From: Palleronia salina | Lineage (GTDB): Bacteria > Pseudomonadota > Alphaproteobacteria > Rhodobacterales > Rhodobacteraceae | Reading direction: 5' to 3' | Assembly: GCF_900141995.1 (NCBI RefSeq) | Contig: NZ_FQZA01000014.1 | Span: 1 to 64,000 of the forward strand | DNA length: 64,000 nt | Shown: piece by piece, positions 1 through 64,000 of the stretch | Layout of the letters: each line of letters opens with the position of its first letter | Position numbering within the stretch: position 1 is the stretch's first letter | Made by a program: the position numbers and the translations under genes | Notes under the pieces: generated by a model | Database searches by the model: none | The model's input: only the letters and a program-made list of their open reading frames with translations | What the model was told of the DNA's origin: nothing

Positions 1-130
1 GTTGCAACGCGATACGACCGGTGCCCAAAAGTCTTCCTCTCAGCCATCGCTCTCGCCGCTATCGTCATCTACTGGCTATGAGTCCTGAGCCTAAGCAACT
101 TTCAACGTTTCAGTGCGATGCCGTCGGACG

Positions 131-433
131 ATGCAAAACACGTTCTGGATCATCGGCGCCTTCGTGCTGGCCATTGGGGCCGGTCCCGTCGCCTCCGTTT
201 CGGCGAAGGCGGGGGTGCCGGACCCCGCGGGTCTCTACCTCCTCGTCGATTTCGGTGCAGGGGTGGACGCGCCTGCCGGGCGGACGCCGCACGGTGTGCG
301 TGAATTCGGCCTGACCCGGTGGCCGCTCGGCCGGCTTGTCGTCGCATCACCCGACCAGCACAGAAGGTTGACCCGGGACGGCTACCTTGTGCTCCCCGCC
401 AGTATCCTGGCTGAAATTTGCGGGTTCAAATGA
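131..433 (+). CDS. Small exported hypothetical protein
   Basis: A 100-residue frame that I do not recognise. The start was placed at ATG 131 because it begins directly with a signal-peptide-like stretch (MQNTFWIIG followed by a hydrophobic run ending near ASVSA). An ATG 18 bases upstream would only add a short arginine-rich tail. No catalytic motif is visible and no clear ribosome-binding site precedes it. It lies 31 bases upstream of the chemoreceptor on the same strand. The frame looks coding because of the leader and the colinearity, but it could be a chance frame in GC-rich DNA. Confidence 0.4.
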
Positions 434-464
434 CCGCGGACCCGGCTGTTTTCGAGGATTGAGC

Positions 465-2345
465 ATGATCATGCGCATCTTTTCATCCCCTGTCCTTCTC
501 ACCTTCTCGCTCGCGGGCGCGCTGTTTCCGTGTCTTCTGCTGGCCACCGGCATTGTCGGCGGCCCCATCCTTTCGACCGGGGCGATCGCGCTTGTTTTCA
601 TCCTGTTCGGCGCGGCCATGTCGGTGTTGCGGCCGCCGCTGGCGCCGGTCGGTGCGGCGACGGCGCTCATCGGCCAGGCCATCTCGCTGACCAATGGCCT
701 GCAGGGCCATCCGTGGCAGATCGACAGCCACATGCTGTTCTTCGCGCTGCTCGCCTGCCTGATCAGCCTGCGCAGCATCAGCGCGGTACTCGTCGCGACG
801 CTGATCATCGCCGTGCACCACCTTTCGCTGTCGTTTCTGATGCCCAGCCTGGTTTTCCCCTCGGGCTCGGTCGGGCAAAGCGTTTCGCGCACGCTGTTCC
901 ACGCCGTGGTCGTCCTGATCGAGGCCGCCGCGCTCACCTGGACCGTCCTGCATCTGCAGCGGAACGACCGGCGCATGCGCGAAAAGACGACCGAACTCGA
1001 GGCGAGCCTGCAAGCATCGCAGGACGCGATCGCCGAAGCGAAGGTGGCCCGCGCCCAGGCCGAAAGCTCGAAGGACGCTGCCAACGCCTCCCAGGCCGAG
1101 GCCGAGGCCGCCCTCGCCAAGGCGCGAGAGGCGCAGGCCGCCGATGAGCGCGCCCGCGAAGCGCGAGACCGGATGATGCAGGAGCTCGATATCGAGTTCG
1201 GCGGCCTCGTCCACAGCGCGATCAACGGGAATTTCTCGTCGCGGGTCACCAAGAATTTCGAGGACCAGACGCTCAATGGCCTGAAGGAAAAGCTGAACGA
1301 TCTGCTGGAATCGGTGGAGAGCGGGCTGCGCGAAACCGGCCGCGTGCTCGACCAGGTGGCCGCGGGTGACCTGCGCACCGAGATGACGGGCGATTTCCGG
1401 GGCGACTTCGGGACCCTTCAGACCAATGTGAACGGAATGATCGCCTCGCTCAAGCAGCTCATCGGCGAGATCTCGGGCAGCGCGGCGCACATGTCCACCT
1501 CGTCGAACGAACTGCGCGACACCTCGGACGCGCTGTCCCGCCAGGCCGCGCAGAACGCGGCCTCGCTCGAGGAATCGTCCGCCGCCATAGAAGAGCTGAC
1601 GGCCAGCATCAAGCAGGTCAGCGACAACGCCGCGGACGCGAACAAGAATGCCAGCTCGGCCAAGGACATGGCCCATTCCGGCAGCATCGTCGCCGCCGAC
1701 GCCGCCTCCGCCATGGCCCGCATTTCCGACGCATCGAAGGAGATCGCGAAGGTCGTCACGGTGATCAACGAGATCTCGTTCCAGATCAACCTGCTGGCCC
1801 TGAATGCCGGCGTCGAGGCCGCCCGCGCGGGCGAGGCCGGCCGCGGCTTCTCGGTCGTCGCCTCCGAGGTCCGTCAACTGGCCCAGCGGGCGGGCGATGC
1901 GGCCCGCGAAATCGACGAGGTCATCGCGCGCAGCGACCAGGCAGTCGCCGAGGGCGTCGACAAGGTGAACAACTCGCAAGAATCCCTCGCGAAAATCTCG
2001 CAAAGCGTCACCGAGGTCTCGCAACGGATCGACCAGATCGCGGTCGCCATGTCGGAACAGGTGAACGGCATCGGCGAAATCAACAGCGCCGTGTCCAGGA
2101 TCGACACGAACACCCAGAAGCAGGCCGCCTCGTTCGAGGAGGTGCGCGGCACGGGCGCCCTGCTCTCGAAGGAAGCCGAGGGGCTGAAAGGTTCCACCGC
2201 GCGGTTCCGTGTGGGCCAAGAGGTCATCGGCCTGTCCGAGCCGGCTGCCGCACGAGCTCACTCGCCGGCCCGGCAACAGATTCCCGCGCCGCCGGCGTCG
2301 AACGGAAACCTGGCGGAAAGCCTCGATGGCTGGGACGCGTTCTGA
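465..2345 (+). CDS. Methyl-accepting chemotaxis protein, polytopic membrane receptor
   Basis: A 626-residue chemoreceptor that would signal through CheW and CheA. Residues 1-165 hold about five hydrophobic segments, with a conserved-looking VHHLSLSF stretch near 117-124, instead of the usual periplasmic sensor between two helices. Residues 170-240 are an Ala/Glu-rich coiled coil, and HAMP-like segments occupy about 243-340. The signalling hairpin tip is near 435-472 ([20 protein letters not shown]). The last five residues are GWDAF, which resembles the xWxxF tether for CheR/CheB. The start was placed at ATG 465, right before the first membrane helix, because the 26 codons upstream look non-coding. 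The ligand is unknown. The multi-pass N-terminus suggests sensing in or near the membrane. Confidence 0.9.
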
Positions 2346-2764
2346 TCGCAAGCCGCGGCAATCCCCGGGCGATCCGACCGGACCTGCCGTAGGTTCACAC
2401 GTCGCTCACCGAAGCCCACCGAGCCCTGTCGACGCCCGGGGCAGCGGCGATCGGGGCGGCAGGACAGTTGCCTCCGCTCCGGATCGCGTCCGGGGTGGTC
2501 CCGGTTCCACGGCCCGCTCGGCCGCATCCCCGCTTGAACGCCCAAGATCGCACGCGCCCGAGCCGAAGCCGCGCCCCGGAATGGCCCGCGACGGCGGACA
2601 GGCCAGGGACCCCGTCGCGCCGAACGGCGGAGCGCGGTCCCACCATCGCTCTCGCTCATGTCATCGGTATGTGAACCCCTGTGCGGAAACGCGCGAAACT
2701 TCCCCTGCGTCGGCTGCGTATATGGGTCATAAGAACGCAAACACGCCGATCGAGGAGCGCGAAG
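2346..2764. other. 419-base intergenic stretch with no recognisable gene
   Basis: The stretch lies between the chemoreceptor stop and the small protein at 2765. Open frames exist on both strands, but they are proline- and arginine-rich, lack ribosome-binding sites and look like GC-rich noise. The last 60 bases are less GC-rich and carry a GAGGAG ribosome-binding site for the following small gene, so a promoter probably sits there. I see nothing else. Confidence 0.5.
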
Positions 2765-2920
2765 ATGAATACCCGTCTCAATACCGCCTTTCTCGGCGCA
2801 GTGCTGGGCTTGAGCCTTGCGGCCACCGCCGCCCTTGCCTTCACGAGCACCGAGATCCCCGTTGCCGACCGTCACCACGCGACGCTCGAGATGCAGGAAA
2901 GGTTTCCCGACCTGTTCTGA
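2765..2920 (+). CDS. Small exported protein of 51 residues
   Basis: Unrecognised short protein. It has a typical signal peptide (MNTRLNTAFLGAVLGL, then an Ala-rich core ending in ALA) and leaves a mature peptide of about 25 residues rich in His, Glu and Asp, ending PDLF. A GAGGAG ribosome-binding site sits about 8 bases before ATG 2765, the best-supported start in the region. It is convergent with the deacetylase-like gene. A GC-rich hairpin (2931-2940 pairing with 2947-2956) lies between the two genes and may end both transcripts. A periplasmic location is inferred. Confidence 0.6.
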   Translation: MNTRLNTAFLGAVLGLSLAATAALAFTSTEIPVADRHHATLEMQERFPDLF

Positions 2921-2938
2921 CCGGACTTCTGCCCGCGC

Positions 2939-4057
2939 CTAGACCGAGGCGCGGGCCCTATCCGCCAACTGGCGCAAGCGCGCCGCGACAACCTCTGAAA
3001 CCGGCCCGTTGCGCGGCGAATCCCGCAATGTCGTGAACCAGTGATCCGGCGGGTTCTTGCCCAGCCGGTTGCCGGTAAACTCCAACCCGCGCAGGACGTT
3101 TTCGGCCGCCTCGGGCAGTCGCGCGGGAATCTCCTGTCGCGACAGGGTCGCCCAGACACCCGTCCACAATCGCCCCACCGACCAGGGGTTGTAGCCGCCG
3201 CCCCCCAGCACGAGCAGGCGCGGCGACAGGTCGCGCAGGGCCGCGACGATGGCCCAATGCGCGTTGTTCGACAGCGCCAACCGCGACAGCGGATCCTCGG
3301 CCACCGCGTCGGCCCCGCATTGCAGGATCACCGCGTCGGCGCGGAACCCCTCGACCAGCGGCAGGATCAATTTGTCCCGCGCCGCCGCCATGTCGCCGTC
3401 ACGCGCCCCGCGCGGCAACGGCAGGTTCCACACGTTGCCCGCGCCGCGATCCTCCACCGCGCCCGTGAACGGCCAGCGCCGTTCCTCGTGGGTCGACACG
3501 ATCAGCACATCCGGGTCGTCGCCGAAGCCGTGCACCACCCCGTCGCAATGGTGCGCGTCGATATCCACGTAGGCGATACGGCGGAAGCCCCAGCGCCGGA
3601 ACGCGACGATGGCGAGGCAGGGGTCGTTGAGGTAGCAAAACCCGTTGGCCCGGTCGGGCAGACCGTGGTGGGTTCCGCCGCCGGGGTTGTAGACCACGCC
3701 GCCGTCGCGCAGCAAACCGGTCGCCATGATCGAACCGCCGGCCGCCGTGGCCGGGCGGCGGAAAACCTCGGGGTAGATAGGGTTCGACAGGGTCCCCAGG
3801 GCATGGCGCGCGCGCTCGGCCTCGGTGACGTGGCCGTCCCGCTCGGCCCGTTGCAATACCGCGAGATAGTCGGGGTCGTGCCATGTCGCGAGGGAGGCGG
3901 GCTTGGCGCGCGGCGACGGGATGTAGACATCGGGCGGCAGCCAGCCCATCGCGCGGGACAGGTCGATCACGGTCGACACGCGCGGCACCCGCAGGGGGTG
4001 GTTCGGACCGTAACTCGACCCCCGGTAGATCTCGGAGCCGATGAAGCGCAGTGTCAC
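2939..4057 (-). CDS. Histone deacetylase family protein (AcuC-like amidohydrolase)
   Basis: A 372-residue zinc-dependent deacetylase or amidohydrolase of the arginase-deacetylase fold, full length for the family. The charge-relay and zinc-binding motifs are intact: GGGTHHG at about 126-132, DIDAHHCDG at about 165-173, QCGADA near 246 and GGGGYN near 283. Bacterial members act on acetylated lysines, polyamines or small amides, and the substrate here is unknown. Translation begins at GTG 4057, which overlaps the stop of the upstream glutathione-peroxidase gene as GTGA. The two are therefore translationally coupled and probably one operon. Confidence 0.9.
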   Translation of the reverse strand: MTLRFIGSEIYRGSSYGPNHPLRVPRVSTVIDLSRAMGWLPPDVYIPSPRAKPASLATWHDPDYLAVLQRAERDGHVTEAERARHALGTLSNPIYPEVFRRPATAAGGSIMATGLLRDGGVVYNPGGGTHHGLPDRANGFCYLNDPCLAIVAFRRWGFRRIAYVDIDAHHCDGVVHGFGDDPDVLIVSTHEERRWPFTGAVEDRGAGNVWNLPLPRGARDGDMAAARDKLILPLVEGFRADAVILQCGADAVAEDPLSRLALSNNAHWAIVAALRDLSPRLLVLGGGGYNPWSVGRLWTGVWATLSRQEIPARLPEAAENVLRGLEFTGNRLGKNPPDHWFTTLRDSPRNGPVSEVVAARLRQLADRARASV

Positions 4058-4581
4058 GGCAGCGCGGCGTCGATGGCGCGCGTGATCGCCCGGCTGTCCG
4101 GCCGCACCGAAGACGGCCAGTGTCCGATCAGTTCGCCGTCGCGCACCAGGTACTTGGTGAAATTCCAGCGCGGCGCGGCGCCTTCGTCGCGGGCCATGTC
4201 GGCGAAGAACGGATGCGCCGCGGGCCCGCGGACGGGCGTGATCGTGGCGATGGGCAGGGTGAGGTCGAAATTGACCGAGCAGAATTCCTTCACCTCTTCG
4301 TCGGAGGACAGCTCCTGCCGGAAATCGTCAGAGGGGACGGCAAGAACCAGAAGGACCTTGGCGCCGTAACGATCGTGCAGCGCTTGAAGGCCCTCGTATT
4401 GCGGCGTGAACGCGCAGAGCGACGCGGTGTTGACCACCAGAACGGGCCCCTCGCGATCGGCCAGCGAGAGCGTGTCGCCCTCCAACAGCTGAAACCGCCA
4501 CCCGTCGGGCGCCGCACCTGCCGGCACACCGATCCACACGGCGGAAACCAGCAGGATTAACCAGACGTTTATCTTTTCCAT
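4054..4581 (-). CDS. Glutathione peroxidase family protein, exported
   Basis: A 175-residue thiol peroxidase with a leading hydrophobic segment (residues 5-23, ending GAA) that suggests export or a membrane anchor. The peroxidatic residue is a cysteine, C56, in NTASLCAFTPQY. The conserved WNFTKYL block is near the C-terminus. The usual FPCNQF block is replaced by VPSDDF, so the catalytic glutamine is not obvious and the electron donor may differ. It is the first gene of a two-gene unit with the deacetylase-like gene. Confidence 0.85.
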   Translation of the reverse strand: MEKINVWLILLVSAVWIGVPAGAAPDGWRFQLLEGDTLSLADREGPVLVVNTASLCAFTPQYEGLQALHDRYGAKVLLVLAVPSDDFRQELSSDEEVKEFCSVNFDLTLPIATITPVRGPAAHPFFADMARDEGAAPRWNFTKYLVRDGELIGHWPSSVRPDSRAITRAIDAALP

Positions 4582-4735
4582 GCGAGACAGATACCTTGTG
4601 CGGACGGCAATTCAATCACATGGCCCGAATTGTCGCATACCCCGCGGCGCAGGCGATTTGACGCGCGGTGAAAAGGTAATTTATGTTATAGGATCAACAA
4701 CAAGGGGTAAGAACGCCCGCTTCCGGAGGCCCGAT

Positions 4736-5209
4736 ATGGATCTGAGCGACCCTGTGGCACGCCCAATGAGATTGTCGCCCGCAGGCAAACGCGATGTGCG
4801 CACGCAATTCGGCGCGCTGCCTTACCGCGTGCGCAATGGCAAGCTGCAGATCCTTCTGATCACGACCCGTCGGACCCGCCGCTGGGTCATCCCGAAGGGT
4901 TGGCCACAGGACGGCGCCACCCCGTCCGACGCCGCCGCGACCGAAGCCTTCGAGGAGGCCGGCGTCGAAGGTGTCGCGAGCCCCCAGTGCCTGGGAATCT
5001 TCACCTATACCAAGGAGATGGATGGCGACGACCTGCCCTGCGTCGTGGCCGTGTTCCCGCTGAAGGTGAAGAAGGTGCTGAAGGACTGGCCTGAGAAAGC
5101 CGCGCGAAGCCGCCGGTGGGAAAGCCCCAAGAAGGCCGCCCGCCTGGTGCAGGAGCCCGAGCTCGCCCGCATGCTGGCAACCTTCGACCCGAAGGCCCTG
5201 AGGATTTGA
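4736..5209 (+). CDS. Nudix hydrolase
   Basis: A 157-residue Nudix protein that would hydrolyse a nucleoside diphosphate-X or diphosphoinositol-type substrate. The box runs from G55: GWPQDG, then EAFEEAGV about residues 70-77. The second-half EExG metal-binding core is intact. The first conserved Glu and the Arg of the textbook pattern are Ala and Thr. The PKGWP lead-in is typical of the alphaproteobacterial branch. ATG 4736 was chosen because CGGAGG lies just upstream. The frame stays open further upstream but has no family similarity there. The upstream DNA (4582-4735) is AT-richer and probably holds the promoter. Confidence 0.85.
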   Translation: MDLSDPVARPMRLSPAGKRDVRTQFGALPYRVRNGKLQILLITTRRTRRWVIPKGWPQDGATPSDAAATEAFEEAGVEGVASPQCLGIFTYTKEMDGDDLPCVVAVFPLKVKKVLKDWPEKAARSRRWESPKKAARLVQEPELARMLATFDPKALRI

Positions 5210-5276
5210 CGATCAACCGCATTGGCGGGAAGCCGCGCAGCGCCTACCTAACAGCGTGTAGCTTTTGGGTTTCAAG

Positions 5277-5705
5277 ATGATACGCTTTTCGCTTTCCTGC
5301 GCCGACGGACACGATTTCGAAAGCTGGTTCGCGTCGAACGCGGCCTTCGACCGGCTGGCGCAATCGGGGCGCGTGACCTGCCCCGACTGCGGCAGTGCCG
5401 ATGTGAAAAAGGCGCTCATGGCGCCCCGCGTGCGGTCGGGGGGCGCGCCGGTCGCGGCGGCCGACACACCGCCGCCGAAGGCCACGGACGACACCCATCC
5501 GCTGGCCCGCCTGCGCCGCAAGATCGAGGCCGAGGCGAAAGATGTGGGCCGCGATTTCGCCCGCCAGGCCCGCGCCATGCACGAGGGCGCGGCGCCGCAT
5601 CAGCCCATCTATGGCCAGGCCGAGCTGAAAGAGGCGCGCGCGCTGGTCGAGGACGGCGTGCCCATCGCGCCCCTGCCATTCATCCCGAAATCCAAGACCA
5701 ACTGA
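5277..5705 (+). CDS. DUF1178 family protein
   Basis: A 142-residue conserved alphaproteobacterial protein of unknown function. The diagnostic start is MIRFSLSCADGHDFESWF, followed by a CPDC knuckle (TCPDCGSADVKKALM) and a C-terminal helix with PIAPLPFIP. The CxxC pair and the early Cys could bind a metal. The start was placed at ATG 5277, because the family begins MIxFxLxC and the four upstream codons are not conserved. An SDR gene starts 9 bases downstream, so the two may be co-transcribed. Confidence 0.88.
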   Translation: MIRFSLSCADGHDFESWFASNAAFDRLAQSGRVTCPDCGSADVKKALMAPRVRSGGAPVAAADTPPPKATDDTHPLARLRRKIEAEAKDVGRDFARQARAMHEGAAPHQPIYGQAELKEARALVEDGVPIAPLPFIPKSKTN

Positions 5706-5713
5706 GGTCCGCC

Positions 5714-6355
5714 ATGCATGTCCTGATCACCGGCGCGAACCGCGGCATCGGTGCCGCCATGGCGGACCGGATGACCGCCCGCGGCGATGACGTGACGCGC
5801 ACGGCGCGCGACGCAAAGGACCATCTCCCGCTCGACGTGGCCGACCCGTCCTCGGTCGGCCGGCTTGCGTCCGAACTGGGCGACCGACCGCTCGACCTGC
5901 TGGTGTGCAACGCCGGCGTGTTCGAGGACCGGGGCGAGACGCTCGGCGACGGGTTCCCGCCGGACATGTGGGCGCGGATGTTCGCCATCAACGTGACCGG
6001 CGCCTTCCTTTGCGTGCAGGCGCTGCTTCCCAACCTGCGCGCCGCGAAGGGCAAGATCGCGCTGATCTCCAGCCAGCTGGGCAGCTCGGAAAACGCGTCG
6101 GGCGGCAGCTATATCTATCGCTCCAGCAAGGCGGCGATGGTCAATCTGGGCCGCAACCTTGCCATGGACCTGCAATCCGACGGCATCGCCGTGGGCATCT
6201 ATCATCCCGGCTGGGTGCAGACCGACATGGGCGGGTCGGGCGCGGCCATCTCGCCCGAGACCTCGGCCAAGGGGCTGATCGACCGCTTCGATGCGCTGTC
6301 GGTCGCGACGACGGGCCGGTTCGAGACCTATGACGGCCGCGCGCATCCGTTCTGA
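5714..6355 (+). CDS. Short-chain dehydrogenase/reductase
   Basis: A 213-residue classical-type SDR, somewhat short. The cofactor loop ITGANRGIGAA, the NAGV motif and the catalytic YRSSK are all present. The arginine in the cofactor loop and the following region are compatible with NADP(H) or NAD(H). Substrate unknown; relatives include C-factor-like proteins. It follows DUF1178 by 9 bases. It converges on the Sel1 gene across a 38-base gap where nested inverted repeats (an outer GTTCCG/CGGAAC pair around an inner CCAGA/TCTGG pair) could form a terminator-like stem. Confidence 0.85.
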   Translation: MHVLITGANRGIGAAMADRMTARGDDVTRTARDAKDHLPLDVADPSSVGRLASELGDRPLDLLVCNAGVFEDRGETLGDGFPPDMWARMFAINVTGAFLCVQALLPNLRAAKGKIALISSQLGSSENASGGSYIYRSSKAAMVNLGRNLAMDLQSDGIAVGIYHPGWVQTDMGGSGAAISPETSAKGLIDRFDALSVATTGRFETYDGRAHPF

Positions 6356-6393
6356 GACGGTTCCGTGAAATTTCCAGACGCTGAATCTGGCAT

Positions 6394-6909
6394 CTAGCGG
6401 AACGGGTACATCCAGACCTTGTAGTCCTCGACCAGTTCCAGCGCGGCGTCGATCTGCGCCTGGTCCATCTTCTTCACCACCTCTTCCAGCGAGATCGCCG
6501 CGTCCGGATCGCCGCCGATGGCCGACAGCGTGTACCACATGTAGGCGCGCACCAGGTCCGGCGCGGGCATGCCCCGGCCGACCTCGTAGTACCATCCGAT
6601 GCCCGACTGCGCGCCCGGGTGGCCTTTCATGGCGCTGCGCAGGTACCACTCGAAGGCGCGGCGGTCGTCCCGCTCCACCCCCAGCCCCATGGCGTAGAGG
6701 ATGCCGATCAGCTCTTCCGCGTCGGCATTGCCCGAGCGCGCGGGTCCGCGCAGCAGCTCCATCGCGTCGGTGAAGTCCCCGGCCTCCATGGCATCGCGGG
6801 CATTTTCCACCGGGTTCGCCGCGACGGGACTTGGCAGCGCCAGCACAATTGCCAGAATGGCGGCATGTACCGTTTTGCCGCCCCTTTCTTGATCGCGCTG
6901 CCGCTTCAT
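6394..6909 (-). CDS. Sel1/TPR-repeat protein, exported
   Basis: A 171-residue protein with a basic N-region, a hydrophobic core and a VAA cleavage site near residue 31, then Sel1-like repeats: AEELIGILYAMGLGVERD, AFEWYLRSAMKGHPGAQ and YMWYTLSAIGGDPDA. These helical hairpins usually mediate protein-protein contact. The only ATG that gives the signal peptide is at 6909, so its first 45 bases lie inside the start of the divergent di-haem peroxidase gene. Periplasmic location inferred; partner unknown. Confidence 0.8.
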   Translation of the reverse strand: MKRQRDQERGGKTVHAAILAIVLALPSPVAANPVENARDAMEAGDFTDAMELLRGPARSGNADAEELIGILYAMGLGVERDDRRAFEWYLRSAMKGHPGAQSGIGWYYEVGRGMPAPDLVRAYMWYTLSAIGGDPDAAISLEEVVKKMDQAQIDAALELVEDYKVWMYPFR

Positions 6910-8175
6910 GCCGGCCCCCTGCCCCCGCCCCTGTCCGACGCCGATTTCCGCGCGGTGGACGAGGATCAGGCGCGGATCGGTCAGCTTCTTTTCCACGACA
7001 AGATCCTGTCGGGCAACCGCAACATCTCGTGCGCGACGTGTCACGCGCTGGACCACGCGACGGGCGACGGGCTGAGCCTGGGCATTGGCGAGGGCGGCAC
7101 CGGCGTGGGGCCGGAGCGGACCCCCGGCGAAGGATCGGACCGCATCGCCAAGCGCATTCCGCGCAACGCGCCCGCGCTCTGGAACCTGGGCGCGCGCGAC
7201 ATCCGGCTGCTGTTCCATGACGGGCGGCTGAAGACTTCGCCGATCTACGGCAACGGCTTCGACACCCCGGCCGAGGAATGGCTGCCGCAGGGCCTTGCCA
7301 CGCCGCTGGCCGCGCAGGCGTTGTTTCCCATGACCGCGCAGTTCGAGATGGCCGGCAACCCGTCGGAAAACGAGATCGCGGGCGCGGTGCACGACCGGAT
7401 CGACGCGGCGTGGCCGATCCTGGCCAAGCGCGTGCGCACCATCCCGGACTACGGCGAGATGTTCGTGCGGGCCTTCGACCACATCGACCGGCCCGAGCAG
7501 GTCAGCATCGTCGAGATCGGCAACGCGCTGGGCGCCTATATCGACCTGGAGTTCCGCCGCTTCGACACGCCGTTCGACCGTTTGCTGAAGGGCGAGCCGA
7601 ACGCGCTCGGCCCCCAGCAGCGGCGCGGGATGGAGCTCTTCTATGGCGAGGCCGGCTGCGATGCCTGCCACGCCGGCCCGCTGATGAGCGATCAGGACTT
7701 CCACGCGCTGGCCCTGCCGCAGATCGGTCCGGGTCGCACCCGGCGCTTCGACCCCTATCCGCGCGACGTGGGCCGGATGGGCAAGTCCGACCGGCTGGAG
7801 GACGCCTATCGCTTCCGCACGCCCATGCTGCGCAACGTGGCCCTTACCGCGCCCTACGGGCATAACGGCGCCTACCCGACCCTGCGCGGCATCCTGCGGC
7901 ATCACGCCGATCCGCTGGGCGCGTTGGACGCCTGGACACCCGACATGGCCCGCCTGCCGCACGCGCCGTGGCTGGCCGCGGGCGACTTCGCCGCCAGCGC
8001 AGACCGGCTCGAGGCCGCGCGCCACAGGGCCCGGGTGGACCTTGCGCCGCTGCCGCTGGGCGCTCTCGACCTCGCCGATCTCGAGGCGTTCCTGCACGCC
8101 CTGACCAGCCCCACGGCCGAGACGTTCCGCTTCGGCAAGCCCGAATCCGTGCCCTCGGGCCTGCCGGTGGATTGA
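6865..8175 (+). CDS. Di-haem cytochrome c peroxidase / MauG family protein
   Basis: A 436-residue periplasmic c-type cytochrome. A short signal peptide (MYRFAAPFLIALPLHAG) precedes two haem-attachment motifs, CATCH at residues 56-60 and CDACH at residues 265-269, the spacing expected for the family. Members reduce peroxide or carry out MauG-type protein oxidation, and which applies here cannot be read. ATG 6865 gives the leader and makes the gene overlap head to head by 45 bases with the Sel1 gene. The C-terminus ends near an LPVD tail, and the ABC exporter unit starts 69 bases downstream. Confidence 0.88.
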   Translation: MYRFAAPFLIALPLHAGPLPPPLSDADFRAVDEDQARIGQLLFHDKILSGNRNISCATCHALDHATGDGLSLGIGEGGTGVGPERTPGEGSDRIAKRIPRNAPALWNLGARDIRLLFHDGRLKTSPIYGNGFDTPAEEWLPQGLATPLAAQALFPMTAQFEMAGNPSENEIAGAVHDRIDAAWPILAKRVRTIPDYGEMFVRAFDHIDRPEQVSIVEIGNALGAYIDLEFRRFDTPFDRLLKGEPNALGPQQRRGMELFYGEAGCDACHAGPLMSDQDFHALALPQIGPGRTRRFDPYPRDVGRMGKSDRLEDAYRFRTPMLRNVALTAPYGHNGAYPTLRGILRHHADPLGALDAWTPDMARLPHAPWLAAGDFAASADRLEAARHRARVDLAPLPLGALDLADLEAFLHALTSPTAETFRFGKPESVPSGLPVD

Positions 8176-8244
8176 CGCACCCACTGGTCGCGCGGAACCC
8201 TGCCCCTAGGTGCGTGACCGAGCACCCAAGCGCGGGATAATCCG

Positions 8245-8901
8245 TTGTTAATCGTCAAAGACCTGCACAAGTCCTTCGATGGCGCCGACGGCCCGGTGGC
8301 CGTCCTGCGCGGCGTGGACCTGCGGCTGGAGGCCGGGCAGACCATGGCGCTGACGGGTGACAGCGGCTCGGGCAAATCCACGCTTCTGCACCTGATCGGC
8401 GGTCTGGACCACGCGGACAGCGGGACGATCACGCTGGATGGCACCGACATCACCGCGCTGGACGATGCGGGCCGCGCGGCCCTGCGCCGGGACCGGATCG
8501 GCGTGGTCTTCCAGCAGTTCAACCTGATCCCGTCGCTGGACGTGGCCGCCAACATCGCGTTCCAGGCGCGGCTTGCGGGCAAGCACGACCGCGACTGGGC
8601 GGACCGGCTGGCCACGCGGCTGGGACTGACCGATCACCTGAAGAAATATCCCGAACAGCTGTCGGGTGGCCAGCAGCAGCGCGTCGCCATCGGCCGAACC
8701 CTGGCGGCGAAGCCGTCGCTGGTGCTGGCGGACGAGCCCACCGGCAACCTGGACGAGGACAGCGGCGCCCGCGTGCTCGAGCTGATGCTGGCGCTGGTCG
8801 AGGAAACCGGCGCGTCCCTGCTGACCGTGACCCACTCGCAGTCGCTGGCGGGCCACATGCAGCGCCAGTTGCACCTGCGCCATGGGCGGATCGACGGATG
8901 A
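8245..8901 (+). CDS. ABC transporter ATP-binding protein (LolD/MacB-type)
   Basis: A 218-residue ATPase with Walker [10 protein letters not shown], signature [12 protein letters not shown] and Walker [13 protein letters not shown]. It resembles the ATPases of LolCDE/MacB-type machines, which use ATP to move lipoproteins or other periplasmic substrates. A TTG start at 8245 is needed, because the next ATG (about residue 34) would remove the first beta strands. The gene overlaps the permease by 4 bases (ATGA), so the two are translationally coupled. Confidence 0.9.
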
Positions 8902-11309
8902 TCCGCGCCGGGCTGACCGCGCTGCTGTCGCACTGGATCCGGCGGCCCTTTCAGCTGGTGACGCTGATGCTGGGCCTGGCGACGGCCACGGCGCTCTGGT
9001 CCGGGGTGCAGGCCATCAACGCCGAGGCGCGGGCGAGCTATGACCGGGCCGCGCGCGCGCTGGCCGGGCCCGACCGCGATACGCTGGTCGCCCGCGACGG
9101 GGGGGCCATCGACCAGGCCGTCTTCGTCACGTTGCGCCGCGCGGGCTGGCAGGTCTCGCCCCTGATCGAGGGGCGCGTGCCCTCGCCGAGCGGACCGCTG
9201 CGCGTCATCGGCATCGACGGCTTCACCCTGCCGTCGGGCGACCTGCCGGTAACGGATACGAGCGAACCGGGCGACGTGAACATGGCGTTCCTGACGCCGC
9301 CCGGGCTGCTTCTGGTCGCGCCGGGCACGCAGGAGCGTCTGTCGAACGCGGACGACCTGCCGCCGCGCCAGACGGCCGAAGGCATCCCGCCCGGCGTCGC
9401 CTATGCCGATATCGGCATCGCGCAGACGCTCCTGGGCCGCGAGGGGCAGATCGACAGGCTGGTCGTGACCGGGCCGCCGTCGCTGACCGCGCCTCCGCTG
9501 GACGAGGTCGCACCCGCGCTCGCGCGGCGCAGCGCGGGCGGCGGCAACGACATCGCGCGGCTCACGGACTCGTTTCACCTGAACCTCACCGCGTTCGGGC
9601 TGCTGAGCTTCGCCGTGGGTCTTTTCATCGTGCGCGGCGCCATCGGCCTGGCCTTCGAGCAGCGGCGCGGGGTCTTTCGCACCCTGCGCGCGCTGGGGAT
9701 GCCCGCGCGGACGCTGCTGGCCCTGCTGACCGCCGAGCTTCTTGTGCTCGCGCTGGTCGCGGGGCTGATCGGGGTGGCGTTGGGCTATCTGGTGGCGTCC
9801 CTGCTGCTGCCCGACGTGGCCGCAACGCTGCGCGGGCTCTACGGCGCCAGCGTCGACGGGACCCTGTCCCTGCGCCCGGCCTGGTGGCTGAGCGGACTGG
9901 CCATCGCTACGCTGGGCACGGCCGCTGCGGCCGCCGGATCGCTGTGGAAGGTGGCGCATCTGCCGCTGCTGGCCCCGGCGCAGCCCCGCGCCTGGGCGCG
10001 CGCGTCGGACCGGGCGATGCGCCTGCAAGCGGTGGCCGCGGTCGCACTGCTGATCCTCGCCCTGGTGCTCGGCGTGACCGGCGGCGGGCTGGTGGTGGGC
10101 TTCACACTGCTGGGCGCGCTTCTGGTGGGCGCGGCGCTGGCGCTGCCCATCGTCCTGCATTCGGTGTTGGGCCTGTTCGGGCGCGGCGCGACGGGGCCGC
10201 TGTCGGAGTGGTTCTGGGCCGACACGCGCCAGCAGCTTCCCGGCCTGTCGCTGGCGCTGATGGCGCTGCTGCTGGCGCTGGCGGCGAATATCGGCGTGGG
10301 CACAATGGTCAGCAGCTTCCGCACGACCTTCACCGGCTGGCTGGATCAGCGCCTGGCGTCCGAGCTGTACCTGACCGCCGAGAGCGAGGCGCAAGCCGAA
10401 GACCTGCGCGCCTGGCTGGCCACGCGCGCTGACGCGGTGCTGCCGATCCGCAGCAGCGAGGCCCAGCTGGCCGGCGCGCCCGCCGAGGTCTTCGGCGTGG
10501 CCGATCACGCGACCTATCGCGACAACTGGCCCCTGATCGAGGCGGACGCCGCCGTCTGGGACCGCGTCGCCGCCGGCGAGGCCGTGCTGGTGAACGAGCA
10601 GCTGGCCCGGCGCGAAGGTCTCTGGCCCGGCGCGACGCTGGACGTGCCGGGCTGGGCCGATGCGCCTGTGGCCGGCGTCTACAGCGATTACGGCAACCCG
10701 CTGGGGCAGGCCATGGTTGGCCTCGACCGGTTCGACGCGCTGTTCCCCGAGGCCCCGCGCCTGCGTTTCGGCCTGCGCACGGATCGGCCCGAGGCGCTGC
10801 GCACGGCGCTGATCGATGAATTCGGCCTGTCCGGCGCCAACGTCACCGACCAGGCGTCGATCAAGCAATTCTCGCTCGACGTCTTCGAACGCACCTTCAC
10901 CGTCACGGCCGCGCTGAACGTGCTGACCCTGTCGGTGGCGGCGCTGGCGATCCTGACGTCCTTGCTGACGCTCGCCACCATGCGCCAGCCGCAGTTGGCC
11001 CCGGTCTGGGCACTGGGCCTCACGCGCCGCCGCCTCGCCCGGCTCGAGCTGTTGCGCGCGCTGCTGCTGGCCGCGCTGACCTTCGTGGTCGCGGTCCCCG
11101 TGGGGCTTGTGCTGGCCTGGGTGCTGCTGTCGGTCATCAATGTCGAGGCGTTCGGCTGGCGGCTGCCCATGGAGCTGTTCCCCCGCGACTGGGTCTGGCT
11201 GGGGGTGCTGTCGCTGCTGGCCGCCGGGCTGGCGAGCCTGCTGCCGGCGATAAAGCTGGCCCGGACGCCCCCCAACGAGCTGCTGAAGGTCTTCGCCCAT
11301 GAACGCTAG
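8898..11309 (+). CDS. FtsX-family ABC transporter permease, fused two-module form
   Basis: An 803-residue permease with an N-terminal transmembrane helix, a periplasmic domain (about 35-220), three helices with a FtsX-type loop, then a second periplasmic domain and three C-terminal helices. It looks like two MacB/FtsX halves joined in one chain. With the ATPase before it and the exported lipocalin-like protein after it (11-base overlap), the unit matches the layout of the attEFGH set known from Agrobacterium. Probable role: handling of a lipophilic or lipoprotein cargo at the outer face of the inner membrane. Confidence 0.87.
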
Positions 11310-12354
11310 GATGACCCGACGCGCCCTGTTGGGCACGACGCTGTCGGCCCTTGCTACGAGGGCCACGGCCCAGGGCTTCGCCGGCCTCGGCACGGCCTCC
11401 GACGGCTTCGCGCGGCCCACGCCCGGCAAGACCTTCCGCTTTCCCGAGGACCACGGACCCCACCCCGATTACCGCATCGAGTGGTGGTACATCACCGCCA
11501 ACCTCGAAGGCCGCGACGGCACCCCCTATGGCGTGCAGTGGACGCTGTTCCGATCCGCCCTCGCACCGTCTGGCGGCGATGACGGCTGGGCCAGCCGGCA
11601 GGCCTGGATGGGCCACGCGGGCCTGACGACACCCGACGCGCATTTCGCGGCCGAGCGGCTGGGCCGTGGCGGCACCGGACAGGCCGGCGTCAGCGTCGAA
11701 CCGTTCGAGGCCTTCATCGACGACTGGTCGCTTGCGGGCCCCACCCTGGGCCACGTCACCATGCGGGCGGCGGGCGCCGATTTCGCCTACGACCTGCAAC
11801 TCGATGCCGACGGCCCGTTCGTCTTCCAGGGCGACGAAGGCTACTCGGTGAAGTCCGCCGCGGGACAGGCGAGCTATTACTATTCCCAACCCTTCTACCG
11901 TGTGTCGGGCCGACTGATGCTGCCCGGTGGCGAGGTCGAGGTGACGGGCCGCGCCTGGCTCGACCGCGAATGGTCCTCGCAACCCCTGTCCGAGGACCAG
12001 AGCGGGTGGGACTGGTTCTCGCTCCATTTCGACAGCGGCGACAAGATGATGGGTTTCCGGCTGCGCGGGGCCGAGGATTTCACCGCCGCCACCTGGATCA
12101 CCGCCGACGGCCGAACCACGCCTTTCCCCGACGGCGCCTTCGCGGCCGAACCGCTCGAGACCAGCGATGTCGCGGGCCGCGAGGTGCCCACCCGCTGGGC
12201 CGTCCGCCTGCCGGGTCGCGGGGTGGACATCACCGTGGCGGCGATCAATCCGGACGCCTTTATGGATCTGGGCTTCGGCTACTGGGAGGGGCCGGTGATC
12301 GTCACCGGCAGCCACGGCGGCATCGGCTACCTGGAGATGACCGGATATGGATGA
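11299..12354 (+). CDS. AttH-like / CrtC-type lipocalin-fold secreted protein
   Basis: A 351-residue protein with a twin-arginine-like leader (MTRRALLGTTLSALATRATA), so probably Tat-exported. The mature part carries the EWWYITANL and GWDWFSLHFDSG motifs of the AttH/carotenoid 1,2-hydratase-like double-lipocalin fold. No carotenoid genes are nearby, and the ABC exporter just upstream supports an AttH-like periplasmic lipophile-binding role instead. ATG 11299 overlaps the permease end by 11 bases, and its own end overlaps the next gene by 8 bases, so this is a compact operon. Confidence 0.82.
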   Translation: MNARMTRRALLGTTLSALATRATAQGFAGLGTASDGFARPTPGKTFRFPEDHGPHPDYRIEWWYITANLEGRDGTPYGVQWTLFRSALAPSGGDDGWASRQAWMGHAGLTTPDAHFAAERLGRGGTGQAGVSVEPFEAFIDDWSLAGPTLGHVTMRAAGADFAYDLQLDADGPFVFQGDEGYSVKSAAGQASYYYSQPFYRVSGRLMLPGGEVEVTGRAWLDREWSSQPLSEDQSGWDWFSLHFDSGDKMMGFRLRGAEDFTAATWITADGRTTPFPDGAFAAEPLETSDVAGREVPTRWAVRLPGRGVDITVAAINPDAFMDLGFGYWEGPVIVTGSHGGIGYLEMTGYG

Positions 12355-12898
12355 CTGGGCCAACGACCTGGAAAAGCTATGGGATTTCGCGTGGCAGAAG
12401 CTGCATCGGGGCGCGGCGGATGCGAAGTCACCGCTGCACCGACCAGCCTTCGCCACGGCGGGGCGTGACGGCGGCGCCGAAGCGCGGATCGTGGTCCTGC
12501 GCTCGGCCAGCCCGTCGCGGCACACGCTTGAAGTCCACACCGACGCGGCCTCGGCCAAGGTGGCGGAACTGGTCGCCGATCCGCGCGCCACGCTTCTGTT
12601 CTGGGACCCGAGATCCAACCTGCAACTGCGTGCGCGCGTCCGGGTCGAGATGGTCACCGGCGATGCCGAAGCGTGGGAGCAACTGGGCGAAGGCGCCCGG
12701 ATGAACTATGGCGGCACGCCCGCGACCGGTACCGGGATCGACGCGCCGGACGCCTACGACAAGACCCCGGCGCGCGACCGGCACACGCGGCTCATCGGCC
12801 ATCTGCAATCGCTCGACGCCGTCTACCTGGGCCCGGAGCATCGCCGCGCGCTCTATTCCCGCGACGACGGCTTCGCCGGAACGTGGCTGGCCCCCTGA
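12347..12898 (+). CDS. Pyridoxamine 5'-phosphate oxidase-like flavin-binding protein
   Basis: A 183-residue PNPOx-like split-barrel protein, with ARIVVLRSASPSRHTLEVHTD and LLFWDPRSNLQLRARV resembling the FMN-binding strands of the family. It lacks the C-terminal signature of true PdxH, so it is better called a flavin- or haem-utilising family member of unknown substrate. It overlaps the AttH-like gene by 8 bases. The SelD fusion follows 43 bases later. Confidence 0.8.
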   Translation: MDDWANDLEKLWDFAWQKLHRGAADAKSPLHRPAFATAGRDGGAEARIVVLRSASPSRHTLEVHTDAASAKVAELVADPRATLLFWDPRSNLQLRARVRVEMVTGDAEAWEQLGEGARMNYGGTPATGTGIDAPDAYDKTPARDRHTRLIGHLQSLDAVYLGPEHRRALYSRDDGFAGTWLAP

Positions 12899-12941
12899 CG
12901 CGGCCCTTGCTAGGAAACCGCGACCCCGACGGAGCGACCCG

Positions 12942-15107
12942 ATGCATCCCCAATGGCCCGCCACCCGCGACCTCGTCCTGATCGGCGGCGGGCACGCCCA
13001 TGCGCTGGTCTTGCGGAAATGGGGGATGGACCCGCTGCCGGGCGCACGGCTCACGCTGATCAATCCCGGCCCCACCGCGCCCTACACGGGGATGCTGCCG
13101 GGCTTCGTGGCGGGTCATTACGACCGCGACACGCTCGAGATCGACCTGGTCCGGCTGGCACGGTTCGCGGGCGCGCGGCTGATCCTCGGGCACGCCACCG
13201 GCATCGACCGGGGCCTGGGCGAGATTGCCATCGACGACGCGATCCTGGGCCCCCGGCGCATCGGCTACGACGTGGCCTCGGTCGATATCGGCATCCATTC
13301 CGACATGCCCGCCCTGCCCGGCTTCGAGACGCACGGGGTGCCGGCCAAGCCGCTCGGCCGCTTCGCCGCGCGATGGGCGGCCCATCGCGACGGGCCGGAC
13401 CGCGCCGCGCCCAAGGCCGTGATCGGCGGCGGTGTCGGCGGGGTTGAGCTGGCCATGGCCATGTCCTTCGGCTGCGGCGGCGCGGCCGTCACCGTGATCG
13501 ACCGGGGCAAGGCGCTGGACGGGATCGGCGAAGGGGCCCGGCGCGCGCTGCTGGACGCCATGGCCGCGCGCAACGTGACCCTGATCGAACAGGCCGGGGC
13601 GGCGCAGGTCACGGCCGAGGGCGTGGTATTGGAGGACGGGCGCGAGATCCCGGCGCGGTTCGTGACCGGCGCGGCCGGGGCGCGACCCTATGACTGGCTG
13701 CGCGGCACCGGGCTGGAGCTGACGGACGGGTTCATCGCCGTCGACGCCCGTCTGCGCAGCGTGACCGACCCGGCGATCTTCGCCGCAGGTGACTGCGCCC
13801 ACATGACCCACGCGCCCCGCCCCAAGGCAGGTGTCTTCGCGGTGCGGCAGGCGCCGGTGCTGACGCGGAACCTGCGCGCGGCGCTCGGGGCCGGGACGAC
13901 GCGCCGCTACGATCCGCAGCGCGACTACCTCAAGCTGATCTCGACCGGCGGCAAGGCGGCGGTGGCGGACAAGGCGGGGCTGCGGCTGAGCGGTCGCTGG
14001 CTCTGGCGCTGGAAGGACCATATCGACCGCAAGTTCATGAACAAGCTGTCGGACCTGCCCGAAATGACGCCACCGCGCCCGCCGAAGGAGGCCGCCACCG
14101 GCCTGCGCGTCCTGACCGAACAGGCGCCCTGCGGCGGTTGCGCGGCGAAGGTCGCGCAGTCGACCCTGTCGCACGCGCTGGCCCAGCTTCCGGTGCATCC
14201 CCGCGACGATGTCGAGACGGGCGCGGGCGACGATGCCGCGATCCTGCGCATGGGCGAGACGCGGCAGGCGATCACCGTGGACCAGCTGCGCAGCGTGACG
14301 GACGACCCGGCCCTCATGGCCCATATCGCCGCCCACCACGCGCTGGGCGATTGCCTGGCCATGGGCGCGGCGCCGCAGACCGCCTTGCCGATCCTGACCC
14401 TGCCGCGGGCGACGCCGACGCTCGAGGCGCGGACATTGCGCGAAGTCATGGCCCCCGCGCAGGCCGCCTTCGCCGCCGCCGGGGCCAGAATCGTCGGCGG
14501 GCATTCGGCCACGGGGGCGGAGCTTGCCATCGGGTTCGCGGTGACGGGCCTGCTGGAAGCGGCCCCCTTGACCCTGGCGGGCGCGCGGCCCGGCGACAGG
14601 CTGATCCTGACCAAACCGCTGGGCACCGGAGCGGTCATGGCGGCGGCCATGGCCGGTGATGCGCCCGGGCCGGTGGTGGCCGACACGCTGCGCGCCATGG
14701 CGGCCCCGCAGATCGAGGCCGCGCGGCTGCTGCGCGGCGCCCACGCGATGACCGACGTCACGGGCTTCGGGCTGGCCGGGCATCTTTTGGGCATGCTGGA
14801 GGCCAGCGGCGTGGCCGCCCGCCTGGACCTCGACGCGCTGCCGATCCTGCCCGGCGCGCTGGAGCTGGTGCAGTCGGGCACCCGGTCGACCCTGCACGCC
14901 GCGAACCGTCAGGTGGCGGATCGGGTCGAGGCCCCGGACGATCCGCGTTGCGAGCTTCTCTACGATCCCCAAACCGCGGGCGGCCTGCTCGCCGCCGTGG
15001 CGGACGCCGACGCACCAGACTTCATGTCGAATCTCAAGGGTGCGGGATATACCGCCAATATCATTGGAGAATTGGCGGAAGGATCGCCCTCAATCCGGGT
15101 TGCCTGA
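12942..15107 (+). CDS. selD: Selenide, water dikinase fused to an NADH-dehydrogenase-like flavoprotein
   Basis: A 721-residue fusion. Residues 1 to about 375 form a pyridine-nucleotide-disulfide oxidoreductase-type domain (LVLIGGGHAHAL for FAD, AVIGGGVGGVELAMAM for NADH, FAAGDCAH). Residues from about 390 form selenophosphate synthetase, which makes selenophosphate from selenide and ATP. In the CGGCAAK motif, C400 aligns with the catalytic Cys/Sec and K403 with the essential Lys. ATG 12942 begins the flavoprotein cleanly. The flavoprotein half may supply reduced selenium (inference). The tail overlaps the convergent mnmH gene by 18 bases, which fits a selenouridine role. Confidence 0.92.
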   Translation: MHPQWPATRDLVLIGGGHAHALVLRKWGMDPLPGARLTLINPGPTAPYTGMLPGFVAGHYDRDTLEIDLVRLARFAGARLILGHATGIDRGLGEIAIDDAILGPRRIGYDVASVDIGIHSDMPALPGFETHGVPAKPLGRFAARWAAHRDGPDRAAPKAVIGGGVGGVELAMAMSFGCGGAAVTVIDRGKALDGIGEGARRALLDAMAARNVTLIEQAGAAQVTAEGVVLEDGREIPARFVTGAAGARPYDWLRGTGLELTDGFIAVDARLRSVTDPAIFAAGDCAHMTHAPRPKAGVFAVRQAPVLTRNLRAALGAGTTRRYDPQRDYLKLISTGGKAAVADKAGLRLSGRWLWRWKDHIDRKFMNKLSDLPEMTPPRPPKEAATGLRVLTEQAPCGGCAAKVAQSTLSHALAQLPVHPRDDVETGAGDDAAILRMGETRQAITVDQLRSVTDDPALMAHIAAHHALGDCLAMGAAPQTALPILTLPRATPTLEARTLREVMAPAQAAFAAAGARIVGGHSATGAELAIGFAVTGLLEAAPLTLAGARPGDRLILTKPLGTGAVMAAAMAGDAPGPVVADTLRAMAAPQIEAARLLRGAHAMTDVTGFGLAGHLLGMLEASGVAARLDLDALPILPGALELVQSGTRSTLHAANRQVADRVEAPDDPRCELLYDPQTAGGLLAAVADADAPDFMSNLKGAGYTANIIGELAEGSPSIRVA

Positions 15108-16157
15108 CGCCAGCCTGTCCATGGCTTCGGCGATGCGGTCCGCCAGATCCTCCCGCCCCTGCGCGTCCAGCCTGTCGGTCGACAGCGTGTGCGTCGCCTG
15201 CGCCCCGGCGGCCTGCTTGGCGTAGCGCGGATCGTAGTGGTGGACCATCAACTCGGCCGCCAGCGCATTGGTCTGCCCTTCGACGGCCAGCGCCCGCCAC
15301 GCATCGATCCGGTCACGGCCCTGAAGGGCGACGAGGCTTTCCAGGATGTCCTCGACCCTGTCGGCGTCACGCGCAATGTCATCGTAGGCACGTTCGAGAT
15401 AAGCCGCCCGCGCGGCGACCGGCGCCTCGATCCGGATGCGCGGCGCGTCGTCCTGCATCGCCGCCCAGAGCGCCGGAGGAACGATGATCCGGCCGACCTT
15501 GCTGCTTTCGGCCTCGACCAGCACCGGGCGCGCCGGGTCCAGCGCCTGCACCTGCGCGGCCAGCGCTGTTTCGAACCCTTTCTGGCTGGGCTGCCCACCC
15601 ATGGCGCCGAAGACCGACCCGCGATGGTTGGCCAGCCCCTCGAGATCCAGGATCTGCACGCCGCGCCGCGCGGCAAGGTGCAGAAGCTCGGTCTTGGCCG
15701 TGCCGGTGAACCCGTCCAGCAGCACCACCCGCGCCGGGAACGGCTGGTCGTAAAGCCGCGTCTTCACCAGGTTCCGGTACGTGCGGTAGCCCCCGTCCAG
15801 AACGCGGACGCGCCAGCCGATCTGGGACAGGACCGCGGCGAAACTGTTCGACCGCTGCCCCCCGCGCCAGCAATAGACCAGCGGCTGCCAGCCGCCATCG
15901 TGGCCCGCCAATGGCCCCTCGATATGCGCGGCGGCGTTCTTGGCGACCAGCGCGGCGCCGATCTTGCGCGCCAGGAACGGGCTTTGCTGCTTGTAGATGG
16001 TGCCCACGCGCGCCCGTTCGTCATCGTCGAGAACCGGCAGGTTGATGGCGCCGGGCACATGGTCCTCGGCGAATTCCAAGGGCGAGCGCACGTCGATCAC
16101 CGTGTCGAATTGCGCCTGGATCAGGTCCGACAGCGCGTCTGGCGCGAAAGGCTTCAC
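15090..16157 (-). CDS. mnmH: tRNA 2-selenouridine synthase
   Basis: A 355-residue two-domain enzyme that replaces sulfur with selenium at the wobble uridine of tRNAs, using selenophosphate and geranylated thiouridine. The N-terminal rhodanese domain has the catalytic loop YCWRGGQRS. The C-terminal domain has a P-loop-like GFTGTAKTELL and the family block LANHRGSVFGAMGGQPSQK. Its partner selD converges on it with an 18-base overlap, and the upstream oxidoreductase overlaps it by 4 bases on the same strand. Confidence 0.93.
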   Translation of the reverse strand: MKPFAPDALSDLIQAQFDTVIDVRSPLEFAEDHVPGAINLPVLDDDERARVGTIYKQQSPFLARKIGAALVAKNAAAHIEGPLAGHDGGWQPLVYCWRGGQRSNSFAAVLSQIGWRVRVLDGGYRTYRNLVKTRLYDQPFPARVVLLDGFTGTAKTELLHLAARRGVQILDLEGLANHRGSVFGAMGGQPSQKGFETALAAQVQALDPARPVLVEAESSKVGRIIVPPALWAAMQDDAPRIRIEAPVAARAAYLERAYDDIARDADRVEDILESLVALQGRDRIDAWRALAVEGQTNALAAELMVHHYDPRYAKQAAGAQATHTLSTDRLDAQGREDLADRIAEAMDRLASGNPD

Positions 16158-17026
16158 GGTCGGACCTCCGCCTCAAGGGTGGCGGCCATGGCGCGCCCGC
16201 TGGCCCAGGCGTCTCCCGCCAGCGGCCCCAGCGCCCAGTCCCCGCCCGCCAGCACCCGCGGCGAGACGCGCAGGAACGGCTGGCCCAGCGCCCGCTCCAC
16301 CCGGCCGTAGCGCCAGAGATGCGCCACCGCGTGCGCCGGTGCGTCCCGGCCCAGCGCGGCGGCCAGTTCCTTGCCCAGGACCGGCGCCATGTCGGGTTTG
16401 GACGTCTCCAGCCGCTCGGCGGACCAGTCGGATTTCGCGTGGGCCACGACGGCGCCCGCGCGGTCCTGCGGCAGGATGGCATCGAACGGGGCCGGCGCGG
16501 GATCGGGGACCGCCGTCAACGGGGCGTCCCACGCGGCCATGACGGTCCAGACCGGCACCATGCGCACCTCGGACAGCGCATCGCTGCGCAGAAGCTCGGC
16601 CGCCTGCGGCGCAGGGATGGCCACCACCACCGCGTCGAACGGCCCCCAGTCGGCGCCGTCGGTGTCGGTCAGCCGCACGCCCGCGGGCCTGTCGTCGAGG
16701 CGCGCGATCCGGGTGCCCGCGTGCCGGGTCAAACCCGCGGCCCAGGGCTTCAGAAGACCGCTCATTCCCGGGCGTCCGCGCCAGCCGTCATCCACGGCCA
16801 TTGCGGCATCGCCAAGGCCGGCCATGGCCTCGTGGAACGCGGAGTCATCGCCCTGCGCCAGGGGTGCCCCGTGGTCGAAGGCGCCGACCTCGCTGCGCCG
16901 GGTGGCCAGGCGCCCGCCGGTGCCCCGGCTCTTGTCGAAGAGGGTGACGGTCAGCCCCGCCCCGGAAAGGTCGTGCGCGGCGGCCAGACCGGCCATGCCC
17001 GCACCGATGACGGCAATGTGTTTCAT
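16154..17026 (-). CDS. Renalase-like FAD-dependent oxidoreductase
   Basis: A 290-residue flavoprotein with the dinucleotide fold IAVIGAGMAGLAAAHDL, then LFDKSRGTGGRLATRR, a block typical of the renalase-like NAD(P)/FAD oxidoreductases of bacteria. The C-terminus has the FAD-binding ending LAGGDWALGPLAGDAWASG. The start was placed at ATG 17026, just before the Rossmann motif. The open frame upstream is not conserved-looking. Natural substrate not known; isomers of NAD(P)H have been reported for characterised relatives. It is probably co-transcribed with mnmH (ATGA overlap). Confidence 0.85.
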   Translation of the reverse strand: MKHIAVIGAGMAGLAAAHDLSGAGLTVTLFDKSRGTGGRLATRRSEVGAFDHGAPLAQGDDSAFHEAMAGLGDAAMAVDDGWRGRPGMSGLLKPWAAGLTRHAGTRIARLDDRPAGVRLTDTDGADWGPFDAVVVAIPAPQAAELLRSDALSEVRMVPVWTVMAAWDAPLTAVPDPAPAPFDAILPQDRAGAVVAHAKSDWSAERLETSKPDMAPVLGKELAAALGRDAPAHAVAHLWRYGRVERALGQPFLRVSPRVLAGGDWALGPLAGDAWASGRAMAATLEAEVRP

Positions 17027-17120
17027 GGGACCCCAACTAGCGCATCCGCGTTCACCCACAAACCCTTGGCGGGGCGCTTGCAAGGCCCTAGCCTGACTGA
17101 ACAGATCAGGGAGATTTCCG

Positions 17121-17930
17121 ATGCAGTCATTCAAACGGATCGCGGCGGCCTGCGCCGTCCTGGCCGCGGGCGCCGTGCCCGCACTGGCCGCGCAATGCGG
17201 CAACAGCGCGGGCGGCTACGGCGCCTGGAAACAGCAATTCGCGCAAGAGGCCGCCGCCGCCGGTGTCGGGCAACGCGGGCTTCAGGCGCTGGCATCGACG
17301 TCCTACGCGCAGTCGACCATCAATGCCGACCGCAACCAGAAAAGCTTCCGCTACTCACTGGACCGGTTCATGGAAGTCCGCGGTGCGTCGACCATCGTGC
17401 GCCAGGGCCGCCAGCGTCTGGCCCAGAACCCCGGATTCTACGGCGCGCTTGAGCGTCAATACGGCGTGCCGGCCGGCGTGATCATCGCCATCCACGGGAT
17501 GGAGACCGGGTTCGGCCGCTTCATGGGCGACAGCAACGTGGTCGCCTCGATCTCGACCCTTGCCTATGACTGCCGCCGCTCGGATTTCTTCACGCCGCAC
17601 GCGCTGGCCGCGCTCAGGCTGGTGGACCGCGGCGCGATCTCGGCCAACACCCGCGGCGCCAAGCACGGCGAGCTGGGACACACGCAGTTCCTGCCCGGTA
17701 ATGCCCTGCGCTACGGGGTGGACGCCAACGGTGACGGGCGCGTGGACCTCACGAACATCACGGACGCCCTGGCCTCGACCGCGAATTTTCTGCGGCAAAA
17801 GGGCTGGCGCCCCGGGCAAGGCTACCAGCAGGGTCAGCCGAATTTCCGCGTGATCCAGGAATGGAACGCGGCGACGGTGTACCAGCAGGCCATCGCGATC
17901 ATGGCGGCGCAGATCGACGGCGCGTCGTAA
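17121..17930 (+). CDS. Lytic murein transglycosylase (MltB-like), exported
   Basis: A 269-residue peptidoglycan-cleaving enzyme with a signal peptide ending ALAAQC. The catalytic glutamate lies in IHGMETGFGRFMG, followed by SISTLAYDCRRSDFF and a GELGHTQFLPGNALRYGVD block typical of MltB/SLT family 3. It lacks a C-terminal peptidoglycan-binding domain, so it is a short form. It is divergent from the renalase-like gene with a 94-base shared promoter region and converges on the cyclase gene. Confidence 0.9.
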   Translation: MQSFKRIAAACAVLAAGAVPALAAQCGNSAGGYGAWKQQFAQEAAAAGVGQRGLQALASTSYAQSTINADRNQKSFRYSLDRFMEVRGASTIVRQGRQRLAQNPGFYGALERQYGVPAGVIIAIHGMETGFGRFMGDSNVVASISTLAYDCRRSDFFTPHALAALRLVDRGAISANTRGAKHGELGHTQFLPGNALRYGVDANGDGRVDLTNITDALASTANFLRQKGWRPGQGYQQGQPNFRVIQEWNAATVYQQAIAIMAAQIDGAS

Positions 17931-17955
17931 CCGTTCGACCCCGCGCGCGGTGGGC

Positions 17956-19002
17956 TCAGGCGACGTCGTCGCGCCCCCGCCGCGCGCGATCACGGCGGTC
18001 CGGGCCGGCACCACGCCCATCCCCGGGATGCAGGCGGAAAAGGCCCCCGCCCGCCCGCTTCGCGGCATAGGCGGCTGCGTCCGCGGCGGCCAGCAGCCGC
18101 GCCGCGTCGGGCCGGGCGTATCGGGACGAGATGGCGCAGCCCACGCTGGCGGAGACGACCCGATCTGCGTCGCCGTCCGGCAGCGGTTGGGCGATTTCCG
18201 ACAGGATGCGCTCGGCCATCAGGGTCACCGCGTGCGGTTCGGTCAGCCCCGACGCGACCACGACGAATTCGTCGCCGCCGGTCCGCACCACGGTATCGAC
18301 CGCGCGCACGGCTCTGCGCAGCCCGTGGGCCACGTGGCACAGTACCGCATCCCCCGCCGCGTGGCCGTGCCGGTCATTGACCTGCTTGAAACGGTCGAGA
18401 TCCAGCTGGATCACGCTGAAGCCCACCCCTTCGCCCAGCAAGCGCGCCAGCACGCGGTCCAACGCACGGCGGTTGCCAGGGCCCGTCAGGGTATCGGTGA
18501 ACGCCTGCCGCTCGGCCGTCGACTTGGCCCCGTCGAGCCGGGCGATCAGGCGCCGCGATTCGGCCTGTGCGGCGGCGTTGGCCTCGATCAGGTACAGCAT
18601 GTCCACGGTGGGATCGGTCGGCGCGAAGTCCCGCGCCGTCAGGGGCGCGCCGCCCAGGTCGGGCAGATCCGACAGGGCCAGCGACAGGCTCAGCATGCTG
18701 CCGCGAAGCCGGTCGAACGGCACCAGCATCCCCTTCAGCCGAACCGGCCGGCCCCGGGCGAACTCCAACCGCATGGCCCGTCCGCGCAGGGTCATCATAT
18801 CGGCCATGGAGGCCACGCCATCGGGCCGCGTGACCCGGAACGCGCGGGTGACGCGCTGGCCCAGCAATTGCCGCGCGCCCGCGAGCCGTGCGAGGCCGGG
18901 GCCGACATGCAGTATGGTCCCGTCCTCGGCCAGGCGTGCGTGCATCGGCAGAAGGGCGTCGAAGGCTGCGCGCTCGGCCAGGATCGCGGCCTGCCCCGTC
19001 AT
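17956..19002 (-). CDS. Diguanylate cyclase with HNOBA-like sensor domain
   Basis: A 348-residue protein that would make cyclic di-GMP. Residues about 10-150 resemble the haem-NO-binding-associated domain of soluble guanylate cyclases (RLKGMLVPFDRLRGSML, then FAPTDPTVDMLYLIEANAA). The C-terminal GGDEF domain keeps GGDEF at 242-246 and an inhibitory RxxD site (R233-D236) five residues before it. The usual DxLTGLxNR block reads DTLTGPGNR. ATG 19002 overlaps the stop of the H-NOX-like gene, so sensor and cyclase are made together. The layout recalls guanylate cyclase with the sensor on a separate chain. Confidence 0.88.
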   Translation of the reverse strand: MTGQAAILAERAAFDALLPMHARLAEDGTILHVGPGLARLAGARQLLGQRVTRAFRVTRPDGVASMADMMTLRGRAMRLEFARGRPVRLKGMLVPFDRLRGSMLSLSLALSDLPDLGGAPLTARDFAPTDPTVDMLYLIEANAAAQAESRRLIARLDGAKSTAERQAFTDTLTGPGNRRALDRVLARLLGEGVGFSVIQLDLDRFKQVNDRHGHAAGDAVLCHVAHGLRRAVRAVDTVVRTGGDEFVVVASGLTEPHAVTLMAERILSEIAQPLPDGDADRVVSASVGCAISSRYARPDAARLLAAADAAAYAAKRAGGGLFRLHPGDGRGAGPDRRDRARRGRDDVA

Positions 19003-19583
19003 GGTCTTGCCCGCCGCAATTCGAAAGAACGCCCCGGGGTGAAGGCGCTGGAGAGAAGCGTGACCCGCACGCCCGCCCCGTCGGAGGCGGGCGCGGCATC
19101 GACCATGGCCAGCGCGCCGTAATCGTCGGCCATGGCCCGCAGCGCGCCGATGAGCAGTGCAGTCAAGTCCATCGCCGCCCACGCGCAGGACACGGTGTAA
19201 AGCCCCGGCCCGACCGCCCTGACCTGGATCGCGGGCAGTCCGAGGTCCGGCATCGCCAGATGCGCGCGGCCCACAAGGTCGTCCAGCGACTCGATGAATT
19301 CGACGAAATCCGCGCCCCCGAACCGCAACAGGCGCCGGATCCGTCCCATGGACCGATGGGAGACGAGGTATGTCCCCAGATCCTCGAGCAGGCCGTCCAC
19401 GGGCTTGTCCAAAACGCTGGCCGCGGCCGAGACCGTCCGCGCGAACACGTCGTCGGCATAACGCATCATGGCCTCGACATCCGAGGTGGGCAGATCGGCA
19501 CGCACCGCCACGCGCTGCCACTGCGCCGCCCCGTAGACATCGGTCACGAAGCTCTGAACCGATCTGACAATCAACCCGTGCAC
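18999..19583 (-). CDS. H-NOX-like (haem NO-binding family) protein lacking the usual haem histidine
   Basis: A 194-residue protein beginning MHGLIVRSVQSFV from a GTG start at 19583, the typical family N-terminus. It keeps the LEDLGTYLV and LLRFGGADFVEFIESLDDL blocks. Where canonical H-NOX proteins have the proximal histidine just after LDxL, this one has V104, and the nearest His is H108. A clear YxSxR propionate-binding motif is also not visible. Haem binding is therefore doubtful, and it may sense something else or signal purely by contact. It is translationally coupled to the diguanylate cyclase. Confidence 0.8.
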   Translation of the reverse strand: MHGLIVRSVQSFVTDVYGAAQWQRVAVRADLPTSDVEAMMRYADDVFARTVSAAASVLDKPVDGLLEDLGTYLVSHRSMGRIRRLLRFGGADFVEFIESLDDLVGRAHLAMPDLGLPAIQVRAVGPGLYTVSCAWAAMDLTALLIGALRAMADDYGALAMVDAAPASDGAGVRVTLLSSAFTPGRSFELRRARP

Positions 19584-19683
19584 ATACGTCCCCAGTCCCC
19601 CGGACCGGGTGTAGCGCCAAATCGTTAAGGCTGTGTTCGCAGGGGCGGCCCGGTAGGGTGTTTCGCCGCACCCGCCAGTCCGG

Positions 19684-19980
19684 TCAGGTCCAGTGGACCT
19701 GCGCGCCCCCGGGCAGCGCCGCGCGGGCGCGGGCCGGCGCGTCGTAGGGCAGCCCGCGCGCGTCGCAGAACGCCACGATCCACGCGTCGTCCATCATCAG
19801 GAAATCAAGCACCGCGCCCAGCATCTCGGGGTCCTCGATGGCCTCGGTCAGCGCGTCGCGCCCGATCCCGGTCGATCCGGTGAAGACATCCAGCAGCTCG
19901 CCCTCGCCGGCGATCCAGCCCAGCGCGTCGAGCGCGAGGACCTGTGCTGCATTTTCGGCATCGGCGAAGTTTTGCTGCAA
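19684..19980 (-). CDS. DUF3572 family protein
   Basis: A roughly 98-residue alphaproteobacterial protein of unknown function, with the typical blocks ALDALGWIAGEGELLDVF, GAVLDFLMMDDAWIVAFCD and ALPGGAQVHWT. No ATG precedes the conserved part. A TTG at 19980 with AAGAG upstream is the most likely start, but the frame is open further upstream. It is divergent from the PleD-like gene with about 93 bases between them, an arrangement common in Rhodobacterales. No enzymatic motif is visible. Confidence 0.75.
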   Translation of the reverse strand: MQQNFADAENAAQVLALDALGWIAGEGELLDVFTGSTGIGRDALTEAIEDPEMLGAVLDFLMMDDAWIVAFCDARGLPYDAPARARAALPGGAQVHWT

Positions 19981-20073
19981 TTCACGGACTCTTAAAAATC
20001 GAAAGGCTTTGTTAACCTCTCCTAACGATGCTTGGACCCGATGATCGGGTTTGTCTAGCAAGGAGGGCGCCGA

Positions 20074-21501
20074 GTGCCGCGCCGCATTTTGATCGTCGAA
20101 CCGACGGCAACCCACAGGATCGCCCTCAAGGCGGCGCTTGTCGCCGCCCATTACGAGGTGCGCGCGGTGGCCACCGGGCAGGAGGGCATCCGGAACCTGC
20201 GCGGCGACATGCCCGACGCGGTCATCATCAACGGATGCCTGCCGGATCTCACGATCGACAATTTCTGCGTCGCGACCGCCGCGCTGGGCAAGGATGTGGC
20301 GCCGCCGGTCCTGGCGATCATCGACGAGGATACCACGGCCGCGCGGCTCGCGGTGCTGGGGGGCGGTGCCAGCACGGTGCTGCTCCGCCCGATCGACCGG
20401 GGATGGTTGCTGACCCACCTGCGATCGCTCCTGCGGTGCCACGAAACCCGGGCGGAACTGCGTCGCCGGATCGATACCGCGGCGCAGTTCGGCTTCTCCG
20501 AGGATCCTGGCGCGTTCACCCGTCCCGCGCGGCTGGCCATCGTCGGCGGCGACAGCCAGCACCGCACCGCCATGGCCCGCGCCCTGCGTCGGCGCAGCGT
20601 GGACGAGGTCACGCTGATGACGCCGACGGACGCGATCAGCGCCTCGGAAGAGGCCGAGCGCGCGCCCGAGGTCTTCCTGCTCTGTCCCGCCATCGACAGC
20701 GAGTCGACCCTGACCCTGATCGCCGAGCTGCGCTCACGGCGGGGGGCGCGCCGCGCGTCCATCGCGGCGCAGTACGAACCCGGCGACCGTGCCTTCGCGG
20801 CCCGGGCGCTCGACCAGGGGGTGAACGGCGTCATCCGCTCCGACGCGTCCCCCGAGGAACTGAACTTGCGGATTCTGCGCCACATCCGGATCAAGCGGCA
20901 GACCGACGCGCTGCGCGACAGCGTGGACGCCAACCTGATGATGGCCGCCCACGACCCGCTGACCGGGCTGTTCAACCGCCGCTACGGGATGCGCTATCTG
21001 TCGAATCTCGCCAAGCAGCCCCATTCCCAGGATCGCGGCTATGGCCAGATTCTCATGGACGTAGACCTGTTCAAGACCGTCAACGACACCCACGGCCACG
21101 CGGCTGGCGACCAAGTTCTGCGCCAGATCGCGCGGCGGCTTCAGGACAACGTGCGCGAGGGCGACCTGCTGGCCCGCTACGGGGGCGAGGAATTCCTCGT
21201 GGCGCTGCCCGACTGCTCGATCGAGGAGGCGCGGATCGCCGCCGAGCGGCTGCGCGTCGCCATCTGCGGCGCCCCCATGACGCTGCCGGGGGGATCGCGG
21301 ATCCAGGTCACCTTGTCCATCGGCGTCGCCTGCGGCCGCGAGGCCCCGGACGCTTTGCTGGAGCGGGCAGACCGGGCGCTCTACGCGGCCAAGGCCGCGG
21401 GGCGAAACCGGGTCGCGCTTGCCGATGCGACCTGGCCCGCGGCGGGCGGCATGACCGGCCGCGTGGTGCCACTTATCACGCCGCGCAACAGGGTGGGCTG
21501 A
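20074..21501 (+). CDS. PleD-like response regulator / diguanylate cyclase
   Basis: A 475-residue protein with two receiver-like domains (about 1-125 and 150-275) and a C-terminal GGDEF domain (GGEEF, with RxxD inhibitory site REGD five residues before). The cyclase core looks active (DPLTGLFNRRYGMRYLSN, DVDLFKTVNDTHGH). The first receiver has lost its phosphorylation chemistry: the DD pair is EP, the phospho-acceptor is N53 in VIINGCLP, and the conserved Lys is Arg. Start at GTG 20074, preceded by a strong AAGGAGGG. It probably makes cyclic di-GMP under non-phosphorylation control. Confidence 0.9.
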   Translation: MPRRILIVEPTATHRIALKAALVAAHYEVRAVATGQEGIRNLRGDMPDAVIINGCLPDLTIDNFCVATAALGKDVAPPVLAIIDEDTTAARLAVLGGGASTVLLRPIDRGWLLTHLRSLLRCHETRAELRRRIDTAAQFGFSEDPGAFTRPARLAIVGGDSQHRTAMARALRRRSVDEVTLMTPTDAISASEEAERAPEVFLLCPAIDSESTLTLIAELRSRRGARRASIAAQYEPGDRAFAARALDQGVNGVIRSDASPEELNLRILRHIRIKRQTDALRDSVDANLMMAAHDPLTGLFNRRYGMRYLSNLAKQPHSQDRGYGQILMDVDLFKTVNDTHGHAAGDQVLRQIARRLQDNVREGDLLARYGGEEFLVALPDCSIEEARIAAERLRVAICGAPMTLPGGSRIQVTLSIGVACGREAPDALLERADRALYAAKAAGRNRVALADATWPAAGGMTGRVVPLITPRNRVG

Positions 21502-21603
21502 GGCCCCTCCGGCGGGCGTGACATGGCGCCGCAAGATCGACGCGGCCCCTACCGCCGGGCGCCTCATCAGGTTACACCGCTCGGCACGAGCCCGAGGTAT
21601 GCC

Positions 21604-21987
21604 ATGTTCGACGACACCATCGCCAGCACCCAGACCGAACGCAGCCTGAAGCCTGCGCTGCTGCGCGGATTCCGACGTCGATGCCCCAATTGCGGATCGG
21701 GCCCGATCCTGAAGGGCTACCTCAAGCTCAACAGCCAATGCTCGGTCTGCGGCGAGGACCTGAGCTACGCCCGCGCCGACGACGCCCCCGCCTACGTCAC
21801 CATCCTGGTGGTCGGTCACCTGATGGCGCCGCTGCTGCACTGGGGATTCGTGCGCTTCCGTCCCGACCCCATCGTGCTGGCAGCCGTGTTCTGCGTGGGC
21901 TGCGTGGCGCTGTCGCTCTACCTGCTGCCGCGGATCAAGGGCATGGTGGTGGGCTTTCAGTGGGCCAGGCGGATGCACGGGTTTTGA
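21604..21987 (+). CDS. DUF983 family membrane protein
   Basis: A 127-residue protein with two zinc-knuckle-like pairs (RCPNCGSGPILKGYLK and CSVCGEDLSYARADDAPAY) followed by two transmembrane helices. This is the standard DUF983 architecture of alphaproteobacteria, where function is not established. ATG 21604 was chosen as the family start. The next gene begins at a TTG that overlaps the DUF983 stop (TTGA), so the pair should be translationally coupled. Confidence 0.87.
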   Translation: MFDDTIASTQTERSLKPALLRGFRRRCPNCGSGPILKGYLKLNSQCSVCGEDLSYARADDAPAYVTILVVGHLMAPLLHWGFVRFRPDPIVLAAVFCVGCVALSLYLLPRIKGMVVGFQWARRMHGF

Positions 21988-22658
21988 GCCCATCGGTCCC
22001 GATCCGCGACGCGGCGACGGTGATCGTGGTGCGGGACCCGGACGACACCCCGAGCGTCCTGATGGGCCAGCGCGGCAAATCGGCCGTGTTCCTGCCGGGC
22101 AAGGTGGTCTTTCCCGGCGGCCGGGTCGATCCGGGCGACGGGCGGATTGCCATCGGGGGGCGCCTGGACGACCGCTGCAAGGCGCGTCTCAGCGGGCCTG
22201 ACCTGCCACCGCCCGGAACGCTTGTCGCAGCGGCCATCCGGGAACTGTGGGAAGAGACCGGTCAGGTCCTGGGGCATCGTGCCGTCTGGGACGACGCCCC
22301 CGCCGATTGGCGGCGTTTTGCGGCCACCGGGCACCGGCCCGACGCGGCGGGCCTGACCTATGTTTTCCGCGCCATCACGCCACCGGGCCGACCGCGCCGC
22401 TTCGACGCGCGGTTCTTCACCGTGAATGCCGACAGGCTGGCGGGCGATCCCGACGATTTCAGCCACGCCACCGACGAGCTGAGCCACCTGCGCTGGATCC
22501 CGCTGTCGCAGGCCCGGCAGGCGGACCTTCCCTTCATCACCCAGGTCGCGCTGGCCGAGGTCGCGGGACGCCTACCCGACCTTTCGCCGCCGCCCAGGTT
22601 GCCGTTTTTCCACGGGCACATGGAAGACATCGCCATCGCCGACGCGCGTCGCGACTAG
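21984..22658 (+). CDS. Nudix hydrolase, NUDT19-like (possible CoA diphosphatase)
   Basis: A 224-residue Nudix protein with the split box VFPGGRVDPGD and AAIRELWEETG separated by a long insertion. This is the pattern of the NUDT19/alphaproteobacterial CoA-type branch. The inferred start is TTG 21984, overlapping the stop of the DUF983 gene. No ATG exists before the first strand (IRDAATVIVVRDPDD). The C-terminus FFHGHMED is also typical. Its stop overlaps that of the convergent DMT transporter by 4 bases. Confidence 0.85.
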   Translation: MSPSVPIRDAATVIVVRDPDDTPSVLMGQRGKSAVFLPGKVVFPGGRVDPGDGRIAIGGRLDDRCKARLSGPDLPPPGTLVAAAIRELWEETGQVLGHRAVWDDAPADWRRFAATGHRPDAAGLTYVFRAITPPGRPRRFDARFFTVNADRLAGDPDDFSHATDELSHLRWIPLSQARQADLPFITQVALAEVAGRLPDLSPPPRLPFFHGHMEDIAIADARRD

Positions 22659-23554
22659 CCCACCCAGATCAGCAGCAGGATCGACGCCGTCAGACCGGCG
22701 ATGGCCCATCCCTCGCGCGCGCGCATCCGTTCGCCCAGCACCAGCGTGGTGACCAGGATGCTCAGGATGACCTCGACCTGGCCCAGCGCCTTGACCAGCG
22801 CGGCCGATTGCAGCGCGAAGGCCGTGAACCAGCCGTAGGAGCCCACCAGCGACGTGACGCCCACCAGCGCCGCCACCCGCCAGTGCCGGGCCACGCGTGT
22901 CAGCTCGCCCCGCTCGCGAAAGGCCAGCCAGGCCCCCAGCACGCAGGTCTGCCACGCGGTGACGCAGGCCAGTGTCAGCCCCGCGCGCAGCAGGACCGGA
23001 AGCTCGGGGATCTGCAGCGTGGCACCGCGATAGAGCACGGCCGAGAAGCTGAAGAGCAGGCCGGACCCGAGACCCAGCGCGGTGGCGCGGCTGAGAAGCG
23101 CGCGCCACGACCAGCCTCGCGCGTGCTCCTGGCTGAGCAGCAGCAAGGCCAGAACGCCGATGCCGATGGCGATCCAGGCGCCGAGGCTCAGGGTCTCGCC
23201 CAGCACGACGATGCCCACCACGCCGGTCAGGACCGCCTCGGATTTCTTGAAGGCGATGCCGACCGCGAAATTCCGGAGCGAGAACATGGCGATGACACAG
23301 GCGGTCGCCAGGATCTGCGCGATCCCGCCGGGCAGCGCGAAGGCCCAGAAGTTGGGCGGCGGAACCGGGAGGGGCACCCGGGCCAGCCATGCGCCGGTCA
23401 CGACGCCCAGCGCCACCAGCGGGGCCGAGAAGACGAAGCGCGAGAAGGTGGCACCGGCGACCGACAGGCCCGTGCGCTTCAGGTGCCGTTGCAGCGCGAA
23501 GCGCGCGGTCTGCGCCGCGGCGGCCACCAGCGTCGCGATGATCCAGGGCTCCAT
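22655..23554 (-). CDS. EamA/DMT-superfamily transporter
   Basis: A 299-residue inner-membrane protein with ten hydrophobic helices arranged as two EamA repeats (GIVVLGETLSLGAW in the first, LVTTLVLGERMRAREGW in the second). The superfamily exports or imports metabolites, and the cargo cannot be predicted. It is convergent with the Nudix gene and lies 21 bases downstream of the thioesterase gene on the same strand, so it may be the last gene of the minus-strand operon that starts at the SGNH hydrolase. Confidence 0.87.
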   Translation of the reverse strand: MEPWIIATLVAAAAQTARFALQRHLKRTGLSVAGATFSRFVFSAPLVALGVVTGAWLARVPLPVPPPNFWAFALPGGIAQILATACVIAMFSLRNFAVGIAFKKSEAVLTGVVGIVVLGETLSLGAWIAIGIGVLALLLLSQEHARGWSWRALLSRATALGLGSGLLFSFSAVLYRGATLQIPELPVLLRAGLTLACVTAWQTCVLGAWLAFRERGELTRVARHWRVAALVGVTSLVGSYGWFTAFALQSAALVKALGQVEVILSILVTTLVLGERMRAREGWAIAGLTASILLLIWVG

Positions 23555-23575
23555 TCGTATGCCGTCAGATCCGGG

Positions 23576-24625
23576 TCACGGGCGTTGCCCCACGAAGCGC
23601 CCGGCGCCCGTCGGCACCGCAAGCGCCGCGTGGCCGGCCCCCAGCAGCGCCATGCGCTCGGCCACCGTGTCCTTCGGCGGGCCGGGCCTGCGGGTTTCCA
23701 GGTCGACGTGCAGCAGGAAATGCTCGCCCGTGGCCAGCAATGTCTCGCCGCGCCACATCTGGTGGAACAGGTGCAGTTTGGCCCCCGCGCTCTGCAGGGC
23801 GTGGGTGGTTATGTGGAAAACCTCGCCCGCCAGGATCTCGGACAGGTGGCGGATATGAGTCTCGGCGGTGAAGAACGAGCCGCCGGACGCGATGTAGTCC
23901 GGCGTGCAGCCCAGGTCGTCCATCAGCCGCTCGGTCGCGTCGGCGAAGGCCAGCAGGTAGCGCGACTCGGTCATGTGGCCGTTGAAATCCGTCCAGTCGA
24001 GCGGCACCGCCCGCCGCGCCGTCTCGACCGGGCGGCTCCAGTCCGGTGCGAGTATGGGCCAGCGCATCTCGTCCGTCTTCAGATGTGCCCCCAGCCCGCA
24101 ATCCGCGTGGCGCAACGCGCGGAGGATGCCGACCAGCGCCGCATCGCCGCCGGGCTGTGGCGGCGGGCCGTCCGGGACCATGCCCATTTCGGTCAGCACG
24201 GTCGCGGCAATGTCGCGGGCGGCCGCATCGGTCGGCGTGATCGTGACCGAGGGCCACAGGTAGACGGGGTCATGGGCTTCGATCCCGACGGTGCCCAGGC
24301 GCCGCGGCGCGCCGTTCGCGTCGTGCAGGACTGGCGGCGTTCCCGGCCCTTCGACCGAATTCAGCGCCGCAGGATCGAAGCTGCCCACGATCACGACCGC
24401 ACCGGTGGCAGCGTCCATGGCATCGAGCCCCGTCAGCCGCCCCTCGGGCGGCAAAGCCCGGTCGTAGAGCCCGGGCAAGGCCAGCCGCGCGCGTACCAGC
24501 ACCGCGTCGAAATCGGGTCCGTGCAAGTCTTCGGGCACCGCCACGTCCCATCCCCGGATCAGCAGCCGCGCCGCCCAGCCCGCCGAGCGCGGACAGGTGC
24601 CTAGAATGGCGGCCCGCGGGCTCAC
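23576..24625 (-). CDS. Thioesterase with remnant carnitine-dehydrogenase-like N-terminus
   Basis: A 349-residue protein. Residues about 205-345 form a hot-dog thioesterase (DWTDFNGHMTESRYLLAFAD) like the betainyl-CoA thioesterase domain fused to L-carnitine dehydrogenases. The N-terminus still reads AAILGTCPRSAGWAARLL, recognisable as a decayed dinucleotide-binding motif with the middle glycine lost. The dehydrogenase part is far shorter than the roughly 320 residues expected, so dehydrogenase activity is unlikely. GTG start at 24625 overlaps the lipocalin stop. Thioesterase activity is probable; substrate unknown. Confidence 0.75.
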   Translation of the reverse strand: MSPRAAILGTCPRSAGWAARLLIRGWDVAVPEDLHGPDFDAVLVRARLALPGLYDRALPPEGRLTGLDAMDAATGAVVIVGSFDPAALNSVEGPGTPPVLHDANGAPRRLGTVGIEAHDPVYLWPSVTITPTDAAARDIAATVLTEMGMVPDGPPPQPGGDAALVGILRALRHADCGLGAHLKTDEMRWPILAPDWSRPVETARRAVPLDWTDFNGHMTESRYLLAFADATERLMDDLGCTPDYIASGGSFFTAETHIRHLSEILAGEVFHITTHALQSAGAKLHLFHQMWRGETLLATGEHFLLHVDLETRRPGPPKDTVAERMALLGAGHAALAVPTGAGRFVGQRP

Positions 24626-25170
24626 GGTGCGGCCTGGGGCGTCATCCGCAGGCGCGAGAGGTCATAGCCGTTGAACGACAGGATCCGGCGCGCGGCCTCG
24701 AGCCGGTCCGGCGGGATCGTGGGCTCGCGGTTCAGGATCCAGCCGGCGCGCCCCGACGGCACGCCAACCACAGCCGTGCGATAGCCTTCGTCGACCCACA
24801 GCACCCAGTAGGGCGCACTCAGGAACGGAACGCTGTCGAACCGCACTTCCAGCCGTCCGGGACCGGCGGGCCTGGCCGTCCCCTCGATGCTGCGCAGGTC
24901 ACCGTCCGCGTCGAGGCAGGAATTGCGCACGTTGAAGCCGTTGTCGTTGCGGGGCGTGTAGACCGCCTGCGTCTGGCGGCAGCCGTCCTGGAACGGCACC
25001 GGGTAGGACGCGATCTCGTACCAGCGCCCGGCGTAGCGGTCGGGCTTGAACGACGCGATCGACCCCATGGAAACAGTGGTGTCGCGGTACACCTCGGCGG
25101 GAAACAGCGGCGCCTCGGTCGAGCAGGCGGCGAGGACCAGCGCCAGCGCGGCGACCAGACGTCTTTGCAT
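24622..25170 (-). CDS. Lipocalin family lipoprotein (Blc-like)
   Basis: A 182-residue outer-membrane-type lipocalin with lipobox LAAC (mature Cys about residue 16) and the GRWYEIASYPVPFQ signature of bacterial Blc, followed by YWVLWVDEGYRTAVVG and ILNREP. Blc proteins bind lipids at the envelope. ATG 25170 was selected because it gives the lipoprotein signal. The gene lies inside the out-of-phase extension of the upstream lipoprotein frame, and overlaps the thioesterase by 4 bases. Confidence 0.88.
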   Translation of the reverse strand: MQRRLVAALALVLAACSTEAPLFPAEVYRDTTVSMGSIASFKPDRYAGRWYEIASYPVPFQDGCRQTQAVYTPRNDNGFNVRNSCLDADGDLRSIEGTARPAGPGRLEVRFDSVPFLSAPYWVLWVDEGYRTAVVGVPSGRAGWILNREPTIPPDRLEAARRILSFNGYDLSRLRMTPQAAP

Positions 25171-25697
25171 TCGGTGGCCCTTGTGCCGCTGTCGGTGAGG
25201 ATCTCGTGGCAACCCAAAAGCGGCGTGATCGGCGCGCAGGTCCGCGACCGGGCGAGGCAGGCGCCCAGGCAATCGCTCTCGCGGGTGCAGCTCTTGTTGG
25301 CGTCGCGCGGGGTGCGGTAGCAGATGAAGCCCGACTCGCCGGCGCGGGCCCAGCGCCCGCCATCGTCGTTGCAGGCCCGCTCGGCGGGCGACGGGGTGCG
25401 CGCGGGCGTTCTTTCGGGCGTCGCCGCCCCTTCTTCCGCCGCGCCATCCAGGGACTGCACGCGCACGGTGCGGGGCGCCGCCAGCGGTTCGGTCGGGGCG
25501 GCGTCCGCTTCGGCGGCGGTTTCGGCCGACGGCCCCGCCGGTTCGGCTACCGCCGGAGGCGGGTCGGGCAATTCCAGATCCTCGGGCGCGGGCCGCACCG
25601 TCAGCGTCGGGGTATCGGTGTCCACGCCGGGGTCGAGTGTTTCGAGGCATCCCGACAGGGCGAGCAGCGCCGCGAGGGCGAGGACCAGCGCCCTCAT
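24819..25697 (-). CDS. Cys-rich lipoprotein with probable lost stop codon
   Basis: The frame encodes 292 residues, but only about the first 178 look native: a lipobox (LLALSGC), a Pro/Ala/Glu-rich linker to about residue 105, and a compact Cys-rich domain (RACNDDGGRWARAGESGFIC, then SCTRESDCLGACLARSRTC and PLLGCHEILTDSG). That domain ends almost exactly at the lipocalin start (25170). The remaining residues are Arg/Pro/Ser-rich overprint of the lipocalin gene in another phase. A lost stop or a frameshift near 25165 is likely. The native part begins at ATG 25697, overlapping the SGNH gene. Confidence 0.6.
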   Translation of the reverse strand: MRALVLALAALLALSGCLETLDPGVDTDTPTLTVRPAPEDLELPDPPPAVAEPAGPSAETAAEADAAPTEPLAAPRTVRVQSLDGAAEEGAATPERTPARTPSPAERACNDDGGRWARAGESGFICYRTPRDANKSCTRESDCLGACLARSRTCAPITPLLGCHEILTDSGTRATECKDVWSPRWRWSSPPARPRRRCFPPRCTATPLFPWGRSRRSSPTATPGAGTRSRPTRCRSRTAAARRRRSTRPATTTASTCAIPASTRTVTCAASRGRPGPPVPDGWKCGSTAFRS

Positions 25698-26317
25698 GCC
25701 AGCCCCCGGATCACCGGGACCAGCGCACGGCCCAGCGCGGCGTGGGCGGGCGCGCGGAAATGGACGCCGTCGGCGGGGTCGCAGGCGATGACGCCGCCCG
25801 CGTCGAAGAAGGCCGCGCCCTCCTCGCCCGCCACGCGGGCAAGGTGCTCGGGCAAGCTCGCCCCGCGGGTTTCGGCGCCGCGGTAGAGCTCACCGTAAAG
25901 TCCCGCCGCGTAAGGCACCGGCGGCGCGATCCAGAGCCGGCGCGCACCCGGCACGTGGCGCGGGATCTCGGCCAGCAGGCGGCGGGCGCATTCGGACACC
26001 TCGAACCCGGTGAAGCCGAACATGGCCTTCAGGTCGTTGGTGCCCAGCATCACCGCCACGATGTCGACGGGAAGGTGCGAGCCCAGCACGGCGGGCAGCA
26101 CGCCCAGCCCGTTGCGCCATGGCCCGGCGGTGGGATCATCGCTGCAGATCGTGCGGCCGGGCAGCGCCTCGGGCGTCACCTTCCAGTCCGGTCCCAGCGC
26201 GGCGGCCAGAACGCCCGGCCATCGTTCGTCGTCGCCCAGACGGGGCAGCTCGCCCCACGCCTCGCGCGGCTGGGTGCCGAAGCTGTTGCTGTCACCGTAG
26301 ATCAGAAGATGGGGCAT
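25694..26317 (-). CDS. SGNH/GDSL-family hydrolase (arylesterase-like)
   Basis: A 207-residue esterase of the SGNH fold with the four blocks in order: YGDSNSFG (nucleophile Ser near residue 10), PGRTI, MLGTNDLK and DGVHF (catalytic Asp/His). There is no signal peptide, so it is cytoplasmic. It is the first gene of a tightly packed minus-strand run with the lipoprotein (4-base overlap), lipocalin, thioesterase and DMT transporter. Substrate unknown; relatives act on aryl esters or short acyl groups. Confidence 0.88.
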   Translation of the reverse strand: MPHLLIYGDSNSFGTQPREAWGELPRLGDDERWPGVLAAALGPDWKVTPEALPGRTICSDDPTAGPWRNGLGVLPAVLGSHLPVDIVAVMLGTNDLKAMFGFTGFEVSECARRLLAEIPRHVPGARRLWIAPPVPYAAGLYGELYRGAETRGASLPEHLARVAGEEGAAFFDAGGVIACDPADGVHFRAPAHAALGRALVPVIRGLA

Positions 26318-26371
26318 CGCGCGCCTTTCGGTTCTGCGCGCAGATGGCCCGATTTGCGCCGCCGCTTCAAG

Positions 26372-27412
26372 TCAGTAGGGCATCGGGTGGGCCCGGTGGG
26401 TGGCGTCGATCTCGTCCATCAGCTCGTCCGACAGCGTCACGTCCTGCCCGGCGATGATATGGTCGAGCTGCGCCATGTCGGTGGCCCCGAAGATCGGGAT
26501 CGTGTTCCACGGGCGCGCCCGGGTCCAGGCCATGGCCATGTGCACCGGGTCGACGCCGTGGCGGGCGGCCAGGGCCTCGTAGGCCGCGACCGCCTCGAAA
26601 GCGCGGTCGGTCTTGCGCCCGCCGAGGTCGCCGTTCAACGCCATGCGCGAGCCCTCGGGCACCTGCCCGCCCTGGTACTTGCCGGTCAGCAGGCCCGCGG
26701 CCAGCGGCGAGAAGGCCAGCAGCGTCACGTCCTCGTGGTGGCTCATCTCGGCCAGGTCGCTGTCGTACTGGCGGCACATGAGCGAGTACTCGTTCTGCAT
26801 GGTCGCCACGCGCGGCCCGTCCAGCCGCGCGGCGGCGTCGAGCCATTTCATCGTGCCCCAGGTGCTGTCGTTCGACAGGCCGAAGGACCGGATCTTGCCC
26901 TCGGCCACCAGCGCGGCCAGCGTGCCCATGACCTCGTCCACGTGGTCCTGCATCCGGGCGGTGTCCTGCCCGGTCGGGTCGAAACCCCAGATCTGGCGGA
27001 AATGGAACGACCCGCGGTTGGGCCAGTGCAGCTGGTAGAGATCGACATGGTCCGTCCGCAGCCGCCTCAGCGAGTCCTCCAGCGCGCCGCGCAGGGTCTC
27101 GGCGGTGATCAAGGCGCCGTCGCGCACCATCTGCGACGGCCCGGCGCATTTCGTGGCCAGCACGATATCGTCGCGGCGGCCGGTTTTGGCGATCCAGTCG
27201 CCGATGATCGTCTCGGTGTCGCCGACGGTTTCGGCCAGGACGGGGTTCACCGGGTACATCTCGGCGGTGTCGATGAAGTCGATTCCGGCGTCGAGGGCGC
27301 GATCGATCTGGGCGTGACCGCCGGCCGCATCGGTCTGCCGCCCCCAGGTCATGCTGCCCAGGCACCAGCCCGATACCTCGATCCCCGTGCGGCCCAGCGT
27401 CGTGCGATCCAT
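26372..27412 (-). CDS. Aldo/keto reductase
   Basis: A 346-residue NADPH-type aldo/keto reductase of the Tas/YghZ-like branch. The catalytic tetrad is visible: Asp and Tyr in FIDTAEMYPVN, Lys in VLATKCAG, and His in YQLHWPNRG. The C-terminal cofactor-binding segment includes IPIFGATDM. It reads away from the imuA-like gene, and the two share an intergenic region that holds the candidate promoter and SOS-type box of imuA. Substrate unknown. Confidence 0.9.
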   Translation of the reverse strand: MDRTTLGRTGIEVSGWCLGSMTWGRQTDAAGGHAQIDRALDAGIDFIDTAEMYPVNPVLAETVGDTETIIGDWIAKTGRRDDIVLATKCAGPSQMVRDGALITAETLRGALEDSLRRLRTDHVDLYQLHWPNRGSFHFRQIWGFDPTGQDTARMQDHVDEVMGTLAALVAEGKIRSFGLSNDSTWGTMKWLDAAARLDGPRVATMQNEYSLMCRQYDSDLAEMSHHEDVTLLAFSPLAAGLLTGKYQGGQVPEGSRMALNGDLGGRKTDRAFEAVAAYEALAARHGVDPVHMAMAWTRARPWNTIPIFGATDMAQLDHIIAGQDVTLSDELMDEIDATHRAHPMPY

Positions 27413-27466
27413 GTCCCGTCCCTTCCCGTTGCGGCGTTTCGCACAGACCTACCCGCCCCACGGCGA

Positions 27467-27505
27467 TTGACAAGAGGCACGCGCGGAATAGAACATAAAG
27501 GGAGC
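27467..27505 (+). promoter_or_regulatory. Candidate promoter with LexA-type box for the imuA-like gene
   Basis: TTGACA at 27467-27472 is followed after 16 bases by TAGAAC (27489-27494), a plausible -35/-10 pair. GAAC at 27491-27494, seven bases, then GAGC at 27502-27505 is one base away from the GAAC-N7-GAAC form of the alphaproteobacterial SOS box. It overlaps the -10, where a repressor would block transcription. Confidence 0.5.
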
Positions 27506-27521
27506 AAACCGGAGCCCCGCC

Positions 27522-28157
27522 ATGACCGCCCTGCCCGCGACCCTGCTGACCCGTGGCCCCCATCGCCCCGACGCGGCGCCGGGGCTGGCGATCGCGGGCG
27601 ATCTGCGGCTGGCGGCCGGCCGGGTGCACGAGCTTTGCGGGATCTCGCGGCGCATGCTGGCGCTGGCCATCGCGGCGCGGGCCACGGGGCCGGTGCTGTG
27701 GATCGCGCCGGGCCACGTGACGGTGCAGCCCAATCCCTGCGGCTTCGCCCCCTGGCTCGACCCCGCGCGGCTGCTGCACGTGCGGGCCGATCACGACCGC
27801 GACCTGCTGTGGGTGATGGAGGAATCCCTGCGCAGCGGCGCCGCCCCCACGGTGGTCGCCGACCTGCCGGGGCCGCCCGGCCTGACGGCGGTGCGCCGGC
27901 TGCACCTGGCGGCCGAGACCGGCAGCAAGGACGGCGCCGCTGCGCCCCTGGGCCTGCTGATGACACCCGATGGCGGCGCGCCGGGGGTCGAGACGCGCTG
28001 GCAGATGACCCCCGATTTCGACGGGGACGGCGCGGGCTGGCGGCTGGACCGGCAGCGGGCGCGGACCGCGCCCCCCCGCAGCGACCGGCTGGGCGCCGCG
28101 ACGCTGCTGGGCCATGCCCCGCTGCGGACGGACCGCCCCCTGGCGCGGGCGCATTGA
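27522..28157 (+). CDS. imuA: ImuA-like protein (RecA-related mutagenesis accessory factor)
   Basis: A 211-residue protein resembling the short ImuA of alphaproteobacteria, which works with ImuB and DnaE2 in damage-induced translesion synthesis. Diagnostic blocks are GRVHELCGISRRMLALAIAA, DLLWVMEESLRSGAAPTVVA and PGLTAVRRLHLAAE, plus GGAPGVETRWQM. No Walker A motif is present, as is usual for ImuA. imuB and dnaE2 normally follow directly, but here the next gene is convergent, so imuA is alone. The upstream SOS-type box supports damage-inducible control (inference). Confidence 0.72.
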   Translation: MTALPATLLTRGPHRPDAAPGLAIAGDLRLAAGRVHELCGISRRMLALAIAARATGPVLWIAPGHVTVQPNPCGFAPWLDPARLLHVRADHDRDLLWVMEESLRSGAAPTVVADLPGPPGLTAVRRLHLAAETGSKDGAAAPLGLLMTPDGGAPGVETRWQMTPDFDGDGAGWRLDRQRARTAPPRSDRLGAATLLGHAPLRTDRPLARAH

Positions 28158-28182
28158 GCAAGCCGCGCCGCCTCCCGCGCCC

Positions 28183-28249
28183 GAATTATCCAGGATAATT
28201 CGCAGGAGATTATCCCAAGATAATCTCGGGCGGATCATCCGGGATGACC
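28183..28249. repeat. Three evenly spaced palindromes between convergent genes
   Basis: Palindrome 1 is 28183-28201 (GAATTATCC, A, GGATAATTC). Palindrome 2 is 28206-28227 (GAGATTATC, CCAA, GATAATCTC). Palindrome 3 is centred on TCATCC, G, GGATGA within 28233-28249. Their centres (28192, 28216.5, 28241) are 24.5 bases apart each time. They lie in the 104-base gap where imuA and the DoxX gene converge. No T-tract follows any stem, so simple terminators are not obvious. Confidence 0.7.
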
Positions 28250-28261
28250 TGGGATGGGCCC

Positions 28262-28618
28262 CTACCCGCGCGGCCCCCACGCCGCGCCCGCCAGCACCAG
28301 GAGCCCGCCCGCCACGGCCCAGTTCTTGACGAAGATGCTCATCTGCCAGCCATCCCCGGGCACGAAGTGAAACAGGCTCGTCACCATGCAATACCCCGCC
28401 AGCGACAGCGCCACCGGCCCCAGCCACCAGCCCGCGACCAGTGCCAGCGCACCCGCCGCGTTGAACGCGGCCGCGGGCCAGACCAGCCACACGGGCCAGC
28501 CGCGCCCCGCCAGCAGGTCCTGCACCAGCTCGGGCGCCGCCAGCTTCTGCGCCGCGCCCGCCGCGAACAGCACCGCCAGCAGAGCCCGGCCCACGGTCAT
28601 CAGAACGCGCTGCAACAT
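28262..28618 (-). CDS. DoxX family membrane protein
   Basis: A 118-residue protein with four hydrophobic helices and the DoxX features RALLAVLFAAGAAQKL near the N-terminus and HFVPGDGWQMSIFVKN toward the C-terminus. DoxX relatives are small quinone- or redox-linked membrane proteins of mostly unproven function. ATG 28618 is the only start that gives the first helix. It converges on imuA across the palindrome array and is divergent from the 47-residue membrane peptide gene with 63 bases between them. Confidence 0.82.
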   Translation of the reverse strand: MLQRVLMTVGRALLAVLFAAGAAQKLAAPELVQDLLAGRGWPVWLVWPAAAFNAAGALALVAGWWLGPVALSLAGYCMVTSLFHFVPGDGWQMSIFVKNWAVAGGLLVLAGAAWGPRG

Positions 28619-28681
28619 CTCTGGTCCTCCGGTCCCGCCCCGTGCATTCTGGCGCCGAACACGCCGCCGGGACCCACGCCC

Positions 28682-28825
28682 ATGACCAACACCATCGCCA
28701 TCCTGCTGGCCAGCCTGATCGTCACGCTTTTCGTGCTGGACCGGGTCCTTGGCGACGGCGCCGGCACGCTCTTCGTGGCGCGCGAGCTGGCCGGTCTTAT
28801 CGGTTGGCTGGCCTTCTGGCGCTAA
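28682..28825 (+). CDS. Small membrane protein, 47 residues, upstream of gap
   Basis: MTNTIAILLASLIVTLFVLD starts a single strong transmembrane helix, followed by a short amphipathic part ending LIGWLAFWR. Similar peptides just upstream of gap are familiar in Rhodobacterales, although no function is established. ATG 28682 lies 63 bases from the divergent DoxX start. The gap gene begins 88 bases after its stop, so it may share a transcript. Confidence 0.65.
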   Translation: MTNTIAILLASLIVTLFVLDRVLGDGAGTLFVARELAGLIGWLAFWR

Positions 28826-28913
28826 GGCGGCGGTTGACCTCGGGGCGCGGATGGCTTTCAAAACATGGCAATCGGCCCCGCCCACGCGGGTCGCAACCAG
28901 ATGGAGAGACGAC

Positions 28914-29912
28914 ATGACAGTCAAGGTCGGCATCAACGGCTTCGGCCGCATCGGGCGCAACGTGCTGCGCGGCATCATCGAATCGGGCCGCACCGATATC
29001 GAGGTCACCCATATCAACGACCTCGGGCCCGTCGAGACCAACGCCCATCTGCTGCGCTATGACAGCGTGCACGGCCGCTTCCCGGCCGAGGTGACCACCG
29101 GCGACGACTGGATCGACGTGGGCCGCGGCAAGATGACCGTCACGGCCGAGCGCGACCCCAAGGCCCTGCCCTGGGACGGCGTCGACATCGCGCTGGAATG
29201 CACCGGCATCTTCACCAGCGCCGAGAAGGCCGCTTGGCACCTCGAGAACGGCTCGGACCGCGTGCTGGTCTCGGCCCCGTGCTCGAACGCGAACAAGACC
29301 ATCGTCTACGGCGTGAACGAGGGCACGCTGACGTCCGAGGACAAGGTGATCTCGAACGCGAGCTGCACCACCAACTGCCTGTCGCCCGTGGCCAAGGTGC
29401 TGAACGACACCATCGGCATCAAGCGCGGCTTCATGACCACGATCCACAGCTATACAGGCGACCAGCCGACGCTGGATACCATGCACAAGGACCTGTACCG
29501 CGCGCGGGCCGCGGCGCTGAACATGATCCCCACCTCGACCGGTGCCGCGAAGGCCGTGGGCCTTGTGCTGCCCGAGCTGAACGGCAAGCTCGACGGTGTG
29601 GCGATCCGGGTGCCGACGCCCAACGTGTCGGTCGTCGACCTGGTCTTCGAGGCCGACCGCGACACGACGGTCGAAGAGATCAACGACGCGATCCGCAAGG
29701 CCGCCGACGGCCCGATGAAGGGCATCCTGGGCTACACGGACGAGATGCTTGTCTCGGGCGACTTCAACCACGACCCGCATTCGTCGGTCTTCCACATGGA
29801 CCAGACCAAGGTGATGGAGGGCACCATGTGCCGCATCCTGACCTGGTACGACAACGAGTGGGGCTTCTCGAACCGCATGGCCGACACCGCCGTGGCCATG
29901 GGCAAGCTCTGA
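28914..29912 (+). CDS. gap: Glyceraldehyde-3-phosphate dehydrogenase, type I
   Basis: A 332-residue NAD-dependent GAPDH of normal length, converting glyceraldehyde 3-phosphate to 1,3-bisphosphoglycerate in glycolysis and gluconeogenesis. The NAD site reads KVGINGFGRIGRNVLR, the active-site Cys sits in SNASCTTNCLSP, and the C-terminal YDNEWGFSNRM is intact. ATG 28914 follows a GGAGAGAC ribosome-binding site. A GC-rich inverted repeat (29925-29934 pairing with 29945-29954) right after the stop may help end the transcript. Confidence 0.96.
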   Translation: MTVKVGINGFGRIGRNVLRGIIESGRTDIEVTHINDLGPVETNAHLLRYDSVHGRFPAEVTTGDDWIDVGRGKMTVTAERDPKALPWDGVDIALECTGIFTSAEKAAWHLENGSDRVLVSAPCSNANKTIVYGVNEGTLTSEDKVISNASCTTNCLSPVAKVLNDTIGIKRGFMTTIHSYTGDQPTLDTMHKDLYRARAAALNMIPTSTGAAKAVGLVLPELNGKLDGVAIRVPTPNVSVVDLVFEADRDTTVEEINDAIRKAADGPMKGILGYTDEMLVSGDFNHDPHSSVFHMDQTKVMEGTMCRILTWYDNEWGFSNRMADTAVAMGKL

Positions 29913-29975
29913 GACCAACAACCGACGCGCGCCGATCCCATGGACGGCGCGCGTTGTCCCTTCGGGGCGATCGCG

Positions 29976-30521
29976 TCAGTCCGGATGGATGTCACGCGGT
30001 GTGCAGCCCGCCTGGATCACCACCGCGATCCAGTTGACCGGCGCTTCCAGCCCCCTTCCCCGCAACCACTGGTCCTGGAGCCTGTAGGCGGCAAGCTCTG
30101 CGGCCTCGGGACAATAGAAATGCGCCCCGGCCTGACGGTGGTGCACCAGTTCGTGCAGCAGAACGCTGGCATCCAGCGTCCTGTCCTGCCGCCAGGGCGC
30201 GACCAGAAGCACACGGCCGCGATCCTCGTCGTAAAGACCGCGAAGCTTGCCGTGGCCCCGGACGGCCGGACCGTGCAGGGCCTGCGCCGCGCCCGATGCG
30301 ACGAGCGAAATCGACAACGGATCGGGGTTGCGCGGCAGGTCGCTATGGGTATCGAGCCAGGCTTCCAGCGTTTCGCGCAGGGCCGAAAGGTCCTCGGCGT
30401 GCCGCCATGCCGGGTCGGGATCGAAGCGCAGGTTCGGCGCGGCGCCGGCCGAGGCCAGCGGCAGCATCAGCGAAAGGACAAGGATCAGGGCACGACAACG
30501 GGTGCGGTCAAGGGCCGGCAT
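29976..30521 (-). CDS. Exported putative zinc metallopeptidase, DUF6647-like
   Basis: A 181-residue protein with a signal peptide (hydrophobic core, then ASAGAA) and a zinc-protease-like motif LLHELVHHRQ. A downstream Glu-containing helix (CPEAAELAAYRLQ) could give the third ligand. The layout matches a small family of secreted HExxH proteins from alphaproteobacteria whose activity has not been shown. It is convergent with gap and divergent from the LysR regulator with 128 bases between the starts, so the LysR protein might control it. Confidence 0.78.
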   Translation of the reverse strand: MPALDRTRCRALILVLSLMLPLASAGAAPNLRFDPDPAWRHAEDLSALRETLEAWLDTHSDLPRNPDPLSISLVASGAAQALHGPAVRGHGKLRGLYDEDRGRVLLVAPWRQDRTLDASVLLHELVHHRQAGAHFYCPEAAELAAYRLQDQWLRGRGLEAPVNWIAVVIQAGCTPRDIHPD

Positions 30522-30605
30522 GGCAACCTCCTGGGCGTCTCGATTTTAAATTTCCTGCGATCGATGCTAGGCTGCGTGCCATTGAAGCTGCAAAAGACGG
30601 TTTCT

Positions 30606-30617
30606 CATGCCGGCATG
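30606..30617. repeat. Perfect 12-base palindrome in a regulator promoter region
   Basis: CATGCCGGCATG lies 33 bases upstream of the LysR-family start, between it and the divergent exported peptidase gene. It could be an operator, but a GC-rich 12-base palindrome can also arise by chance in this genome. Confidence 0.3.
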
Positions 30618-30649
30618 CGGAAAATTCATCCCCCCAGGACGCGCCTGCC

Positions 30650-31558
30650 ATGGGACGTAGGCTGCCCCCCTTCGCCGCGATCCGCGCGTTCGAGGCCGCG
30701 GCGCGACACCTGTCCTTCGCCAAGGCCGCGGACGAGCTGTGCCTCTCGCCCTCGGCGATCAGCCACCAGATCCGCGCGCTGGAAGACTTCCTGGACACGA
30801 AGCTGTTCGAACGGCGCGCCAACCAAACGCACCTGACCCTCACGGGGCGCGGTTACGCGCGCCGGATGACCACGCTGCTCGACCGGCTCGAGGCCGACAC
30901 GGCGTCGATCCTGACCCGCGCGGACCGCACGCTGCGCGTCCTGTGCACGCCCGGTTTCGCGGCACGTTGGCTGGTGCCCCGTCTCGACCGGTTCGAGCAC
31001 CCGGAGGCCGTTCGGCTGCGCGTGTCGACCGGCGCGCCCTCGACCGACTTCGCCAGCAATGACGCCGACGTGGTGATCGGATGGACCGAACCGACGGTCC
31101 CGGACGCCGACGTGGTCCCGCTCATGCGATCCGGGCGGTACCCGGTGGCCTCGCCCTCGTTCCTGGCCGCCAATCCGCTGAACCGCCCCGAGGATCTGTG
31201 CAACGTCACGTTGATGCACGACGAGACGATGGACCAGTGGGACGAATGGTTCGCGGCCGCCGGTGTCGCCGCGCCGCGCCTGCCCCGCGGTCCCGCCTTT
31301 CCGAATTGCGAGCTGGCCACCTCGGGCGTCGAGCAGGGGCTGGGCGTCAGTCTCGGCTACGACATGATGGTGCGCGACACGATCAAGGCGGGGCGATTGG
31401 TGCGCCTGTTCGACACCGTGACCATGCCCTTCGTCATCTATTCGTTCATCTGCCAGAGCCACCGCGCGGACGAACCGATGATCGCGGCCTTCCGCGCCTT
31501 CCTGACGCGCGAGATGCGGGCGAGCGGCGACGCGGCCTTCGAGCTGGTCGCCGAGTAG
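30650..31558 (+). CDS. LysR-family transcriptional regulator (GcvA-like)
   Basis: A 302-residue regulator. The N-terminal winged helix-turn-helix is typical of GcvA-like LTTRs (RRLPPFAAIRAFEAAARHLS, then SAISHQIRALEDFL, and LFERR). The remaining residues form the periplasmic-binding-type effector domain. ATG 30650 was chosen because MGRRLPPFAAIRAFE is the family start. The divergent exported peptidase is a possible target. Effector unknown. Confidence 0.88.
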   Translation: MGRRLPPFAAIRAFEAAARHLSFAKAADELCLSPSAISHQIRALEDFLDTKLFERRANQTHLTLTGRGYARRMTTLLDRLEADTASILTRADRTLRVLCTPGFAARWLVPRLDRFEHPEAVRLRVSTGAPSTDFASNDADVVIGWTEPTVPDADVVPLMRSGRYPVASPSFLAANPLNRPEDLCNVTLMHDETMDQWDEWFAAAGVAAPRLPRGPAFPNCELATSGVEQGLGVSLGYDMMVRDTIKAGRLVRLFDTVTMPFVIYSFICQSHRADEPMIAAFRAFLTREMRASGDAAFELVAE

Positions 31559-31640
31559 ACACCGCGCGCGGCCCGCGTCGTGCAAATCGCCGGTCCGCGA
31601 CGTCTTGCCCTTGTCGCGCGGGCAGCCGATATCCCTGCCC

Positions 31641-32456
31641 ATGACAGACCGGAACAACACCACCGCCCCGTCCCCGATGCGCGCCCGCGTGGGCCGGTTC
31701 CTCGACCGCACCGCGGTTCAGAACACCGTGCTGGGCGTGATCCTGTTCAACGCCATCGTGCTCGGGCTGGAAACCTCGGACGCGGTCATGGCCGAGGCCG
31801 GGCCGCTGATCGTCGCGCTCGACACCGCGTGCCTGACCGTCTTCGTGATCGAGATCGGGCTGAAGCTTTATGCCCGCGGGCTCGACTTCTTCCGGCGCGG
31901 CTGGAACATCTTCGACTTCGTCATCGTCGGCATCTCGATGGTGCCGGCCGCGCAGGGGCTGACCGTGCTGCGCGCGCTGCGGATCCTGCGGCTGCTGCGC
32001 GTGGTCTCGGTGGCCCCGTCGCTGAGGCGCGTGGTCGAAGGATTGGTGAACGCCCTGCCCGGCATGGGGTCGGTCTTCGTGCTGATGGGCATGATTTTCT
32101 ATATCGGCGCGGTCATGGCGACCAAGCTCTTCGGCGACGCCTTCCCCGACTGGTTCGGCACGCTGGGGCGGTCGGGCTACACGCTGTTCCAGATCATGAC
32201 GCTGGAATCGTGGTCCATGGGCATCGTGCGCCCGGTGATGGAGGTCTATCCTTACGCCTGGCTGTTCTTCGTCACGTTCATCATGGTCACCACCTTCGCC
32301 GTGGTGAACCTCTTGGTGGGCCTGATCGTGAACTCGATGCAGGACGCCCACCACGAGGAGACGAACGAGGCCACGGGCACTTATCGTGACGAGGTGCTGG
32401 CCCGGCTGGCGGCCATCGAGGAGCGTCTGAGCGACCGCGACCGCGGCGGGAAATAG
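31641..32456 (+). CDS. Voltage-gated sodium channel, NaChBac type
   Basis: A 271-residue single-domain channel with six transmembrane helices. S4 has regularly spaced arginines (TVLRALRILRLLRVV, about 108-122). The pore selectivity filter is TLESWS at 187-192, matching bacterial sodium channels. After S6 (about 212-233) comes a short neck and a C-terminal coiled coil (YRDEVLARLAAIEERL) that would hold the tetramer together. ATG 31641 gives the standard cytoplasmic N-terminus. Such channels in marine bacteria are linked to motility and pH homeostasis. Confidence 0.92.
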   Translation: MTDRNNTTAPSPMRARVGRFLDRTAVQNTVLGVILFNAIVLGLETSDAVMAEAGPLIVALDTACLTVFVIEIGLKLYARGLDFFRRGWNIFDFVIVGISMVPAAQGLTVLRALRILRLLRVVSVAPSLRRVVEGLVNALPGMGSVFVLMGMIFYIGAVMATKLFGDAFPDWFGTLGRSGYTLFQIMTLESWSMGIVRPVMEVYPYAWLFFVTFIMVTTFAVVNLLVGLIVNSMQDAHHEETNEATGTYRDEVLARLAAIEERLSDRDRGGK

Positions 32457-32464
32457 CCAGCCTC

Positions 32465-32485
32465 GCGTTGCGTTTTCTGCAACGC
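32465..32485 (+). terminator. Possible terminator hairpin after the sodium channel gene
   Basis: GCGTTGC (32465-32471) pairs with GCAACGC (32479-32485) around a T-rich seven-base loop, starting 8 bases after the channel stop. No run of T follows, so it is a weak candidate. Confidence 0.35.
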
Positions 32486-32592
32486 AGCATTGCAGGAACG
32501 ACCGCTAGGCAGCAGGCTTATCCGGTTGCACCTTGGGGGTGTCCGCCGCGCGGGATGCGTGGCGGTTCCACGGCAACCAACGAGACCCCGCC

Positions 32593-32769
32593 ATGACGAT
32601 CTTCAACGACCTGCGGCTGCGCGCCCGACGCCGGGCCGAATACCGCCGCACCCTGCGCGCCTTGCGCGCCCTGCCCATCGACACCGCCCTGGATCTCGAC
32701 ATCTACCACGGCGACGCCAAGACCATCGCCCGCCAGGCCGTCTATGGTCCGACCGGCGCGCAACACTGA
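32593..32769 (+). CDS. DUF1127-like small basic protein, copy 1
   Basis: A 58-residue basic, helical protein: MTIFNDLRLRARRRAEYRRT, then ALRALP, LDLDIYHGD, and IARQAVYGP. It shares its layout with the second copy 164 bases downstream. The family has an RNA-binding, stress-related member in Rhodobacter (CcaF1), so RNA binding is a reasonable but unproven role here. ATG 32593 was chosen because the longer upstream frame lacks family similarity. Confidence 0.7.
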   Translation: MTIFNDLRLRARRRAEYRRTLRALRALPIDTALDLDIYHGDAKTIARQAVYGPTGAQH

Positions 32770-32789
32770 TCCAAGGGACACACCGTAGT

Positions 32790-32809
32790 TAATTGTTTCG
32801 GAACAATTA
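32790..32809. repeat. AT-rich perfect inverted repeat between DUF1127 copies
   Basis: TAATTGTT (32790-32797) and AACAATTA (32802-32809) are perfect 8-base arms around TCGG. It stands out in very GC-rich DNA. It lies 20 bases after the first small gene and 124 bases before the second, so it could be an operator for copy 2 or a stem that ends copy 1. Confidence 0.55.
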
Positions 32810-32933
32810 TTGCCTTGCACCCATCGCATAGCGGACTTGCCGCAACGGCGATTGTGGTGCGCTAACAGTTCCCCATATCCGGGGTGTAGCCGATGAGGCC
32901 ACGACCCGAAACGCACCGACGAAGGACAGACAC

Positions 32934-33095
32934 ATGACCCTGATCGAACAGATCCGCAAAACCATCGAACAGCGCGCCCAATACGCCCGCACCCGCGACG
33001 CCCTGCGCGCCCTGCCCCTGCAGACCCAGATCGACCTCGACCTGAACGCACGCGACACCGACGCCATCGCGCACCGGGCCGTCTATGGACACTGA
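32934..33095 (+). CDS. DUF1127-like small basic protein, copy 2
   Basis: A 53-residue protein read directly from the DNA: MTLIEQIRKTIEQRAQYART, then ALRALPLQTQIDLDLN, and IAHRAVYGH. It is a tandem relative of the copy at 32593, sharing ALRALP and the IAxxAVYG ending. GAAGGA lies about 7 bases upstream of ATG 32934. A clear hairpin follows the stop. The separate palindrome and terminator suggest it can be transcribed alone, perhaps under stress control. Confidence 0.72.
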   Translation: MTLIEQIRKTIEQRAQYARTRDALRALPLQTQIDLDLNARDTDAIAHRAVYGH

Positions 33096-33119
33096 TCCCT
33101 CGACAGCCTCGACCCTCTG

Positions 33120-33146
33120 AAAGGCGCAGCCACCGGTTGCGCCTTT
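33120..33146 (+). terminator. Rho-independent-type terminator after DUF1127 copy 2
   Basis: AAAGGCGCA (33120-33128) pairs perfectly with TGCGCCTTT (33138-33146) around a nine-base loop, 24 bases after the stop. The A-rich/T-rich arm ends provide a short T-stretch. Confidence 0.65.
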
Positions 33147-33242
33147 CGCATTTGCAGCATCCCGCGAGGCACCCACACCTTGCCCGGCCCCGCCCGGCGG
33201 CGTATCAGCCCGGCAATTGTCGCTGACCCGCAGGTGCCGCCC

Positions 33243-34550
<1,308 letters not shown>

Positions 34551-34653
34551 CCTGTTCCGATCTGTCGCAGGCAAAGGCGGCTTCCGGCGGTGACTTTACG
34601 TCGGGTCATGATACCTTGGTTCCTATCGCAACAGACAGGATCGGAGCTTGATC

Positions 34654-34809
34654 ATGACCCTCAAGATTGCCCTGACCACGGCCGTTCTGGCCATCGCCCC
34701 CGGACTGGCGGCGGCCGAATGCAACTGGTCGAAACAGGTCTCGATGACCTGCGCCGCCGGCACGGTCTACGACAGCGAATCGCAAAGCTGCGTCCCGGTT
34801 TCGAGCTGA
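34654..34809 (+). CDS. Tiny secreted protein with three mature-domain cysteines
   Basis: A 51-residue protein read directly from the DNA, with a signal peptide (MTLKIALTTAVLAIAPGLAA) and a 30-residue mature domain AECNWSKQVSMTCAAG, then DSESQSCVPV. The Cys-Gly-Tyr-Asp-Cys spacing loosely recalls a carbohydrate-binding or chitin-binding knot, but this is only a resemblance. Small homologous-looking proteins downstream of purB are familiar in the group. GATCGGAGCTTG upstream contains a GGAG ribosome-binding site. Confidence 0.65.
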   Translation: MTLKIALTTAVLAIAPGLAAAECNWSKQVSMTCAAGTVYDSESQSCVPVSS

Positions 34810-34835
34810 CAACCCGTCCGCGCGTTGCGCACGGG

Positions 34836-35180
34836 ATGGCATTGAAATGGCCCGCCGCGGTTCTCGTGGCGGGCTTTTTGCTGTGCGCCGCCACGCCAGG
34901 CGCCGCGGCGCGGGACACGCCCGCACATCTTGCGAAGGCGGTTGCCCTGATCGAGGAAGGCGACGCCGAGGCAGCGCAGGCGATCCTGTCCGACACCGTG
35001 TCCGCGTCGCCCGATGACTTGCTGGCACGCGCCCACCTGGGCCGCGCGTTCATCGCGCTCGGGGACATCGAGGCGGCCCGCGCCCAACTGACCGAGATCC
35101 GGCGCCGGGGCGGCCGCGCCAGCTGGCCCGAGTTCCTGCTGCGCAGCGCCTTGGGCAACGGACCCCGCGCAGGATACTGA
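34836..35180 (+). CDS. Exported tetratricopeptide-repeat protein
   Basis: A 114-residue protein with a signal peptide (PAAVLVAGFLLCAATPGAAA) followed by about two TPR units (AHLAKAVALIEEGDAEAAQA and ARAHLGRAFIALGDIEAARA). It is probably periplasmic and mediates contact with a partner. It starts at ATG 34836, 26 bases after the tiny secreted protein, with which it probably shares a transcript. No enzymatic motif. Confidence 0.75.
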   Translation: MALKWPAAVLVAGFLLCAATPGAAARDTPAHLAKAVALIEEGDAEAAQAILSDTVSASPDDLLARAHLGRAFIALGDIEAARAQLTEIRRRGGRASWPEFLLRSALGNGPRAGY

Positions 35181-35257
35181 CCGGCCCGTCGTTACCGTTC
35201 CGTTTATCCCGGTGGCCTAGGGTGCCCGTCGTGACAGCCCAGCCACCGGAGCCCGCC

Positions 35258-36331
35258 ATGGACGGACAGATCGCGCTCAGGCCCGAACCTCCAGACCCCG
35301 GCCTGCCCCGCCGGATCCCCGGCATGATCGACCCGCGCACCCTGACCCGCCGCCAGAAGGCGGCCATCGTTGTGCGCCTGCTGCTGGCCGAGGGCGCGAC
35401 CCTGCCGCTGAGCGAGCTGCCCGAGCCGTTGCAGGCCGAGCTGACCACCCAGATGACGCAGATGCGTTTCGTCGACCGCGCCACCCTGCGCGACGTGGTT
35501 GAGGAATTCGCCTCCGAGCTCGATTCGATCGGGCTCAGCTTTCCCGGCGGGCTGGAAGGCGCCCTGGGCATCCTCGAAGGCGCGATCAGCCCCGAGATCG
35601 CCGCACGGCTGCGCAAGCAGTCCGGCGCCATCTGGACCGACGACCCGTGGGAGACCATCGCCGAGTTCCCGCCCGAGAAGATCATGCCGCTGCTGCAACG
35701 CGAAAGCCCCGAGATCGGGGCGGTGATCCTGTCGAAGCTGAAGGTCGCCAAGGCGGCCGACCTTCTGTCGAAACTGCCCGGCGCCCTGGCCCGGCGGCTG
35801 ACCCTGGCGGTCTCGGAGACCGCCGATATCGCGCCCTCGACCGTGCGCCGCATCGGCGTGGCGCTGGCCGCCGAGCTGAAGGCCGAACCGCCCCGCGCCT
35901 TCCCCGCCGCGGCGGTGGAACGGCTGGGGGCGATCCTGAACGTGTCGACCTCGGTCACCCGCGAAGAGGTCCTGGAAGGACTCGACGCCGAGGATGCCGA
36001 ACTGGGCAGCCAGGTGCGCAAGGCGATCTTCACCTTCGAGAACATCCCCGATCGCGTGGCCGCGCGCGATGTGCCGGTGGTGGTCAAGGGCGTGGACCAG
36101 GACATCCTGATCCTGGCCATCGCCGGCGCGACCGAGAAGACGCAGGCGACGGTGGACTACCTGCTGGCCAACATGTCCCAGCGCCTGGCCGACACCATGC
36201 GCGACGAGGCGGGCGAGTTGGGCAAGATCGCCCCCGCCGAGGTCGAGCGCGCCGAAACCGCCGTCGTCTCGGCCATCCGCGAGGCGGTCGATGCCGGCGA
36301 GATCAAGCTGATCGCCGAGGACGAGGAGTAG
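35258..36331 (+). CDS. FliG-like flagellar motor switch homologue, orphan
   Basis: A 357-residue protein with the FliG architecture: a middle domain (DPWETIAEFPPEKIMPLLQR, VAKAADLLSKLPGALARRL) and a C-terminal domain (FTFENIPDRVAARDVPVVVK, QDILILAIAGATEKTQA), where FliG interacts with FliM and the stator. No other flagellar gene is nearby. ATG 35258 has GGAG nine bases upstream and is preferred over a GTG 36 bases earlier. It may be a second, divergent FliG of a genome with a flagellar cluster elsewhere. Confidence 0.82.
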   Translation: MDGQIALRPEPPDPGLPRRIPGMIDPRTLTRRQKAAIVVRLLLAEGATLPLSELPEPLQAELTTQMTQMRFVDRATLRDVVEEFASELDSIGLSFPGGLEGALGILEGAISPEIAARLRKQSGAIWTDDPWETIAEFPPEKIMPLLQRESPEIGAVILSKLKVAKAADLLSKLPGALARRLTLAVSETADIAPSTVRRIGVALAAELKAEPPRAFPAAAVERLGAILNVSTSVTREEVLEGLDAEDAELGSQVRKAIFTFENIPDRVAARDVPVVVKGVDQDILILAIAGATEKTQATVDYLLANMSQRLADTMRDEAGELGKIAPAEVERAETAVVSAIREAVDAGEIKLIAEDEE

Positions 36332-36364
36332 CGCGCCCCGTTGTGATCGGGCTGCGCGCCGCGT

Positions 36365-37306
36365 ATGTCGAAGGCGATCCGTTCCTTGCGAAAGCGCCCG
36401 AAGGTGTCTGCCACGAAACCGCCCAGCCCCGTCCACAAGATCCAGAACCTTGTGATCCGTGGGCTGCTGGGGGTCGTCCTGGCGTTGCCCTATCGCACGC
36501 GGGTGCGCACCATGGGCTGGATCTGCGCCCACGTGATCGGCCCCGCCGTGGGCTGGCGCAAGCGCATCCGCAAGAACCTGGCGCTGGTCTGCCCCGACAT
36601 GCCCGCCGCCGAGGTGAAACGGCTGGAACGGGCGGTGGCGAACAACGTGGGCCGCACATTGATCGAGATCTACTCGGGCGCCGAGTTCAAGGATCACGTG
36701 CGCGGCACGCCCCTGGCCGGCCCGGGGCTGGAGCCGTTCCTGGCCGCCCGCGCCGGGGGCCGCCCGGTGGTGCTGGTCACGGCGCACCTGGGCAATTTCG
36801 ACAGCCTGCGCGCGACCCTGTTCCACGAAGGCCACGGCCTGGGCGCCCTGTATCGCCCGATGAAGAACGCGGCCTTCAACGACCACTACGTCCGCGCCCT
36901 GACTCAGATCGGCGCGCCGCTGTTTCCGGCGGATCGCAAGGGCATCACCGGCTTCGTGCGTCACCTGGCCGACGGCGGCATCATCGGCATCCTGACCGAC
37001 GTCTATTCCATGAGGGGCGCCGACGTGACCTTCTTCGGCCAGCCCGCGCCCACCGCCGTGTCGGCCTGTGACTGGGCGGTGAAGTTCGACGCCCTGGTGA
37101 TCCCCTGCTACGGGATCCGGCGGCCCGACGGGCTGAACTTCGATATCCATCTCGAGGCGCCGATCCCGCCGGGCGACCCGGTCGAGATGACGCAGGCGAT
37201 CAACGACAACCTGGAAGGCTGGGTGCGGCGGCACATGGACCAGTGGTTCTGGATCCATCGCCGCTGGAAGCCCGAGCGCAAGCGCGCCGTCCCGACCGAA
37301 AGCTGA
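36365..37306 (+). CDS. LpxL/HtrB-like lysophospholipid acyltransferase
   Basis: A 313-residue inner-membrane acyltransferase of the lipid A lauroyl-transferase family. One N-terminal transmembrane helix (LVIRGLLGVVLALP) is followed by the catalytic HxxxxD block TAHLGNFDSLRA and the FFGQPAPTA segment. It ends in a basic MDQWFWIHRRWKP, the usual terminal motif. It probably adds a secondary acyl chain to lipid A or a related lipid. It starts 33 bases after the FliG homologue. Confidence 0.88.
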   Translation: MSKAIRSLRKRPKVSATKPPSPVHKIQNLVIRGLLGVVLALPYRTRVRTMGWICAHVIGPAVGWRKRIRKNLALVCPDMPAAEVKRLERAVANNVGRTLIEIYSGAEFKDHVRGTPLAGPGLEPFLAARAGGRPVVLVTAHLGNFDSLRATLFHEGHGLGALYRPMKNAAFNDHYVRALTQIGAPLFPADRKGITGFVRHLADGGIIGILTDVYSMRGADVTFFGQPAPTAVSACDWAVKFDALVIPCYGIRRPDGLNFDIHLEAPIPPGDPVEMTQAINDNLEGWVRRHMDQWFWIHRRWKPERKRAVPTES

Positions 37307-37327
37307 CGTTGCGCGCGGGCGCCGCTC

Positions 37328-38020
37328 TCAGTCCACGCGGGCGGCGGCGACGATCTCGCCCGGGCCCTGCCGTTGCAGGATGATGGCGGCGGGCGGCGTG
37401 GCGGTGGTGGTCAGGTCCAGCGGCGCCTCGCCCGTCCATTCGCCCACCGTGCGCCAGGTCTTGACGATGTTATGGTATTCGAAGGTGTGGCCGGCATTCT
37501 CGCCACGCTCGATCGCGACCGTTTCGGCTGGCGTGTACTCGACCACCTGCACAAGCGCGGGCCGCTCGAACGCCCCGGCAGCGGGCGCCTGGATGGTCAG
37601 GCTGTCGCCATCGCGCAGGACGGTCAGCGCGACCGGATCGGCGCGGTCACGATGCTTGTCGATCAACTCCATCACTTGGACGGGGCGGTTGCCCACCACG
37701 TGATCGACGCCGCCCACGATCATCTGCGGCGTATAGATCGTGCGCTGTGCGGCGGCGCGGGCGTACCCCTTCTGCCGCTTGGTGAAGCCCGGCTGCGCGA
37801 ACCTGTCCTTCCAGCCGATGTAGTCCCAGTAGTCCACGTGCAGCGCCAGAGGCAGCACGCCCTCCATCCGGGCCAGCCGGCCCATCAGCTCGTCCGCAGG
37901 GGGGCAGGCCGAGCAGCCCTGCGAGGTGTAGAGTTCGATGACGACGGGCTGTTCCTCCGCCTCCGCGACCATGGGCGCAAAACAGGCCGCCAGCGCCAGT
38001 CCACGGATCCATCGAAGCAT
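37328..38020 (-). CDS. DUF1223 thioredoxin-fold protein, exported
   Basis: A 230-residue protein with a signal peptide (RWIRGLALAACFAPMVAEA) and the family redox-like motif YTSQGCSACPPAD, followed by HVDYWDYIGWKD and YTPQMIVGG. The CxxC pair and fold resemble thioredoxin-like proteins, but the function of DUF1223 is not established. ATG 38020 gives the leader. The 38 codons upstream in the open frame belong to the shared promoter region with acnA. Confidence 0.88.
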   Translation of the reverse strand: MLRWIRGLALAACFAPMVAEAEEQPVVIELYTSQGCSACPPADELMGRLARMEGVLPLALHVDYWDYIGWKDRFAQPGFTKRQKGYARAAAQRTIYTPQMIVGGVDHVVGNRPVQVMELIDKHRDRADPVALTVLRDGDSLTIQAPAAGAFERPALVQVVEYTPAETVAIERGENAGHTFEYHNIVKTWRTVGEWTGEAPLDLTTTATPPAAIILQRQGPGEIVAAARVD

Positions 38021-38165
38021 GCGTCGTCCTCTCGTCGTTGCCCTGATCCTCCTATAGAGACGAAGGTCCCAAAGCCAATCAAGGAATTGCGACAGGCCGA
38101 AACATGCGGTTTGCATACATATGCATACCGACATTGACAGCCGCCCCCACCAGCCCTATTACGTT

Positions 38166-38197
38166 GGATCAATCGCGACACAAATGTCAGTTGATCC
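38166..38197. repeat. Inverted repeat in the acnA leader
   Basis: GGATCAA (38166-38172) and TTGATCC (38191-38197) are perfect seven-base arms with 18 bases between them, 25 bases before the acnA start. If transcribed it could form a stem, and as DNA it could be an operator. Known iron or redox control of aconitase makes it worth noting, but no specific regulator site is recognised. Confidence 0.4.
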
Positions 38198-38221
38198 CTT
38201 TCCCTTTTCAAGGAGACCGCC

Positions 38222-41023
<2,802 letters not shown>

Positions 41024-41043
41024 GGCGTCGGACAGACAGGAAC

Positions 41044-41078
41044 AAGGGCCGGTGGCACCACGCCACCGGCCCTTTTCT
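41044..41078. terminator. Strong terminator between acnA and the hydroxyacid dehydrogenase gene
   Basis: AAGGGCCGGTGGC (41044-41056) pairs with GCCACCGGCCCTT (41062-41074) around ACCAC and is followed by a T-rich run. It can act on both converging transcripts. Confidence 0.9.
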
Positions 41079-41098
41079 TTTTCAGCGGAGAAACGGTC

Positions 41099-42238
41099 TC
41101 AGCGCGGGCGCGACAGCGCCTCGGGGCCAACCGCGTCGAAGGACCCGGCACCCAGCTGTCCCAGCGCGCGTTCAAGCTCCAGCCGCAGGATATCCAGCGC
41201 CCGCTCGGCGCCCTTGGCCCCGCCTGCGCCCACGCCGAAGGCCAGCGCCCGTCCCGTGAGGCAGAAGTCGGCGCCCAGCGCCTTGGCGCGCAGCAGGTCG
41301 GCGCCGCGGCGTATCCCGCTGTCGACCAGCACTGCCATGCGACCGGCCACCCGGTCCGCGATGGCCGGAAGCGCCTCGATCGTGGGCGGACCAAAGGCCA
41401 CCTGCCGCCCGCCGTGGTTCGACACCACGACGCCGTCGCAGCCCAGCTCAGCGCATTTCGCGGCGTCTTCGGCGTGCAGGATGCCCTTCACCAGCAGCTT
41501 GCCCTTCCACCGCGCGCGCAGACGCTTCAGGTCCTCCCAGTCGAAACTGGGGGTGATCAGCGTTTTCTGAACGTCGGCATAGGATGTGGCCGCCTTCAGC
41601 AGGTCCGCGTAATTGGCGATGTTGGGCTTGCCATGCGCCGCGCTTTCCAGCGACCAGCGCGGGTTCATGGCCAGCTGCACCATGACTTCGGGCGTGAACT
41701 TGAACGGCACGGCCAGCTGGTTGCGAATATCCCGGTCGCGCTTGCCCGCGGCGGGCACGTCTGCCGTGACCATCATCACCGGGTAGCCGGCCGCCTCGGC
41801 CCGATCGACCAGACCGTCGGTCACGCCCTGGTCGGCCGAGACGTAAAGCTGGAACCAGCCGTTGCCGTCCGCGGCCTCGGCCAGACGCTCCAGCGTGGTC
41901 GAGGCGGCGGAACTGGCGACGTAGGGCATGTTCGCCCGCTTGCACAGCCGCGCGAGCGTCACGTCGGCCTCGGGCCAGAAGGCGTTCAACATCCCGATGG
42001 GCGCCATCCCGAACGGCAGGTCGAAATCCTGCCCCAGCACCCTGGCGCGCGTGTCGATCCGGCCCACGTCGGTCATGTAGCGCGGCGTCAGCTCGATCTC
42101 TTCGAAGGCTTCCGCGTTGCGCCGCATGTTCCGCTCGGACTCGGCCCCGCCATCCACGAGGTCGAAGGCGAAACGCGGGATCCGGCGCTTGGCCATGGCA
42201 CGCAGGTCGTCGATCGAGGCGGCCCGGTCCAGTCGCAT
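41099..42238 (-). CDS. FMN-dependent alpha-hydroxy-acid dehydrogenase (lactate-dehydrogenase-like)
   Basis: A 379-residue flavoprotein of the LldD/glycolate-oxidase family, oxidising a 2-hydroxy acid to a 2-keto acid. The FMN and active-site blocks are visible: APIGMLNAF, FQLYVSADQ, the catalytic VVVSNHGGRQV and VLVDSGIRRGADLLRAKALG. ATG 42238 overlaps the upstream SDR stop by one base (TGATG), so it is the last gene of a coupled minus-strand operon. In this cluster a likely substrate is L-lactate or a related hydroxy acid released by the FAH-type hydrolase (inference). Confidence 0.87.
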   Translation of the reverse strand: MRLDRAASIDDLRAMAKRRIPRFAFDLVDGGAESERNMRRNAEAFEEIELTPRYMTDVGRIDTRARVLGQDFDLPFGMAPIGMLNAFWPEADVTLARLCKRANMPYVASSAASTTLERLAEAADGNGWFQLYVSADQGVTDGLVDRAEAAGYPVMMVTADVPAAGKRDRDIRNQLAVPFKFTPEVMVQLAMNPRWSLESAAHGKPNIANYADLLKAATSYADVQKTLITPSFDWEDLKRLRARWKGKLLVKGILHAEDAAKCAELGCDGVVVSNHGGRQVAFGPPTIEALPAIADRVAGRMAVLVDSGIRRGADLLRAKALGADFCLTGRALAFGVGAGGAKGAERALDILRLELERALGQLGAGSFDAVGPEALSRPR

Positions 42239-42981
42239 CAGATGGACCACCCGCCGTCGATGGCGAAGGCCTGCCCGGTGGTGAAGGCCGACATGTCGCC
42301 GGCGAGATAGCACACCATCTCGGCGATCTCGTCGGGCTGGCCCAGCCGGCCCATGGGCTGGCGCGCGGTGAAATCCCGGTGCGCCTTCTCGTAATCGCCG
42401 GTATCGGCCAGCCGCTGTTGCAGCGACGGGCTTTCGACCGTGCCGGGGCAGATCGCGTTGCAGCGGATGCCCTGCTTGACGAAATCGGCGGCGATGGACT
42501 TGGTCATGCCGATGATCGCGGCCTTGGACGACCCGTAGGCGAAGCGCGTCGGCGCGCCCTTCAGCGACGACACCACCGAGGCGATGTTGACGATCGAGCC
42601 CTGCCCCGCCTCGAGCATTCCCGGCAGAACGGCGCGGGTGATGCGATAGGTGGCCTTGGCGTTCAGTGCGAAGGACCGGTCCCAAGCGTCCTCGTCACAG
42701 TCGAGGATGCTGCCGGTATGCACCCAGCCCGCGCAGTTCACCAGCACGTGCACCGGCGCGATCTCGGCCACCAGCGCGGCGACCGCGTCGGCATCCATCA
42801 CGTCCAGCTTGCGGGCGGTGATCCGGTCCGAGGTGGCGGCCAGGTCCTCGACCGCGGCACCGTCGATATCGGTGGCGATGACGCTCGCCCCGCGCGCGGC
42901 CAGCGCTTCGGCCGAGGCGCGGCCGATGCCCGCCCCCGCCGCCGTGACCAGAGCGGTCTTGCCTGTCAGTGTCTGATCCAT
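42238..42981 (-). CDS. SDR dehydrogenase, BDH2 / 2-keto-3-deoxy-sugar-acid dehydrogenase-like
   Basis: A 247-residue SDR with ALVTAAGAGIGRASAEALA for NAD, NCAG, catalytic YGSSK and a FAIDGGWSI ending. The compact length and the CPGTVESPSLQQRL block match 3-hydroxybutyrate-dehydrogenase-type 2 enzymes, a group that includes 2-keto-3-deoxy-L-fuconate dehydrogenase. It is preceded by an AAGGAGC ribosome-binding site and lies 12 bases from the KduD-like SDR gene. Sugar-acid oxidation is favoured over ketone-body metabolism because of the neighbouring transporter and FAH hydrolase (inference). Confidence 0.85.
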   Translation of the reverse strand: MDQTLTGKTALVTAAGAGIGRASAEALAARGASVIATDIDGAAVEDLAATSDRITARKLDVMDADAVAALVAEIAPVHVLVNCAGWVHTGSILDCDEDAWDRSFALNAKATYRITRAVLPGMLEAGQGSIVNIASVVSSLKGAPTRFAYGSSKAAIIGMTKSIAADFVKQGIRCNAICPGTVESPSLQQRLADTGDYEKAHRDFTARQPMGRLGQPDEIAEMVCYLAGDMSAFTTGQAFAIDGGWSI

Positions 42982-42993
42982 CGAATAGCTCCT

Positions 42994-43758
42994 TCAGCGG
43001 GCCAGCCAGCCGCCATCCACCGTCACGACGCTGCCATGGCAGTAGGCGGCGGCGTCCGAGGCCAGGAAGACGGCGGCCCCGGCGATCTCGGACGGCTCGG
43101 CGAAGCGGCCCGCCGGGATCCGGTCGAGCAGCGCCTTCGAGCGGTCCGGGTCGTCGCGCAGGGCCTGGGTGTTGTCGGTGGCGGTATAACCGGGCGCGAT
43201 GGCGTTCACGTTCACGCCCTTCCCCGCCCATTCGTTGCACAGCGCCCGGGTCAGCCCGACCACCGCGTGTTTGCTGGACGCGTAGCCCGGCACGAACAGC
43301 CCGCCCTGCGAGCTGAGCACCGAGGCCACGTTGACGATCTTGCCAGATCCCTGCGCCACCATGTGACGCCCCGCCGCCTGGCACAGCAGCCAGACGGAAT
43401 CGAGGTTCACCGACAGCACCCGCCGCCAGTCTTCGAACGGCATGTCGGTCGATGCCTCGCGGTGGATGATGCCCGCGTTGTTCACCAGGATATCCAGCCC
43501 GCCCAGCGCGTCGGCGGCGAAGGATACGACCTCGTCCGCCTGCGCCTGGTCCATGCCGGCGAAATCGGCGCGCACGGCGGCGGCCTTCACCCCGTGCGCC
43601 CGGATCCTGTCGAGCGTCTCGTCCGGTTCGTGGCTGCGATAGGTCAGCGCCACGTCGGCGCCGGCGGCGGCAAGGCCGAGGGCAATGCCCTCGCCGATGC
43701 CGGTCGCCCCGCCGGTCACAAGTGCTTTTCGCCCGGTCAGATCGAAGGGGTTGGTCAT
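42994..43758 (-). CDS. SDR dehydrogenase, KduD / gluconate 5-dehydrogenase-like
   Basis: A 254-residue SDR beginning NPFDLTGRKALVTGGATGIG with VNNAG, catalytic YASSK and the ending VVTVDGGWLAR. The wording IAPGYTATDNTQALR and RIPAGRFAEPSEIAGAAVF is characteristic of the 2-deoxy-D-gluconate 3-dehydrogenase/KduD branch that acts on sugar acids. It starts 3 bases after the M24 gene ends. With the next SDR it would perform successive oxidations of the same sugar acid (inference). Confidence 0.87.
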   Translation of the reverse strand: MTNPFDLTGRKALVTGGATGIGEGIALGLAAAGADVALTYRSHEPDETLDRIRAHGVKAAAVRADFAGMDQAQADEVVSFAADALGGLDILVNNAGIIHREASTDMPFEDWRRVLSVNLDSVWLLCQAAGRHMVAQGSGKIVNVASVLSSQGGLFVPGYASSKHAVVGLTRALCNEWAGKGVNVNAIAPGYTATDNTQALRDDPDRSKALLDRIPAGRFAEPSEIAGAAVFLASDAAAYCHGSVVTVDGGWLAR

Positions 43759-43761
43759 AGG

Positions 43762-45060
43762 TCAGTACCTGTTTGCAATGGGCAGTTCCTCGGCCGGGAA
43801 CAGGCTGATCACTTCGCATCCATCCTCGGTCACCACGACCTCTTCCTCGATGCGCGCGGCGGAATATCCGTCGGCGGCCGGGCAATAGGTTTCAAGCGCG
43901 AAGACCATGCCGGTCTGGATCTCCATGGGGTGATCCATGGACACCGCCCGGCTGATGATCGGCCGCTCGTGCAGCGCCAGCCCCAGGCCGTGCCCGAATT
44001 GCAGGCCGAAGGCCGCGTCCTCGTTGGGGAAACCCAGCGACTCGGCCGTGGGCCAGACCTCGGCCACCTTGTCGGTGGACACGCCCGGCTTGATCATCGC
44101 GATCGAGGCATCGATCCATTCCCGCGCCTTCACGTAGGCATCGTTCTGCGCCGGGGTGGCGCGGCCGATGTTGAAGGTCCGGTAATAGCAGGTCCGATAG
44201 CCCTGGTAGGATTGCAGGATGTCGAAGAACGCCTGGTCACCGGGGCGGAAATACCGGTCGGTGAAGTTGTGGGGGTGCGGATTGCACCGCTCGCCCGAGA
44301 TGGCATTGATGGCCTCGACATCGTCGGAGCCCATCTCGTAGAGCATCTTGTTCGACAATGCGACGATGTCGTTCTCGCGCACGCCGGGTTTCAGTTCTTC
44401 GTAGATCATGTGGTACACGCCATCGACCATCGAGGCGGCCTGCGTCAACAGCTGGATCTCGTCCCAGTTCTTGATCTCGCGCGCGGCAAGCATGATCTGC
44501 TGGCCGTCGACCACGTTGATCCCCTCTTCCTTCAAAGCGTGGAACATCGCCGTTTCGGCATAGTCGACGCCCACCGGCATGTTCGCCATGCCCGCGTCCT
44601 TGATGAGCTGGGCGATCATCTTGGCGTATTTGCGCATGAGCCCGAACTCGGGCGGGATGGTGCCGCGCATGCCGACGACGCCCGCAAGGCAGTGGTCGGG
44701 TTCCAGCCAGTCCGAGTATTTCTGGTGGTGCACCGCGGCCGAGCCGAAGTCCCAGACATAGGGCGAGTCGTCGCCGGTCAGCAGGCAGAAGCGGCACATC
44801 TTGTCCCGTTCCCATTCGCCGATCTTGGTGGCGCTGACGTAGCGGATGTTGTTCACGTCGAACAGCAGCAGCGAGCCCGCGTTCGAGTTCTTGAGCGACT
44901 GGCGCGTGCGGGCCAGGCGATAGCGGCGCAGGCGGTCGTGGTCGATTCGGCGTTCGAAATCCACCGACATGTGACCCGAGGCGGGCAGCTTGCCCTCCCA
45001 GCGCCAGTTCGGCTCGAGATCCTGCGGCGTCAGCAAGTTGGGCATCAGGGCGCGTGACAT
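43762..45060 (-). CDS. M24 peptidase-family protein with altered metal site
   Basis: A 432-residue creatinase/prolidase-fold (pita-bread) protein. Of the five usual metal ligands, D280 (AFFDILQSY), H357 (FGHGLGL), E390 (VFALE) and E406 are in place. The second Asp is C291 in GYRTCYYRTF. Classic aminopeptidase activity is therefore doubtful, and a non-peptidase role such as amidine or amide hydrolysis, or a metal-independent reaction, is possible. ATG 45060 has an AAGGAG site. The position inside the sugar cluster, between SDR genes, suggests a dedicated catabolic step. I considered DMSP lyase DddP and rejected it. Confidence 0.82.
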   Translation of the reverse strand: MSRALMPNLLTPQDLEPNWRWEGKLPASGHMSVDFERRIDHDRLRRYRLARTRQSLKNSNAGSLLLFDVNNIRYVSATKIGEWERDKMCRFCLLTGDDSPYVWDFGSAAVHHQKYSDWLEPDHCLAGVVGMRGTIPPEFGLMRKYAKMIAQLIKDAGMANMPVGVDYAETAMFHALKEEGINVVDGQQIMLAAREIKNWDEIQLLTQAASMVDGVYHMIYEELKPGVRENDIVALSNKMLYEMGSDDVEAINAISGERCNPHPHNFTDRYFRPGDQAFFDILQSYQGYRTCYYRTFNIGRATPAQNDAYVKAREWIDASIAMIKPGVSTDKVAEVWPTAESLGFPNEDAAFGLQFGHGLGLALHERPIISRAVSMDHPMEIQTGMVFALETYCPAADGYSAARIEEEVVVTEDGCEVISLFPAEELPIANRY

Positions 45061-45132
45061 GGTGTTCTCCTTCCGGGCGCGCATGGCAGCGGCGCCCATG
45101 ATTTGTGGTGGGGGATCGGCGGGGGTGCGGCG

Positions 45133-45942
45133 TTACTTCGTGACCCAGCCGCCATCGACCGAGATCATCTGCCCGGTCATGTAGTCGCTGTCGTCGCTGG
45201 CCAGGAACGAGGCCATTCCGACGATATCCTTGGGATAGGACACGCGCTTGATGACCAGGTTGTTCTCGACGATGTCGTCATAGGCCTGGCCCGCGCGCTC
45301 CTTGAAGCCGATCTCGACCAGGTCCTTGTCCAGCTGCTCCCACAGCGGCGTAACGACGACGCCGGGGGCATAACCATTTACGGTGATGTTGTGCTCGGCC
45401 AGTCCCAGCGCGCCGCATTCGGTCAGCGCGAGACAGCCGTATTTCGACGTGCAGTACACGGTCACGTCCACCAGCGGCTTGCGCGACGCGATGCTGCCCA
45501 CGTTGATCAGCTTGTAGGGGTGATCCTCCATGGGCCCCTGCGCGATCATCTGCTTGGCGGTTTCCTGCATGCCAAGCCACATGGCCTTGGTGTTCACGTT
45601 CATGATGAGGTCCCAATTGTCCTCGTCGATGTCCATGAAGAAGCGCGGCTTGTTCAGGCCGGCATTGAAGAGGCCCACGTTGATCGAGCCGAAGGCGTCG
45701 ACCGTGGCCTTAACGGCGGCGGCGTTGTCCGCGCGCTTTGTGACGTCCATCTTCACCGCGATCGCCTTTCCATTGCCGGCGCTGTTGATCCGCTCGGCAA
45801 CCTTTTGCGCTTCGGCCTCGTCCAGGTCGCCCAGCGTGACGTTCGCGCCCTGCGCGGCAAAGCTTTCGGCGTTTGCGGCACCCATGCCGCGGGCAGCGCC
45901 GGTGATCAGGATGTTCTTACCTTTCAGGCGGTTGGGGTCCAT
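45133..45942 (-). CDS. SDR dehydrogenase, paralogue of the plus-arm SDR
   Basis: A 269-residue SDR with the NAD loop ITGAARGMGAANAESFA, NAGLNKP, catalytic YCTSK and ISVDGGWVTK at the end. It resembles the SDR at 49065 in length and in blocks such as DNWxxIMxVN, MQExAxQMIAQG, GFAPGVVVTxxW and DSDYMTGQ. The pair probably arose by duplication and may act on related intermediates. GAGGAGACACC precedes ATG 45942. It begins 28 bases after the regulator gene ends, so it is the first structural gene of the minus arm. Confidence 0.85.
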   Translation of the reverse strand: MDPNRLKGKNILITGAARGMGAANAESFAAQGANVTLGDLDEAEAQKVAERINSAGNGKAIAVKMDVTKRADNAAAVKATVDAFGSINVGLFNAGLNKPRFFMDIDEDNWDLIMNVNTKAMWLGMQETAKQMIAQGPMEDHPYKLINVGSIASRKPLVDVTVYCTSKYGCLALTECGALGLAEHNITVNGYAPGVVVTPLWEQLDKDLVEIGFKERAGQAYDDIVENNLVIKRVSYPKDIVGMASFLASDDSDYMTGQMISVDGGWVTK

Positions 45943-45969
45943 GGTGTCTCCTCCTCGATGAGTCGTTGT

Positions 45970-47706
45970 TCAGCGTTTCAGCAAGTCGTCCGCGCGGGCC
46001 TGGGCCGCGCGCAGGGCGGCGCGCGGCGATTGCACCCCGCGCAGCATGTCGTGGAATTCCTCGCCGCAGATCTGGAAGATGCCGGAGATCTCGGGGACCG
46101 GCGGGCGCGGCCAGAATTGCAGCTCGTCGCGCCAGGACATCTCGTCCACCGCCTCGAAGATGGTGGAAAGGCGGCGCACCTCGGGGTCGGCCGCGACGGT
46201 GTAGCGGGGGTTGGTGCGGCTGCCATTCTGGACGTACAGCTTCTGCGCCTCGGGCGAGGTGAAGACGCACAGCGCCTCGGCCGCGGCGGCGATCCGTTCC
46301 CGCGGCAGGTTGGCAGGGATGCCCAGGGCGTAGCCGCCCACATGGGCGATGGGCCGCCCGCCCCGCACCGGCGGATGCGGAAGGTAGCCGGTCTGGCCGT
46401 GCGCGGGTGAGCTCGGATCGTTCTCGAAATACGGAGCAAGCAGGGTATAGCCATAGGCCATCGCCGCACGCCCCGCCGCGTAGGGGCGGATCCGCTCGTA
46501 CCAGGACATCGACAGGATGTCGGGCGGCGAGTAGTCCAGCAGCTGCATCAGGAACTCGGCCGCGGCCAGGCCGGCCGGCGTGTCGATGGTGGCGCGGTAG
46601 TCGTGCCGCGCCAGCGACGCGGTGTCGAAGCCGCCCGCGATCTCGGGCATCGAGACGACGGGCTGGCCGAAATCGGCCATGGTCATCAGCACCGTGTGCC
46701 CCAGGGCCGTGCCCCGCGCCGCGTTCCACGCGATGCCGTACCGCCCTCGCTGGGGTTGGTGCAGCGTCCGCGCGGCGTCGAGCAGGTCGTCCGTCGTCTC
46801 GGGCGGGCGCAGCCCGGCCTCGGCGAAAAGGTCCCGCCGATAGAACAGAAGCTCGGGCGTGGTCTGCGCGGGCACGCCGTAGGCGGTGCCGCCCCAGTGC
46901 GTCGCGCTCCAGCCGGCGGTGTGGAAATCGGCCGGGTCCAGCCGCGCGATGTCGAAGGCCCGCTCCAGCGGCATCAGCACGCCCGCCTCGGCGAATTCAC
47001 CCATCCACGGCAGGTCGACCGCGATGATGTCATAGCGGCTGGTGGGACGTGCGGCGTTGCGCAGCGCCTCGGCCCGCAGCCGGTCGATCGAGAAGGCGCG
47101 CTGTTTTATCGGGACGCCGATGGCCTGCTCGAACTGGCGCTTGAGATTGACCATCACCATGAAGGTCGGATCGCCATGCACCAGGACCCGCAGGCCCGAC
47201 GCCAGCTTCAGCGGGTCGGTCCGCACCGGCAGCGGCGGGATCGAGCGGGCGGCGCTGTAGCTGCCGCCGAAGAAGTAATCCTTCGACTCGGCGCCCTGCC
47301 CGCCCCGACCGAACTGCTGTTCACACAGCCGGCGCACGCGGCCCGACATCTGCATCCATTGCGACAGGAGCCGGTCGCTGGGATGCATGGAAAAGCTCTT
47401 GCCGGTGGCGGTGCGCGGACGCTGCTCGATCAGGCCCGCCGCGATCATGTCCTTCAGCCGCCGGTTCGCCGTGGCGTAGGGCACGCGGCTGGCGCCGATG
47501 ACCGAGGTGGGCGTGACCACCCGCGCTTCGAAATGGCCGCGCAGCAGGTGCAGCGCCATGCGAAAATGCGGCTCGGGCGTGACCATGTCGAAGCCGTCTT
47601 CGATCTCGTCGCTGAATTCCTCGAGAAACGTCAGAATGGACAAGGCATCGTCGGGCGCCGCGCGTGGCGCGACCTCGTCCTGCCTATGCCCAACCATCGA
47701 ATTCAT
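45970..47706 (-). CDS. Winged-HTH regulator fused to a MalE-like solute-binding domain
   Basis: A 578-residue protein. Residues about 45-110 look like a MarR/GntR-type winged helix-turn-helix (TPTSVIGASRVPYATANRRL as the recognition region). Residues from about 170 form a family-1 extracellular solute-binding fold (LRVLVHGDPTFMVMVNLKRQ, YDIIAVDLPWMGEFAEAGVL, YGVPAQTTPELLFYRRDLF, SPEAQKLYVQNGSRTNP). No signal peptide or membrane segment precedes it, so it should act in the cytoplasm as a one-component sensor of the cluster's substrate. ATG 47706 has GGGAGGAAGG ten bases upstream. It is divergent from the importer operon. Confidence 0.8.
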   Translation of the reverse strand: MNSMVGHRQDEVAPRAAPDDALSILTFLEEFSDEIEDGFDMVTPEPHFRMALHLLRGHFEARVVTPTSVIGASRVPYATANRRLKDMIAAGLIEQRPRTATGKSFSMHPSDRLLSQWMQMSGRVRRLCEQQFGRGGQGAESKDYFFGGSYSAARSIPPLPVRTDPLKLASGLRVLVHGDPTFMVMVNLKRQFEQAIGVPIKQRAFSIDRLRAEALRNAARPTSRYDIIAVDLPWMGEFAEAGVLMPLERAFDIARLDPADFHTAGWSATHWGGTAYGVPAQTTPELLFYRRDLFAEAGLRPPETTDDLLDAARTLHQPQRGRYGIAWNAARGTALGHTVLMTMADFGQPVVSMPEIAGGFDTASLARHDYRATIDTPAGLAAAEFLMQLLDYSPPDILSMSWYERIRPYAAGRAAMAYGYTLLAPYFENDPSSPAHGQTGYLPHPPVRGGRPIAHVGGYALGIPANLPRERIAAAAEALCVFTSPEAQKLYVQNGSRTNPRYTVAADPEVRRLSTIFEAVDEMSWRDELQFWPRPPVPEISGIFQICGEEFHDMLRGVQSPRAALRAAQARADDLLKR

Positions 47707-48009
47707 TGCAGACGTGCCTTCCTCCCCGCGGCGTGACGCCGCTGGCAAAACACCCCTCAATCTGGACATTTTGTCGCGCTTCACGTTCGCACCTCTTGAA
47801 ATTGTCCAACCTGGAAGGGCGATCATACGCGCAATTAATCCATTCCGGATAATATTTTATCCACATTGGACATCTTTCCGGCATTCGGGTGGGAACCGAT
47901 CTCTCATATTGATCACGATCATTCGGTGGTTCGAATGATGGCGGGTGGGACGAACCGGCCCGCTAAGAGGAATTGAACCAACATATCTTACGTTTCGGGA
48001 GGAACGAAC
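47707..48009. promoter_or_regulatory. Divergent control region of the catabolic cluster
   Basis: The 303 bases between the regulator and importer genes are clearly less GC-rich than the surroundings. TGGACA occurs at 47763-47768 and 47867-47872, and its complement TGTCCA at 47803-47808, giving inverted and direct copies about 40 and 64 bases apart. GGATAA (47847-47852) and TTATCC (47857-47862) form a separate short inverted repeat. These are candidate operators for the HTH fusion regulator. A GGGAGGAAC ribosome-binding site precedes ATG 48010. Confidence 0.5.
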
Positions 48010-48975
48010 ATGAACCTTCGCAGCACCTTCGCCGCCACCACTGCGGCCACCGCGATGCTGGCCGGCGCCGCCTTCGCGGGCGAGCATGGCGGCACCATGC
48101 GCATCGGCATCACGCAGAACAACGTGGGCGTCGACAGCTACCAGACCACCTACGAGCAGGCCTTCATCGCCGCCGCCGAAGAGAACGAGAACGTCGAAAC
48201 GGTCGTCCTGGACGCCGGCGGCGACGTGGCCCGCCAGATCGCCCAGATGGAAGACCTGATCCAGCAGGACGTCGACGCGATCATCATCTGGCCCACCAAC
48301 GGCGAAGCCGTGATCCCCGCGGTGCGCAAGGCCGCGCAGGCCGATATCCCGGTGATCGTCACCAACTCGAACATCGCCGAGCAGGGCTTCGACTTCGTGG
48401 CCAGCTTCTCGGGCCCCGACAACATCACCCAGGGCGCACGCTCGGCCGAGATCATGTGCGACAAGTTCAAGGAAGAGGGCATCGAGGGCGAGGCCCGCGT
48501 CGTCCAGATCAGCGGCCAGCCCGGCTACACCACCGCCATCGAGCGCGCCAAGGGCTTCGAGGATCGTCTGCCCGAGGTCTGCCCGGACGTCACGCTGGTC
48601 GAGACCCAGCCCGGCGACTGGAACCGCGAGAAGTCGCAGCAGGTCATGGAAGCCTTCCTGGTCAAGTATGACGACATCGACGGCGTCTATGCCGGCGACG
48701 ACAACATGGGCGTGGGCGCCCTGAACGCCGCCAAGGCCGCGGGCCGCGACGGGATCATCTTCGTCGGCGCCACCAACTTCGCCGTGGGTTACGAGGCCAT
48801 GGCGGCGGGCGATTACTGGGGCTCGATCTACCAGTCGCCGGTCGATGACGCGGAAGCCGCGCTGCAGACGGCCATCGACATCCTGAACGGCGAGGAAGTG
48901 CCCTTCCTGAACTACTTCGACACGCCGAAGATCACCCAGGACAACATGGACGAGTTCTCGAAGCCCGTCTTCTAA
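48010..48975 (+). CDS. Periplasmic sugar-binding protein, RbsB-type
   Basis: A 321-residue type-I periplasmic-binding protein with a signal peptide (MNLRSTFAATTAATAMLAG, cleavage near AFA-GEH). It has the usual blocks of ribose/sugar-alcohol-binding relatives: RIGITQNNVGVDSYQTTYEQ, QDVDAIIIWPTNGEAV, SGQPGYTTAIERAKGF and GVYAGDDNMGVGALNAAK. It delivers the substrate to the two RbsC-type permeases downstream. A strong GC hairpin follows the stop, which would favour higher expression of this subunit. Confidence 0.9.
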   Translation: MNLRSTFAATTAATAMLAGAAFAGEHGGTMRIGITQNNVGVDSYQTTYEQAFIAAAEENENVETVVLDAGGDVARQIAQMEDLIQQDVDAIIIWPTNGEAVIPAVRKAAQADIPVIVTNSNIAEQGFDFVASFSGPDNITQGARSAEIMCDKFKEEGIEGEARVVQISGQPGYTTAIERAKGFEDRLPEVCPDVTLVETQPGDWNREKSQQVMEAFLVKYDDIDGVYAGDDNMGVGALNAAKAAGRDGIIFVGATNFAVGYEAMAAGDYWGSIYQSPVDDAEAALQTAIDILNGEEVPFLNYFDTPKITQDNMDEFSKPVF

Positions 48976-48989
48976 GACTCCTCCCGACG

Positions 48990-49024
48990 GCGGGGCGCGC
49001 GTGACTGCGGTACGCGCGCCCCGC
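48990..49024 (+). terminator. Intercistronic hairpin after the binding-protein gene
   Basis: GCGGGGCGCGCGT (48990-49002) pairs with ACGCGCGCCCCGC (49012-49024) around nine bases. No T-run follows. In importer operons such stems commonly protect the binding-protein message and reduce read-through into the permease genes. Confidence 0.6.
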
Positions 49025-49064
49025 ACCTTTCAGATTACGGTAGAAGACGAACCCGGGGGGAGAC

Positions 49065-49871
49065 ATGGGACGCGTCGAAGGACGGGTATGCATCGTGACC
49101 GGTGCCGCACGCGGTATCGGACGCGCCATCGGCGAAGCGCTGCTGGCCGAGGGTGCCAAGGTCTGTTTCGCAGACATCAACGGCGACCAGGCGGCCGAAG
49201 TGGCCGAGTGCAGTGCCCGGAACGCCCATGCCGACGCCGTGACCTCCGCCAGGGTGGACGTGACCGACCGCGAGGCGGTGCGCGCCATGATCGCCCACAC
49301 GGTCGAAACATTCGGGCGGCTGGACGTGAAGTTCAACAACGCGGGCGTCAACAAGCCCATGAACTTCCTCGACGTGACCGACGACAACTGGAATTTCATC
49401 ATGGGCGTCAATGGCCTGGGCTGCATGATCGGCATGCAGGAAGCCGCGCGCCAGATGATCGCGCAGGGCAAGGGCCCCGACGGCATCGCCGGCAAGATCA
49501 TCAACACCGCCTCGATCGCGTCGCGGCAGGGCTTCGACAACGTGGCCCCCTACTGCGCGTCGAAATGGGCCGTCGTGTCGCTGACCCAGTCGGGCGCGCG
49601 CGGGCTGGCCGAGCACGCCATCCCCGTCACCGGCTTCGCCCCCGGCGTGGTGGCCACCGAGATGTGGGAAGAGGTCGACCGCGACCTTCTGGAAATCGGC
49701 GCATCACAACGCCCCGGCCAGGCGATGGAAGAGTTCTCGGCCGAGATCCTGAAGGGCCGCGTGGCCAAGCCGGACGACATCACCGGCACCACGACCTTCC
49801 TGGCCTCGAGGGACAGCGACTACATGACCGGCCAGATCGTCATGATCGACGGTGGCATGACCCTGGTTTGA
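49065..49871 (+). CDS. SDR dehydrogenase, plus-arm copy
   Basis: A 268-residue SDR with VTGAARGIGRAIGEALLAEG, NNAGVNKP, catalytic YCASK and an IVMIDGGMTLV ending. It parallels the SDR at 45133 in several segments (DVTDDNWNFIMGVN, GMQEAARQMIAQG, DSDYMTGQ). Placed between the binding-protein and permease genes, it probably performs the first oxidation of the imported compound (inference from position). GGGGGGAGAC precedes ATG 49065. Confidence 0.86.
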   Translation: MGRVEGRVCIVTGAARGIGRAIGEALLAEGAKVCFADINGDQAAEVAECSARNAHADAVTSARVDVTDREAVRAMIAHTVETFGRLDVKFNNAGVNKPMNFLDVTDDNWNFIMGVNGLGCMIGMQEAARQMIAQGKGPDGIAGKIINTASIASRQGFDNVAPYCASKWAVVSLTQSGARGLAEHAIPVTGFAPGVVATEMWEEVDRDLLEIGASQRPGQAMEEFSAEILKGRVAKPDDITGTTTFLASRDSDYMTGQIVMIDGGMTLV

Positions 49872-49921
49872 TTTCAGCGGACGGATCGCGGGCCGGACGG
49901 CCCAGCGCCCGAGGAGGAGCT

Positions 49922-50896
49922 ATGGCGACACTTTCCAAGCAGAAGATCGGCAGCGTTCTGGCGAAACAGGGCATCCTGATCGCCTTTGCCGTGTTCATCG
50001 TGGCCTTCACACTGGCCAACAACAAGTTCCTCACCGTCGACAACGTCTTCTCGGTGGTGCCCGCCTCGGCCAAACAGGGGGTCATGGCGCTCGGCGTCAC
50101 CTTCGTGGTGATCTCGGGCAACCTGGACCTGTCGGTCGGCTCGATGATGAGCTTCTCGACCATCGTGGTGCTGGATCTGCACGACAAGATCGGGCCGTTC
50201 CTGGCCATCCCGGCGATGTTCGCGATGACGCTGTGCCTCGGGGCCTTCATCGGGATACTTGTCGGGTATCTCAGGCTGAATTCACTGATCGTCACGTTGG
50301 GGATGCTCTCGGCGATCCATGGTCTGACGCTGACCTATTCGGGCGGCCAGAACATGGACATCGCCGACAAGGAAGGCACCTGGTTCAGCGTCTTCGGACA
50401 GGGCACTGCCCTGGGCATCCCGGTGCCGATCCTGATCTTTGCCCTGCTGGCCGCGGTGCTGGGGCTGATGCTGTCGCGCACGCCCTTCGGCCGCAAGGTC
50501 TATGCCGTGGGCGGCAATGGCACGGCCGCGACCTTCTCGGGCATCCGGCGCGCGCGCACGGTCTTCATGTGCTACATCCTGTCGGCCTTCTGCGTCGCCA
50601 CCGCCGGATTGATCCAGGCCAGCCGCAGCCTGGGATCGCAGAACACCGTGGGACAGGGCCTCGAGCTCGAGGTGCTGGCCGCCGTGATCCTGGGCGGCGC
50701 GTCCCTGATGGGCGGCTCGGGCACGATCTTCAAGACCGTGATCGGGGTGCTGATCCTGGGCTTCATCCAGAACGGGCTGCTGCTGCTCGGCCTGCAATTC
50801 TACGTCCAATATGTCGTGACCTGGGTGATCATCATCCTGGCCGTCTGGCTCGACATTGCCGCCAAGCGTGGCCGGCTCTGGTCGCCCATCGCCTGA
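49922..50896 (+). CDS. Sugar ABC transporter permease, RbsC-type 1
   Basis: A 324-residue inner-membrane permease with about eight to ten helices and the branch-typical blocks VMALGVTFVVISGNLDLSVG, LNSLIVTLGMLSAIHGLTL and GASLMGGSGTIFKTVIGVLI. It pairs with the second permease. GGAGGAGC precedes ATG 49922. A heterodimer of two RbsC-type permeases is consistent with the two adjacent genes. Confidence 0.92.
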   Translation: MATLSKQKIGSVLAKQGILIAFAVFIVAFTLANNKFLTVDNVFSVVPASAKQGVMALGVTFVVISGNLDLSVGSMMSFSTIVVLDLHDKIGPFLAIPAMFAMTLCLGAFIGILVGYLRLNSLIVTLGMLSAIHGLTLTYSGGQNMDIADKEGTWFSVFGQGTALGIPVPILIFALLAAVLGLMLSRTPFGRKVYAVGGNGTAATFSGIRRARTVFMCYILSAFCVATAGLIQASRSLGSQNTVGQGLELEVLAAVILGGASLMGGSGTIFKTVIGVLILGFIQNGLLLLGLQFYVQYVVTWVIIILAVWLDIAAKRGRLWSPIA

Positions 50897-50911
50897 GGAA
50901 GGAGCAAGACC

Positions 50912-51913
50912 ATGCAACCTGGTGCACTGTCCAAGGCGCTGAAGAACGGCGCGATCTGGGGCTTCATCGTGCTCGAGCTGATCTTCTTCTCGGTCGCGGG
51001 AGAGTTCATGTCGCTCAGCGACACGGCCTTCATGGACTGGGAGAACATGCTGCTGCTGCTCAAGCAGTCGGCTCCAATCGGTATCATCGCGATGGGCATG
51101 ACCATCGTGATGGTGAACGGCAATATCGACCTGAGCGTCGGGGCCACCTTCGCCATCGCCGCGATCATCCTGCTCGACAGCATGACATGGCCGTTCATGG
51201 CCGCCATGGGCGACTGGGCCATCCCCTTCGCGTGGCTGTTCGCGCTGATCGTCGGCACCCTGCTGGGCGCGCTGAACGGTCTGCTGGTCTGGAAGACCGG
51301 CGTCGACGCTTTCATCGTCACGCTCGGGTCCATGCTGGGCTATCGCGGCATCGTCTTCATGTTCAACGGCGAGAACCCGACCAGCCACCTGAACTGGACC
51401 CTCGTGGACTTCGCCGAGGCCGAGTTCCTGGGCATCGCCACCGCGTCGTGGTTCCTGCTGGCCGCCACGGGGGCCATGTGGTTCCTGATGACCAAGACCG
51501 TCCACGGCCGCAACGCCTATGCCATCGGCGACAACCGCGAAGCGGCGGTGAACGCGGGCATCCGCGTCGGGCCGCACATGATGATCAATTTCGCGATCAT
51601 CGGCTTCCTGGCGGCCCTGTCGGCGGTCGTCTTCTACTCGGAATCGGGGTCGGTGAACCCCAATGACGGCCAGCTCTACGAGTTGTGGGTCATCACCGCC
51701 GTCGTGCTGGGCGGCACCAAGATCACCGGCGGCGCGGGCAGCGTCATCGGCACCTTCGGCGGTGTCATCGCCATACAGCTTCTGCGCAAGGGGCTGGGCC
51801 ATATCGGCGCCGATACGTCCACGGTGAACCTCGTGATCGGCCTGATCCTGATCGCCGTGCTGTTCCTCGACCGTCAGCTGAACGTGAAGGGCAAGGAGGC
51901 CTTGAAGGTATGA
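50912..51913 (+). CDS. Sugar ABC transporter permease, RbsC-type 2
   Basis: A 333-residue permease with GIIAMGMTIVMVNGNIDLSV, VDAFIVTLGSMLGYRGIVFM and VLGGTKITGGAGSVIGTFGG, the counterparts of blocks in the first permease. The gene is 15 bases downstream of the first permease, and its stop overlaps the ATPase start (ATGA), so the membrane and ATPase subunits are produced together. Confidence 0.92.
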   Translation: MQPGALSKALKNGAIWGFIVLELIFFSVAGEFMSLSDTAFMDWENMLLLLKQSAPIGIIAMGMTIVMVNGNIDLSVGATFAIAAIILLDSMTWPFMAAMGDWAIPFAWLFALIVGTLLGALNGLLVWKTGVDAFIVTLGSMLGYRGIVFMFNGENPTSHLNWTLVDFAEAEFLGIATASWFLLAATGAMWFLMTKTVHGRNAYAIGDNREAAVNAGIRVGPHMMINFAIIGFLAALSAVVFYSESGSVNPNDGQLYELWVITAVVLGGTKITGGAGSVIGTFGGVIAIQLLRKGLGHIGADTSTVNLVIGLILIAVLFLDRQLNVKGKEALKV

Positions 51914-53424
51914 CCGATACGAAACCGATCCTGCGGCTCGACGGCATCGTCAAGACGTTCCCCGGCGTTCGGGCGCTCGACGGCGTCTCCTTCGCCGTGA
52001 TGCCCGGCGAGGTCCACGCCCTCATGGGCGAGAACGGCGCTGGGAAATCCACCCTGATGAAGGTGCTGGGCGGCATCCACCAGCCCGATGGCGGGGCGAT
52101 CTACATGGGCGACGAGCAGGTCGTCATGTCCGGCCCGCTGGAAGCCAAGGCCAAGGGCATCGTCTTCATTCACCAGGAGCTGAGCCTGGCCGAAGAGCTG
52201 ACAGTGGCCGAGAACATCTACCTGGGCGAGCTGCCGCGAAAAAGCTTCGGCCGGGTCGACTGGAAGACCCTGGCCGAAAAGACCAACGCGATCCTGAAGA
52301 AGCTGCGGGTGGGCTTCGACGCCCTGACCCGGGTGGGCGATTTGTCGATTGCCAACCAGCAGATGGTCGAGATCGCCCGCGCCCTGACCGTCGACGCCAA
52401 GGCCGTGATCTTCGACGAGCCCACCGCGTCGCTGACCGACGCCGAGAAGGTGGTGCTGTTCGACGTCATCAGCGACCTCAAGGCCGACGGCGTGGGCATC
52501 ATCTATATCAGCCACCGGATGGAAGAGATCTTCAAGATCACCGACCGGATCAGCGTCCTGCGCGACGGCCAGTACCAGGGCACGGTCGCCACGCCCGAGA
52601 CCGACGAGGAACGCGTCACCCAGATGATGATCGGCCGCAAGCTGGACCTGACGCGCAACGCGTTGCACCACGAACTGGGCGACGTCGCGCTCGAGGTGCG
52701 GGGCCTCAGCTGCGGCAAGCTCTACACCGATATCAGCTTCGAGGTGCGCCGTGGCGAGGTCGTGGGCTTCTACGGGCTGGTCGGCGCGGGCCGGACCGAG
52801 ATTGCCGAGACGCTGTTCGGTCTGCGCGATCCCTCGGCCGGGCAGATCCTGCTCGACGGCGAAGAGGTCCGGCTGAACTCGCCCGTCGACGCCATCGCCC
52901 GCGGCATCAGCCTGGTCCCCGAGGACCGCAAGGGCCAGGGCCTGGTCCTGGGCATGAACTGCCGGGACAACATGACCCTGCCCCAGGTGGACGATTTGAC
53001 CGCCGGTCCCTTCGTGGCCGAGGGCGCCGAGGTCGCCATCTTCGACCAGTATCGCGACCAGCTGGACATCCGCACGCCGGGCTGGCGGGCCCGGGTCGGA
53101 AACCTGTCGGGCGGCAACCAGCAGAAGATCGTCATCGGCAAGTGGCTGTCCATGCATCCCAGCCTGCTGATCGTGGACGAGCCCACGCGCGGCATTGATG
53201 TCGGAAGCAAGTCCGAGATCCACAAGCTGCTGCGCGGCCTCGCGGCCAAGGGCTATGCCGTCATGGTCATCAGCTCGGAAATGCCCGAGGTGCTGCACGT
53301 CTCGGACCGGATCGTGGCCATGTATTCCGGCCGCATCATGCGGACCTTCACCTCGGACGAGGTGACCGAGGACAGCCTGATCCAGGCGATCTCGGGCCTG
53401 GGCGGTGACGGCAAGGCCGCCTGA
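51910..53424 (+). CDS. Sugar ABC transporter ATPase, RbsA-type double domain
   Basis: A 504-residue two-domain ATPase. Domain 1 has Walker A GENGAGKST and Walker B AVIFDEPTASL. Domain 2 has the usual degenerate P-loop GLVGAGRTE, signature LSGGNQQK and Walker B LLIVDEPTRGIDVG. This is the standard RbsA/MglA/XylG architecture, powering import of a monosaccharide-size substrate. ATG 51910 overlaps the preceding permease gene by 4 bases. Confidence 0.94.
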   Translation: MTDTKPILRLDGIVKTFPGVRALDGVSFAVMPGEVHALMGENGAGKSTLMKVLGGIHQPDGGAIYMGDEQVVMSGPLEAKAKGIVFIHQELSLAEELTVAENIYLGELPRKSFGRVDWKTLAEKTNAILKKLRVGFDALTRVGDLSIANQQMVEIARALTVDAKAVIFDEPTASLTDAEKVVLFDVISDLKADGVGIIYISHRMEEIFKITDRISVLRDGQYQGTVATPETDEERVTQMMIGRKLDLTRNALHHELGDVALEVRGLSCGKLYTDISFEVRRGEVVGFYGLVGAGRTEIAETLFGLRDPSAGQILLDGEEVRLNSPVDAIARGISLVPEDRKGQGLVLGMNCRDNMTLPQVDDLTAGPFVAEGAEVAIFDQYRDQLDIRTPGWRARVGNLSGGNQQKIVIGKWLSMHPSLLIVDEPTRGIDVGSKSEIHKLLRGLAAKGYAVMVISSEMPEVLHVSDRIVAMYSGRIMRTFTSDEVTEDSLIQAISGLGGDGKAA

Positions 53425-53502
53425 ACCCCTGCCCCACACCCAGCCGCGTGCGCGGGCGCCCTGCCCGCGCCGCCCCTTTGACCTGCAACCTGCGAGGACA
53501 GC

Positions 53503-54360
53503 ATGAAACTGCTCCGCCATGGCGCGCCCGGCGCCGAGAAACCGGGCCTACTCGACGCCGACGGCCGCGTGCGTGACCTGAGCGGCGTGGTCCCCGATAT
53601 CGCGGGCGAAACCCTGCACCCCGAAGGCCTGGCCAGGCTGGCCGCACTGGATCCGTCCGACCTGCCGCTGGTCGACGGCACGCCGCAGGAAGGTCTGCGC
53701 CTTGGCCCCTGCGTGGGCGGCATCGGCAAGTTCATCTGCATCGGCCTGAACTACGCCGACCACGCCGAGGAAGCCGGCATGCCGATCCCGGCCGAGCCCA
53801 TCATTTTCAACAAGTGGACCTCGGCCATCCAGGGGCCGGACGACCCCATCCAGATCCCCAGGGGATCGACCAAGACCGACTGGGAGGTCGAGCTGGGCGT
53901 CGTGATCGGCAAGCCGGGCGCCTATATCGACAAGGCGGACGCCATGGATCACGTGGCGGGCTTTTGCGTCATCAACGACGTGTCCGAGCGGGAATACCAG
54001 CTCGAACTGGGCGGCAGCTGGGACAAGGGCAAGGGTTGCGATACCTTCGGCCCCATCGGACCGTGGCTGGTCACCCGCGACGAGGTCGGCGACGTGAACG
54101 CGCTGGACATGTGGCTGGACGTGGATGGCGAGCGGATGCAGGCGGGCAGCACCTCGACCCTCATCTTCGACGTGCCACACCTGGTATCCTATTGCAGCCG
54201 CTTCATGAGCCTGCAGGCGGGCGACGTGATTTCGACCGGGACGCCGCCGGGCGTGGGGATGGGCTTCAAGCCGCCGCGTTTCCTGTCGGGCGGCGAGACC
54301 ATCACCCTGGGCATCGCCGGGCTGGGCCAGCAGACCGCGAAAGTGCTTCCGGCACAGTGA
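53503..54360 (+). CDS. Fumarylacetoacetate hydrolase family protein, diketo-deoxy-sugar-acid hydrolase-like
   Basis: A 285-residue FAH-fold hydrolase. The blocks GKFICIGLNYADHAEEAG, TDWEVELGVVIGK and GPIGPWLVTRDEVGD, and the ending ISTGTPPGVGMGFKPP, match the branch that includes 2,4-diketo-3-deoxy-L-fuconate/rhamnonate hydrolases and ureidoglycolate-lyase-labelled relatives. Metal ligands (E and D in DWEVELG and upstream) are in place. In a non-phosphorylated deoxy-sugar route it would yield pyruvate plus a 2-hydroxy acid such as lactate, which the FMN dehydrogenase at 41099 could oxidise. It follows the ATPase by 78 bases. Confidence 0.87.
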   Translation: MKLLRHGAPGAEKPGLLDADGRVRDLSGVVPDIAGETLHPEGLARLAALDPSDLPLVDGTPQEGLRLGPCVGGIGKFICIGLNYADHAEEAGMPIPAEPIIFNKWTSAIQGPDDPIQIPRGSTKTDWEVELGVVIGKPGAYIDKADAMDHVAGFCVINDVSEREYQLELGGSWDKGKGCDTFGPIGPWLVTRDEVGDVNALDMWLDVDGERMQAGSTSTLIFDVPHLVSYCSRFMSLQAGDVISTGTPPGVGMGFKPPRFLSGGETITLGIAGLGQQTAKVLPAQ

Positions 54361-54602
54361 CCGCTGCGTCGGGGCCTGGAAACCGCCACGGCCCCGCCGA
54401 TTGCGACCATCGGACACGGTGTCCAGCGCAGGAAACTTGGCGCCCACGCTGGAAGCTCTCAGTTTGAGCGATACCTATTATTGACGGAACGGCAATTTCG
54501 GCCGGTCCGGATGGTCGAGGAGCCACCCCGGTTTCGCGGCAAGGCCCGCCATACCAGCGTTTCCCCCACCCGACAGGCGCGGGTGGCGGGCCGCCAAGGC
54601 AG

Positions 54603-55826
54603 CTAGGCTCGCTCCAACACCAGCGGAAGCCACTCCAATCCCCGCACCGATAGCCCCGGCTTGAAGCGCAGGGGTTCCCCGGTCAGCCCGATCCGGCGGT
54701 ATCTGCGGTGCAGCGCTGTGAAGACCAGCTCCATGCTCATCCGCGCAAGGTGGTTGCCGAGGCAGAAATGCGCGCCGCCCCCGAACGCCACGTGCCGCGC
54801 CCGGGGCCGGTGGATGTCGAAGATGTCGGGCCGGTCGAACCGGTCGGGGTCGCGATTGGCCGCGCCGTAAAGCAGGCCGAACCGCGTGCCCGCCGGGAAA
54901 TCCCGCCCGCCGACGGTGCAATCGGCGGTGGCGAAGCGGTGGAAATAGGGCAGCGGCGGATCGAAGCGGAACATCTCGTCGATCGCGGGGCGCAGCAGGC
55001 CCGGGTCGGCGCGCAGGTCGGCATCGGCCTGCGGAGAGTGCAGCAGCGCCAGCAGCCCGGTCCCCAGCACATCGATGGTCGAGCCATGGCCCGCCATGAG
55101 GATCAGCATGACCGTCGCGATCAGCTCGTCCCGGCTAAGGTCGCCCGCGCCGTGACGCGCCAGCAGCCCGGTCAGCAGGTCGTCCTCGGGCACCGACGCG
55201 CGGCGATCCAGCAGGTCGACAAGGTAGTCGTGGAAGGCGCGGGTGGCGTGCTCGGCGCGGGCCTTGTCGGCGTCGTCGCGCCCCGGATCGAAGAAGCGCA
55301 CGACCTCCTCGGACCAGAACCGCAGGCGCGGACTATCCGCGTCCGGAACGCCCAGCAGCCGTCCGATCACCACGCCAGGGACATGGGCGGCCACGTCCTC
55401 GATGAAGTCGATCCGCGACTGTCCCGCGACCGTTTCCAGCAAGCCCTCCACATGCGCGGCGATGGCCGGGCGCAGGCGGTCGACCGCCTTGGGCGTGAAG
55501 GCCCGGGCCACCACGGCGCGCAGGCGGTCATGCTCGGCCCCGTCCGATTCCAGCAGGTTGGTCTGCACGAAGCGCTGGTGATAGGGCATGTCGTGCCAGT
55601 TCATCCGGCGCCGCCGCGCCTCGGCCTCCTCGGGGGAGGCGCCGTCCTCCAGCGCGCGCACCATGGAACGGTCCAGCACCACCCGCTCGACATCCGCGAT
55701 GCGCGTCAGCATCCATGTGTCGGTCTCGGCGTGGAACCACGGCCCGTGCGCGCGCATCCTGGCATAGACGGCGTAGGGGTCGGCGGCGAATTCCGGCGTG
55801 TGGGGATCGAGGACGATCTCGGTCAC
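54603..55826 (-). CDS. Cytochrome P450
   Basis: A 407-residue soluble bacterial P450. The haem-binding loop reads FGGGAHFCLGNHLAR, the ExxR motif is in AIDEMFRF, and the I-helix oxygen-binding region is ILMAGHGSTIDVL, in which the usual acidic residue before Thr is replaced. No redox partner (ferredoxin or reductase) is adjacent. ATG 55826 follows the SDR gene by about 90 bases on the same strand. Substrate unknown. Confidence 0.92.
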   Translation of the reverse strand: MTEIVLDPHTPEFAADPYAVYARMRAHGPWFHAETDTWMLTRIADVERVVLDRSMVRALEDGASPEEAEARRRRMNWHDMPYHQRFVQTNLLESDGAEHDRLRAVVARAFTPKAVDRLRPAIAAHVEGLLETVAGQSRIDFIEDVAAHVPGVVIGRLLGVPDADSPRLRFWSEEVVRFFDPGRDDADKARAEHATRAFHDYLVDLLDRRASVPEDDLLTGLLARHGAGDLSRDELIATVMLILMAGHGSTIDVLGTGLLALLHSPQADADLRADPGLLRPAIDEMFRFDPPLPYFHRFATADCTVGGRDFPAGTRFGLLYGAANRDPDRFDRPDIFDIHRPRARHVAFGGGAHFCLGNHLARMSMELVFTALHRRYRRIGLTGEPLRFKPGLSVRGLEWLPLVLERA

Positions 55827-55918
55827 GGGCGGGGGGCTCCTGTCATGGGACCGGGTGCGACCCTGCCCCGCGCGGGCGCGAAGGTGGGCACGGCCAAGCG
55901 GCGGTCATTCTGCAGCAG

Positions 55919-56686
55919 CTAGCGCGGCGCCATCCGGATCGCGCCGTCCAGCCGGATGACCTCGCCATTCAGCATCGGGTTCTCGACGATATGGCCCACC
56001 ATGGCCGCGAATTCGCCCGGGTCGCCCAGGCGCGACGGGAACGGCACCTGCGCGCCCAGCGATTGCTGCACCTCGTCGGGCAAGCCTTGCAGCAGCGGCG
56101 TCAGGAACAGGCCCGGCGCGATGGTGCAGACGCGGATGCCCTTGTCGGCCAGGTCGCGCGCCATGGGCAGGGTCATGCCCGCGATGCCGCCCTTGGATGC
56201 CGCATAAGCCACCTGCCCCACCTGTCCGTCGAAGGCCGCCACCGAGGCGGTGTTCACGATGACCCCGCGCGCATTGTCGAGCCCCACCGGATCCAGCGCG
56301 GCCATGCGGGCGGCGGCCTGGCTGGCGGCGTGGAAGCTGCCCAGCAGGTTCACCCGCACCACCTTGTCGAAAAGCGTCGGGTCATGGGGCTGGCCCCGCG
56401 ACACGGTCTTGGCCGCCGGGCCGATCCCCGCACAATTGACCAGCACCCGCGGCGCGCCCAGCTGCCCGACCACATCATCCATCGCGGCGGCCACGCTGTC
56501 GGGGTCCGAGACATCGCAGGCGGCGTGGTGCCCGCCCACCCGTTCGGCCTGGGCCGCCGCCGCCTCGCCGTCGAGATCGAGGATCGCCACCTTCATCCCC
56601 CGGCCCGCCAGGTGCAACGCCGTCGCGGCGCCCAGCCCCGACGCGCCCCCGGTGACGATCGCCACCGATCCGGTCCAGACCTGCAT
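55919..56686 (-). CDS. SDR dehydrogenase, 3-hydroxyacyl-CoA dehydrogenase type-2-like
   Basis: A 255-residue SDR similar in layout to HSD17B10-type enzymes: AIVTGGASGLGAATALHLAG, VNCAGI, catalytic YAASK, then APGLFLTPLLQGLPDEVQ and the ending GEVIRLDGAIRMAPR. These act on 3-hydroxyacyl-CoAs, short alcohols or steroids. It lies 3 bases from the NagA stop and 92 bases before the P450, so it is probably in one transcript with both, although its chemistry does not fit amino-sugar use. Confidence 0.86.
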   Translation of the reverse strand: MQVWTGSVAIVTGGASGLGAATALHLAGRGMKVAILDLDGEAAAAQAERVGGHHAACDVSDPDSVAAAMDDVVGQLGAPRVLVNCAGIGPAAKTVSRGQPHDPTLFDKVVRVNLLGSFHAASQAAARMAALDPVGLDNARGVIVNTASVAAFDGQVGQVAYAASKGGIAGMTLPMARDLADKGIRVCTIAPGLFLTPLLQGLPDEVQQSLGAQVPFPSRLGDPGEFAAMVGHIVENPMLNGEVIRLDGAIRMAPR

Positions 56687-56689
56687 TCT

Positions 56690-57865
56690 CTATCCTCCCT
56701 CATGTCCAGGTGCGGCGCGATGTTGCGCCTGCGGATCGGGCAGCGCCCGGGCGCTGCCCGTTTTGCCGTCGATCACGATCAAGTCGTCCAGCGCGGCGCC
56801 GATCAGCCGCCCGGCGTGTCCCGGCGCGCGCAGCAGGCCCGCGGGCCGCGATGTCGCCATGGCCAGAGCCTCGGACAAATCCGCGCCGCCCGCGCTCTGC
56901 ATGACCGCGACCGCGCGCGCCATGTCCAGGTCGGCCCCCGCCAGCGTGCCGTCCTCCAGCCGCAGACAGCCATCGGCGCGCAGCACCCGGCGCGCGCCCA
57001 GCCGGAAATCGGTGGCATCGGTGCCCGCCGGCGCCATGGCGTCGGTGACCAGGAACAGGCCCCCCGGCGCCGCCTTGGCGGCGCGGGCGACCCGCAGGCT
57101 CGCGGGATGGACGTGGTGGCCGTCGGCGATGATCCCGGCCGAGACGCGCCCGTCATCGAGCGCCGCACCCACCAACCCCGGGGCGCGGTTGGCCATCTGG
57201 CTCATGGCGTTGAACAGATGCGTCACGCAGCGCGCGCCCGCGTCGATGGCCGCGCGGGCGCTCTCATAGGTGCAATCGCCATGGCCGAGCGAGACGAGGA
57301 TTCCCGCCTGCGCCAGCCGCGCGATCCGGTCGGGCGCGACGGCATCGGGGGCCAGCGTCACCTTCAGGTTCGGCAGTCGCCGCGCGGCGTCCAGCAGCAC
57401 CGCCTCGTCCGCGTCCTCCATGGGGCGGATCAGGCGCGGGTCATGGGCACCGTGGCGCGAGGGGTCCAGGTGCGGCCCCTCCAGGTGCAGGCCCAGCACG
57501 CCCGGAACCTGCGCCGCGATGGCCGCCGCCACGGCGTCGATGGCCGCGCGCGTGGCGGCGGGCGTGTCGGTGATGAGCGTCGGCAGCAGCGCGCGGGTGC
57601 CCATGGCGCGGTGCGCCGCCGCGATACGCCGGACATCTTCGACCGTCGCACCGGCCCCCAGCATCACGCCGCCGCCGCCATTGACCTGCAGATCGACGAA
57701 ACCGGGCGACAGGACCCCCTCCAGCGCCAGGCGCGGCACATCCGGCGGAATCTCGGTCAGGGCAACCACGGCCTCGGGCCGCGCGTCGTCCACCAGCACC
57801 GCGGCGTCCGGGTGCAATCTCGTGCCATCGAAGATCGCGGCGGCGGTCAGGGCCAGCCGGCTCAT
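56690..57865 (-). CDS. nagA: N-acetylglucosamine-6-phosphate deacetylase
   Basis: A 391-residue amidohydrolase that removes acetate from GlcNAc-6-phosphate in amino-sugar or cell-wall recycling. Metal-binding and active-site blocks are visible in order: SPGFVDLQVNGGGGV, GLHLEGPHLDP, VSLGHGDCTYE, THLFNAMSQM, IADGHHVHP and LVTDAMAPAG. ATG 57865 overlaps the BadF-type kinase end by 4 bases. A glucosamine-6-phosphate deaminase gene (nagB) is not in the window. Confidence 0.92.
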   Translation of the reverse strand: MSRLALTAAAIFDGTRLHPDAAVLVDDARPEAVVALTEIPPDVPRLALEGVLSPGFVDLQVNGGGGVMLGAGATVEDVRRIAAAHRAMGTRALLPTLITDTPAATRAAIDAVAAAIAAQVPGVLGLHLEGPHLDPSRHGAHDPRLIRPMEDADEAVLLDAARRLPNLKVTLAPDAVAPDRIARLAQAGILVSLGHGDCTYESARAAIDAGARCVTHLFNAMSQMANRAPGLVGAALDDGRVSAGIIADGHHVHPASLRVARAAKAAPGGLFLVTDAMAPAGTDATDFRLGARRVLRADGCLRLEDGTLAGADLDMARAVAVMQSAGGADLSEALAMATSRPAGLLRAPGHAGRLIGAALDDLIVIDGKTGSARALPDPQAQHRAAPGHEGG

Positions 57866-58734
57866 CGCGCCTGCGCCATGGCCAGCGACAGCGCCCCGTC
57901 CAGCGCAGAACCGCGCGGTGGTGCCAGGACCGCACGCAGGTCGTCGGCCAACCAGCCTGTGTAGTGCGGCCCGACCCCACCCGCGAGGCACAGGACACCG
58001 CCGCGAGGGATGCCGAACGCCCGCACGGCGCGGTCGATATAGTCCGCCCCGCGCCGCATCAGGTCGCAGGCGATGTCATCCTGCGCCCCGGCGGCGGTCA
58101 CGACCAGCGGTGCCAGCGCGGCGTAGTCGGCGGGCGTGGCGCGCGCGGCGAAGGCGACGATGCCGCCCGGGTCGCCCCCCATGCGGGTCATCAACTGCTC
58201 CCCCAGCTCCGAGCCAGGGCGCAGACCGTCATGCGCCAGCAGAGCCTCGGACAGGGCCGCCCGGCCAAGCCATGCGCCCGATGCCTGGTCCGACACCTGG
58301 AGGCCGTAGCCGCCGATGAACCGCGCCTTTCGCCCGTCCCACCGCGCCGCGATGGTGCCGGTGCCCAGCCCGATCAGCACGCCGCGCGTGTCGCCCAAGG
58401 CGCCCGCCACGAAGGTGCGGCGGTCGTCGCTAACCCGCGCGCGAAACGGCAGGTCGGCCGCGACCTGCCGGGCCATGGGCAGATCCATGATACCGGCGAG
58501 CCCCACATGGGCGGTGGTGCTGGCCAGAACGTCACGCTCCAGCCCAGCGGCGCTCACGGCCTGGTACACGGCATCGGCGGCGTGGAGCGTCGCGAGAACC
58601 AGGTCGGTGGTGGCGTTCGCGGGACCTGCATCGCCCCGCCCGAGCACGTGGCCCATCGCGTCGGCGATCACGGCGCGGCACCCCGATCCGCCGCCGTCGA
58701 CCCCCACGAAATAGCTTGGCGTGTCGTCATCCAT
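57862..58734 (-). CDS. BadF/BadG-type ATPase, probable N-acetylglucosamine kinase
   Basis: A 290-residue ASKHA-fold protein with the phosphate-1 loop YFVGVDGGGSGCRAVIAD and GVLIGLGTGTIAARWDG, then a GVLCLAGGVGPHYTGWL adenosine block. This matches the bacterial GlcNAc/glucosamine kinase group. Coupled to nagA by an ATGA overlap, it would supply GlcNAc-6-phosphate. It is the first gene of the minus-strand run (kinase, nagA, SDR, P450), divergent from the BKACE gene with 117 bases between them. Confidence 0.87.
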   Translation of the reverse strand: MDDDTPSYFVGVDGGGSGCRAVIADAMGHVLGRGDAGPANATTDLVLATLHAADAVYQAVSAAGLERDVLASTTAHVGLAGIMDLPMARQVAADLPFRARVSDDRRTFVAGALGDTRGVLIGLGTGTIAARWDGRKARFIGGYGLQVSDQASGAWLGRAALSEALLAHDGLRPGSELGEQLMTRMGGDPGGIVAFAARATPADYAALAPLVVTAAGAQDDIACDLMRRGADYIDRAVRAFGIPRGGVLCLAGGVGPHYTGWLADDLRAVLAPPRGSALDGALSLAMAQAR

Positions 58735-58851
58735 GACACGCTTCTAAGCCGGGCGCGCGGCCGCCGAAAGCCCCGGTCGCACACGCTCTGGCCCCGCGTG
58801 ATCCCTGCGTCTAGGATCACGCCGACCATCGCCGCGAGGAAAGCCACCGCC

Positions 58852-59685
58852 ATGCCAGCCCCCTGCATCATCTGCGTCGCGATCACCGGCAGCGTGCCGC
58901 AGAAATCCGACAATCCCGCCGTGCCGATCACGGTGACGGAGCAGATCGAGTCGACCCACGCCGCGTTCGAGGCGGGCGCCGCGATCTGCCACGCCCATGT
59001 GCGCGAGGATGACGGCACGCCGACCTCGGACCCCGACCGCTTCGCCGCGCTGAAGGAGGGGGTCGAGAAACATTGCCCCGGCATGATCGTGCAGCTTTCC
59101 ACCGGCGGACGGTCCGGCGCGGGACAGGCGCGCGGCGGCATGCTGCCGCTGGCGCCCGACATGGCGTCGCTGTCGGTGGGATCGAACAATTTCCCCACCC
59201 GGGTCTACGAGAACCCGCCCGACCTTGTGGACTGGCTGGCGGCGGAAATGTTGAAGTATGACGTGAAGCCCGAGATCGAAGCCTTTGACCTGTCGCATAT
59301 TTTTCAGGCGCAGAAGATGGCCGGCGACGGGCGCCTGGCCGACCCGCCCTACGTGCAGTTCGTCATGGGCGTGAAGAATGCCATGCCTGCGGACCGCGAG
59401 GTGTTCGATTTCTACGTCGCCACCACGCGGCGCCTGTTCGGCCCCGAGGCGCCGTGGTGCGCGGCGGGCGTCGGGCGCAACCAGGCGGTGGTGAACGACT
59501 GGGCCATCGCCGCCGGGGGCCACGCGCGCACCGGGCTCGAAGACAATATCCGCCTGGATGCACAGACCCTGGCGCCATCGAACGCGGCCCTCGTCGCGCG
59601 CACCGCCGAGATCTGCGCGCGGCACGACCGGCCCGTCGCCACCCCGGCCGAGGCGCGCGCGATCCTGGGCCTGCGCCCCGCCTGA
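58852..59685 (+). CDS. BKACE family (beta-keto acid cleavage enzyme, DUF849)
   Basis: A 277-residue zinc-dependent enzyme that condenses a beta-keto acid with acetyl-CoA. The start reads CIICVAITGSVPQKSDNP. The zinc ligands sit in ICHAHVRED and near AGVGRNQ, with LSTGGRSG and EAFDLSHIF blocks typical of the family. The characterised member cleaves 3-keto-5-aminohexanoate, but family members have varied substrates, including carnitine breakdown intermediates. ATG 58852 has a GAGGAAAG site. It stands alone on the plus strand. Confidence 0.87.
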   Translation: MPAPCIICVAITGSVPQKSDNPAVPITVTEQIESTHAAFEAGAAICHAHVREDDGTPTSDPDRFAALKEGVEKHCPGMIVQLSTGGRSGAGQARGGMLPLAPDMASLSVGSNNFPTRVYENPPDLVDWLAAEMLKYDVKPEIEAFDLSHIFQAQKMAGDGRLADPPYVQFVMGVKNAMPADREVFDFYVATTRRLFGPEAPWCAAGVGRNQAVVNDWAIAAGGHARTGLEDNIRLDAQTLAPSNAALVARTAEICARHDRPVATPAEARAILGLRPA

Positions 59686-59847
59686 GCGGCCCCAAACCAG
59701 GAAATTGCCACGGATGCGTGGCCTTACCCCGCTTCGACCGCTACAACATCGGGTGCGGCAGGTCTTTGCCGCGCGCAATTTACCCGCGCAGGCGGTGCCC
59801 CGCGCCTACCCGGACCGGCCCCCGCGCGCACCAGAAGGAGGAGCCTC

Positions 59848-60786
59848 ATGACCAGCGTTCTCGACCAGCTGCGCGAGATGACGACCGTCGTCGCCGATAC
59901 CGGCGAGGTGGCGGCCGTCAAGAAATACAAGCCCGTCGACTGCACCACCAACCCGTCCCTGGTGCTGGCCGCGATCAACGACGAAGCGTCGGAAGACCTG
60001 ATCGCGCGCGAGATCCAGACCGGCCGGACCAAGGGCATGTCGGCCGAGGAAATCACGGCCACCCTGACCGTGGCCGTGGGCGCCGAACTGACCAAGATCG
60101 TGCCCGGCCGCGTCTCGACCGAGGTGGATGCGCGGCTGTCCTTCGACACCGACGCCTCGGTCGCCCGCGCGCGCGAGATCATCGCCGACTACGAACACCG
60201 CGGGGTCGAGAAGGACCGCATCCTGATCAAGCTCGCCTCGACCTGGGAAGGTATCCGCGCGGCCGAGATCCTTCAGAAGGACGGCATCGACTGCAACCTG
60301 ACACTGCTGTTCTCGATGGCGCAGGCCGTGGCCTGTGCCGACGCCAAGGCATTCCTGATCTCGCCTTTCGTGGGCCGCATCACGGACTGGTACAAAAAGG
60401 CCGAGGGCAAGGACAGCTACGCCCCCGACGAGGATCCCGGCGTGAAATCGGTGCGCGACATCTACGACTACTACAAGTCGAACGGGATCGAGACGGTCGT
60501 CATGGGCGCCTCGTTCCGCAACACCGACCAGATCAAGGCGCTGGCGGGCTGCGACAACCTGACGATCTCGCCCAAGCTGCTGGACGAGATGGCGAACGAG
60601 GACGCGCCGCTGGAACGCAAGCTGTCGCCCGACGCGGCCAGCGGCGTCGCGCCGATCAAGATGGACGAATCCACCTTCCGCTGGCGGATGAACGCCGATG
60701 CCATGGCGACCGAGAAGCTGGCCGAGGGTATCCGCAATTTCGACAAGGACCACCAGAAGCTGATCGAGCTGGTGGCCAGCAAGTAG
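59848..60786 (+). CDS. tal: Transaldolase, TalB-type
   Basis: A 312-residue transaldolase of the pentose phosphate pathway, of the standard class 1 length. The Schiff-base Lys is in [12 protein letters not shown], preceded by [11 protein letters not shown] with the catalytic Asp. GVASFRNT-like wording ([15 protein letters not shown]) and the C-terminal [18 protein letters not shown] are typical. AGAAGGAGGAGCC precedes ATG 59848. A strong terminator follows. Confidence 0.95.
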
Positions 60787-60807
60787 ACGACGACACCTGG
60801 ACGACAG

Positions 60808-60835
60808 AAGGCCCGGCAGAGATGCCGGGCCTTTT
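60808..60835. terminator. Strong terminator between transaldolase and glpV
   Basis: AAGGCCCGGCA (60808-60818) pairs with TGCCGGGCCTT (60823-60833) around GAGA and is followed by a T-run. It lies between converging genes and can serve both. Confidence 0.92.
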
Positions 60836-60913
60836 TCGTTCGGGCGGTCGCCGAAAAGAAGAAGGGCGCGCACCCTGCGATGCGCGCCCCGAAGGTCTCT
60901 CAGATGGGAGAGA

Positions 60914-62635
<1,722 letters not shown>

Positions 62636-62680
62636 TTCATCCTCCCTTTCGGATTTTATCGTTCTTTCGGTGGTAACGCG

Positions 62681-63103
62681 TCACGCGTAGCGGAAGATGC
62701 CGCCCGCGATGACAAGACTGACGACAAGCGCCAGGTACTGGGGCCCGATTTCCAGGCCCAGCCATGCGAGGTTCAGGAAACCCGCAATCAGAAGCGAGAT
62801 GAACAACCTGTCCCCCCGCGTAGTCTCGATCCCCAGAATGCCGCGCTTGGGCGTCTCGGGGAAACGGATGGCCAGGATCGAGAAGGCGATCAGGATGCCC
62901 GCCACGACCCAGAAGAACGTCGCCGTGGGGAACACCCAGGCCATCCAGCCGCCGGGATTGAGCGACTCGGTCCACAGGATCTCGCCCTCGTCGCGGGGGA
63001 TCTGGAAGAAGACGTAGATCCCCACCAGCACCCACGGCACGATCATGGCCGCGAAGGCGATGTTCTGCTTGCGCGTCAGGTCGGATTTGGCTGTTTCGCT
63101 CAT
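62681..63103 (-). CDS. glpU: GlpU-like membrane protein, DUF2160
   Basis: A 140-residue protein with about four hydrophobic helices, including IAFAAMIVPWVLVGIYVFF and FFWVVAGILIAFSILAIR, then ETPKRGILGIETTRGDRLF. DUF2160 is the small membrane subunit encoded between the permease and binding-protein genes of glpSTPQUV. ATG 63103 gives the family start (MSETAKSDL). Precise role in transport is not known. A GCCTGGC-rich segment with no strong ribosome-binding site lies upstream. Confidence 0.85.
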   Translation of the reverse strand: MSETAKSDLTRKQNIAFAAMIVPWVLVGIYVFFQIPRDEGEILWTESLNPGGWMAWVFPTATFFWVVAGILIAFSILAIRFPETPKRGILGIETTRGDRLFISLLIAGFLNLAWLGLEIGPQYLALVVSLVIAGGIFRYA

Positions 63104-63146
63104 GCCAGGCCTCGCCGGATCTGAATGTTTCGGGTCCGCGCGCTCA

Positions 63147-63989
63147 TCACACCCGTCCCAGGGCAAAGCCCTTGGCGATGTAGTTGCGCACGAAGAAGAT
63201 CACCAAGGCGCCGGGCACGATGGTCAGCGCGCCTGCCGCCGCCAGCACGCCCCAGTCGACGCCCGCGGCCCCCACGGTGCGGGTCATCGTGGCGGCGATG
63301 GGCTTCGCATCGACCGAGGTCAGCGTGCGGCTGAGCAGCAGCTCGACCCAGCTGAACATGAAGCAGAAGAAGGCGGTCACGCCGATGCCGGACGCGATCA
63401 GCGGCATGAAGATCTTCACGAAGAAGCCGCCGAAGGAATAGCCGTCGATATAGGCGGTCTCGTCGATCTCCTTGGGTACGCCGCGCATGAACCCTTCGAG
63501 AATCCAGACCGCCAGCGGCACGTTGAACAGGCAGTGCGCCAGCGCCACGGCGATATGGGTATCGAACAGTCCGACCGAGCTGTAGAGCTGGAAGAACGGC
63601 AGCGCGAAGACCGCGGGCGGCGCCATGCGGTTGGTGAGCAGCCAGAAAAACAGGTGCTTGTCGCCCATGAAGTTGTAGCGCGAGAAGGCATAGGCCGCCG
63701 GCAGCGCCACGGTGATCGAGATCACCGTGTTCATCACCACGTAGATCAGCGAATTGACGTAGCCCATGTACCAGGTCGGGTCCGTCAGGATCGTCTCGTA
63801 ATTGGCCAGCGTCAGGTTCTGCGGCCAGAGCGAGAAGCCGCCGAGGATCTCGGAATTGGTCTTCAGGCTCATGTTCAGCAGCCAGTAGATCGGCAGCATC
63901 AGGAACAGCAGATACAGCACGAGAACGACGGTCGATCCGTTCAGCCGCGACGACGACTTGGCCTTCGCGTTGGCGTCCCGCGCGGTCAC
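63147..63989 (-). CDS. glpQ: Glycerol ABC transporter permease, GlpQ-like (may extend past the window)
   Basis: A MalG-type permease of at least 280 residues with six helices and the cytoplasmic EAA-loop block MRGVPKEIDETAYIDGYS. It starts at GTG 63989 (MTARDANAKAKSSSRLNG), a plausible family start, but the frame is open to the window edge, so an earlier start cannot be excluded. The expected upstream partners (second permease glpP and ATPases glpT/glpS) would lie beyond the right edge. Gap to glpU is 43 bases. Confidence 0.87.
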   Translation of the reverse strand: MTARDANAKAKSSSRLNGSTVVLVLYLLFLMLPIYWLLNMSLKTNSEILGGFSLWPQNLTLANYETILTDPTWYMGYVNSLIYVVMNTVISITVALPAAYAFSRYNFMGDKHLFFWLLTNRMAPPAVFALPFFQLYSSVGLFDTHIAVALAHCLFNVPLAVWILEGFMRGVPKEIDETAYIDGYSFGGFFVKIFMPLIASGIGVTAFFCFMFSWVELLLSRTLTSVDAKPIAATMTRTVGAAGVDWGVLAAAGALTIVPGALVIFFVRNYIAKGFALGRV

Positions 63990-64000
63990 GTCGCCGGGCA

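Follow-up and report, generated by a model that had tools for sequence, protein, structure and literature searches.

A gene that probably spans positions 45970–47784 of the window (the whole stretch of 64,000 nucleotides analyzed here) encodes a protein in which a winged helix-turn-helix (wHTH) is joined to a MalE-like family-1 solute-binding protein (SBP) domain. We are fairly confident that this protein is a cytoplasmic ligand-sensing regulator acting at a predicted operator at 47837–47872, leaving aside the sign of its action. The first-pass annotation had proposed both the domain composition and the regulatory role. The former is seen in Pfam SBP matches, in a structure model containing the wHTH, and in relatives that conserve both parts; the latter is backed by this conservation, the structure model, and the conservation of the predicted operator. 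The features are collected in Table 1.

Table 1. Features of the regulator gene, its protein, and the adjoining genes and DNA sites
Feature	Residues	Position	Strand	Remarks
M24-family hydrolase-like protein		43762–45099	−	In 74/80 loci
SDR dehydrogenase directly 3′ of the regulator		45133–45942	−	In 79/80 loci
Regulator CDS per ORF finder		45970–47706	−	578 aa, ATG start, open frame (translation)
Regulator CDS, probable full extent		45970–47784	−	604 aa, GTG start
Family-1 solute-binding domain	172–577	45976–47193	−	Pfam, Foldseek, phmmer
Flexible linker	133–165	47212–47310	−	pLDDT <50 at 133–156
Long helix, candidate dimer helix (role inferred)	111–132	47311–47376	−	AlphaFold2 model
Winged HTH	46–109	47380–47571	−	AlphaFold2 model; HTH_IclR match in relative L165
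Predicted recognition helix	77–89	47440–47478	−	AlphaFold2 model
Weak third palindrome in regulator leader		47803–47817		3 mismatches
Candidate −10 of regulator (TATGAT)		47822–47827	−	TAnnnT there in 58/79; picked after viewing the profile
Predicted operator, double palindrome AATCCA-N3-CGGATA-N6-TATCCA-N3-TGGACA		47837–47872		21 of 24 consensus letters
Candidate −10 of importer operon (CATATT)		47905–47910	+	A, T columns in 73/79; picked after viewing the profile
RbsB-type periplasmic binding protein of importer		48010–48975	+	
Two RbsC-type permeases and RbsA-type ATPase		49919–53424	+	Second permease traced by BLAST only

Gene extent and N-terminal tail

The reading frame of the first-pass annotation is open over its 578 codons, but its start probably lies upstream, at GTG 47784, 26 codons 5′ of the ATG chosen by the ORF finder. 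Among 79 intergenic sequences (78 loci and the window), an in-frame start was found 43–58 nt past the operator in every case and at 51–55 nt in 75. This start is ATG in 57 sequences, GTG in 21, and TTG in one; a Shine–Dalgarno-like word of four or five bases precedes it in 73/79, and the reading frame is open from it to the finder's ATG in 79/79. Because of the conserved in-frame starts, the Shine–Dalgarno-like words, and the open frame, we take the longer version as the probable gene. The extended N terminus is probably a short polar tail. The stretch TTGGACAA, 5′ of the finder's ATG, was also considered as operator DNA and was partly rejected because much of it reads as this conserved coding tail; the weak third palindrome stays. 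Residue numbers are counted from the finder's ATG (47706).

Structure model and the winged HTH

The AlphaFold2 model was built from 77 aligned sequences, comprising 76 of the 80 loci and the window (L005, L069, L072, and L082 were left out), and had a mean pLDDT of 75.8. Structure prediction of the DNA-binding part had been suggested as a check in the first-pass annotation, and the model gave the expected helix-helix-helix-strand-strand order of a wHTH, with helices at residues 46–59, 66–72, and 77–89 and strands at 93–97 and 105–109 (pLDDT 65–88 by 10-residue blocks). The N terminus folded alone from one sequence had a pLDDT of 42. In the predicted recognition helix, Thr79 is kept in 50/51 and Arg82 in 51/51 of the family rows compared, from which both halves of a split member (L159) were dropped.

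The Pfam matches of the N-terminal part of the window protein are all sub-threshold, namely, MarR_2 (E 0.014; 16.0 bits, cut-off 27) and TrmB, and neither MarR nor MarR_2 exceeded its gathering score. A Paraburkholderia relative (L165), with 26% identity over residues 7–555 of the window protein, passes HTH_IclR with 31.0 bits (cut-off 22). Based on the structure model, the window protein is predicted to carry a wHTH, its own Pfam score lying below the cut-off.

The solute-binding domain and its likely ligand

The window protein matches SBP_bac_1 with E 4e-27 and 96.3 bits (gathering cut-off 26) and SBP_bac_8 with E 6e-23. In the Foldseek search against the PDB, the top three matches were 5iai, 1eu8, and 4rya (best 5iai, E 4.9e-25), and the best 50 matches listed were SBP-fold chains or maltose-binding protein fusions. 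Of the residues that are invariant or nearly so (kept in at least 92% of the 51 family rows), the majority fall in the SBP part. They include Gly457–Gly458, which are aligned with the GGW of transport SBPs, and the residue next to them, Tyr459, is an aromatic kept in at least 90% of the orthologues. This conservation argues against the idea that the SBP part is a dead scaffold, which would only dimerize or contact the transporter and sense no small molecule; we consider that idea unlikely.

The matches include SBPs of known structure that are described as binding sugars, trehalose/maltose, and sorbitol, and the neighboring enzymes show similarity, at scores below the curated cut-offs, to dehydrogenases and a hydrolase that act in polyol and sugar-acid metabolism. 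Because of these ligands and resemblances, a sugar, a polyol, or a sugar acid is the likely ligand of the regulator.

By hydropathy, no signal peptide or membrane segment was seen in the regulator, in line with the first-pass annotation. Its best 15-residue mean was 0.77 in the first 45 residues and 1.21 overall, and the permeases reached 3.05; the test is weak, as the RbsB-type neighbor used as the control scored 1.36 versus 0.77 over the first 45 residues.

Conservation of the fusion and spread of the family

The best 80 of 120 relatives found in a scan of bacterial genomes have 66–99% identity with both parts present, and they align from query residue ≤20 to ≥575. A frameshift or assembly error fusing two separate genes, which the first-pass annotation had raised against its own reading, is ruled out by the occurrence of the same fusion in these 80 loci of other genomes and by full-length matches throughout the family. 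The public annotation reads "extracellular solute-binding protein" for 26 of the 34 plasmid records with a relative, which would fit a secreted SBP. Taken with the fusion artefact, this explanation is most improbable, given the 80 loci in other genomes and the absence of a hydrophobic N terminus.

The own genome has one copy of the regulator; two other matches in it are weak and cover the SBP part only. With the own genome counted in each sample, the alignment profile was matched at E 1e-40 or better by 71 of 394 genomes sampled from the family and by 8 of 385 sampled from the class, and at E 1e-30 by 6 of 398 sampled from the phylum. In the 394 family genomes, 89 of 93 match rows span profile position ≤21 to ≥570; the remaining four comprise a copy cut by a contig edge (G870, L184), two fragments (G896), and a single SBP of the secreted kind (G757, L183). 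Several genomes have at least three copies, and copy numbers are lower bounds because at most three candidates were scored per genome in the profile searches. The profile scores form groups at about 1000, 700, 620, 560, and 410 bits. By sequence, the regulator is a member of a family with several paralogues per genome, a point that the first-pass annotation missed, as it did the probable upstream start.

Three genomes of 1.4 Mb carry a member at about 390 bits; in L152–L154, 1.4-Mb genomes of one alphaproteobacterial family, the diverged member lies beside CUT2-type importer genes. When the Paraburkholderia protein was used as the query in the phylum sample, eight regulator matches began at residues 8–38 and seven ordinary SBP matches at residue 135 or later. 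The 34 plasmid records with a relative reach Skermanella, Agrobacterium, Rhizobium, and Paraburkholderia. In one locus (L159, 8928–10838), a stop codon splits a family member into two ORFs, which may reflect a decayed copy or a sequencing error.

Gene neighborhood and importers

The first-pass annotation placed the regulator divergently to an importer with an RbsB-type binding protein. The divergence is seen in the window, and a divergent RbsB-type gene lies beside the regulator in 79/80 loci. The two permeases were found in 75 and 74 of the 80 loci, the ATPase in 74, and a second SDR in 72, and the sugar-acid genes were less frequent (kduD 32, sdrA 30, lldD 30, FAH 26, and acnA 1); these counts take in matches anywhere in the fetched stretch, and several contigs stop before the locus is complete. 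Twelve other window genes were traced in the 80 loci, and none of them is a regulator.

The M24-family protein is probably a hydrolase of a sugar-derivative pathway; its assignment as the DMSP lyase DddP was rejected, as it scored 120 of the 600 bits. In L155, a 12/12 palindrome at 15500 is located directly before the M24 gene, hinting from the sequence that this gene may be part of the regulon. The FAH-family protein (53503–54360) scored 406.7 of 500 bits for 2,4-didehydro-3-deoxy-L-rhamnonate hydrolase, close to the cut-off but below it. Together with the lldD- and kduD-like genes, it suggests a putative nonphosphorylating deoxy-sugar-acid pathway. In a Phaeobacter locus (L168, 13032–19686), the regulator–importer core is followed by genes for a TPP-dependent E1, a lipoyl protein, an E2, and an aldehyde dehydrogenase. 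These genes replace kduD/lldD/FAH, as alternative catabolic modules on one core.

Of 40 family entries (L099–L164, with both halves of the split L159 counted), 39 lie within 9 kb of a gene that matches the window RbsA, permease, or RbsB by BLAST, where an RbsA match is possible for any ABC ATPase; the only exception is L150, with no importer-like gene in this range. The importer type varies between regulator subfamilies. Annotated plasmid copies adjoin CUT2 importers (one with CUT1 genes too) or a CUT1 importer, and one adjoins an RbsB-like binding protein and an inositol-dehydrogenase-like gene. For the plasmid copy of Rhizobium tumorigenes, no sugar importer lies within a distance of 8 kb. 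Phaeobacter inhibens also carries a plasmid copy.

Predicted operator

Enrichment of 6-mers led to an operator consensus of 36 bp, in which TATCCA-N3-TGGATA occurs twice with centers 21 bp apart. The single palindrome, with at most one mismatch per half, is present in 70/80 intergenic regions (L005 included) versus 0.4 expected. The best 36-mer site has 17–23 of the 24 fixed letters in 79/79 divergent promoters, and 17 or more were reached in 3/1580 shuffles; this score is descriptive, as the same promoters supplied the consensus and related ones among them do not count independently. Apart from the 70/80 value, the operator counts cover 78 loci and the window, leaving out L029, whose contig is without the importer gene, and L005, which almost duplicates the window. 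Three further comparisons, made across the loci, the own genome, and the paralogues, are less circular. In a scan of 1.25 Mb (79 of the 80 fetched loci, without L005), 78 sites with at least 18 of 24 letters fell in the regulator–importer promoter and none elsewhere; at 17 of 24, one site was inside the promoter and four were outside. The own genome contains a single occurrence of the strict degenerate 36-mer, which is the site in the window.

In the paralogues (L099–L164), the 15-mer TRTCCA-N3-TGGAYA was found with at least 10/12 letters within 450 bp upstream of the regulator in 25/39 members, versus about 1.4 in shuffles; one half of the split L159 was dropped from this count, and L162 appears to be the same contig as L018, a locus of the motif set. 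Of the 14 members without such a site, seven belong to an importer-first group or, in part, to a group with another helix, and some have no explanation. In the importer-first loci (L131–L136 and L155), the regulator lies 3′ of the importer genes, and an 11–12/12 site was found 5–7 kb upstream in 7/7, no more than about 250 bp from where the importer's first gene is predicted to begin; when this gene is extended as far as its reading frame allows, the site comes to lie within it in L133 and L135. In L145–L149, L151, and L157, which score near 410 bits, the recognition helix and wing are different and the best upstream 15-mer has 7–9/12 letters. The three 390-bit members, from AT-rich genomes, reach 10/12. 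In the regulator leader, the best 15-mer is at +20 in 46/79 sequences and has at least 9/12 letters in 35, versus about 9 in shuffles.

The palindrome might belong to another regulator, with the fusion protein merely a neighbor. Such palindromic sites serve many regulator families, and the annotated ORFs cover only part of the loci. However, no other regulator is among the traced window genes, no site with 18 or more letters occurs elsewhere in the loci, and similar sites lie beside diverged paralogues with other importers. We therefore regard this explanation as quite improbable and retain the fusion protein as the presumed binder.

Promoter layout and proposed mechanism

On the regulator side, a TAnnnT box is located 10 nt from the operator (58/79), and on the importer side, an A-N3-T box is located at 34–38 nt (73/79), both picked after viewing the profile; a sigma-70 consensus scan found no promoter. 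If these boxes are −10 elements, the operator covers the −35 region of the regulator and lies roughly between −80 and −45 relative to the importer. A site over a regulator's own −35 region and upstream of the divergent gene is the usual layout of a self-repressing divergent activator. Apart from the candidate −10 box, a conserved stretch (47915–47930; aTC and tcCgg in the profile) was observed on the importer side of the operator.

Based on these features, the following mechanism can be put forward. The wHTH of the cytoplasmic one-component regulator would bind the palindrome TRTCCA-N3-TGGAYA as a dimer, and two dimers would stand side by side between the regulator and importer genes, 21 bp or two helical turns apart. 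The linked family-1 SBP fold, presumably captured from a secreted CUT1 binding protein, would close around a sugar- or polyol-like compound, which may be the substrate of the importer or an early product of its catabolism, and this closure would alter DNA binding. Judging from the position of the site, the complex would more likely activate the divergent importer/SDR operon from a position 5′ of that operon's promoter, and it would repress its own promoter by overlapping the −35 region.

Alternatively, the protein may be a plain repressor, in which the apo-protein on the double palindrome blocks both promoters and the ligand releases it, as in LacI. The palindromic operator between both genes and its overlap with the −35 region assigned to the regulator promoter are consistent with this possibility, but about 45 bp separate the end of the site from the presumed importer start, a position more typical of activators. 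Plain repression is the less likely of the two but a serious rival; activation of the importer is the reading that we favor, as somewhat more likely than not.

Origin of the sensor domain

Among the non-regulator relatives found, the one closest to the sensor domain is a 449-aa SBP (L183, 8743–10092) with a signal peptide that is clear by eye. Its gene is the first of an operon that also encodes two BPD_transp_1 permeases and a TOBE-domain ATPase (a CUT1 importer), and the protein is about 40–42% identical to the SBP domains of the regulators. Since this nearest relative is a secreted SBP of a CUT1 operon, a transport SBP probably became the cytoplasmic sensor, as far as sequence comparison can tell. 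In a 54-row tree with fewer outgroups and L183 included, L183 adjoins all 51 regulators, joined at 92/99, and the regulators lie on one side of a branch with 85/82, under the mark of 95/80. In the first tree, which contained distant SBPs and long branches, the regulators did not lie on one side of a branch (3 changes). A single origin is favored, not proven, because of the 85/82 value below 95/80 and the 3 changes in the first tree, and one capture of a CUT1 binding protein would be the simplest reading.

The broadest form of this proposal is an undescribed family of transcription factors in Alphaproteobacteria and Paraburkholderia, which would have one origin (a CUT1 SBP that lost its signal peptide and gained a wHTH), share TRTCCA-N3-TGGAYA, and serve various importer types; we give it an even chance. 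If true, the same ligand may be recognized on the two sides of the membrane by binding proteins of unrelated fold.

Genes labeled as secreted binding proteins, as in the plasmid records above, appear to be local regulators. If so, the annotation would be corrected in many marine and soil bacteria (71/394 of the sampled family genomes), and there would be an operator to search for. The family would also offer a natural example of a transporter binding protein turned transcriptional sensor, with the secreted relative L183 for comparison. Provided that it functions as proposed, it would also supply sensor designers with a natural fusion of a MalE-like module to a wHTH.

Comparison with known systems

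Both SgrR and the related regulator DsvR carry an HTH at the N terminus, and an SBP_bac5 domain is stated for DsvR (PMC13060122). They resemble the present regulator in that an HTH is joined to a solute-binding domain in a regulator of sugar-related genes (PMC13060122). In contrast, Escherichia coli SgrR matches SgrR_N (147.8 bits) and SBP_bac_5, and the window protein matches neither. Membership in the SgrR family was rejected, with no SgrR_N (PF12793) match at E up to 1 and no SBP_bac_5 match in Pfam; BLASTP against E. coli SgrR gave 18.5 bits (E 0.69). The distant member L165 has an SgrR_N score of 12.7 bits, below the cut-off of 24.

The LacI/GalR regulators are similar in having a sensor related to sugar-binding proteins, palindromic operators, and local sugar operons. 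The present regulator differs from them in combining a wHTH with a family-1 SBP instead of a LacI HTH with a type-I fold, and neither a LacI HTH nor a Peripla_BP match was found in the window protein by Pfam. LysR regulators, which are often divergent and autoregulated, join a wHTH-type domain to a type-II periplasmic-binding fold and are alike in this respect. Unlike them, the present regulator has a full-size family-1 SBP of about 400 residues and no LysR match in Pfam.

A 2018 survey of regulator architectures treats PBP-II domains in LysR, and the words "SBP" and "solute" do not occur in its main text (PMC5882156). Among the matches listed from the open-licence literature, no description of a regulator with a wHTH and a family-1 SBP was found. 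The first-pass annotation had called this design unusual. That judgment holds for the family-1 variant, which appears undescribed in the literature searched, but it missed SgrR as a precedent for the joining of an HTH to an SBP. The principle is known because SgrR, with a family-5 SBP, precedes; the family, the sensor class, and the operator appear undescribed in the literature searched.

The family-1/CUT1 transport SBPs 5iai, 1eu8, and 4rya have a fold in common with the sensor of the regulator, with 20–24% identity in the Foldseek alignments, whereas the regulator adds a wHTH and is without an evident signal peptide. The sensor is of the family-1/CUT1 type, yet the importer beside it is of the CUT2 (RbsB) type.
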